Shown: positions 1-30,835 of the stretch, one piece after another
How the letters are laid out: each line of letters starts with the position of its first letter
How positions within the stretch are numbered: position 1 is the first letter of the stretch
IMG/VR virus record: IMGVR_UViG_3300036651_000069
Location: 1 to 30,835 of that record
DNA: 30,835 bases
Origin: a virus
Direction: 5' to 3' (one strand)
Made by a program: the position numbers and the translations under genes
Notes under the pieces: generated by a model
The model's database searches: none
What the model saw: the letters and a program-made list of their open reading frames with translations, nothing else
Told to the model about the DNA's origin: nothing

Positions 1-139
1 CCGCTACCTGGTTGAGGTCATCCCATTCTACGTAGCCGTAGAACTTGTTCCGGACGGAACGGACCGCGCCGTATAGCGCGCGGTCCATCTCCTCTTCAGT
101 CAGCGGAGCTGCCTCCGTATCATCGAACTGTTGATCCAT
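1..139 (-). CDS. Partial early protein, possibly sigma-factor-like (C-terminus off window)
   Basis: An open frame starts at ATG 139 and runs off the left edge, so only 46 residues are visible. It begins with an acidic stretch, then a helical basic segment ending in FYGYVEWDDLNQVA. That ending resembles region 2 of sigma70-type factors, where a D-D-L-x-Q motif follows a basic helix. The start overlaps the end of the exonuclease gene by 20 nt, so it is the next gene of the same operon. The sigma-like reading rests on a short stretch and is tentative; any small helical DNA-binding protein is possible. Confidence 0.5.
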   Translation of the reverse strand, partial: MDQQFDDTEAAPLTEEEMDRALYGAVRSVRNKFYGYVEWDDLNQVA

Positions 140-923
140 CAAGCCTCTTCGTTTCCTTGAACCAGCTACCGCAATCATTGCATCGGTACTGCTGGTAAAT
201 GCCTGTCGCAAGCTGTCGCGGACCGCGACGCTGGTAGTTGATACTACCACAGCGAGTACAGGCCTTTGTACCCGGATTCTCATCGTACAGAAGGATATTC
301 GGGTAGCTTGCAATCCAGGGCAGTAGCTTGTCGTGCAACTTCTCGGTGATCACAACGTCCTGCATATTGTACTCGCGCATTCGCGCCCACGCCTCAGGAT
401 CACCAGCCATGCACTTGACCCACAGTTCGTGACCCTCATGCTTGGCCTTGTTCTCGCCAAGCAGCTTACCTGCCACGTAGTCCAGCTTCATGCTAGGCCA
501 GCCGAACACCCTCTTAACCGTCTGGTAGAGGTCGATCTGCTGGTAAGGCTTGGGAACGTCGAAGCCGTTCTCGATGAACGCACTGTTGAGCCGTGGCATA
601 TCAAACTTCTTGCCATTGTACGTGACAATGGCGTCAGCCAGGTTCACAGCCTCATAGAGTGCGTCGAGGGGGAAAGCCCTTGGCAGAAATTCCTGAAAGC
701 TGGGGCCAACACAGAACTGTGCTCTGCTGTCATCGTGCCACTTCCAAGCTGCACACAGCAGCTCTGAGGACTCCATGAGCTGATTCAGGCCAACATGCTG
801 TTGTCCCCAAAGCTGCCACACATGGGCCAGGTTGGGTGTGGTCTCGATATCAAGAGTCAGAATCTTGATGGCTCCTCCAAACGGTATTCCAATTGGAATG
901 CCTTGCCCAGCGTACGATCCCAT
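120..923 (-). CDS. DEDDy 3'-5' exonuclease (DnaQ-like fold) with C-terminal zinc ribbon
   Basis: Ribonuclease-H-fold exonuclease, likely for DNA replication or repair. Exo I is LDIETTP (about residues 24-30), Exo II is YNGKKFD (about 102-108), and Exo III is YNMQDVV near residue 185, the Y-x3-D form. The C-terminus has two CxxC knuckles (CTRCGS and CNDCGSWF) making a zinc ribbon. The listed ATG at 923 adds a glycine/isoleucine-rich leader of about 19 residues unlike relatives, which usually start at M-K-I-L-T-L-D. Here that methionine position is an ATC codon at 869, just behind a GGAGG. The true start may therefore be non-canonical, at 869, 863 or 860. Upstream gene 857-1048 overlaps the N-terminus. 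Confidence 0.85.
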   Translation of the reverse strand: MGSYAGQGIPIGIPFGGAIKILTLDIETTPNLAHVWQLWGQQHVGLNQLMESSELLCAAWKWHDDSRAQFCVGPSFQEFLPRAFPLDALYEAVNLADAIVTYNGKKFDMPRLNSAFIENGFDVPKPYQQIDLYQTVKRVFGWPSMKLDYVAGKLLGENKAKHEGHELWVKCMAGDPEAWARMREYNMQDVVITEKLHDKLLPWIASYPNILLYDENPGTKACTRCGSINYQRRGPRQLATGIYQQYRCNDCGSWFKETKRLDGSTVR

Positions 924-1048
924 TCACGTTGAACCTTTTCGCCCTCAACCTCAGCGAAACCCATCAACTCGATTGTCAGCAGAAAATCCTTGACCCGTTG
1001 TTCTGCGATTAGCAGTTCTTGATAGCGCCTGCTTCTGAGGATTCTCAT
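857..1048 (-). CDS. Small hypothetical basic protein
   Basis: 63 residues from ATG 1048, which overlaps the TGA of the preceding 25-residue membrane peptide (TGATG). The protein is charged and predicted helical, with RILRSRR at the N-terminus; no domain is recognised. Its last codons contain the GGAGGAG that could serve as ribosome-binding site for the downstream exonuclease, so the two are probably translationally coupled. Confidence 0.6.
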   Translation of the reverse strand: MRILRSRRYQELLIAEQRVKDFLLTIELMGFAEVEGEKVQREWDRTLGKAFQLEYRLEEPSRF

Positions 1049-1125
1049 CAGATCACCATTGCTAGGCAGATGAGAAAAAAGAGCGGCAGGAACACGAACT
1101 GGTAGACCCTGTCAGAAACCTTCAT
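1048..1125 (-). CDS. 25-residue single-pass membrane peptide
   Basis: ATG at 1125 overlaps the TGA of gene 1125-1556, and its own TGA overlaps the ATG of gene 857-1048. An AGGAGA lies about 6 nt upstream. The product starts MKVSDRVYQF and continues with a hydrophobic run (FLPLFFLICLAMVI) to the C-terminus, so it would be one transmembrane helix with a short cytoplasmic N-terminus. Stop-start overlaps on both sides and a good ribosome-binding site support it despite its size. Function unknown. Confidence 0.55.
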   Translation of the reverse strand: MKVSDRVYQFVFLPLFFLICLAMVI

Positions 1126-1556
1126 CAGATCTCTCCTGTGTCGTAGTCCGGGATCGGAACAGTGTAAATGTCATCGTCGTCTGCCTCGAACCACTTGGCA
1201 CCGATGTTCAGATCACGCACACGGCGGGCCTGAAGGGCCCGTGACTCCTCTTCCGAGGTGGCTGCCAGGGCCTCATAGCCCTGGAGCTGCGCTAGCTCCT
1301 CAGCGTCCACCGTACGAGCTGCCTCAAACATAGGCTTGCCGTCCCAAACGGGTGGATCCATGTGGGGGATCAGTCGGTTCGCCAGTTCTGCTACAGTCTC
1401 TGTGTCCTGCAAGGCCAACCAAATGTCTTCGATAGCCTGAGAGACATCAACCAGGCTGGTGGTCTTACGGAGCTTCCAAGTGGTTTCCTTGGCTCCGTCT
1501 GTTACCTTCAGGACCAGGGAGGTCTTCTCGACCTCCCATGTAAGCTTCTTAGTCAC
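1125..1556 (-). CDS. Hypothetical acidic protein
   Basis: 143 residues, rich in Glu/Asp, with a strongly acidic C-terminal third (EADDDDIY). The N-terminal part looks like alternating beta strands (LTWEVEKTSLVLKV). No domain recognised. Its start overlaps the end of gene 1549-1761 by 8 nt, consistent with one polycistronic early mRNA. Confidence 0.65.
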   Translation of the reverse strand: MTKKLTWEVEKTSLVLKVTDGAKETTWKLRKTTSLVDVSQAIEDIWLALQDTETVAELANRLIPHMDPPVWDGKPMFEAARTVDAEELAQLQGYEALAATSEEESRALQARRVRDLNIGAKWFEADDDDIYTVPIPDYDTGEI

Positions 1557-1761
1557 AATCTTCCACCGTTTCCTCGGGATACTGCCAGTCGTACTCTAGA
1601 GATTCCAGAATGCCCTGAAGCGTCTGTGATTCCCGTTCGTGCTCCATGAAGCGCTCGTACAGCTCATTGGAGATCTCTACAGGACCGGCACCAGTCTTGG
1701 TGGGGAAGTCGAGGGTGTAGTAGCGCTCGTACTGACTGTCCCACTCAATCCAAACCTTCAC
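1549..1761 (-). CDS. Hypothetical small protein
   Basis: 70 residues from GTG 1761, which overlaps the TGA of the preceding gene in a GTGA junction; this overlap decides the start. A longer in-frame extension to 1830 exists but only shadows the neighbour. The protein begins VKVWIEWDSQYERYY and is acidic at the C-terminus. No family recognised. Confidence 0.6.
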   Translation of the reverse strand: MKVWIEWDSQYERYYTLDFPTKTGAGPVEISNELYERFMEHERESQTLQGILESLEYDWQYPEETVEDCD

Positions 1762-1928
1762 GCCCACTGATCCACCACGGCCTTTCGAATGCGCTTGATT
1801 TCGCAGGCGAAATACTGATTGTTGGCCCACTCTTGGGCCCGATCCTTACTGCTGAAGATGCCATGAACATCAATGACGCCTGACCAGTCGCCATGCATCT
1901 CGACTACGACCCACTTCTCATCATTCAT
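1758..1928 (-). CDS. Hypothetical small protein
   Basis: 56 residues from ATG 1928 (an upstream in-frame ATG at 1940 is also possible). It overlaps the end of gene 1921-2100 and is followed by a GTGA-overlapping gene. The sequence has a WVVVEMHGDWSGVIDVHG beta-like segment, then a helix with DRAQEWA. This pattern is common in small phage proteins that follow a strand-strand-helix plan. No function assigned. Confidence 0.55.
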   Translation of the reverse strand: MNDEKWVVVEMHGDWSGVIDVHGIFSSKDRAQEWANNQYFACEIKRIRKAVVDQWA

Positions 1929-2100
1929 CTTCAAGACCATTCTCTTCGATGTCCACCAGGTCCCAGGCGATATCAGCCAGACCGATATCCGGCTCTTCGA
2001 ACCAGAGGCGAATGTGGGTCATCCAAGCCTCCTTGTTGAGGTAGCTGTTCCAGCTGTCACGAACACGCTCTTCCCAGAATGCGCCACGATCATTGGCCAA
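1921..2100 (-). CDS. Hypothetical small protein, TTG start inferred
   Basis: About 59 residues. The best start fitting the operon is TTG 2100, which overlaps the last codons of the TOPRIM gene (stop at 2090-2092). No convincing ribosome-binding site is seen, and an internal ATG at 2025 is an alternative. The protein is tryptophan- and acid-rich (AFWEERVRDSW, LWFEEPDIG). Function unknown. Confidence 0.45.
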   Translation of the reverse strand: MANDRGAFWEERVRDSWNSYLNKEAWMTHIRLWFEEPDIGLADIAWDLVDIEENGLEDE

Positions 2101-2731
2101 GGATGTTTCGGAAATAGTACTCACCTTCCAAAAGGTACATGCTGTTGACGTCCTCACCATCCGGGAGCTGCACTCCCTCAACACTCTGCGGGAACTCATC
2201 CATCATCTTCTTGATGAAGCGATGACCGGCAGCATCACCATCACCGAATACTACGATTCGGCTGAAGTCCTCAAAGAGTCGGTGCCAGTGTCGCTTCCAC
2301 GATTCGGCCCCTGGAAGTCCACAACTAGGGTATCCAAGCTGCCGTAGAATGAGGCGGTCCAACTCGCCTTCGGTGACTGCGATCGTGTCGCCAGCAGATA
2401 CGAGATCCTCCACGCCAAAGATTCGTAGAGAGGATCCAGGCCTGCCGAGATACTTGGCACAGCCCACTTCTCCACAGTCGTGCTGCCGTAGGCATCGATA
2501 ACGCAAATCGACAACACCCGATCGGGTGATGTAGGGGATGGATAGCCTGTTGAAAGCAGCGTCTGCATCTCCGTGAATCGCTTCATCGACCACTCCTAGT
2601 CTTGCCGTAACGGCTGTGTCCTCGGTAATCCCTCGGCCTTCCAGGTACTCGGCCGCGACGTACAGGTTGTTCTGATACCGACTCGTCTGGCTCTCCAGCA
2701 AGTTCCTTTGCTCTTGCGTAAGCGTCGGCAA
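2090..2731 (-). CDS. DNA primase TOPRIM subunit
   Basis: Catalytic half of a DnaG/gp4-type primase. The TOPRIM motifs are VTEGELD (Glu121) and GDGDAAG (Asp164, Asp166), which bind the metal ions for RNA primer synthesis. An N-terminal helix-rich segment (AAEYLEGRGITEDTAV) matches the linker that follows the zinc finger in fused primases. C80, C86 and C91 may make an extra metal site. The start is TTG 2731 behind GGGAGG with 8 nt spacing. The zinc-finger gene 2583-2942 overlaps it by 149 nt in another frame, so the primase is split or joined by a frameshift. Confidence 0.8.
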   Translation of the reverse strand: MPTLTQEQRNLLESQTSRYQNNLYVAAEYLEGRGITEDTAVTARLGVVDEAIHGDADAAFNRLSIPYITRSGVVDLRYRCLRQHDCGEVGCAKYLGRPGSSLRIFGVEDLVSAGDTIAVTEGELDRLILRQLGYPSCGLPGAESWKRHWHRLFEDFSRIVVFGDGDAAGHRFIKKMMDEFPQSVEGVQLPDGEDVNSMYLLEGEYYFRNILGQ

Positions 2732-2942
2732 AGCTCAAACCTCCCTGCCTGCTCAGCAGGCCTACAGCATCGCCCTTGACTCCGCAGCTTCCCGCGAGGC
2801 ACTTGAAGTAGTAGTCATTGTGCCAGGCGGATGGGTTATCATCTTCGTGGAAGGGGCACCTCAGCTTGGAGCTGTAAGAGCTGACCGTTGCGCCGAAGTG
2901 CCCTTCCAAGACAGGAACGATCAGGAACCTAGAGGTCTGCAC
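2583..2942 (-). CDS. CHC2-type primase zinc-finger subunit
   Basis: Template-recognition half of the primase. Ligands C29, H32, C48 and C53 form the CHC2 pattern (LRCPFHEDDNPSAW, then FKCLAGSCGVKGDAV). This is followed by the conserved helix LSFADAYARAKELAG. Beyond about residue 85 the frame becomes Arg/Gly-rich and looks like a shadow of the overlapping TOPRIM gene. Either this is a separate subunit with an uninformative tail, or ribosomes shift +1 within 2600-2730 to make a full primase. The start is GTG 2942, overlapping the previous gene by 14 nt. Confidence 0.75.
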   Translation of the reverse strand: MQTSRFLIVPVLEGHFGATVSSYSSKLRCPFHEDDNPSAWHNDYYFKCLAGSCGVKGDAVGLLSRQGGLSFADAYARAKELAGEPDESVSEQPVRRGRVPGRPRDYRGHSRYGKTRSGR

Positions 2943-3249
2943 GCTTCAACACCTGCGGCTCCCCAAAGGCCTTGTCAACCAAGCACCACTTGTCGTTGTA
3001 CCACAGAACCGTTGCCTGATAAGGAATATTGCTCATGTGGTAGACTTCAATGAGCTGGCCAACCTCAATAGGCTTCACCTTCTTGGTGAAGGTGACTTCC
3101 ATGTCCCACTCATCGGAACTGAACGTGCCGTAAGGATTCCCATGGCCTTCAGAAGCGAAGATGCGCCAGGACATGTCTCCTTCGTGATAATCCCCACGGA
3201 CTTCGTTGCCGATGTAGGCATTCTTAAACGTCTTCTTCTCGACTGTCAT
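2929..3249 (-). CDS. Hypothetical protein
   Basis: 106 residues from ATG 3249, preceded by GAGGAT about 7 nt upstream. It starts inside the last 26 nt of the resolvase-like gene. The protein is aromatic-rich and probably beta (VTFTKKVKPIEVGQLIEVY, QATVLWYNDKWCLV). The C-terminal segment resembles a small SH3-like or OB-like barrel, but this is only an impression. Located between resolvase and primase genes. Confidence 0.6.
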   Translation of the reverse strand: MTVEKKTFKNAYIGNEVRGDYHEGDMSWRIFASEGHGNPYGTFSSDEWDMEVTFTKKVKPIEVGQLIEVYHMSNIPYQATVLWYNDKWCLVDKAFGEPQVLKRADL

Positions 3250-3589
3250 CGATGAAATCCTCCAGGTACATAACCACAAAGCTCTTACCGATAGGCTTCC
3301 GTGGATTCTTTACCACGAGTACGGGTGTTGGACGTACCTCAGAGCCTCTGACTCTAGCGTATTGATCTGCTTGCTTCCCAGCAGCGATGAGTCTTGCTCC
3401 GAGACTGGCTGAGGTGTTGGCGTCTCGATTGGCCTTGAGCTGGAGGACGAACTCTCCCTCGCCAAGAACAACGTCTCCTTCATCAGGGACAGTTCGTGCA
3501 ATGCGCGCTGCAATCTGACTTCGGCCTCTGAGATAATCAACAACGTCTGTCTCAAAGCCTGTTCCGTAAGACTTGTTGGCATTAGTCAC
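3224..3589 (-). CDS. Holliday-junction-resolvase-like PD-(D/E)XK nuclease
   Basis: About 121 residues from GTG 3589, which overlaps the upstream stop in a GTGA junction and has AAAGGA 6 nt before it. Candidate active-site residues are Glu in GTGFETDV, Asp in DEGDVVL, and the pair in FVLQLKA near residue 52. This arrangement matches the E...D...ExK layout of Hjc-like nucleases, though the middle Glu is replaced by Gln/Val context in the K strand. It would act on branched replication or recombination intermediates. Size (about 120 residues) fits the family. An MRR-like nuclease is the main alternative. Confidence 0.6.
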   Translation of the reverse strand: MTNANKSYGTGFETDVVDYLRGRSQIAARIARTVPDEGDVVLGEGEFVLQLKANRDANTSASLGARLIAAGKQADQYARVRGSEVRPTPVLVVKNPRKPIGKSFVVMYLEDFIDDSREEDV

Positions 3590-3813
3590 CAAGATTCCTT
3601 TCTAGGCTTCCGCAGATCCATCTGCACAGAGAGAACCTGGCCCAGAGCATGAACGATCTCGGTCGCGGCCTCTTCCCACGAAGAGCCATCGTATGGGTAG
3701 AACATCAGAGGATAGCCACCCAGGGTGACATCGTAGCCCTCATAATACCCTGTGTTCTCGTCTGGGTCGTCGGACTCGTGGTCCTTGAATTCCAAATCCA
3801 GATGGAATCTCAC
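3586..3813 (-). CDS. Hypothetical acidic small protein
   Basis: 75 residues from GTG 3813, overlapping the helicase TGA in a GTGA junction. The N-terminal half is very acidic (DHESDDPDEN), followed by aromatic GYYEGYDV and a helix. The composition could suit a DNA mimic or a protein-binding adaptor, but there is no direct evidence for either. Located between helicase and resolvase genes. Confidence 0.6.
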   Translation of the reverse strand: MRFHLDLEFKDHESDDPDENTGYYEGYDVTLGGYPLMFYPYDGSSWEEAATEIVHALGQVLSVQMDLRKPRKESW

Positions 3814-4583
3814 TCAAGCTCCTCAAGTGTTGCGATTGTGGGATCTACCAGGAACTGGATACTGCTGTATCCTGTAGCATCACCAAAGCCATTGCGGTTC
3901 TTCACAGGTGCCAGGTAGAAGGTGTTTCCGTCATATGCTGTCGTAAGAACAAGCACAGCGAACTTGTCCACCTTCTCCAAAAGCGCCTTCTTGGGCTGTG
4001 TAGGATGCCCATCGATGTTCTCACTTGTGTGGTGTGCTATGATGATACAAGAGCCCGTTTCACGGGCCAGCTTGTCCAGGTACTTGACGATGGACTGAAG
4101 GCTACCGCCTCCATCCTCATAGTAGTCTACCTTCATCAGAATGTCAACCACCACAAGGTGGGGGTTTTCACCCCACAGTTCCTCGAAAGCAGCCAGCTCC
4201 TCTTCAATGTCCTCAAGGGACGGAGAGGGGTCAAAGGACCAGCGTACCCAGTCCATGTCAGACAGCTTCTCAGAAGCCCACTCAGGGTCCCGTAGCGCCT
4301 TGTCGCGCATGATGTTGCTGTCTTGCTTGGTGCGCCTGCTGAGCATGCGTGAGATGGTGTCCATCTCGTTGGTGTCGTTGCTGATGTACAGGGTGGGGAT
4401 CTTGAGCTGGTCCACCATCTGTGCCAGGAACATAGACTTCATGGAGCCTGACAGACCTGCCACAAGAGCCGTGCTTCCACGGTGGAAGCGAATCCCTCGA
4501 TCCTTCAAGGATCGGAAGACATCAGGAAGGGGCTCACCGTTCGTGAGCCCCCGCCTAACGGCACGAGCCAGCTTGAAACTCAA
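3810..4583 (-). CDS. DnaB-like replicative helicase (RecA-fold ATPase)
   Basis: 257 residues with a single RecA-like ATPase core and no DnaB N-terminal domain. The P-loop is GLSGSMKS (43-50); the usual Gly before Lys is Met. Walker B is HLVVVDIL near residue 145, and the sensor strand SCIIIAHHT near 190 is typical of DnaB/RadA-type enzymes. It would unwind DNA at the fork with the adjacent primase. The start is TTG 4583, with TAGGAG overlapping the previous stop codon. A RecA/KaiC-type ATPase is an alternative, but the primase neighbours favour helicase. Confidence 0.8.
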   Translation of the reverse strand: MSFKLARAVRRGLTNGEPLPDVFRSLKDRGIRFHRGSTALVAGLSGSMKSMFLAQMVDQLKIPTLYISNDTNEMDTISRMLSRRTKQDSNIMRDKALRDPEWASEKLSDMDWVRWSFDPSPSLEDIEEELAAFEELWGENPHLVVVDILMKVDYYEDGGGSLQSIVKYLDKLARETGSCIIIAHHTSENIDGHPTQPKKALLEKVDKFAVLVLTTAYDGNTFYLAPVKNRNGFGDATGYSSIQFLVDPTIATLEELE

Positions 4584-4590
4584 GCTTCTC

Positions 4591-5091
4591 CTAGCGCTTC
4601 TTGTTCAGGAACTTCGGAGCACACTGGTTGGGAGAGCCCTTGGGCTCCGGGCAGAAGTAGCCCGTCCATGGTCCCTTAGCAGACTCGCCCTTGCGCTGAG
4701 TAGCGCCGCCGTGAGCACAGGTGTACTCACCCTCATCCTCATTCCACTCTACAGCGCCCTGTGGGGCGCTCGGAGCACTGTACCCTGTGGTAGTTCCTCC
4801 GGAGGGCTTAGAGAAGCCCTGAGAGCCACCGAAGGCCTTAGCCAGCTCCTTGCCCTTACGGGCAGTGAGGTCCATCAGCTCATCGAGCTGATCATGCTGA
4901 AGGGTGGACACAGCCTCTTCCACAGAGTTCGCGTGGAAGACCAGCCAGGGGGAATCGAAGCCGGTTCCGGCCTTGAGAGTGACCGTGAGAAACTCACGGT
5001 CAGACACCACTTCCTTGTCCTTCTCAAACACGGCGTCGTCCCACACATCAACCTCGGGAGTTTCCTTCTTGACTACCAATTCAGTCTCCAT
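4591..5091 (-). CDS. Putative zinc-binding replication-accessory protein
   Basis: 166 residues from ATG 5091, overlapping the nuclease gene by 11 nt. The N-terminus is acidic and beta-like; a Gly/Ser/Pro-rich linker (about 90-120) follows. The C-terminus carries YTCAHGGATQRKGESAKG and YFCPEPKGSPNQCAPKF, whose Cys/His residues could bind zinc. Domain plus flexible linker between the Cas4-like nuclease and the helicase suggests a single-strand-DNA-binding or recombination partner. That is inference from position; no family is recognised with confidence. Confidence 0.65.
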   Translation of the reverse strand: METELVVKKETPEVDVWDDAVFEKDKEVVSDREFLTVTLKAGTGFDSPWLVFHANSVEEAVSTLQHDQLDELMDLTARKGKELAKAFGGSQGFSKPSGGTTTGYSAPSAPQGAVEWNEDEGEYTCAHGGATQRKGESAKGPWTGYFCPEPKGSPNQCAPKFLNKKR

Positions 5092-5920
5092 AGTTTGGGT
5101 TGAGCTTGTCATACTGTCGAGTGAGCGGGCTATCTCCGGACTGTAGAAAACAACCAGAGGAGACCCCGCAAGTTCCGCACTGCTTTCCCCGGTTGGGGAG
5201 GAAAACTCCGGAGCTGATACCATCGTACCATTCCTTCGCCATCTCGTCAACAGCCTCTAGTGTCCACGTACCTGTTTCCATCAGGTAGAACTCATCATCC
5301 TTGAACATGTAATTCCATGCACTGATATCTGAGTTGCCCTGGAACGTACGAGTGTACTGCGTACCGTGCGTGTTTAGCCAGATATCGAACAGAACAGAAT
5401 AGATACCAAGCTGCTGATCAGAGTCGGGACGTGTGCTGCCAGTCTTGAGGTCTGCAATCTGAAACCCCTGGATCGTACGATCCACTCGGGCACGATCGAT
5501 ATACGCCTTGATCTCAATACCGGAGGGAAGGGTGGTGGATACATCCAACTCAACCCACTCCCACTCCTGATCACGATCAGCCCACCGCTTCACGTACCGT
5601 GGACCTTGCACCATCCAGTGTTCACGGCCCTGTGCTCTGGCACCGTAACCGGCCTTACGCCACTTGCCCTGATCTGGCTCAGTATCTTCAGCGTCAAAGA
5701 TTTCGTTGTTGAATGCTGTGTAAAAAGCCATCTCAGGACTGTCGTCCCACTCACCTGTATCAAGCCACTCCGTGGCCTTGTGCACTGCACTTCCACCGAT
5801 AAGCCACCAAGCAGGTGCTTCCTTCACACCAAGCTTACCAAGCTCGTACGCCTTACCGCAACGAATGTAGCTGTTCATAGCTGAGTGGCTTGTGTGCTTC
5901 GGTAGTTGAAATTCGATCAT
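5081..5920 (-). CDS. Cas4/RecB-type PD-(D/E)XK exonuclease
   Basis: 279 residues from ATG 5920. Expected features appear in order: an early Cys (SYIRCGKAYEL, near residue 21), a conserved helix GGSAVHKATEWLD, the nuclease core IEIKAYIDRARVD followed by QIADLKTGS (D-x-K), and a C-terminal cluster CGTCGVSSGC that completes an iron-sulfur site. Such enzymes resect DNA ends in recombination and replication. No Cas1/Cas2 is present, so the phage-recombination role is preferred over CRISPR adaptation. The N-terminus overlaps the WhiB gene by 68 nt. Confidence 0.85.
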   Translation of the reverse strand: MIEFQLPKHTSHSAMNSYIRCGKAYELGKLGVKEAPAWWLIGGSAVHKATEWLDTGEWDDSPEMAFYTAFNNEIFDAEDTEPDQGKWRKAGYGARAQGREHWMVQGPRYVKRWADRDQEWEWVELDVSTTLPSGIEIKAYIDRARVDRTIQGFQIADLKTGSTRPDSDQQLGIYSVLFDIWLNTHGTQYTRTFQGNSDISAWNYMFKDDEFYLMETGTWTLEAVDEMAKEWYDGISSGVFLPNRGKQCGTCGVSSGCFLQSGDSPLTRQYDKLNPNYGD

Positions 5921-6422
5921 CCACTTCCCCAATCTTGCCGGTCTTCTTGCTGAAGCCTCGATAGACTCCACCCCAGATTCCCACAGAATCAGAATCCCTG
6001 GCCGCCTCTAGACAGGTCTCACGCACAGGGCACTGTGGACAGTGCTTACGCCACTCGGCGTTCTCTCGGAGGTAGGCCAGCTTAGGCTGGTTACCATCGT
6101 CAAAGAAGATTGCAGGATCGACGTCAGCGCAAGCCGCTTCGTGCTGCCACTTCCTTGGTTGCTCCGCCTCCCAACCATCATAAGCTACAGGCTCCTGCTG
6201 CACTCTGTCAACCCGGGCTGGTTGTCGCAGGTAGGCGAGCTGTGACTCCTGGAGACCATCATAGAACCACTCGCGGTAGCGACCCTGGTGGAGGAGGTCT
6301 TCATCGTAGCTGAACTGGTCCGCAGCACCAAACTGGTAGCCCCACGCTCTGCGCGTGTCCATGTTGCCTGAAGGGTCGAAGGTGTGGTTGTACGGCTGCT
6401 GGGGAAGGATTCGGTGCGTCAT
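5853..6422 (-). CDS. WhiB-family transcription regulator
   Basis: 189 residues from ATG 6422. The WhiB domain is C-terminal: W-x5-ACADVDP, then KHCPQCPVRETCLEAA and the turn GIWGGV. Its four cysteines would hold a 4Fe-4S cluster, as in host WhiB proteins that bind the housekeeping sigma factor. An N-terminal extension of about 90 residues rich in Tyr/Gln/Arg is unusual for this family, whose members are commonly about 80-130 residues. It is the first gene of the leftward operon, divergent from the polymerase promoter, and is a good candidate early regulator. WhiB proteins are essentially restricted to Actinobacteria and their phages. Confidence 0.9.
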   Translation of the reverse strand: MTHRILPQQPYNHTFDPSGNMDTRRAWGYQFGAADQFSYDEDLLHQGRYREWFYDGLQESQLAYLRQPARVDRVQQEPVAYDGWEAEQPRKWQHEAACADVDPAIFFDDGNQPKLAYLRENAEWRKHCPQCPVRETCLEAARDSDSVGIWGGVYRGFSKKTGKIGEVDDRISTTEAHKPLSYEQLHSLR

Positions 6423-6471
6423 GCCGAGAAGACTACCACAGGGTGTCAAGGCCACCTGGTTGGTGGCCGGG

Positions 6472-6501
6472 TTGACAGACACCGCAACCTCTGTGTAGGA
6501 T
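6472..6501 (+). promoter_or_regulatory. sigma70-like promoter for DNA polymerase
   Basis: Consensus -35 TTGACA (6472-6477), 18-nt spacer, and -10 TAGGAT (6496-6501). Transcription would begin near 6508 and leave a leader of about 65 nt before the TTG start of the polymerase. The leader contains ACCGGT at both ends of a short loop and a GC-rich hairpin (GGGCGC ... GCGCCC, about 6537-6556). Confidence 0.7.
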
Positions 6502-6600
6502 ACTACCACCGGTCCTAAGGAAAGAACCGGTTAGAGGGGCGCCCCTAAGGCGCCCTTACTTAGGGAGTACAACTTGAGAGTACTCGCAGGTGGTAGTATC
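6499..6600. promoter_or_regulatory. 12-bp inverted repeat, candidate operator
   Basis: GATACTACCACC at 6499-6510 overlaps the -10 box and start site. Its exact reverse complement, GGTGGTAGTATC, lies at 6589-6600 just inside the polymerase gene. A related GACTACCACA sits at 6431-6440, just upstream of the whiB start. The 11-mer GATACTACCAC also recurs at 240-250 inside the exonuclease gene, as one arm of a small palindrome. The placement suits a protein that controls the divergent promoters, possibly by looping. Confidence 0.4.
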
Positions 6601-8364
6601 AAGGTACCCGAAGGGTACGATGACCTGACCGCTATGTGGGAGTGGATGGAACGCCAGCACACGCTGGCGTTGGACCTTGAGACTACAGGTCTTGACATCT
6701 ACTCGGAAGACTTCCGCATCCGGCTGGTCGTGTTGGGTACGCCCACAGAGGCGTACGTGTATGACTACGAGACGATGCCCTTCTGGGCAAACGATCTGTT
6801 CCTTAGACTAGACAGCAAGCGTCTGATCATGCACAACGGCTTCGGGTTTGACATCCCGGCCCTAGCCAAGGTGTTCCCAGCACACAGCATCGAGCGTCTG
6901 TCTGCACAGACGCGGGACACTAAGATCATAGCACATCAGCTCGATCCGCGTGGTCGTGATGAAGGTGGCATCGGGCAGGCTCTAGAGGATCTTCTGGCAC
7001 ACTACGTGCCAGACTGTCACAAGCTGAAGAAGGAACTCACAGATGAGTACGCCAGACTGCGACGAGAGAAGCTCCTCCCGAAGGGAGCCACTGCCAAGAC
7101 TTCGGACATGTACCGATGGATGCCAATTGACAACGAACTCTTCCTCATCTACGCGGGAACAGACGCCATCGGAACAGCCCGACTCTTCAAGGCCCTCCAG
7201 AAGCAAGTAGATGTCAACAGTGAGTTGACAAGGAACGATCACAAGGTTGCTATGATCGCATCCTTGATGGATGCCAAGGGCTTCCTACTGGACCAGGAAT
7301 ATACACAGAATTTGGCTGATGCCCTCTTCGAAGAGGAGGAGCGTCAGAAGGATATCGCGTGGGAGTATGGCCTGGAGAACATCAACTCCCCTGATCAGGT
7401 GTATCAGGCGCTTATCAAGCGCGGTATTCAGATCACGGACATTACAGCCAAGGGCAACCCGAAGGTTGACAAGAACCTGTTCGCGGCCCATATGGATGAC
7501 CCGCTGGTAGTGGCTATCGTAGAGGGAAAGAAGGCAGGGAAGTGGCGGAAGACGTGGGTGGAGAAGTTCCTCAACAGCATGGACTCATCTGGTCGAGTCC
7601 ATCCCTCCACGAATACCTTGCGTGCTCGAACTGCACGCTTCTCCATTTCAGGAATTCCAGCACAGACACTACCCAGTTCGGACTCCCTTGTTCGCTCATG
7701 CTTTGCGGCAGACACTTCCGAGCGTATCGTAGGAGTGGACTACTCCAATCAGGAGCTGCGGTTCGCCGCAGCTAAGGCACCTGATGCCCGTATGATCCAA
7801 GCGTTCCGTAACGGTGAGAACCTTCACATGATCACCGCTGCTGTTGCCTTTCCGGGGCAGGACGTGTCAAAGGGTACAGAGCCATACGCTCTGGGTAAGA
7901 TGGGTAACTTCGCTGTCGGTTACGGTGCCGGTGTTTCGGGGCTGGTTCGGCAGGGTATGACAAGGGAGCAGGCCGTTGCTGTCCGCAACGGTATCAAGAG
8001 TGCGTACAAGGGCATGAGTGCCCTCTCTGACAGGCTTCAGGCAGAGGCCAAGAGGAACGGGTACATCACTACGTGGACGGGCCGTAGGCTACCTGTGGAC
8101 GAAGGCCATGAGTACGCGGCCTTCAACTACTACATCCAGTCAGGTTGCCGAGACTTGACAGCCCATGCTATGATTAGGTTGTACGACGCTGGATACGTGG
8201 AGCACATGCGGCTTCCCATCCACGATGAGATCTTGTTCTCGCTCCCTGAGGACTTGACAGACGTGCCTGAGGTTGTTAGACTGATGAGTACAAGGGTTGG
8301 TCCACTGGACATCCCGGCTGAGGCCAAGGTTGGATCTAGGAGTTGGGGCTCTCTCTATGAGTAG
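6574..8364 (+). CDS. Family-A DNA polymerase with 3'-5' exonuclease
   Basis: 596 residues, the phage replicative polymerase. The exonuclease domain has LALDLETTGLD (D34, E36), HNGFGFD (about 91-97) and YAGTDAIGT (about 190). In the polymerase domain, motif A is VDYSNQELR (about 388-396), motif B is KMGNFAVGYG (about 438-447), and motif C is LPIHDEIL (about 548-555) with the catalytic HDE. No 5' nuclease domain is present, as in T7-type enzymes. The TTG start at 6574 has AGGGAG 6 nt upstream. It is divergently transcribed from its helicase, primase and nuclease partners, from its own promoter. Confidence 0.95.
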   Translation: MRVLAGGSIKVPEGYDDLTAMWEWMERQHTLALDLETTGLDIYSEDFRIRLVVLGTPTEAYVYDYETMPFWANDLFLRLDSKRLIMHNGFGFDIPALAKVFPAHSIERLSAQTRDTKIIAHQLDPRGRDEGGIGQALEDLLAHYVPDCHKLKKELTDEYARLRREKLLPKGATAKTSDMYRWMPIDNELFLIYAGTDAIGTARLFKALQKQVDVNSELTRNDHKVAMIASLMDAKGFLLDQEYTQNLADALFEEEERQKDIAWEYGLENINSPDQVYQALIKRGIQITDITAKGNPKVDKNLFAAHMDDPLVVAIVEGKKAGKWRKTWVEKFLNSMDSSGRVHPSTNTLRARTARFSISGIPAQTLPSSDSLVRSCFAADTSERIVGVDYSNQELRFAAAKAPDARMIQAFRNGENLHMITAAVAFPGQDVSKGTEPYALGKMGNFAVGYGAGVSGLVRQGMTREQAVAVRNGIKSAYKGMSALSDRLQAEAKRNGYITTWTGRRLPVDEGHEYAAFNYYIQSGCRDLTAHAMIRLYDAGYVEHMRLPIHDEILFSLPEDLTDVPEVVRLMSTRVGPLDIPAEAKVGSRSWGSLYE

Positions 8365-8527
8365 AGACACACATCGCTTGAGTCAGTATCTTCCCACTGC
8401 GGAAGAGTATCCGGAGGACAAGACTACCAAGGGCGAGGTTATCGCCCAAGGTACCGACTCTGCTCTGATCCGCACCAAGAGCGGAGAGCTCATCCTTACG
8501 GATGCCAAGGGCAAGCGTCGAGACTAA
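8357..8527 (+). CDS. Small hypothetical protein downstream of polymerase
   Basis: 56 residues from ATG 8357, overlapping the polymerase stop by 8 nt, so it is probably coupled to it. The sequence is charged (MSRDTHRLSQYL ...), with a central beta segment (GEVIAQGTDSALIRTKSGELILTD) that looks like a small KOW/SH3-like hairpin, and a basic end (KGKRRD). Function unknown. Confidence 0.6.
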   Translation: MSRDTHRLSQYLPTAEEYPEDKTTKGEVIAQGTDSALIRTKSGELILTDAKGKRRD

Positions 8528-8534
8528 AAGCGGC

Positions 8535-8563
8535 TTGACAGGTTAAACAGAGTGTGGTATAGT
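8535..8563 (+). promoter_or_regulatory. Strong sigma70-like promoter for tRNA array
   Basis: Consensus TTGACA (8535-8540), an optimal 17-nt spacer, and TATAGT (8558-8563). This is the best promoter seen in the window. It lies directly upstream of the tRNA cluster, with the start predicted near 8570, at the foot of a stem-loop. Confidence 0.8.
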
Positions 8564-8569
8564 TAGATC

Positions 8570-8624
8570 ATCACTGCTACCGGGGGAAGGACGGTACAGG
8601 CTGCTTAGTGGTCAGCCCAGTGAT
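8570..8624 (+). other. Leader stem-loop before first tRNA
   Basis: ATCACTG (8570-8576) pairs with CAGTGAT (8618-8624). An inner GCTG/CAGC hairpin is possible. It begins at the predicted transcription start, so it may protect the 5' end or mark processing of the tRNA precursor. Confidence 0.45.
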
Positions 8625-8628
8625 GCAC

Positions 8629-8704
8629 AGCGAAGTGGACTGGAGGTAGGTTCCAGCGCGGCCCCATAAGCCGTACGACGTGGGTTCGAATCCCACCTTC
8701 GCCA
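8629..8704 (+). tRNA. tRNA with CAT anticodon (Met, initiator Met or Ile2)
   Basis: The T-arm is canonical (GTGGG-TTCGAAT-CCCAC) and the anticodon stem GCGGC/GCCGT closes the loop CCCATAA, giving CAT at 8665-8667. GCGAAG pairs with CTTCGC in the acceptor, while the outermost pair is A-C; unpaired ends at 1-72 are typical of initiators. The D-arm CTGG/CCAG sits two bases further in than usual. Position 33 is C rather than the near-universal U. The amino acid cannot be fixed from the anticodon alone. Confidence 0.65.
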
Positions 8705-8764
8705 CGAAGTCACCATCTGATAGCTACTACTATCATTCCGTCCTGGGAAACAGATGGTGGCCTT
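8705..8764 (+). other. Intergenic hairpin region
   Basis: ACCATCTG (about 8711-8718) pairs with CAGATGGT near 8751-8758. An inner GATAG/CTATC-type hairpin lies within the loop. No T-arm or reading frame is seen; this is likely a spacer structure of the tRNA precursor. Confidence 0.35.
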
Positions 8765-8837
8765 ATCCCTGTAGCTTAGAGGACAAAGCACCCGGCTACG
8801 AACCGGAAGAACGTGGGTTCAACTCCTACCAGGGATA
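8765..8837 (+). tRNA. tRNA-Arg(ACG)
   Basis: Perfect acceptor ATCCCTG/CAGGGAT with discriminator A. The anticodon loop CTACGAA sits on a CCGG/CCGG core stem, and the T-arm is GTGGG-TTCAACT-CCTAC. It would read CGT and, if A34 is deaminated, CGC and CGA. Confidence 0.88.
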
Positions 8838-8847
8838 CTAAGGGACT

Positions 8848-8892
8848 ATAGGGTCGCGCCCTATCTCCCTGAAGATAGATCGACGGATCTAT
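8848..8892 (+). other. Two adjacent perfect hairpins between tRNAs
   Basis: ATAGGG-TCGCG-CCCTAT (8848-8864) is followed by ATAGATC-GACG-GATCTAT (8875-8892). Neither has a downstream T-run, so they are more likely RNA-processing or spacer structures than terminators. Confidence 0.45.
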
Positions 8893-8930
8893 TGGGATGT
8901 GACAAGTTCGGAACTAGGTGACGTAAGTAC

Positions 8931-9004
8931 TGGGGCAGACCTAACAACCGTGGCAGCCCTACGAAAGCAGACCCGCATAGTTGGTTCGACTCCAACCCAT
9001 CCAC
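8931..9004 (+). pseudogene. tRNA-like remnant (T-arm only)
   Basis: A perfect T-arm, GTTGG-TTCGACT-CCAAC (8980-8996), lies at the right distance after CTACGAA, the same loop as in tRNA-Arg(ACG). No acceptor, D or anticodon stem can be formed with confidence. It abuts tRNA-Glu directly. It is probably a decayed tRNA, or one of unusual structure that cannot be folded by eye. Confidence 0.3.
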
Positions 9005-9075
9005 GTTGGATTGGTGTAACGGTAGCACGACAGATTCTCAATCTGTCGGCAGGGGTTCAACTCCCCTATCCAATA
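9005..9075 (+). tRNA. tRNA-Glu(CTC)
   Basis: The acceptor GTTGGAT pairs with ATCCAAT (one G-T). The D-stem is GTG/CAC, the anticodon stem is ACAGA/TCTGT around TTCTCAA, and the T-arm is AGGGG-TTCAACT-CCCCT. The anticodon CTC reads GAG. Confidence 0.9.
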
Positions 9076-9077
9076 CT

Positions 9078-9149
9078 CGACTCTTAGCTTAGTAGGGAAA
9101 GCGCCCGGTTGAAGCCCGGGAGTCCTGGGTTCGATCCCTGGAGAGTCGG
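9078..9149 (+). tRNA. tRNA-Phe(GAA)
   Basis: Perfect acceptor CGACTCT/AGAGTCG. The anticodon stem CCCGG/CCGGG carries the loop TTGAAGC. The T-arm CTGGG-TTCGATC-CCTGG has two wobble pairs. It is 2 nt after tRNA-Glu. Confidence 0.9.
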
Positions 9150-9151
9150 CT

Positions 9152-9228
9152 GGCGCTAGTCCTAACCTAGATGGTCCGGGGAGCGTTTGCAAAACGCTTG
9201 GTGAAGGGTTCGATTCCCTCTAGTGCTT
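9152..9228 (+). tRNA. tRNA-Cys(GCA)
   Basis: The acceptor GGCGCTA pairs with TAGTGCT (wobbles included), and the discriminator is T, the expected cysteine identity base. The anticodon stem AGCGT/ACGCT carries TTGCAAA, and the T-loop is TTCGATT. It stands 17 nt upstream of the first cysteine-rich microprotein gene. Confidence 0.9.
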
Positions 9229-9245
9229 CTATACAAGGAGTTTAT

Positions 9246-9353
9246 ATGAGTGCATGGGTATGCCAGTGTGATTGCACCAAGTGCTGCCAGTACGAAAACC
9301 TTGGCAAGGGAGCACACTGCGGTAACGCCCGATGTATCGGGCCACAATATTAG
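9246..9353 (+). CDS. Cysteine-rich microprotein A
   Basis: 35 residues from ATG 9246, behind a perfect AAGGAG with 5-nt spacing, placed between tRNA-Cys and the HNH gene. Seven residues are Cys: C6, C8, C10, C13, C14, C25 and C30, with His24 directly before C25. The core C-x-C-x-C-x2-C ... H-C-x4-C is the same as in the cluster at 11559-12225, so this is a dispersed member of that family. The Cys/His spacing suggests a metal-binding knuckle, or an iron-sulfur or disulfide miniprotein. There is no signal peptide, so it probably acts in the cytoplasm. No known family is recognised. Confidence 0.75.
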   Translation: MSAWVCQCDCTKCCQYENLGKGAHCGNARCIGPQY

Positions 9354-9358
9354 CCTTG

Positions 9359-9376
9359 CTCCTATAACATAACGGC
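9359..9376 (+). repeat. Truncated copy of the tRNA-Lys 5' end
   Basis: CTCCTATAACATAACGGC matches 16 of 18 bases of 9677-9694, the 5' part (acceptor and D-arm) of tRNA-Lys. It lies just upstream of the HNH gene, so the endonuclease gene is bracketed by a direct repeat of tRNA sequence. Confidence 0.7.
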
Positions 9377-9378
9377 GA

Positions 9379-9690
9379 ATGATGCGAAAGAGACAAAGCA
9401 AAGAGTACATGGCCAACTATATGCGCGAACGCTACAAGCGTGATGCCGAGTGGATGCGTCAGTACAAGGTTGAGCAGGGCTGCATGGACTGCGGGTACAA
9501 TGCACACCACGCAGGTCTAGAGTTCGACCACAGGGAGCCCAGAGCTACGCACGGTGGCACAACAGTTGCCAGGCTTATGGGTCAGGGCCTCACCAGAATC
9601 AAGGCCGAGATAGAGAAGTGTGATGTAGTGTGTGGTACCTGTCATGGTATTCGCACTTGGAATAGAAAGCAGCAAACTCCTATAACTTAA
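9379..9690 (+). CDS. HNH homing endonuclease inserted at tRNA-Lys
   Basis: 103 residues. The N-terminus is basic and helical (KRQSKEYMANYMRERYK). CMDCGYNAHHAGLEFDHREP supplies the first zinc knuckle and the HNH strand (His in FDH), and the second knuckle is CDVVCGTCHGIRTWNR. The layout is typical of free-standing phage HNH enzymes. The coding sequence runs into the tRNA-Lys gene: the stop TAA is 9688-9690, inside the D-arm. A broken copy of the same tRNA 5' end lies upstream, which indicates insertion into the tRNA gene with its 5' end rebuilt. ATG 9379 and 9382 are both possible starts. Confidence 0.88.
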   Translation: MMRKRQSKEYMANYMRERYKRDAEWMRQYKVEQGCMDCGYNAHHAGLEFDHREPRATHGGTTVARLMGQGLTRIKAEIEKCDVVCGTCHGIRTWNRKQQTPIT

Positions 9691-9747
9691 AGGCCAAAGT
9701 ACCAGGCTCTTACCCTGGGAATCAGTGTTCGATTCACTGTGGGAGTA
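9676..9747 (+). tRNA. tRNA-Lys(CTT)
   Basis: The acceptor ACTCCTA pairs with TGGGAGT, the anticodon stem CCAGG/CCTGG carries CTCTTAC, and the T-arm is CAGTG-TTCGATT-CACTG, with discriminator A. Its first 15 bases also encode the end of the HNH protein. Confidence 0.9.
9677..9694 (+). repeat. Intact partner of the HNH-flanking direct repeat
   Basis: CTCCTATAACTTAAAGGC within tRNA-Lys. The matching truncated copy is at 9359-9376. Confidence 0.7.
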
Positions 9748-9852
9748 CGCGAGGGTAGCTCCCTCTGGCACACAGCTTAGAAAGCTAGGTTCAACTCCTG
9801 ACTATATTCTGCAAAGAGTACTGTTGGCCGGACCGGAGTCCGGGTGTGTCAA
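9748..9852 (+). other. tRNA spacer with hairpins and a T-arm-like relic
   Basis: GAGGG-TAGCT-CCCTC (9751-9765) and CCGGAC-CGGA-GTCCGG (9828-9843) are perfect hairpins. Between them, TAGGTTCAACTCCTG looks like a decayed T-arm, but no complete tRNA can be folded. No reading frame is convincing. Confidence 0.4.
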
Positions 9853-9923
9853 GCTCGGTTCGTCTAATGGTAGGGCTTCTGGCCTACACCCAGAAAGCGG
9901 GAGTTCGATTCTCTCACCGAGTA
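9853..9923 (+). tRNA. tRNA-Val(TAC), with C at position 33
   Basis: The acceptor GCTCGGT pairs with ACCGAGT, with discriminator A. The anticodon stem TCTGG/CCAGA carries the loop CCTACAC, giving TAC. The T-arm is GGGAG-TTCGATT-CTCTC. Position 33 is C instead of the near-universal U. Confidence 0.85.
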
Positions 9924-10009
9924 CGAAGACAAAACTTCACTCTGTTGAAAAGTCTTGGTCAAAAATAAGGAACAGAGTCGAACAGGGGATCGCGATAGGA
10001 TCCCCACCT

Positions 10010-10081
10010 GCCCTAGTGGTCTAATGGCGATGACATCTGACTTCCAATCAGATGACGCGGGTTCGATTCCTGCCTGGGGTA
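10010..10081 (+). tRNA. tRNA-Gly(TCC)
   Basis: The acceptor GCCCTAG pairs with CTGGGGT, the D-stem is GTC/GAC, the anticodon stem TCTGA/TCAGA carries CTTCCAA, and the T-arm is GCGGG-TTCGATT-CCTGC. It reads GGA. Confidence 0.9.
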
Positions 10082-10164
10082 CGCTCTTACGGATATACCG
10101 TAAACACCTAGCGGTGACGGCTCGCCTCGACAGTGGTGACCCAATGGTAAGGGTAACTGTCAAT
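10082..10164 (+). other. tRNA spacer with hairpins
   Basis: TTACGG-ATATA-CCGTAA (10087-10103) is a perfect hairpin. A second, GACAGT ... ACTGTC, closes near 10131-10160. No gene is seen. Confidence 0.4.
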
Positions 10165-10247
10165 GGATTGGTGGCAGAGTGGTAATGCAGCAGCCTGCTA
10201 AGCTGTAGTGTCTTCGGACACCGTAGGTTCGAATCCTACCCTTTCCG
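10165..10247 (+). tRNA. tRNA-Ser(GCT)
   Basis: Class II tRNA with a long variable arm (GTGTC-TTCG-GACAC). The anticodon stem GCAGC/GCTGT carries CTGCTAA, the T-arm is GTAGG-TTCGAAT-CCTAC, and the discriminator is G as expected for serine. The acceptor GGATTGG/CCTTTCC has two T-T mismatches at pairs 4 and 5. Confidence 0.88.
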
Positions 10248-10289
10248 CGCCGAGGTTGCCAGATCCTTCTGTGAAGAAAACTGGCGAAT

Positions 10290-10370
10290 GGATTGCAGGC
10301 CAATGGTGGCAAACTGTCTAGAAAACAGTCGCGGGTAACACCGTACAGGGTTCGATTCCTTGGCTTTCCG
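10290..10370 (+). tRNA. tRNA-Ser(AGA)
   Basis: Class II, with anticodon stem ACTGT/ACAGT around CTAGAAA, D-stem GCC/GGC, long variable arm, T-loop TTCGATT and discriminator G. The acceptor GGATTGC/GCTTTCC shows the same two T-T mismatches as tRNA-Ser(GCT), suggesting that the two genes arose by duplication. Confidence 0.88.
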
Positions 10371-10459
10371 CACAGCGGCAAGGTCTCCGTTACGTCGGAG
10401 ATAAAGGCATGCATAGAAAATCGGGTAGCCAACGGGTCCGGTGCCTTGATCCGCTTTAA

Positions 10460-10532
10460 GCTGTTCTGGCGTAATGGATAGCGCAATCGTTTCCTAAACG
10501 ATCCGGTTCCGGTTCGAATCCGGAGGACAGCA
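10460..10532 (+). tRNA. tRNA-Arg(CCT)
   Basis: The acceptor GCTGTTC pairs with GGACAGC, the D-stem is GCG/CGC, the anticodon stem ATCGT/ACGAT carries TTCCTAA, and the T-arm is TCCGG-TTCGAAT-CCGGA. It reads AGG, a rare codon in high-GC actinobacteria. Confidence 0.9.
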
Positions 10533-10536
10533 CCAA

Positions 10537-10611
10537 GCTCCTGTAGCCCAACGGGTAGGAGGCGCCTGCCTTAGAAGCAGGACAGTGTCAGTTCGAATCT
10601 GACCAGGAGTA
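10537..10611 (+). tRNA. tRNA-Leu(TAG) with short variable arm
   Basis: The acceptor GCTCCTG pairs with CAGGAGT, the D-stem is GCC/GGC, the anticodon stem CCTGC/GCAGG carries CTTAGAA, and the T-arm is GTCAG-TTCGAAT-CTGAC. The anticodon TAG reads the leucine codon CTA; it is not an amber suppressor. The variable region is only 5 nt, whereas bacterial tRNA-Leu normally has a long arm. Confidence 0.85.
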
Positions 10612-10704
10612 CAATGGCTGTACGGGATAACACGCCAGTGTCCCAAGGGTGATCACACCCACGGGAGACAAATTCAACCCGTAAAACCAGGCCTAGCCTG
10701 GTGA
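10612..10704 (+). other. tRNA spacer with strong hairpin
   Basis: ACCAGGC-CTA-GCCTGGT (10686-10702) is a perfect 7-bp stem. Upstream, TACGGG (about 10620) can pair with CCCGTA (about 10678) and GGGT with ACCC, giving a vaguely tRNA-like outline without a canonical T-loop. It may be a decayed tRNA. Confidence 0.35.
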
Positions 10705-10778
10705 CAGGATGTGGGAAAGCTTAGTAATCCGCTCGCCTTGGAAGCGAGAGAACGCAGGTGCGAATCCTGCCATCCTGA
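10705..10778 (+). tRNA. tRNA-Pro(TGG)
   Basis: Perfect acceptor CAGGATG/CATCCTG, D-stem GGA/TCC, anticodon stem CTCGC/GCGAG around CTTGGAA, and T-arm GCAGG/CCTGC. The T-loop is TGCGAAT, so position 55 is G rather than U. Confidence 0.88.
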
Positions 10779-10779
10779 C

Positions 10780-10851
10780 TAGTCCTTGGTATAACGGCTA
10801 TTATACTCGGCTCCAACCCGAGTGATGTGGGTTCGATTCCTACAGGACTTG
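10780..10851 (+). tRNA. tRNA-Trp(CCA)
   Basis: The acceptor TAGTCCT pairs with AGGACTT except at the outermost T-T. The anticodon stem CTCGG/CCGAG carries CTCCAAC, the T-arm is GTGGG-TTCGATT-CCTAC, and the discriminator G is usual for tryptophan. Confidence 0.88.
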
Positions 10852-10857
10852 CTTCAA

Positions 10858-10930
10858 TGGCGTATAGCTTAACTGGTAAAGCGAGAGATTGTTAATCTCT
10901 AAGATGCAGGTTCGAATCCTGCTATGTCAG
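10858..10930 (+). tRNA. tRNA-Asn(GTT)
   Basis: The acceptor TGGCGTA pairs with TATGTCA using two wobbles. The D-stem is GCTT/AAGC, the anticodon stem AGAGA/TCTCT carries TTGTTAA, the T-arm is GCAGG-TTCGAAT-CCTGC, and the discriminator is G. Confidence 0.9.
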
Positions 10931-10935
10931 CTCAA

Positions 10936-11007
10936 CGGGCGTTAGCTTAACGGTAGAGCACCACTCTGTCAAGGTGGTAGGAGCGGGTTCGAATCCCGTA
11001 CGTCTGA
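10936..11007 (+). tRNA. tRNA-Asp(GTC)
   Basis: The acceptor CGGGCGT pairs with ACGTCTG with wobbles. The anticodon stem CCACT/GGTGG carries CTGTCAA and the T-arm is GCGGG-TTCGAAT-CCCGT. The discriminator is A, where aspartate usually has G. Confidence 0.88.
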
Positions 11008-11012
11008 CTCTG

Positions 11013-11027
11013 CTCACCTTTGGTGAG
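11013..11027 (+). other. Perfect hairpin between tRNA-Asp and tRNA-Gln
   Basis: CTCACC-TTT-GGTGAG. There is no T-run, so it is probably a spacer or processing structure. Confidence 0.45.
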
Positions 11028-11031
11028 TTGT

Positions 11032-11103
11032 TCCCTGTTGGTGTAACCGGCAGCATAGATGGCTCTGAACCATCTGGTCGAGGTTCGAATCCTCGGTAGG
11101 GAG
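11032..11103 (+). tRNA. tRNA-Gln(CTG)
   Basis: The acceptor TCCCTGT pairs with GTAGGGA, the anticodon stem GATGG/CCATC carries CTCTGAA, the T-arm is CGAGG-TTCGAAT-CCTCG, and the discriminator is G. Confidence 0.9.
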
Positions 11104-11108
11104 CACAA

Positions 11109-11184
11109 CGCGTGGGTCCTGGGAGACATGAGAGGCTGTAACCCTTTCGCTTCGGCTTGCTAGGTTCGATTCCTAGACACGTGA
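11109..11184 (+). tRNA. tRNA-Tyr(GTA)
   Basis: The acceptor CGCGTGG pairs with ACACGTG except at pair 7. The anticodon stem AGAGG/CCTTT carries CTGTAAC, a class II variable arm with a TTCG-capped hairpin follows, and the T-arm is CTAGG-TTCGATT-CCTAG. Bacterial tRNA-Tyr is class II, as here. Confidence 0.82.
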
Positions 11185-11189
11185 CGCTA

Positions 11190-11263
11190 GCTGTAGTGTG
11201 CCAAATGGTAGAGCAGCCAGATTCAAAATCTGGCGGTTGCAAGTTCGAATCTTGCCTATAGCA
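11190..11263 (+). tRNA. tRNA-Leu(CAA) with short variable arm
   Basis: The acceptor GCTGTAG pairs with CTATAGC, the anticodon stem CCAGA/TCTGG carries TTCAAAA, the T-arm is GCAAG-TTCGAAT-CTTGC, and the discriminator is A. The variable region is 5 nt (CGGTT), not the long arm expected of leucine tRNAs. Confidence 0.85.
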
Positions 11264-11265
11264 CT

Positions 11266-11336
11266 GTGGTCGTAGCTCAATGGCAGAGCTCTTGACTGTG
11301 ACTCAAGAGGTCCGGGTTCAACTCCCGGCGATCACC
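11266..11336 (+). tRNA. tRNA-His(GTG)
   Basis: The acceptor GTGGTCG pairs with CGATCAC, the anticodon stem CTTGA/TCAAG carries CTGTGAC, and the T-arm is CCGGG-TTCAACT-CCCGG. The discriminator C fits histidine. Confidence 0.92.
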
Positions 11337-11338
11337 CC

Positions 11339-11412
11339 TGGGACGTAGCTCAGCTGGTTAGAGCACTCGTCTGATACACGAGAGATCGTGGGTTCAAGTC
11401 CCACCGTTCCGA
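11339..11412 (+). tRNA. tRNA-Ile(GAT)
   Basis: The acceptor TGGGACG pairs with CGTTCCG (wobbles at 1 and 4), the D-arm is GCTC/GAGC, the anticodon stem CTCGT/ACGAG carries CTGATAC, and the T-arm is GTGGG-TTCAAGT-CCCAC. Confidence 0.92.
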
Positions 11413-11455
11413 CTAGGGCCTGCGGAGAGCCTTGGTAGCTCCTAAATCTCAGCAT

Positions 11456-11526
11456 GCCCTGTTAGCTCAATGGTAGAGCAGCTGTCTTGTAAACAGTAGA
11501 CCGGAGTTCGATTCTTCGATGGGGAT
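11456..11526 (+). tRNA. tRNA-Thr(TGT)
   Basis: The acceptor GCCCTGT pairs with ATGGGGA except at the first pair (G-A). The D-arm is GCTC/GAGC, the anticodon stem GCTGT/ACAGT carries CTTGTAA, and the T-arm is CGGAG-TTCGATT-CTTCG. It is the last tRNA of the array, 32 nt before the microprotein cluster. Confidence 0.88.
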
Positions 11527-11558
11527 CCAAGGAAAGAAAAGCTATTAACAGGAGCGAC

Positions 11559-11693
11559 ATGGGAGAGTCTGGTTGCACATGCTCATGCAGCTTGTGTAGT
11601 TCATTCATGAAGCACTGCTGGGATGCATCGAAGGGATGCTACAATGTTGGTTTCAGTTGGTGGTCCGTGCAACTGTTCCTGTTCGGGATGTAG
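11559..11693 (+). CDS. Cysteine-rich microprotein B
   Basis: 44 residues from ATG 11559, with GGAG 4 nt upstream. It carries the family core C6-x-C8-x-C10-x2-C13-x5-H19-C20-x6-C27. After C27 the frame continues for 17 residues rich in aromatic and hydrophobic residues, overlapping the start of microprotein C. It begins the microprotein cluster directly after tRNA-Thr and is probably co-transcribed with the tRNA array. The function is unknown; the Cys/His pattern suggests metal binding. Confidence 0.7.
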   Translation: MGESGCTCSCSLCSSFMKHCWDASKGCYNVGFSWWSVQLFLFGM

Positions 11694-11739
11694 TGGCGGT
11701 ATTCATTGCCGCCGTAGGCGTTGGGGATGCGAGGACTAA
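11644..11739 (+). CDS. Cysteine-rich microprotein C
   Basis: 31 residues from ATG 11644, with AAGGGA about 7 nt upstream inside gene B. The core is C9-x-C11-x-C13-x2-C16-x4-H21-C22-x6-C29, with four arginines between C22 and W27. Its stop TAA overlaps the ATG of microprotein D (TAATG). The spacing after C16 is the same as in D (x4-H-C-x6-C), which is strong evidence that the two are paralogues and not chance frames. Confidence 0.75.
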   Translation: MLVSVGGPCNCSCSGCSGGIHCRRRRWGCED

Positions 11740-11828
11740 TGTTGTGTGTTTGCGGCTGCTACTATTGCGGCAAGGATGACCACTGCGCCCGTCGTGGCGC
11801 CGGGTGTTTTAAGGCACCAATCAAGTGA
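11739..11828 (+). CDS. Cysteine-rich microprotein D
   Basis: 29 residues from ATG 11739, overlapping the stop of C. The core is C3-x-C5-x-C7-x2-C10-x4-H15-C16-x6-C23. The motif begins at residue 3, so the protein is almost only the motif plus a basic tail (KAPIK). Its TGA overlaps the GTG start of E. The one-base and four-base overlaps along B to E indicate translational coupling. Confidence 0.75.
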   Translation: MLCVCGCYYCGKDDHCARRGAGCFKAPIK

Positions 11829-12016
11829 AGAAGCGCCCAACCAGCCACCGCGCCCCATATGATCCTGCCAAGGATGACCCGCCCTCCGAAGGGTATACCT
11901 TCTGTGATAAGCAGAACTGCTGCCACTGCCCCCCTTGTCTTTCAGGGGCACACACATCCGGCGAGACAATCGTTCACTGCAACCAGCATGAGAATGGGTG
12001 CCATCTACAATGCTAA
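11825..12016 (+). CDS. Cysteine-rich microprotein E, with N-terminal extension
   Basis: 63 residues from GTG 11825 (GTGA overlap with D). A charged, proline-rich N-terminal part of about 26 residues precedes the Cys-rich part: C27, C32, C33-x-C35-x2-C38-x12-H51-C52-x6-C59-x3-C63. The end H-C-N-Q-H-E-N-G-C-H-L-Q-C is close to those of F and G, defining a subgroup with extra histidines and a final Cys. The ribosome-binding site is weak, so translation probably depends on D. Confidence 0.72.
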   Translation: MKKRPTSHRAPYDPAKDDPPSEGYTFCDKQNCCHCPPCLSGAHTSGETIVHCNQHENGCHLQC

Positions 12017-12125
12017 CTGTCCTTCAGCCGGTGGTTGTTCCTGCCCTGACTGTAAGCCAGGTGGCCACTCCTCGGGTCACTCGCACTGCTACCAACACAG
12101 CAACGGTTGTCACCACGCTTGCTAG
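11994..12125 (+). CDS. Cysteine-rich microprotein F
   Basis: 43 residues from ATG 11994 (ATG 11988 is also in frame), starting inside gene E. Cysteines are C9, C15-x-C17-x2-C20-x10-H31-C32-x6-C39-x3-C43. His25, His29, His31, His35, His40 and His41 make it very rich in possible metal ligands. No clear ribosome-binding site is seen. The stop TAG at 12123 is followed at once by the Cys-rich part of frame G in the +1 frame. Confidence 0.7.
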   Translation: MGAIYNANCPSAGGCSCPDCKPGGHSSGHSHCYQHSNGCHHAC

Positions 12126-12225
12126 TAGGTGCGAACTTGGTGGCTACTGCTGGTGCATCGGTAACGGTTGCTGCCCAAACAACCACTGTAATACGCATGG
12201 TAACAAGTGCCATCTGTCCTGCTAA
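12010..12225 (+). CDS. Cysteine-rich microprotein G (start or frameshift uncertain)
   Basis: The open frame from ATG 12010 (overlapping the stop of E) encodes 71 residues. The first 40, which overlap F, have no Cys and look like a shadow frame. The last 31 (from 12130) carry C41, C47-x-C49-x4-C54-C55-x3-H59-C60-x6-C67-x3-C71, clearly of the family, with the E/F-type ending. The Cys-rich part begins 5 nt after the stop of F and has no good start of its own. Either it is made from ATG 12010, or from F by a +1 frameshift, or it is a copy that has lost its start. Confidence 0.5.
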   Translation: MLTVLQPVVVPALTVSQVATPRVTRTATNTATVVTTLASRCELGGYCWCIGNGCCPNNHCNTHGNKCHLSC

Positions 12226-12235
12226 ACAAAGAGAA

Positions 12236-12259
12236 GCCCCTAGCCGAAAGGCTAGGGGC
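12236..12259. terminator. Bidirectional intrinsic terminator
   Basis: GCCCCTAGCC-GAAA-GGCTAGGGGC, a perfect 10-bp GC-rich stem with a tetraloop. It is followed on the plus strand by ATTTCTT and on the minus strand by TTCTCTTTG. It separates the rightward tRNA/microprotein transcript from the leftward late operon. Confidence 0.9.
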
Positions 12260-12274
12260 ATTTCTTATGTCTTC

Positions 12275-12613
12275 TTACAGAAGACCGGCTGTGGAGTTTC
12301 CACCGAACCAGTTGGTTCCGTCGCAGTATACGTCGAACTGACCGACCTTAGAGGCGGTCACCGCAATACCAGTTCCACCAGCAGTGTTGTTGATGGTTCC
12401 ACCGGCTGTCTTCAGGGTCATCTGGCCAGCGTTGCTGACTGTCTGAATGAAGATGTAGTTGCGGCCCTTCAGCGCAGCAGAAGCTGCGGGCAGGGTGATC
12501 ACGTACGCATTGGTCGGATCGTAGAAGATCACATAGTCATTCGCTGTGACCGTATAGGCTGCGGTCAGTGTCGCAGCTGTGGTAGTAAAATTGACGTCAT
12601 CGAAGCCACTCAT
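12275..12613 (-). CDS. Small fibre-like structural protein
   Basis: 112 residues, beta-rich with many Thr/Ala/Gly. The C-terminal pattern (DYVIFYDPTNAYVITLPAA, then FDVYCDGTNWF) is like the short beta-sandwich or knob modules at the ends of phage tail fibres and adsorption proteins. It is the last gene of the late operon, coupled to the holin-like gene by TAATG. A fibre tip or decoration protein is likely, but the position after the lysis genes is unusual for a fibre. Confidence 0.65.
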   Translation of the reverse strand: MSGFDDVNFTTTAATLTAAYTVTANDYVIFYDPTNAYVITLPAASAALKGRNYIFIQTVSNAGQMTLKTAGGTINNTAGGTGIAVTASKVGQFDVYCDGTNWFGGNSTAGLL

Positions 12614-12792
12614 TAGGCTCCCTTTCCTAGATAGGTGTGCGCGAGAGCGCCGATTCCGGCGCCTACGGCGGAGATCAGTAGGGACTGATCCACAGAGCCA
12701 CCCTTAAGAAGGGTGCCAGCAAAGGCCATCACGAAGATGATGGCAGCAGTCTGCACATCGTGCATACTGAACTTAGGAAGCAGTCGCTTCAT
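12613..12792 (-). CDS. Holin-like two-TM membrane protein
   Basis: 59 residues from ATG 12792, which overlaps the stop of the GH25 lysin (TAATG). There are two hydrophobic helices, AAIIFVMAFAGTLL (about 16-29) and SLLISAVGAGIGALAHTYL (about 37-55), joined by a short KGGSVDQ turn, with a basic N-terminus (MKRLLPK). Size, topology and position directly after the endolysin are those of a class II-type holin that would open the membrane to the lysin. Confidence 0.7.
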   Translation of the reverse strand: MKRLLPKFSMHDVQTAAIIFVMAFAGTLLKGGSVDQSLLISAVGAGIGALAHTYLGKGA

Positions 12793-13610
12793 TACAGCTT
12801 CGCCTTCAGCTCAGCCAGAACCTCACCAGCGACAGCCTGAGGGCTGGCACCAACTCCGCTACCCGAAGCAGCTAGATTGGCCAGGGCGGCAAGGATCTGA
12901 TCCACCTTACCACTCACAACTCCGATGGAGTTGAAGGAAGCCTCCGCAGCCTGTTCCGCATTCACCAGTCGCTGGCGCATGTCGATAGGGTCCAGGTGGA
13001 CATTCTTCCAAGCCCAAACGTCTACAGGATTCATGTTGTCTCCATTGATGATCGATGCCAGCTCAGCTGGCGTGCCCTTGAAGGCGTTCTTGTCGAGTGG
13101 CGTACTGGTGAACTGCCACATGGTGGGGGTTGCTCCACCGTAGGCCTGCCAGCCGGGACCATCGTCCGCGTAGCTGGTGTAGTTGCTGGAGATGATAACG
13201 GCCCCAGCAGCCACTAGAAGGTTCAGATCGCCGCCTACCTGGGACCAGTACCAACGAGGGATGTAAACGCCCCAGACATGCCCACCAAGCCCGTGTAGGG
13301 CCTCCATGAACTTGAGTGTCTGGTCCACCGTAGGATGACTGCTGCCAGTAGTTTCCACATCTAGCATGCACGGAGTGTTCCCCGCGAAATCATGGTAGTA
13401 TTGGGCTTGCGCAGCAGGGTCTTCACCCTCGATCAGGAAGTGGTACCCTGAAAAGGGTAGGCCACGGTTGGCTGCCTGCTGCTTGAACCAGCTGTATTCA
13501 CTGTCCTTGTAGTAGGTTCCCTCAGTGGCCTTGGCCACGATGGCAGCAGCATCGGAGGGAAGCTGTGTCTGTCCCTGATAGGATGACACGTCGTAGTAGA
13601 AGATGGTCAC
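12792..13610 (-). CDS. GH25 endolysin (lysozyme)
   Basis: 272 residues from GTG 13610. The N-terminal GH25 muramidase has YYDVSSYQG (Asp7), KATEG (Glu30) and CMLDVETTG (Asp84, Glu86, the catalytic D-x-E). It cleaves the MurNAc-GlcNAc bond of peptidoglycan. The domain ends near residue 190; the C-terminal 80 residues are helical, with a coiled-coil-like stretch and an alanine/glycine tail, perhaps for oligomerisation or wall binding. There is no signal peptide, so release needs a holin. It is flanked by overlapping small membrane-protein genes. Confidence 0.92.
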   Translation of the reverse strand: MTIFYYDVSSYQGQTQLPSDAAAIVAKATEGTYYKDSEYSWFKQQAANRGLPFSGYHFLIEGEDPAAQAQYYHDFAGNTPCMLDVETTGSSHPTVDQTLKFMEALHGLGGHVWGVYIPRWYWSQVGGDLNLLVAAGAVIISSNYTSYADDGPGWQAYGGATPTMWQFTSTPLDKNAFKGTPAELASIINGDNMNPVDVWAWKNVHLDPIDMRQRLVNAEQAAEASFNSIGVVSGKVDQILAALANLAASGSGVGASPQAVAGEVLAELKAKL

Positions 13611-13738
13611 TTGGTCAGCCTGTCTATGTGCTTCTTAATCCGTGTGTGGTGCCACCAGAAGGCAATGGGTAGCGTGGTGACTTGGGCAATGTAGTTTCCA
13701 TAGGCAGCCTGCCACCACTCCCACAGCAGCCTAATCAT
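13607..13738 (-). CDS. Small tryptophan-rich membrane-associated protein
   Basis: 43 residues from ATG 13738. It overlaps the upstream stop (TGATG) and, through GTGA, the downstream lysin start, so it sits exactly coupled between them. It has MIRLLWEWWQAAYGNYIAQ, a moderately hydrophobic centre (TTLPIAFWW) and a basic end (HHTRIKKHIDRLTK). It is perhaps a single-TM lysis regulator or antiholin; this is inferred from its place only. Confidence 0.55.
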   Translation of the reverse strand: MIRLLWEWWQAAYGNYIAQVTTLPIAFWWHHTRIKKHIDRLTK

Positions 13739-14079
13739 CAAACCCCAGCAGAGCTAGGGACGCCTGATAGCTGATTGAAGTTCCGGGTAGCGCTCGAACC
13801 ATCCCACTGGACCCAATCTGTTCCGCTTCCCGAATACCTTCGGCCATCTGCCTCTGGATCGGCGACCCAATGAAGTTCTCCGAGTGTTCGCGCTGTGCTT
13901 GCGTCAACCACACCCGTGGGCGGGAGCCCATGGAGTCGCTGCCATCCCCTGATGGACCGTAGTGTGTTCTCATCTAGTTGTCCTGTCTTAGGGAGCCTTA
14001 GTAGAAGTTGAACGGTTTCGACCGGGTGGCCCACCGCTCCCAAGGAGATATCCCGCTCGAACCAACTCGGAGTATCCAT
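13738..14079 (-). CDS. Peptidoglycan-binding-domain protein
   Basis: 113 residues from ATG 14079, with GAGGAG about 7 nt upstream; an upstream extension to 14145 is a shadow. Residues about 12-68 fit a PG_binding_1 helical module (GHPVETVQLLLRLPKTGQLDE, then IRGWQRLHGLPPTGVVDAST). The C-terminal part is Gly/Ser/Asp-rich. It lies in the lysis module and probably targets cell-wall peptidoglycan. It overlaps the preceding gene by 92 nt, much more than elsewhere in this operon. Confidence 0.7.
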   Translation of the reverse strand: MDTPSWFERDISLGAVGHPVETVQLLLRLPKTGQLDENTLRSIRGWQRLHGLPPTGVVDASTARTLGELHWVADPEADGRRYSGSGTDWVQWDGSSATRNFNQLSGVPSSAGV

Positions 14080-14314
14080 CAATTGTCTCCTCAAGAGCGC
14101 AAATGCGCTCATCCTTCTCTGCGTTGTCCCTTGCACTGTCAGCACGAAGCTGAATGTTCTCCAGCTTCAATTGGTTGATGGTCTGCTCATGCGCCAGTAC
14201 AAGTGCCTGAAGGTCGGAAATGATTTGCTTCTTGATGTTGGACCGTCCAACCACAACGATAGCTGTGATAGAAACCAGTGCTAGCAGAACCTGTACATAA
14301 TCTGTTAGACTCAT
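13988..14314 (-). CDS. Membrane-anchored coiled-coil protein (spanin-like or holin-like)
   Basis: 108 residues from ATG 14314, with GGAGGA just upstream. The N-terminal TM helix YVQVLLALVSITAIVVVG is followed by a long charged coiled coil (about 27-80) and a Gly/Pro/Ser tail. One TM plus coiled coil resembles inner spanins and some holin-associated proteins of actinophages. It neighbours the peptidoglycan-binding protein and the lysin. Confidence 0.65.
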   Translation of the reverse strand: MSLTDYVQVLLALVSITAIVVVGRSNIKKQIISDLQALVLAHEQTINQLKLENIQLRADSARDNAEKDERICALEETIDGYSELVRAGYLLGSGGPPGRNRSTSTKAP

Positions 14315-14321
14315 AGTCCTC

Positions 14322-16376
14322 CTATGCGATAACGCGGCACTGAAGGATGATGTATCCGCCATGTGCATTGGAATCCTGATTACCCGCGCTGGAGGCCTTG
14401 GCTAGCTCTGGTGACTGCTGCTCAAAGCGGTAATCATCAACGATTACTAGATTGCTTACGTTATAGTTCAAGTCCTGGAGTAGGACAATGTTGCCAGAGG
14501 CTGTTAGCTGCTCTACCGCCATGAGACGCTCGAAGGCATACCCATCGTAGCCGTGTAGAACACCATCGCGATCAGTCTCACGGTCCAGGCATAGGAGAGG
14601 AATCTCGATGATAACTTGTCGGTTCACGCCGGGCAGTGCCCGCAACTGATAACCATTAAGGGTTGGACTGTATCTATCGTCCTGGGTTCCGAAGTTCAGA
14701 TGGAACTTGAACTGAATCCATTCCTGAGCGTTGCCCAGATCAGAGATGTAGAACGGTGTCTGAGACCCACTGATAGAAGAACCCGTGAGGTTGGTGGCAA
14801 TACTGGTCAGAACCATATTTGGGTTCTGTCCATACACATCAATACTTCCATCAGTGATGTCCTGGTGGCGCAGATATACATACTTGAAGTGCTTGGGTTC
14901 AAGAGTATTGAACCTGATCTTTGGGGTGTAGAGGTATCCATCCTGCACTCGAACGTTGGGATCCTCCATGTACACATTGGCGCCCACAGAGTAGGCGGTC
15001 AGAGAGGTGGCTCCGATGTTCACAATGCTGTTGATCGGAGTACCATCTGGCGGAGCACCCACGAATAGGTCGTTGGCGAATGGCTGAGAGTTGGTGGAGG
15101 TCAGGGTGGACAGGTCCACTCGAATGATTCCATCAGTGGTTGTAGCCTCTGCTGGGTTCACCCAGCCCCGCTGAGGGATCATGGTGTTACCCTGGTTGCC
15201 AATGAACATGAAGCGATCGTGTCCGCCAATTGCAGCCACTCCCACGTTAGTGGGATCCTGAACCACAAGTGGTCCGTACGACAGATTGCCGCTGGTGTCA
15301 ACGACACCAACACGGAAGCCCTTGCTGGTACCAATCCCCACGAAGTAGCCAATATATGCAAACATAGCCAGGATGGATTCACCGAAAGGCATAGTCGCTG
15401 CTACAATACCAGAGGTAAGCACAGGTAGTGCACCAGCGGCGTCTAGTGTGAACTTGTGAATCTGGCTGATAATGGTTCCAGCGTTACCACTGACTAGAAT
15501 AGCAGTGCCAGTCTCACTGATAGCAGTGAACACGTAGGCGGGGTTCTGGTGAGTGAACTTGGGGGTAGGCAGAACGGGCGGAGCCCCACCCACAAGCTCG
15601 TACACGTTGTTGTCCAGGCCTGCCACAAGGCGGCCCTTTACCCATGCGATGGTGTAGTTCCCAGAGGTGCTAGGGACGTTCCATACCTTTGTGGCAGCAA
15701 CCGCAGGAGTCGCAATGGCTCCCTTGTAGATACCAGTCTTGTCAGCGAAGTAGTAATTCGTGCCATCGTCGGTGAACGTGTTGGCCAGACCCGTTAGACC
15801 GCCAGGCATGGTGTAGGTGTCCGACACATTCGCAGTATGATCCGCGAACTTCAAACTCTTGGACGTAGTGTCCAGGGCAAGGACCCCGTTACCCCCGCTC
15901 TTAACCGCACCTCGAAGTTGAATCGGCCCACCCGGTGGGCCAATACCCGAAACCAAAACAGACTGATGAATCAACTGGGCCTGACCTGGAGTGGACAGTG
16001 TGTCCACTCCTTCCGAGTAGAAATAGCGCTGACTTAGCGTAGGATCCTGTGTAGTGTCTAGAAACTGAAGACCAGCACCCTGGTCAAAGTTGCTCTGGCT
16101 GCGAAGCCACCAACCCCAGATAGACTGCTCGCCAGGAACCTGCTGATTGTCGAACTGATCCTTGCGGATCGGAGAGAAGGTACGCTGGTAGATCTTACGG
16201 AAATAGGATCCACGAAGGGATTCTCCACTGATGAACGGGACACCCGCAATGGCATAGTCAAATGCGATATCAGTGCGCTGAAAGACATTGGTGAAGGGAC
16301 CGGGCGTTGGGGCAATACCGGCGGGATAGGGCTGAAGAATGCCGTTGGCATTGTCACGAAACTTGTTCAGCGGCAT
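14322..16376 (-). CDS. Large beta-rich tail protein
   Basis: 684 residues, no Cys-rich or enzymatic motif. Repeated strand-turn-strand units through about residues 150-450 (TGLANTFTDDGTNYYFADKTGIYKG-like) suggest a beta-propeller. The C-terminal 230 residues look like a jelly-roll or tail-hub module (FKYVYLRHQDITDGSIDVY). It is likely a minor tail or baseplate protein involved in host contact. It sits between the tail fibre and the lysis module. Confidence 0.65.
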   Translation of the reverse strand: MPLNKFRDNANGILQPYPAGIAPTPGPFTNVFQRTDIAFDYAIAGVPFISGESLRGSYFRKIYQRTFSPIRKDQFDNQQVPGEQSIWGWWLRSQSNFDQGAGLQFLDTTQDPTLSQRYFYSEGVDTLSTPGQAQLIHQSVLVSGIGPPGGPIQLRGAVKSGGNGVLALDTTSKSLKFADHTANVSDTYTMPGGLTGLANTFTDDGTNYYFADKTGIYKGAIATPAVAATKVWNVPSTSGNYTIAWVKGRLVAGLDNNVYELVGGAPPVLPTPKFTHQNPAYVFTAISETGTAILVSGNAGTIISQIHKFTLDAAGALPVLTSGIVAATMPFGESILAMFAYIGYFVGIGTSKGFRVGVVDTSGNLSYGPLVVQDPTNVGVAAIGGHDRFMFIGNQGNTMIPQRGWVNPAEATTTDGIIRVDLSTLTSTNSQPFANDLFVGAPPDGTPINSIVNIGATSLTAYSVGANVYMEDPNVRVQDGYLYTPKIRFNTLEPKHFKYVYLRHQDITDGSIDVYGQNPNMVLTSIATNLTGSSISGSQTPFYISDLGNAQEWIQFKFHLNFGTQDDRYSPTLNGYQLRALPGVNRQVIIEIPLLCLDRETDRDGVLHGYDGYAFERLMAVEQLTASGNIVLLQDLNYNVSNLVIVDDYRFEQQSPELAKASSAGNQDSNAHGGYIILQCRVIA

Positions 16377-16385
16377 GTCTTGTCC

Positions 16386-17672
16386 TTACACCAGTGCGTA
16401 TAGGCGGAATGTTGAACCGGCAGTGAAGTTTCCACTACCAGTAGTGAAGGTTAGCGAAGTCACTGCTCCAGTGACAGCACTGGTGCCACCACCACCCGCA
16501 GCCGAAATGCTAGAAGTGGAGCTGTCAGTGGCGGTGCACTGCCAGTTGATACCCTTGGGGAAGGTGGTCTCAAAGGCGAAGGGAACATCCACGTAACCAC
16601 GACCGGATCCGTTGGTTCCCTGCTTGGTAGTCCACAAATATCCGCAAAGATCAGAGGTCTGGCTGATAGCAGTAGCACCGGCATCCGAGTTTACCTGCTT
16701 GCGGCCGTAGACGTTCCAGTCATACGTAGTGGTGGAAACACCGTTGATCTGAGCGGAGAAGAATTCATAGACACCAACGGCACCGGTTGTCTTGGCCACA
16801 TACTCCACGCGGAGGTGGTTGTATCCCGCAGGGACGGAAGACCCGAGGGTGAAGGTGGTTGAGCTGGCCCCGGATGGAGTCGTGGTGCCAATCAGAAGGC
16901 GCCCATCTACAGGAATCCAAGTCCCAGGGGATCCAGAAGCAGTGCAGATGTAGCGAGCACCGTAGGTGCGGTCTGTTACGATGTCACCAGTGACGAACGT
17001 ACCGGTTGTAGGCGGGCCCAGTGTGGTCATTCCCACGTAGCGTCCGGACGAAGCAGCCCCTGTAATACCAGTGAACTGTAGGGTGGACTCAGAGAAGTTG
17101 CCAGTGCCTGTCCAGTTGCCACTTCCCATAGTCTGGTTCCCGGAGAAGTTACCAGCGGAGATGGTCTTATTGGTAAGCGTGTCAGTAGTAGCACGGCCGA
17201 CCAATGTGTCACTACCGGTTGGCAACGTTACAGTTCCGCTGTTGAGAATGGAACTGATGGTAGGGGTTGTCAGTGTCTTATTGGTAAGGGTCTGGGTGTC
17301 GGTGGTTCCTACTACATTACCAGTAAGTCCGTGAACGGACTTACCTGTAGAGTCACTGCCACCATTGGCGTCAATGTGCGCGCGAGCCTCGCGGTTGTCA
17401 CGACCAATATTCACGTGCGTTACACTGGCATTCGCAGCATGCGAGAATCCAGTAGTTCCATCGATTGCCCTAGTGACAGTCCAGTTTACACCACTGACTA
17501 CTGTAACATCGATAGGTTCCTGGTTAGACTGGCCAAGATCAATAGCTGCGGTAAATGGTGTGTTCGGCCAGTTGGCCGAAGAGATTACAGTGATCGCAGT
17601 AGCTGTGCTGGTAATTCCGGAGGTTAGAGTCGTCTGTGGAACGTTGGTTGCATACTGCTGGCCAGATGGCAT
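16386..17672 (-). CDS. Tail fibre protein
   Basis: 428 residues, very rich in Thr/Gly/Ser. It contains the typical fibre repeat TQTLTNKTLTTPTIS (about 128-142) and a second TDTLTNKTISAG (about 165-176), found in trimeric beta-helical phage fibre shafts. The C-terminal 170 residues form a globular receptor-binding-type domain (YNHLRVEYVAKTTGAVGVYEF). It likely recognises the host surface. Confidence 0.85.
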   Translation of the reverse strand: MPSGQQYATNVPQTTLTSGITSTATAITVISSANWPNTPFTAAIDLGQSNQEPIDVTVVSGVNWTVTRAIDGTTGFSHAANASVTHVNIGRDNREARAHIDANGGSDSTGKSVHGLTGNVVGTTDTQTLTNKTLTTPTISSILNSGTVTLPTGSDTLVGRATTDTLTNKTISAGNFSGNQTMGSGNWTGTGNFSESTLQFTGITGAASSGRYVGMTTLGPPTTGTFVTGDIVTDRTYGARYICTASGSPGTWIPVDGRLLIGTTTPSGASSTTFTLGSSVPAGYNHLRVEYVAKTTGAVGVYEFFSAQINGVSTTTYDWNVYGRKQVNSDAGATAISQTSDLCGYLWTTKQGTNGSGRGYVDVPFAFETTFPKGINWQCTATDSSTSSISAAGGGGTSAVTGAVTSLTFTTGSGNFTAGSTFRLYALV

Positions 17673-17680
17673 CAGTGATC

Positions 17681-18586
17681 CTAGAAGTCAAAGTGAGAGG
17701 AGATAGGGTAACGGTCGCGAAGCTTCTTGGCTTCCTGCTCTAGACGCGCAGCGTACATCTGACCGAAGTACTGAGACACCTTGCTGGCAGAACCGGGCTG
17801 GACGTACTGAGCACGCTCAGAGGCCTCTACAGAGGAGATGGAGAGACGTGGACCCTCAAGCTGAGGGGAGAGCTTCATGCAGGCGCCATACACGATTACA
17901 TCGTGTGCAGTGGCGGGCAACTGTGTAGTGGCAGTAAAGTCATCTGACAAGTTGATAAGCTCATTTGGTTCCTTGCGGTATGTGACGAAAATCTGCCTGC
18001 CAGGAACCACGTCATCAGCAATGAAAAGTGACTTACCACTAGAACCAAGCTCGCCAGTGGCGATGTTAGCCTGTCCTACGAAGCGCCAGTTCTGCGCAAA
18101 GCGCCAAACGTGCGAGGGACCGATCAGCTGGTACTGAACGTTGACGATCTCTTCTGCATCTGCGGGAAGGGCGTACTCATACACCACAGAGTTCTTGGGA
18201 ATCGATACAGTGTTGACAGCCCAAAGGTCTGGGTAGACGCCTCGAATGGCGTCATTGATAGCTTCTGTCAGTCGTACAGTGGGCCAGATCGGAGAGTTCT
18301 CAATCTTAACTCCGGACAGGTGGGGGCTAGCCGTGGTTGAAGAATAACCACGGCCGAAGGAAGAGATATTCACAGTGTTGGAATTCTGGTTTACAGACTG
18401 CACAAGCATCAGTTCCTGGTTGTCCACCTCAATGGTTCCTCGTGAAACCTGCGAGGCATCAGCCACGGTGAAGGAAGTCTGTGAGTTGTTGATGTTGGCA
18501 GCTAGGGAAGTGAACTGCTGCTGGTTCTGAGAGAAGCCGGAAAGCTCCTGACGAACACGGTCAACCAGGTTCTGAAGTGTTGGCAT
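17681..18586 (-). CDS. Head-tail connector/adaptor-like protein
   Basis: 301 residues. The N-terminal helix is NLVDRVRQELSGF. A beta region carries the DNQELMLVQSV...GRGYSSTTASPH element common to phage neck and fibre-base proteins. LTEAINDAIRGVYPDLWAV then matches the helical start of adaptor or tail-tube-A-like proteins, and the C-terminus is helical. Placed between small capsid-associated proteins and the fibre, it probably joins portal and tail. Confidence 0.65.
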   Translation of the reverse strand: MPTLQNLVDRVRQELSGFSQNQQQFTSLAANINNSQTSFTVADASQVSRGTIEVDNQELMLVQSVNQNSNTVNISSFGRGYSSTTASPHLSGVKIENSPIWPTVRLTEAINDAIRGVYPDLWAVNTVSIPKNSVVYEYALPADAEEIVNVQYQLIGPSHVWRFAQNWRFVGQANIATGELGSSGKSLFIADDVVPGRQIFVTYRKEPNELINLSDDFTATTQLPATAHDVIVYGACMKLSPQLEGPRLSISSVEASERAQYVQPGSASKVSQYFGQMYAARLEQEAKKLRDRYPISSHFDF

Positions 18587-18943
18587 TTAGATCCCCGATA
18601 CAAGGACTGTCACAGAGCCACCACCAGTGACGGCAGTGGAAACACGGGCACGCGCATAGCGCACGGCCGCATTGGTAATGGTGAACAGCGCATTGGTTCC
18701 CGTCACTAGTGTGTAGGGATTGGCTGCTGTAGCACCCGATAGACTTACTGCGGTTGCTGTTGGTGGCGCCGACCAAGTAGTTCCATCAAGGGAAACCTCT
18801 AGCGTCACAGCGCCACCCGCAATCGTTCCTGTGGGAACGATCTGCCAGGAGACAACCTTGACAGCTGCGTTGAAGTCAACGTTGTTAGGTACAGTGTTTG
18901 TAGCAGTGGCTGCCACCAATGTGGCATACGCATTAGCGGACAT
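18587..18943 (-). CDS. Small beta structural protein
   Basis: 118 residues, Ala/Thr/Val-rich, with an immunoglobulin-like strand pattern (GGAVTLEVSLDGTTWSAP). It is likely a virion decoration or fibre-associated protein. The start overlaps the preceding stop (TAATG). Confidence 0.6.
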   Translation of the reverse strand: MSANAYATLVAATATNTVPNNVDFNAAVKVVSWQIVPTGTIAGGAVTLEVSLDGTTWSAPPTATAVSLSGATAANPYTLVTGTNALFTITNAAVRYARARVSTAVTGGGSVTVLVSGI

Positions 18944-19329
18944 TAGATGATTCCCTTAGCTGTGTCTCGGATAGTCTTCATGTCAGAAGACTGGTCTACC
19001 ATGGCAGTCACTTGCTTGACAGTCTCGTGTGAAACGGCATCATAGCCGCCCTTGCCGTTCGGAGCAGCCTGGAAGTCACGGCCGTAGGCCATACCTGTCT
19101 CGGAGGACATGCGCTCTGCGAACTTGAGCTTAGCCATTCCTGTACCATCAGGCTGGATACCTTGGGCTCGGAGGTCACGGTAGAGGTTCAGCTCCTGCTC
19201 ATGAAGGTTATCCTTGGTCTTGTCTGCGCCATAGGCGCTACGGGCAAAGCCCACCATCTGGCGCTTAGAGCGCATGCATTCCCCGTAAGACCTGTGGTCC
19301 TGGGTGGGGCAGCCCGTAGAACATGTCAT
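18943..19329 (-). CDS. Hypothetical virion-region protein with N-terminal cysteines
   Basis: 128 residues. The N-terminus CSTGCPTQDHRSYGECMRSK has three Cys and a His that could bind metal; the rest is charged and helical (DNLHEQELNLYRDLRAQG). It lacks the C-x-C-x2-C ... H-C pattern of the microproteins. It is coupled by TAATG to both neighbours. The protein type is familiar from actinophage late operons, but no function is known to me. Confidence 0.6.
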   Translation of the reverse strand: MTCSTGCPTQDHRSYGECMRSKRQMVGFARSAYGADKTKDNLHEQELNLYRDLRAQGIQPDGTGMAKLKFAERMSSETGMAYGRDFQAAPNGKGGYDAVSHETVKQVTAMVDQSSDMKTIRDTAKGII

Positions 19330-19727
19330 TAGTCAAACGCACCGTGAGTCACGGAAGGGGCCCAACCATTGTCAGAGGTCTCATCAGTGCCCGGATCTGC
19401 CCATTCACAGTCAATGCTGTAAATGGCGTTATTGAGCGCCTTGCGCTCATCCAGGTTCAGCACCGTGGTGTTTCCACCGGCGTAACCGTCGTGGTTGCAC
19501 ATGTAGTTGCACTGGTGCTCAACATCAGTATTGTCATGGCCGGGATCTGCACCGCGAGTAGTTCCCATAGCGCGAGACTTCTGCGCAGGGTTGTACATGA
19601 AGTGGGTCTCTGTCCACGTATTGCCGCTCTTAGGCAGCGTCATATGAGAGGTGCCGTTTGCAGCAGTGTGGTCTGGGGTCATATCGGCATTAGTGCCGAA
19701 GCGAGGTGTTCCTGGCGTACCAGCCAT
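19329..19727 (-). CDS. Hypothetical virion-region protein
   Basis: 132 residues, polar, with many Gly/Thr/Asn/His. It has a Cys pair in EHQCNYMCNHDGY and a third Cys near the C-terminus. No domain recognised. It lies between the basic peptide gene and 18943-19329 in the late operon. Confidence 0.55.
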   Translation of the reverse strand: MAGTPGTPRFGTNADMTPDHTAANGTSHMTLPKSGNTWTETHFMYNPAQKSRAMGTTRGADPGHDNTDVEHQCNYMCNHDGYAGGNTTVLNLDERKALNNAIYSIDCEWADPGTDETSDNGWAPSVTHGAFD

Positions 19728-19728
19728 T

Positions 19729-19977
19729 TTAGTATACTCCTGATCCCTGTGGGCCAGGTCCCTGGAAAGGAATCGACTGGCTACCCGGGTTTGGTCCTGG
19801 ACCCATTCGGGTCATGTCCTTGCCAGCAGTGGCTGGCTTCTTACCCCTGGTTGGTGGGCGTACAGAAGGCTTAGGTCCCGCCTTCTTGGCTGTTGCCTTC
19901 TTGATAGCAGGCACGGCCTTCCTGACCTGTGTGATCTGCTTGGCAGACTTGACTGCCTTCTTCTTAGGTGCTGCCAT
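19729..19977 (-). CDS. Basic Lys/Ala/Pro-rich protein
   Basis: 82 residues. The first 50 are histone-H1-like (KKKAVKSAK, KKATAKKAGPKP), and the rest is Gly/Pro-rich. It probably binds DNA or RNA, perhaps as a condensing or packaged virion protein; this is inferred from composition. It starts at ATG 19977, overlapping the previous stop (TAATG). Confidence 0.6.
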   Translation of the reverse strand: MAAPKKKAVKSAKQITQVRKAVPAIKKATAKKAGPKPSVRPPTRGKKPATAGKDMTRMGPGPNPGSQSIPFQGPGPQGSGVY

Positions 19978-20915
19978 TATGTTACTGCCTCAAAGTCTCC
20001 CCCAACACCAGAGTTGAGGATGTTGGTTCGATCTGTGGAAGTGATTGGCTGATTGTTCACGAATACCTGGGTGGCCGCTGCAATCTGATCCGTAGACTGA
20101 TATCGCTGTGCACTGAAAGTGCCACCATTGTTCAGGACCGTGAAGTAGCGGGTCAAGCGGTAGCGAGCCATGAGAGCATTCATTCCCATGGGTGCTTCCT
20201 CAATGTATGGAGGATTGTACCACTGCGGCTGATTGTCACTCACAGAAGTAGACGCTGTTACCAGCGGCCTTGGTCCCGAGAGCTCAATGAGCTTCAGCGT
20301 AGTAGTGTAGCCCACTGCTGTAGAGGGGTTGGACCACACAGCCATAGTCAAACCCTCACCGGCATTGAGCATTGTGCTCTGCACCAAGGTAGCCGTAGCG
20401 TCCAGGTTCTGCCAGGGACCCAATGAGTTGTTGGAGGCCCCGCAGACAAGGTTGAGGCTTGCTGCCTTCTTCATAGGAGAAGTGGGAATCAGCAGGGCTA
20501 GATCCTGGTTCACCCCGTAGCCATTATGTTCTAGCATGGCAGTGAGATTAGCGCCATCGAGAACGATGGCGATCGCCATCGCATTCGTTGAGGGGATGTC
20601 CTTATCTCCGATACCCAGAGTTGGCGCAGGTACGAAGGTAAAGACGGCGGAGGTTCCGCTGTCGCTGGCATTCCATGTGTGGTACCAGCTTGTAAGGCTG
20701 GAGGAATCTACAGCACGGATGCTTTGCATAGGGAACCATGGGTTCGGTGCTGCGGTGAACTCAGTAGCCCAACCGGGCTGATGGGTGATGATCTCGTTGT
20801 CGATAAAGAGAAAGACCACAATCAAGTCCCCCACAGCAGGACTGCCACCGAAAGGTACAGTGATAGAGGTTGCCGCTGGGGCTGTCGCAGTTGCGGAGAA
20901 CTTAATCGTAGACAT
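19977..20915 (-). CDS. Structural (decoration-like) protein
   Basis: 312 residues, beta-rich and low in charged residues, starting TIKFSATATAPAATSITVPF. The gene follows the major capsid gene by 7 nt and is likely a head decoration or minor capsid protein. The C-terminal 70 residues change to a helical, polar segment (MNALMARYRLTRYFTVLNNGG). No enzyme motif. Confidence 0.65.
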   Translation of the reverse strand: MSTIKFSATATAPAATSITVPFGGSPAVGDLIVVFLFIDNEIITHQPGWATEFTAAPNPWFPMQSIRAVDSSSLTSWYHTWNASDSGTSAVFTFVPAPTLGIGDKDIPSTNAMAIAIVLDGANLTAMLEHNGYGVNQDLALLIPTSPMKKAASLNLVCGASNNSLGPWQNLDATATLVQSTMLNAGEGLTMAVWSNPSTAVGYTTTLKLIELSGPRPLVTASTSVSDNQPQWYNPPYIEEAPMGMNALMARYRLTRYFTVLNNGGTFSAQRYQSTDQIAAATQVFVNNQPITSTDRTNILNSGVGGDFEAVT

Positions 20916-20922
20916 GACTACC

Positions 20923-21873
20923 TTACGTAGTGTGGATAGAGCTGGTTGTGCGAACCTGGTATAGGGCCGCCTGACGGTAGATGCTCCAACCGGCTACGCC
21001 GTACCAACCGATCGGACGTGCACGCATCAGCTTGTCAACCACAGGGCCGATCACCACGTGGAACTCCTCGGAGCACGCCTCAGCAAGCGCCTGCTGTCCT
21101 GCGAACAGGGTGTAGAAGACACGAGTAGAAGCAGAACCAGTGGTGTCGTTGAAGGCACGCGGAGTCTCTACGAAGTAGGCACCCTCGTACTCACCGATCT
21201 CACCAGCCCACACGGAACCAGGCGCGGAGTAAACGTGCGGTGCACGCCAACCAGCGATAGTTCCGGACTCGGAGCGTAGGTCGTAGGAGACCTCTGGGTG
21301 AATCGCGGCCCAGTAAAGGCTACCCTTGCGAGGCATCGCCTTACCGGTACGAAGCTTAGTCACAGCGGCGCGAACGTCGCGGGACTGCATGATGTCAGTC
21401 GAGGTGATAGAGCCGTTGGCTCCGGCAGTGAGAACCATGGTTCCACCCTGCTCACGAATGACATTGGTTCCACCGATCAGCACATTCAGCACCACTGCGT
21501 CAATGGAGTCAACCATGTTGAACGCAACGATGTTGGCAATAGCCGGATCGATGTCAGAGAAGCTGAACAGGTTCAGCAGACGGGTACGAAGCACGGCGTT
21601 ACCGTACTCAGCAAGGGTCACAGAGACAGTGGTTGGGTTACCGATCGCAACAGCGTCCGGATCCACAGACTCAGTCAGAGTGCTGGTAGCTGTCGCTAGG
21701 TCGTTGTACAGACTGAAGACAACGGAAGAACCCGGCTTGTCCTGCTGAGCAGGACGCTTGTCAGCAATCTCACGGTGGAGAGGCTGAGCACGTAGCTGGA
21801 ATTCAACCAGTCGGTCATATGCAGTCTGGACAAGCGCAGCCACCGCACTGGTGGATGTATACGCATTAGCCAT
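20923..21873 (-). CDS. Major capsid protein
   Basis: 316 residues. The N-terminal helix (AVAALVQTAYDRLVEFQLR), the FSLYNDLATATSTLTESVDPD region and the PTTVSVTLAEYGNAV strand match capsid proteins of the N4-gp56-like group of the HK97 fold. There is no obvious protease-cleaved delta domain. It follows the scaffold-like gene by 15 nt, the usual scaffold-capsid order, with AAAAGGA as ribosome-binding site. Confidence 0.82.
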   Translation of the reverse strand: MANAYTSTSAVAALVQTAYDRLVEFQLRAQPLHREIADKRPAQQDKPGSSVVFSLYNDLATATSTLTESVDPDAVAIGNPTTVSVTLAEYGNAVLRTRLLNLFSFSDIDPAIANIVAFNMVDSIDAVVLNVLIGGTNVIREQGGTMVLTAGANGSITSTDIMQSRDVRAAVTKLRTGKAMPRKGSLYWAAIHPEVSYDLRSESGTIAGWRAPHVYSAPGSVWAGEIGEYEGAYFVETPRAFNDTTGSASTRVFYTLFAGQQALAEACSEEFHVVIGPVVDKLMRARPIGWYGVAGWSIYRQAALYQVRTTSSIHTT

Positions 21874-21888
21874 TTTGGCTTAGTCCTT

Positions 21889-22380
21889 TTACATAGAGGA
21901 GATGTTCACCCCACGAGCCTGAAGCAATGCCATCAGCTCAGCTGTAGCACGCTCGCCGTCGTAAGGTCCTTCCATCTTGACTTGGTCCATTTCGGACTTG
22001 AAGTCCTGAACAACGCGTGTGTCATAGGCTTCCATGTCACGCATGGTCTCATAGCCTCGACGCTCCGCGTCAGAAAGTGTGGTCTCCTGGGTCTGAGGAA
22101 TGACTACAGGTTGCGCAGACCCGAAGATATCCTTGTTCTCATTGAACCACTTGTCCACGGACTCATCGTCCGTACCTAGATCTGCTGGGTAGAACTTGGC
22201 TACCTTGGCGTCTAGGCCACGACTGGTAAGAGCCTGGCCGATCACTGCGCCGCGATTCTGTGTCTGGAACTGCTCCATCTGATCCTGATACTGCTTGATC
22301 ATCTTAGCCTGTTCCTTCAACTGCTTGCGCATGTTCTTCATGCCCTCAGACTCGGTAGAGTCATCCCACTCGTTTGTCAT
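21889..22380 (-). CDS. Scaffolding-like protein
   Basis: 163 residues, acidic, Gln/Met/Lys-rich, with an N-terminal coiled coil (MRKQLKEQAKMIKQYQDQ, about 17-40) and a helical C-terminus. Composition, size and position immediately before the capsid gene fit a capsid scaffold. No protease motif is seen. Confidence 0.72.
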   Translation of the reverse strand: MTNEWDDSTESEGMKNMRKQLKEQAKMIKQYQDQMEQFQTQNRGAVIGQALTSRGLDAKVAKFYPADLGTDDESVDKWFNENKDIFGSAQPVVIPQTQETTLSDAERRGYETMRDMEAYDTRVVQDFKSEMDQVKMEGPYDGERATAELMALLQARGVNISSM

Positions 22381-22491
22381 TCCGTGCTACTCCCATTTTA
22401 AGCCGCGCCACGCCGGGGTTGCGTGCCGGATACTTTGATTGATGTCCCAGACTATATACACGAACACGTTGCTGAGTTAGACGTATCGGTG

Positions 22492-22563
22492 TGGACCAAC
22501 GGGGAATCGAACCCCGACCCTCCGGGTGCAAGCCGGATGTGCTTCCGTTATCACTAAAGGCCC
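22492..22563 (-). tRNA. tRNA-Ala(TGC) in the late operon
   Basis: Read on the minus strand. The T-arm is CGGGG-TTCGATT-CCCCG, the anticodon stem TCCGG/CCGGA carries CTTGCAC, and the D-stem is GTG/CAC. The acceptor GGGCCTT/TTGGTCC has G3-U70, the classic alanine identity pair, with discriminator A; pairs 6 and 7 are T-T mismatches. It is the only tRNA outside the array, and the only alanine tRNA in the window. Confidence 0.8.
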
Positions 22564-22634
22564 TTGGTTGTGGCTCCCGCTTCGCCTGAGCGGATACTTG
22601 GCCGCAGGAAACTAACCTTGCGGTACCACACTTG

Positions 22635-22709
22635 TTACTTCTTAGGACAGCACGGGCATGTCCCGCAGTGCCTGTACGAACCACAATCACAAATTGGTCT
22701 TGGTATCAT
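22635..22709 (-). CDS. Cysteine-rich microprotein H
   Basis: 24 residues from ATG 22709, with AAGGAAG overlapping the stop of the LysM gene 9 nt upstream. It has six Cys and one His: C7-x-C9-x4-H14-C15-x2-C18-x-C20-C21. It shares the C-x-C and H-C elements of the rightward family but in shorter form. It lies 71 nt upstream of tRNA-Ala on the same strand, so here too a Cys-rich peptide neighbours a tRNA gene. Confidence 0.62.
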   Translation of the reverse strand: MIPRPICDCGSYRHCGTCPCCPKK

Positions 22710-22718
22710 TTAACTTCC

Positions 22719-23804
22719 TTAGAATCCCGGTGCGCCAGCAGTCTGCTGCTGGAAGGACTGCTTCTGTACCCCAGACTGACCAGAGAAGGCAGCAGTCTCC
22801 TGCTGACCAAGACGCTCAGTGGCAAGCTGTGCAGCGCCCGACTGTCCTAGATACTGCTGTTCAAGTGTCTGCTGAGAAACAGGCGTCTGACTCTTGTAGA
22901 TATCAGACAGCTTATCTGCCGTAGGCAGGATATCCGCGATGCGCTGGTAGGCGCTCTGCGCCTGCTGGTATGTAACACCCATCTGAGCATACTTGAGAGA
23001 GTCAGCAGCCGAGACGTTGAGGTTGTTCTGTAGAGCAGATCCACCGATCTGCGCCTGGTTCAGCTTCAGCTGAAGTGCTGGAGTTGGGTTCTGATCATTC
23101 AGGAAATAGGCTGCTAGGTCGCCAGTGCCGATTCCCAACTGGTTGAAATACTGAGTCACAGGGGGTGCTGCTTGGGTGGTGGCCTGGACTGCCATGTTCA
23201 CACGCTCTTGCAGCTCCGTAGGAGAAACATCCTTGCCGATCCATTCAGAGAAGTTCGACTGGCTGTCAAAGTGGTCGGATAGACCATTCTGCCTGAGGAG
23301 CTGCTTGTACGATGCTTCTGTGGACAGATACTCGGCTGGAGTCAGCACCTGTAGACCATTCTTGGTACGCTGCTCATTACCCGCGAATCGAGTCTTGTAC
23401 TCTGGTGTCTGCTGAAGCAACATCGTGATAGTGTCGCTGCCGTAACCGTTCTGGAGGTAGCTGAGAATCTTCGGGGCCAAAGAGCCAAGACCATAAGAGT
23501 TGAACAGTGTGGTCAACGCAGCGTATGCGTCGCGTTCCTGACCTGGAACTCCCTGAAGTTCCTGCTCCAAAGGAGAGAGATTGCTAGGAGGTGCGCCACC
23601 ACCAGGCGCCCTGGGTGTATAACTCAGGTGGCCGTTGGATAGAACCATGCCCGCCGTCAGCGGGACCATTCTACCATTGTGTTCAATCCTAGGATTGGCA
23701 CGCAGCAAATTAGCTACGGGGATACCAAGCTTGGCAGAGATTACATTGACCGTGTCACCATGACGAATGGTGTACATTGAAAAATTGGGAGCGGCGGGTG
23801 CCAT
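22719..23804 (-). CDS. LysM-containing virion protein
   Basis: 361 residues. The N-terminus (about 9-57) is a LysM module (YTIRHGDTVNVISAKLGIPVA, then LLRANPRI), which binds the peptidoglycan glycan backbone. The remaining 300 residues are helical and Gln-rich, with LAPKILSYLQNGYGSDTITM and a TPAEYLSTEASYKQLLRQNGL region, and a polar C-terminus. It probably belongs to the virion cell-wall penetration apparatus with the next two upstream genes. Confidence 0.75.
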   Translation of the reverse strand: MAPAAPNFSMYTIRHGDTVNVISAKLGIPVANLLRANPRIEHNGRMVPLTAGMVLSNGHLSYTPRAPGGGAPPSNLSPLEQELQGVPGQERDAYAALTTLFNSYGLGSLAPKILSYLQNGYGSDTITMLLQQTPEYKTRFAGNEQRTKNGLQVLTPAEYLSTEASYKQLLRQNGLSDHFDSQSNFSEWIGKDVSPTELQERVNMAVQATTQAAPPVTQYFNQLGIGTGDLAAYFLNDQNPTPALQLKLNQAQIGGSALQNNLNVSAADSLKYAQMGVTYQQAQSAYQRIADILPTADKLSDIYKSQTPVSQQTLEQQYLGQSGAAQLATERLGQQETAAFSGQSGVQKQSFQQQTAGAPGF

Positions 23805-23812
23805 ACGATCTC

Positions 23813-25120
23813 CTAATACTGAAATCCGAGGTTCACCAAAACCTGGTGGGCGTTAGCCATGAAAGCATCCTGTGCATTGTCAGTAGACACCCATCGAGGG
23901 TCCTGCCGTACCTGCTTCTCAAAGTCATACATGGGCATCGCCGTAGGCGCCCCATTCTGTGTGTACTGGAGAGCAGACTTGATCAATGGTGTCTGAATAT
24001 TGACAGATCCTGGGCCCTGTTCAAGCAGCTGCTGTGCACGCTGCATATACGGAGAAGCAATATCAGAGAGGTTCATTCCGCTGTTGATTTGGCTGGAGTA
24101 GGCAGGGTACATTGAGGCGGCCTGCGTGCGCAACTGAGCATTGACTCCCTGAACAGACTGCTTGCCGCCTACGATCTGCTGAATCTGATTATCCAGCTGG
24201 CCCTCCGGCATAAAGACACCGAGCTCCATCATAGACTGTCGAATCTGATCCTCGTAGGATCCGGCCTGTCCACCAAAGTGGTTGCCCGAAGCGGGCTTCA
24301 GGAATGCAGCCATCTTCTGATCGAGCACCGCAGTGTTCTGATCATACCCATTGGTGATAGCATCCACAGCAATCTGCTGTGCCTGCTGAGGAGTCAATGT
24401 GACACCCAGCTGTGCGGCGGTAGCCGTCATCTGCGCTTGCAGATTATTGATGTTCTGGTTCCATGTAGCAGGATCAGCCTTCATAGTAGCGAAAGCCTGA
24501 CGGGCTGTAGAGCTAGTAGAGGACCACCAGTGGCTATTCTGAATAGCCGCGATGAACTTGTCCGTGGACCAAGTCCCGGACACTGCCTGGTTGTAGATGT
24601 TTTGCAGTTCGGGGACTGTGGTGATCAGTGCTGCCACTGTGGGATACTCAGACCGAAGCTGATCGATTGATAGTACCGGTGTGGTTTGCTGGATGTATCC
24701 CGCTACATTGCTATTGCTCAGGCTGATGCCTGAGTTGTCTGTGGTTGGTCGATCCCATTGGGGGAGACCAGCTGAATCAAGAATCGTCCTGGCGTAGCCT
24801 GCTGCACCGTTGGTGTCACCATTGTAGGCACTCAGTGCCAGATACAGATTTCCCTTACTCTGCTGAAGCAGGGCTCGCATGTAGTTGACGTAGGTGCTCA
24901 GCTCGGCATCAAGGTTAGTCTGATCACCGCTGCCGTTAGCATATTCCTTCCATGTGGAAGGTAGGAACTGGACGATACCCTTCTCGCCATACTGGCCCAC
25001 AGAGTTGTTGTCAAAGCTACTCTCGTGGTCAATCTGAGCTGCCACTACAGCAACGGGAATCCCCAGTGCCTGGGCGGCCTTTGCCACCCATCCCTGATAC
25101 TGCGGAGGAACGTTAACCAT
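23813..25120 (-). CDS. Virion lytic transglycosylase (SLT) with shared C-terminal domain
   Basis: 435 residues from ATG 25120 (TAATG overlap). The SLT domain has catalytic Glu33 in QIDHESSFD, then GIVQFLPSTWKEYA and LALSAYNGD, the three hallmarks of soluble lytic transglycosylases. From about residue 160 to the end is a helical domain that also forms the C-terminal part of the NlpC/P60 gene (both contain GTWSTDKF, LPLYDFEKQ or MPMYDFEKQ, and a W-W pair). It likely opens host peptidoglycan during DNA entry. Confidence 0.85.
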   Translation of the reverse strand: MVNVPPQYQGWVAKAAQALGIPVAVVAAQIDHESSFDNNSVGQYGEKGIVQFLPSTWKEYANGSGDQTNLDAELSTYVNYMRALLQQSKGNLYLALSAYNGDTNGAAGYARTILDSAGLPQWDRPTTDNSGISLSNSNVAGYIQQTTPVLSIDQLRSEYPTVAALITTVPELQNIYNQAVSGTWSTDKFIAAIQNSHWWSSTSSTARQAFATMKADPATWNQNINNLQAQMTATAAQLGVTLTPQQAQQIAVDAITNGYDQNTAVLDQKMAAFLKPASGNHFGGQAGSYEDQIRQSMMELGVFMPEGQLDNQIQQIVGGKQSVQGVNAQLRTQAASMYPAYSSQINSGMNLSDIASPYMQRAQQLLEQGPGSVNIQTPLIKSALQYTQNGAPTAMPMYDFEKQVRQDPRWVSTDNAQDAFMANAHQVLVNLGFQY

Positions 25121-26682
25121 TATGCCGCCTGGAAGCTGGTATCGGGGGCTAGAGAGCTAGCGGACGGGGCCTGCGTAGGAGGAGCCTGCTGCTGTCCCTG
25201 AAGCGTTGGGAAGTTGGTGTTGCCACTCAGACCACCGAAGTTGGCTCGCGTGTTGTCTGTGACGCTGCTAGGGCTTGTCTGTGGTGCAGCTCCGAGAGAC
25301 TGAGATGTGAGCCCCATGTCGGAAAGAACTCGACTAGCTGTGCTAGTCACTGCCTCACGGGCGTTGTTGGTACCGAGCCACTTCGCATTGCTGCGAAGCT
25401 GCTTCTCAAAATCATAGAGAGGAAGCTGTGATGGGATTGCGTCCTGGCCCTGTGGTGTAGTGTTCTGTAGAGCACCACGAAGAGTGGAGTCGAACAGGTC
25501 GATCTTATTCGGATCGACCTCCCACAGCTTTGCCTGAGCTGCAAGATAGGGGGCAGCAATCTGTCCGACTGTTGTACCCTCATTGATCAGCTTTGCGTAA
25601 GCTGGGAACGTCTGCTCTGCCACTGTCTGAATGTGCGCTCGGCGGGCTTGTAGAGAATCGGTACCGGCAACAATGCCGGAGACAGCACGCTCAACGTAGT
25701 CGTCTGAAAGAGGCACACCCATCTCACGGGCATACTCGCGAACACCAAGCTCTACCTGCCCTGCGTAGCCACTGAAGTGTCCCTGCTGGGATAGCTCAAG
25801 ATACTTGGACAGATATCCATTGATCTGAGCATTGTTCATATTGGTGACTAGGGCAAGATCTGCCAGGGAAGACATACCAGTAGCAGAGAGATGCACTCCG
25901 AGCTTGGAAGCTAGATCAGTCAGCTCTGTAGTCTTGTTCTGAATGTCCTGCTGATACTGCGCCGGATCGGAGTACTTCTCCTGAAGCATCTTGCGTGCAC
26001 TATTGCTATTAGTCTTCCACCAGTCAGTGTTCTGTAGTGCAGCCTGAAACTTGTCAGTAGACCAAGTTCCTGCGACAGCCTGACTGTAGATATTGGCCAG
26101 CTCTGGGTCAGACTCCATGAAGGAGGCTGCAAGACCATAGTTCTCGTTCAACTGGCTAGAGTTCGGAGACTGAAGACCAAGTGATCCGAATAGATCATAG
26201 GAAGGCCTGGCGCTCGGAAGGAGCGCGCTGTAGTTGGCTCCACTAACTCCAGTTAGCCCTGACGCTCCAGCATGGAGCAAGCCACCATCGCTGATGTTGG
26301 TGTTGACAATTCCAGCGGCTCGTCCTACGCCAGTGATTCGGGCCTCTGTAGAGACTGGTACCACATGAATAGCCGTACCTGTGTGGTCAGCAACCAGAAC
26401 CATTCCATTACCCGCGTACATACCAACGTGGTCACTCTGACCATTATTGTCAGAGTCGAAGAAGACCATGTCCCCAACCTGTGCTTGCGCGATAGGAATC
26501 GAGCGCGTTGCTGCAAGCTGAGCGTTGGATGTGCGGGGAATACTGATGCCGAAGTGCTGCATCCCGTACCACATAAGACCAGAGCAGTCAAAGCCGCCAG
26601 GGCCCTGCCCACCCCACACATAGGGCTGACCGGCAAACTGCATAAGATAGTTGAGGATGTCCTGTCCACTGACAGTTGCCAT
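25120..26682 (-). CDS. Virion NlpC/P60 peptidase with shared C-terminal domain
   Basis: 520 residues from ATG 26682, chosen because GAGGAG lies about 9 nt upstream and the domain starts at once. An in-frame extension to 27009 overlaps the preceding gene. NlpC/P60 features are YVWGGQGPGGFDCSGL (Cys33), SDHVGMY (His85) and ADHTG. It cleaves peptide cross-links in peptidoglycan. The C-terminal 300 residues are paralogous to those of the SLT protein. The C-terminal tail is Gln/Pro-rich. Together the two enzymes would cut both glycan and peptide parts of the wall. Confidence 0.85.
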   Translation of the reverse strand: MATVSGQDILNYLMQFAGQPYVWGGQGPGGFDCSGLMWYGMQHFGISIPRTSNAQLAATRSIPIAQAQVGDMVFFDSDNNGQSDHVGMYAGNGMVLVADHTGTAIHVVPVSTEARITGVGRAAGIVNTNISDGGLLHAGASGLTGVSGANYSALLPSARPSYDLFGSLGLQSPNSSQLNENYGLAASFMESDPELANIYSQAVAGTWSTDKFQAALQNTDWWKTNSNSARKMLQEKYSDPAQYQQDIQNKTTELTDLASKLGVHLSATGMSSLADLALVTNMNNAQINGYLSKYLELSQQGHFSGYAGQVELGVREYAREMGVPLSDDYVERAVSGIVAGTDSLQARRAHIQTVAEQTFPAYAKLINEGTTVGQIAAPYLAAQAKLWEVDPNKIDLFDSTLRGALQNTTPQGQDAIPSQLPLYDFEKQLRSNAKWLGTNNAREAVTSTASRVLSDMGLTSQSLGAAPQTSPSSVTDNTRANFGGLSGNTNFPTLQGQQQAPPTQAPSASSLAPDTSFQAA

Positions 26683-26791
26683 ATGCTTGGACTCCTCAGT
26701 CTTCTTTGGTGTAAGATCAGGTACCGGTGCAGGTTCGGTGGATGGGTGGGGCTGGACCGGTACCCGAACAGTCTTCTGTGCTTCAACCCGA

Positions 26792-26807
26792 ATAGCCGAA
26801 GGGCTAT
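26792..26807 (-). other. Hairpin spanning the stop codon of gene 26804-27865
   Basis: On the minus strand ATAGCC-CTTC-GGCTAT, with the TAG stop inside the first arm. No T-run follows, so it is not a standard terminator. Confidence 0.4.
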
Positions 26808-27865
26808 GGGATGGTGACGGTCGGTCCGGAAGCTTCCATTCCGGAAGCGGGACCCTGAAGGGCCTTGATGAAAGCGTTGAAATAGGTTGTAGCTGCCTGG
26901 TAGGCCCCCTCTTCGGGAGAGGCGAGAGCCTGCTGACCGGCCATGAACTGGACACCACGAGTACCGATGCCGCGCTGAGAGACAGTGTTCGTCTGAGTAG
27001 ACGTCCCACCTGTAATTCCAGACTGGCTAACCGGCAAACCTGTACTAGGATCGGTGGCCCCAGTGTTGGGACCCTTAGTGGTAGTCGTATCCTTGCCGGT
27101 TAGCTCCTGACTCTGATAGTTGTACAAAGTGCTCATGAAAGCATTGTACTCACTAGAGGTAGGGTTTCGGCCCATCAGACGGAAATACGAGTCTGCAAGC
27201 GTGCCCATAGCAGTAGCTGGATCAACATACGACTTGTATACCGTTTCGCTCTGTGAAGTAGAGTCAACGGAGTTATTGAGATTACCGGTGCCATTTACGC
27301 CACCGTCTTGTGTGCTAAGTGTTGGGTTGAGTGCAGACCAACCTTGCTTGGCTGCCTTGGACAGCAAGTCATCAGCGGATACCGCTGATGTTCCCAGCGT
27401 CTTGTTCTGGATAGCAGTTTCCTGAACCACCATAGCCCAAGCCGCTGCAACCTCATTAGCTGATGGAGACTTCTTAGAGGAAATCAAACCAGCCTGGTAC
27501 ATCTCATTGATGTACTGCTGTCGAACGTTGGCCTTGCCGTACCAGTCCTGGATGGACTTAATCTGATCCATGACAGTGTTAGCTGTCTGAGAATCGTTTG
27601 GATGAAGGAACTGACGCTGTGCTTCACCGGAAGCGGTGATATTTGGGTTAACCTGGTCATCAGCCTTAACCTGCTGGTTAAGGACAATGTTTACAGCCCT
27701 ACCGTTTACAACCACCTGGAAGTAGTAGGACCCAGAGTTGGTTGTTCCGGCCCCCACATCCTGCTGGAGACCAGCAGGAAGGGGTGTTGTGGGAGACGGT
27801 GCCGGAGCTTGAGGGTTGCCAGGATCACCAGGAGAGGGCGCCGGAGGCAAAGTTGGTGTGCTCAC
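26804..27865 (-). CDS. Virion-associated helical protein
   Basis: About 353 residues from GTG 27865, which overlaps the upstream TGA and has AAGGA 6 nt before it; ATG 27880 is also possible. The N-terminus is Pro-rich (TLPPAPSPGDPGNPQ). The middle contains a beta segment (YYFQVVVNGRAVNIVLNQQV) and helices (ATAMGTLADSYFRLMGRNPTS), and the C-terminal third is Thr/Gly-rich. No enzyme motif. It lies between the giant upstream virion gene and the NlpC/P60 gene, so it is probably an internal or tail-tip protein. Confidence 0.65.
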   Translation of the reverse strand: MSTPTLPPAPSPGDPGNPQAPAPSPTTPLPAGLQQDVGAGTTNSGSYYFQVVVNGRAVNIVLNQQVKADDQVNPNITASGEAQRQFLHPNDSQTANTVMDQIKSIQDWYGKANVRQQYINEMYQAGLISSKKSPSANEVAAAWAMVVQETAIQNKTLGTSAVSADDLLSKAAKQGWSALNPTLSTQDGGVNGTGNLNNSVDSTSQSETVYKSYVDPATAMGTLADSYFRLMGRNPTSSEYNAFMSTLYNYQSQELTGKDTTTTKGPNTGATDPSTGLPVSQSGITGGTSTQTNTVSQRGIGTRGVQFMAGQQALASPEEGAYQAATTYFNAFIKALQGPASGMEASGPTVTIP

Positions 27866-30835
27866 GCGGGTTCCTTCCAATCATCCTTGGCTAGATAGCG
27901 TTCGTAAATCTGTGCAAACTTGGTGTCAGCACCCACCATCTGAGACAGCTGTTCCGTGTACTGCTGAGCAACACCAGAGTTCTTAGCGGTCTTCAAGTCT
28001 CCACCGCCATTAGCCTGAAGCTGTGCATATGTAAGGTCTCGCAGCTGTGAATAGGCCTGTAGGGACCTGATATCGCTACGGTTAGGGTTGGCTAGTAGCG
28101 ACTTGTCCTGAGCCAGCTGCAATAGTGCTGTGACACGGTTCTGATATGTGTTCTGGTTGAACGAGGTGTAGTTACCATACCAGTCCGGGTTGTAGGCGGC
28201 GCTGTTCTTGTCGCCCATCTGGCCCACCCAAGCGGTCAGCTCATCCTTAAGCTGCTTGGCACCGGCATCCTTATAGGATGTGAATCCCTGTGCCTGAGCC
28301 TGCGCTTGAACCGCAGCTACGGCCTTACCGTAAGCAGCCCACCCCATATTGATCATAGCGTGAGAAGCAGCCTCCTGCGGAGACAACTTGCTGCGGAGAC
28401 CCTTGGCCACCTGCCAGTCATAGGCCATCTGATCGAAGTTTCCATTACCCTCAGGGCCAACTACCACAGCACCAAGTTCTGGGAACTGGGACAGAAGACC
28501 CGAGTACTTCTTAACAGCGGCCGAAGCCCCAACTGTAGCGGCGATACCAGAGGGATCAGTAGTCAATCCCTGTGTGAACACCATCGCAGCAGCGCCATGC
28601 TTGTCATAGAAGTTCTGCTGTGCGTTCTTCGGGTCCTGCGCCTGCATGTTGCGGTACTCCTGCACCAGATACTCATGGCTCGGTGCTGGCTTGAAGCCCA
28701 GAGGCATCATACGGTTCACAAATAGATCCATGACCGTGAGATAGCGTGCCTGGTTCTCGACGTCAGACCACTGAGGCTTGGAAGTCCTCTTACCGTTCAT
28801 GTAGTCATACATCTGTTCCTGCCAGATAGAGTACATGTTCTTGGCCATGTTGGAAGAGTCCGTGGGGTTCCCAGAGAACATGTCCAGCAGCTGGCCGGTG
28901 TCAGACACTGCCGAAGGCAGGATCTGCTGAAGAGAATTCTTGTCAACCATGTTGTTCAGCATACCCTTGACCACGGAAGACTTCATCAACTCAGGGTGGC
29001 TGAGAACATACTGGTTCAGCGGTACAGTCACCAAGGGTCCGAACCCTGGGTTTCCCACAGAGTCCACGTAGGTGGGCGACACGAAGGACTTGGCAGAGAT
29101 CGGGATATCCCCCAACCCACCAAGCTTCTTGCCCAAGCCGAACGGCATGTGCACGACGAAACCGACATTCTCCAAAGGAGTGTCATTGGTAGAAGGCCTA
29201 CCGGTGGATGTATCCACCGCGAAAGGCGCCTCCCACAGCGCTCGCTTAGCTGCGTAGCCTCGTGCCAGAAGTCCTGGATTCTCCACGATTAGCTTGGACC
29301 AGGAGGACATAGCGCTCCACCAGGCGTTGAAGAACGGGCTGACGAAGCGTAGTGTGTGGCCCATATCATTGAAACGAGACACATCATAGAGAGTGTTGCG
29401 CATATCGTTGCGTGCTGCCTTCATGGCTGCATTGGACAGCGTATTCAGCTCATCCCCAGTCATGACGTCACGGCCAGTCTGTGCGATGACAGACTGAACA
29501 CGGTCTTCCATTCGCGCCTTGTATAGGCTATTGAACACGGGATGGCGAACCATGATGTCGTCCGGAAGAGTTCCCGTCCACTTCATCAGGGTATCCATGG
29601 TCTTCTTGAAGACACCAGTTACCTGGTCGCCACCATGCAATGTGGCTGCGATATCCGCCACGATGTCCGGACGCTGGTTAGCAGATGGCATGTAGTTCTC
29701 GATGGTCGAGGCACCGAACTTACCGGCAACGGCGTCGTCACGCATACCCGTGAAGGGCAGGTAAGACTTCACCATTTCAGCTAGTGTGTTAACCCAGTCG
29801 TTCGCATCGCCAATGTGAAGTGCACGCATGTGCGCCTGACCAGCAGCAGACTTGGACAGCCACTGAGCTACATCATTCAAATCCCTGCCCTGGACGATCT
29901 GCTTGGCAACAGGATCCGGCATAAGCTGGTTTCGAACGTAGTGGACATAGGCCGCAGTGTGTCGAACAGGATCATCAACAGCACTGATCGGTGCAAAGTT
30001 CCTTCCACGAACCACAGTTGCAGCAGCCTGATGAAGATGGGCTGCCTCATCCATTGTGGACATGAAGGCCGCGTGGGAAGAGGTTACATAGCGCATGTAG
30101 TCAGAATCCGCGAATGCCTCATTGTAAGTGAGGTTAGATCCAGGGATCTTGAAGGTGCCCTCACCCAGACGATGCTTGTCCAGGATAGCTGGAAGCTTAG
30201 CGTCTCGGGCGTTCTGCCAAGTAAGCTTGGCAGCAGCTACCTTCTCAGGGGTCACCAGAAGCTCATCCGGGATGTCCCCGGCGTCCCACACCTGCTGGCC
30301 CTTGTAACGAGCGGACAGGCCCTCATAGATTGCCTTAGCGTCCGCGACTGCCTTGTCACGAGAGGCCATGATGTTACGGACCACCTGGTTATTGCTTAGC
30401 TGCGCATACCTGTTGTACAGGAAGTTTGAAGCCCCGCCGGTCAGGTTGTCCACCGTAGCAGCGCCACCCAACAGGGAAGCTCCACGAAGGTAGTCGTCGC
30501 CTACGTGGTTGTACACGCGGTGACCGGTCATCAGAGCCAGAGGCTTCCAAATACCGTACACCTTGTCCAGCATAGTGTATAGAAGATTGTTTCCCCGCTG
30601 TCCAGTACTGCGGATAGTGGAGAGAAGGCCAGTCTGATCCATGCGGTCCAGAGCGTTCTCAAGGTTCTTGAGATTGGCCATAGGCTGAGCCCCAGCCTCA
30701 AGCTGGGTAATAAGCATAGGGTGAAGGATTACAGAAGACTCAGGGCTTGGAATGATCGCGTGGCTTTCACCACTAGGAAGCTTGACCTCACCATAGGCAC
30801 GAGAAATAGCAGCACGTGTGTAGTATCCCGCGCGT
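27862..30835 (-). CDS. Very large virion-associated protein (5' end off window)
   Basis: The frame is open from the right edge to the stop at 27862, giving about 990 visible residues. The ATG at 30717 is only internal, since upstream codons (for example SRAYGEVKLPSGESHAIIPSP) continue without a stop. The protein is mostly helical and Ala-rich, with hydrophobic stretches (for example LGGLGDIPISAKSFV) but no clear TM bundle. The region VRHPVFNSLYKARMEDRVQS resembles segments of large polyvalent or ejected phage proteins. It is likely packaged or part of the tail and co-ejected with the wall hydrolases encoded downstream. Confidence 0.7.
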   Translation of the reverse strand, partial: RAGYYTRAAISRAYGEVKLPSGESHAIIPSPESSVILHPMLITQLEAGAQPMANLKNLENALDRMDQTGLLSTIRSTGQRGNNLLYTMLDKVYGIWKPLALMTGHRVYNHVGDDYLRGASLLGGAATVDNLTGGASNFLYNRYAQLSNNQVVRNIMASRDKAVADAKAIYEGLSARYKGQQVWDAGDIPDELLVTPEKVAAAKLTWQNARDAKLPAILDKHRLGEGTFKIPGSNLTYNEAFADSDYMRYVTSSHAAFMSTMDEAAHLHQAAATVVRGRNFAPISAVDDPVRHTAAYVHYVRNQLMPDPVAKQIVQGRDLNDVAQWLSKSAAGQAHMRALHIGDANDWVNTLAEMVKSYLPFTGMRDDAVAGKFGASTIENYMPSANQRPDIVADIAATLHGGDQVTGVFKKTMDTLMKWTGTLPDDIMVRHPVFNSLYKARMEDRVQSVIAQTGRDVMTGDELNTLSNAAMKAARNDMRNTLYDVSRFNDMGHTLRFVSPFFNAWWSAMSSWSKLIVENPGLLARGYAAKRALWEAPFAVDTSTGRPSTNDTPLENVGFVVHMPFGLGKKLGGLGDIPISAKSFVSPTYVDSVGNPGFGPLVTVPLNQYVLSHPELMKSSVVKGMLNNMVDKNSLQQILPSAVSDTGQLLDMFSGNPTDSSNMAKNMYSIWQEQMYDYMNGKRTSKPQWSDVENQARYLTVMDLFVNRMMPLGFKPAPSHEYLVQEYRNMQAQDPKNAQQNFYDKHGAAAMVFTQGLTTDPSGIAATVGASAAVKKYSGLLSQFPELGAVVVGPEGNGNFDQMAYDWQVAKGLRSKLSPQEAASHAMINMGWAAYGKAVAAVQAQAQAQGFTSYKDAGAKQLKDELTAWVGQMGDKNSAAYNPDWYGNYTSFNQNTYQNRVTALLQLAQDKSLLANPNRSDIRSLQAYSQLRDLTYAQLQANGGGDLKTAKNSGVAQQYTEQLSQMVGADTKFAQIYERYLAKDDWKEPA

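Follow-up and report, generated by a model that had tools for sequence, protein, structure and literature searches.

The tRNA–microprotein unit

The window, i.e., the whole stretch of DNA analysed, had 30,835 bases and corresponded to the IMG/VR virus record IMGVR_UViG_3300036651_000069, from a soil phage. Its major capsid protein shared 60% identity with the one in Beephvirinae phages of Streptomyces (e.g., Manuel), and its DNA polymerase 45% with DNA polymerase I of mycobacteriophages. Based on these two similarities, the host of the phage is probably an actinobacterium. After the DNA polymerase gene, the plus strand carried, in this order, a promoter-like site, tRNA genes, a row of microprotein genes (B to G) and a hairpin, with an additional microprotein gene (A) among the tRNAs:

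8535–8563 (+): promoter-like site, sigma-70-type and near-consensus (TTGACA-17-TATAGT, 11/12, extended −10), 66 bases upstream of the first tRNA of the unit
8629–11529 (+): tRNA array of 21 genes, which also holds gene A and the HNH endonuclease frame
9246–9353 (+): microprotein A, 35 aa, 7 Cys, Shine-Dalgarno AAGGAG, inside the tRNA array
9379–9690 (+): HNH endonuclease frame within the tRNA array (PHROG 3106, E 4e-23)
11559–11693 (+): microprotein B, 44 aa, short type, Shine-Dalgarno AGGAG
11644–11739 (+): microprotein C, 31 aa, short type, overlapping B
11739–11828 (+): microprotein D, 29 aa, short type, TAATG junction with C
11825–12016 (+): microprotein E, 63 aa, long type, GTG start, GTGA junction with D
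11988 or 11994–12125 (+): microprotein F, 43–45 aa, long type, starting at ATG 11988 or 11994 inside E
12061–12225 (+): microprotein G, long-type variant (C-x-C-x4-C-C), domain at 12124–12222, start uncertain
12236–12259 (+): strong hairpin, terminator-like in both directions, with 10 pairs (8 G-C), a GAAA loop and then a T-rich tail

The frames A to G had been described in an earlier note made from the sequence, and all their coordinates and Cys/His spacings were reproduced, as was the tRNA array preceding the row. B, C and D fitted C-x-C-x-C-x2-C-x(4-5)-H-C-x6-C, while E, F and G formed a subgroup ending in H-C-x6-C-x3-C. The overlaps of the coupled type were recovered at the C/D (TAATG) and D/E (GTGA) junctions. 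From the reported 6–8 Cys in 29–71 residues, the Cys counts held, whereas the 71 residues given for G apply only if translation starts at ATG 12010. The window products have ~29–63 residues. No ATG, GTG or TTG was found close to the domain of G, the nearest in-frame starts being GTG 12061 and ATG 12010, and yet the G orthologues in the related records L005 and L008 do have a close ATG. G may thus start elsewhere or be reached by a frame change from F.

The hairpin closes the unit against minus-strand genes, which start beyond it. Together, the promoter-like site before the tRNAs and the hairpin after the microproteins suggest that both gene sets belong to one transcription unit. This layout recurred in related phages. 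In L005 the same promoter-like site precedes the first tRNA-Met (6017–6045), and in L009 a tRNA-Met is preceded by one with a 10/12 match (9336–9364). A hairpin followed the last microprotein in L005 (8649–8676), L009 (12399–12422) and L172 (3477–3500). As an exception, one group of members in L005 precedes the promoter-like site.

Short frames adjoining tRNA genes could also be leader peptides or attenuators, in which Cys/His-rich frames sense charged tRNA-Cys or tRNA-His and regulate the genes downstream. Cysteine-rich attenuator frames have been described in mycobacteria. However, in the window and in three relatives the row ends the unit and is followed by the terminator-like hairpin rather than by a regulated gene. 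The spacing and other residues were conserved and runs of Cys were absent. We therefore rejected the leader-peptide explanation, which is highly improbable.

Within the array, a degenerate tRNA-like stretch of Cys type was seen at 9153–9226 (+), with the anticodon region GTTTGCAAAAC. It was not called by ARAGORN, and Rfam matched it weakly to tRNA-Sec (26 bits, under the gathering threshold). Counting this candidate, the array would gain Cys and reach a nearly full isotype set. A lone tRNA-Ala was located among the late genes at 22491–22563 (−), the array itself having no Ala.

The Cys/His pattern and its occurrence in other phages

The strict pattern C-x-C-x2-C-x(1-20)-H-C-x(3-8)-C had 5 matches in 700 bases, whereas 500 dinucleotide shuffles averaged 0.002 matches and never exceeded 1. 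In 902 kb of bacterial DNA there were 2 matches. Shuffling thus almost never yields the repeated spacing, which the earlier note had held to be beyond chance. The consensus was C-x-C-x-C-x2-C-x4-H-C-x6-C for the short type and C-x-C-x-C-x2-C-x(n)-H-C-x2-H-x3-C-H-x2-C for the long type, and the alignment of 57 members gave M-x4-C-x5-C-x-C-x-C-x2-C-x(n)-H-C-x2-H-x2-G-C-H-x2-C, supporting the idea of a repeated Cys/His minidomain. The members were 25–64 residues long, with a median of 8 Cys in 43 residues, a median net charge of ~0 and 13% ILVMF. No export signal was evident in most of them.

Relatives were sought starting from the DNA polymerase and by degenerate DNA patterns, and profiles were then applied. 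Members were found in at least 27 IMG/VR records (7 from one search and 20 more from another), a few of which appear, from their identical peptides, to be near-copies (G037 of G021; G038 and G039 of G020). Among the matches listed when viral contigs were scanned with the short-type pattern, and genome contigs with the long-type one, most were due to chance and were discarded. For a held-out test, a profile from the 7 window peptides alone was run on related phages outside the profile, and gave matches with E values of 6e-9 (L005), 3e-7 (L008), 1e-4 (L005) and 6e-4 (L009). The profile search of related phages proposed in the earlier note therefore did find members, and the Cys/His positions were conserved in them; the lack of conservation, which that note had named as one refuting outcome, did not occur. 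Microprotein A matched the family profile with an E of 1.5e-7, being itself a row of that profile, and orthologues of E were present in L005, L010 and L023.

The rows comprised ~10 genes in L172 (2171–3461), 8 in L186 and in L005, and 7 or 8 in L345. In the 166 kb contig G015, ~9 members were found in the stretches read. In the large contigs G015 and G016 there were genes with distant relatives in 150-kb mycobacteriophages, so that more than one phage group carries the family.

Members were located <1 kb from a tRNA in most records read. Exceptions were G015 and G016, where some members lay far from tRNAs, and several records, most of them short or partly read, with no tRNA seen near a member. 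One 37.9 kb phage contig (G028, with L335 and L336) had 37 tRNA genes by ARAGORN, a very high density. Among 19 annotated isolate phages, most of them with tRNA genes, no member was found; the family is therefore not a needed companion of tRNAs.

This linkage bears on the possibility that the peptides are RNA-, tRNA- or ribosome-binding zinc knuckles, which protect, process or deliver the co-encoded phage tRNAs. The recurrent proximity to tRNA arrays and the predicted co-transcription argue for such a function, and C-x2-H-x3-C-x3-C is vaguely like a zinc knuckle. On the other side, the median net charge is 0 and not basic, a feature that would speak mildly against nucleic-acid binding. Further, members are also found far from tRNAs in the large phages, and many tRNA-carrying phages have none. 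We consider a zinc-knuckle function quite unlikely.

When four members were compared by tblastn with 50,697 annotated phages, any matches were at chance level. Those to Erwinia phage Kwan and Gordonia phage Nedarya (E 7) were within or opposite larger annotated genes, and a weak match to Mycobacterium phage Myrna was gp74, a membrane-like protein in which the pattern is absent. In 396 genomes from the phylum of an Arthrobacter there was no match at E 1e-4, a search which shows little because it had no known positive.

Selection on the microproteins and age of the paralogues

Between orthologues, amino acids were kept and synonymous sites were heavily changed, with the DNA polymerase as yardstick, and Cys codons swapped between TGC and TGT. 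With the Cys/His positions excluded, pN/pS was <1 in 21/21 pairs (pooled 0.31/0.64), the pairs not being all independent, as several share a sequence. At the Cys/His (ligand) positions pN was 0.10, and constraint elsewhere was weaker. One orthologue was protein-identical between two phages over ~42–43 residues, its DNA differing only synonymously. Because the orthologues are under purifying selection, the frames are genes. The comparison of synonymous with non-synonymous change suggested by the earlier note thus bears out its reading of them as coding. Shine-Dalgarno sequences preceded 38 of 64 members, twice as frequent as for background ATGs (29%). Many starts overlap the preceding stop by 4 or 1 bases (−4, −1), and the overlapping genes are probably translationally coupled.

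The frames are below the usual gene-calling length limits, which would fit an artefact, i.e., chance frames or a non-coding repeat translating into Cys and His. Against it stand the shuffles, the held-out profile matches, the absence of DNA repeats and the synonymous substitution pattern. The latter refutes an artefact, and we give it a negligible probability.

No direct DNA repeats of ≥18 nt were found among the window copies, and for 51 of the 57 members the nearest relative was in another phage record, a tendency rather than a tree, many of these identities being only ~30%. For these two reasons the copies are, as far as their sequences tell, old and diverged paralogues inherited as a set. 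The earlier proposal that they were duplicated in place thus fails for their recent history.

Comparison with known families and possible role

PHROGs, Pfam, NCBIfam and PADLOC gave no significant family match, only single weak ones. The best of these (E 0.009), for 1 of 57 members, was to a PHROG whose function is not known. PHROG 11730, weakly matched by D, was discarded, as it did not match the member-bearing records. A search of PDB by sequence (hmmsearch) had no match (best E 1.5). The AlphaFold2 model was weak (pLDDT 66.5, pTM 0.43), and Foldseek with that model found nothing in PDB. No description of such a family was found in the literature. Fremin et al. 2022 reportedly predicted small phage protein families from short genes which gene callers miss, and some members may already be listed there with no function assigned. 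The microprotein family is, by all these comparisons, an unannotated one matching no library searched, in agreement with the previous statement that no described family has this pattern.

Two known groups of small proteins resemble the family in part. The haloarchaeal CPxCG zinc-finger proteins (e.g., Brz, PMC2253796) are also small and single-domain, with paired Cys. However, CPxCG pairs are missing from the phage consensus, and the CPxCG proteins (PMC2253796) are archaeal regulators, not tandem rows in phages. The bacterial metallothioneins (SmtA/BmtA, PDB 1jjd, 6gv7) are likewise small and Cys/His-rich, with CxCxxC near the start and no large hydrophobic core. They differ in the second half, which is YC-x3-C-x3-H...C-x-H-x2-C-x-C in metallothioneins and HC-x2-H-x3-C-H-x2-C in the phage family. 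The latter also forms rows of diverged paralogues. None of the 57 members matched the bacterial metallothionein family PF02069 in Pfam at E 0.1 or better.

The resemblance to metallothioneins raises the possibility of a phage-encoded buffer for soft metals such as zinc and copper, or for thiol redox, with the copy number setting the dose. The Cys content, the few hydrophobic residues and near-neutral charge, the ligand positions as the most conserved ones, the several copies per genome and the shared CxCxxC opening are all consistent with a buffer. In contrast, hhalign of the family against SmtA and two PDB relatives gave a probability of only 0.2%. Paralogues remain distinct from one another across phages, with as many as all of ~42–43 residues unchanged, and non-ligand positions are constrained, which a pure chelator would not need. 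Such selection outside the ligands would argue mildly against a pure metal buffer, and we regard a buffer as rather unlikely, although it keeps some probability because the constraint there is weaker than at the ligands.

We favour, with a probability of roughly 0.48, zinc-binding cytoplasmic microproteins, each binding a particular partner, which would be produced alongside the tRNAs and serve as a set in host takeover or counter-defence. The peptides would stay in the reducing cytoplasm, most of them having no evident export signal, and would fold around zinc, with probably two ions in the long type. Zinc is proposed due to the Cys/His at fixed spacing in small peptides without an evident export signal. 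Less surely, each paralogue may be stabilised by zinc and bind a partner of its own, from the host or the phage; specific binding is favoured over plain metal buffering because of the constraint outside the ligands and the separate retention of paralogues. In the weakest step, the row might act as small host-takeover or counter-defence factors. Such a shared role is suggested by the joint production with tRNAs, since phage tRNAs are reported in the abstracts of PMC10264068 and PMC11555353 to evade tRNA-targeting defences. Phage tRNA arrays, to which these studies (PMC10264068, PMC11555353) assign a counter-defence role, share a predicted transcription unit with the microproteins, and the two abstracts give no protein partner of the microprotein kind. 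PADLOC matched no member to known defence systems.

If real in cells, this is an unannotated gene family which shares a transcription unit with phage tRNAs, and the purpose of these tRNAs is under debate. Entire rows of diverged microproteins, as many as ~10 per genome, may go unseen because of gene-calling length limits. Possible, if doubtful, is the broader proposal that phages of actinobacteria, and perhaps others, would carry up to ~10 different zinc-binding microproteins in their tRNA operons, each with its own host target, as a host-takeover or counter-defence store missed by gene callers. The row offers a direct handle on which defence, metal pool or translation step it affects.

Similar patterns were also seen in other contigs. 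A Saccharimonadia MAG contig (L349) encoded at 1441–1677 (−) a protein of 78 residues that fits the long-type pattern (E 3e-4 with the profile), together with Nramp-like and ABC-permease-like frames, judged from their translations. No relative of this protein was found among the other genomes of its class searched. In 287 genomes from the phylum of a Saccharimonadia MAG there was no match at E 1e-4, a result that shows little because the search had no known positive. The shorter pattern CxCxxCxxGxHC was found in a 40-residue frame (L160, 3837–3956, +) and towards the end of a frame of 320 residues (L152, 8683–9642, +). Both had no PHROG match, and they possibly belong to a wider family.
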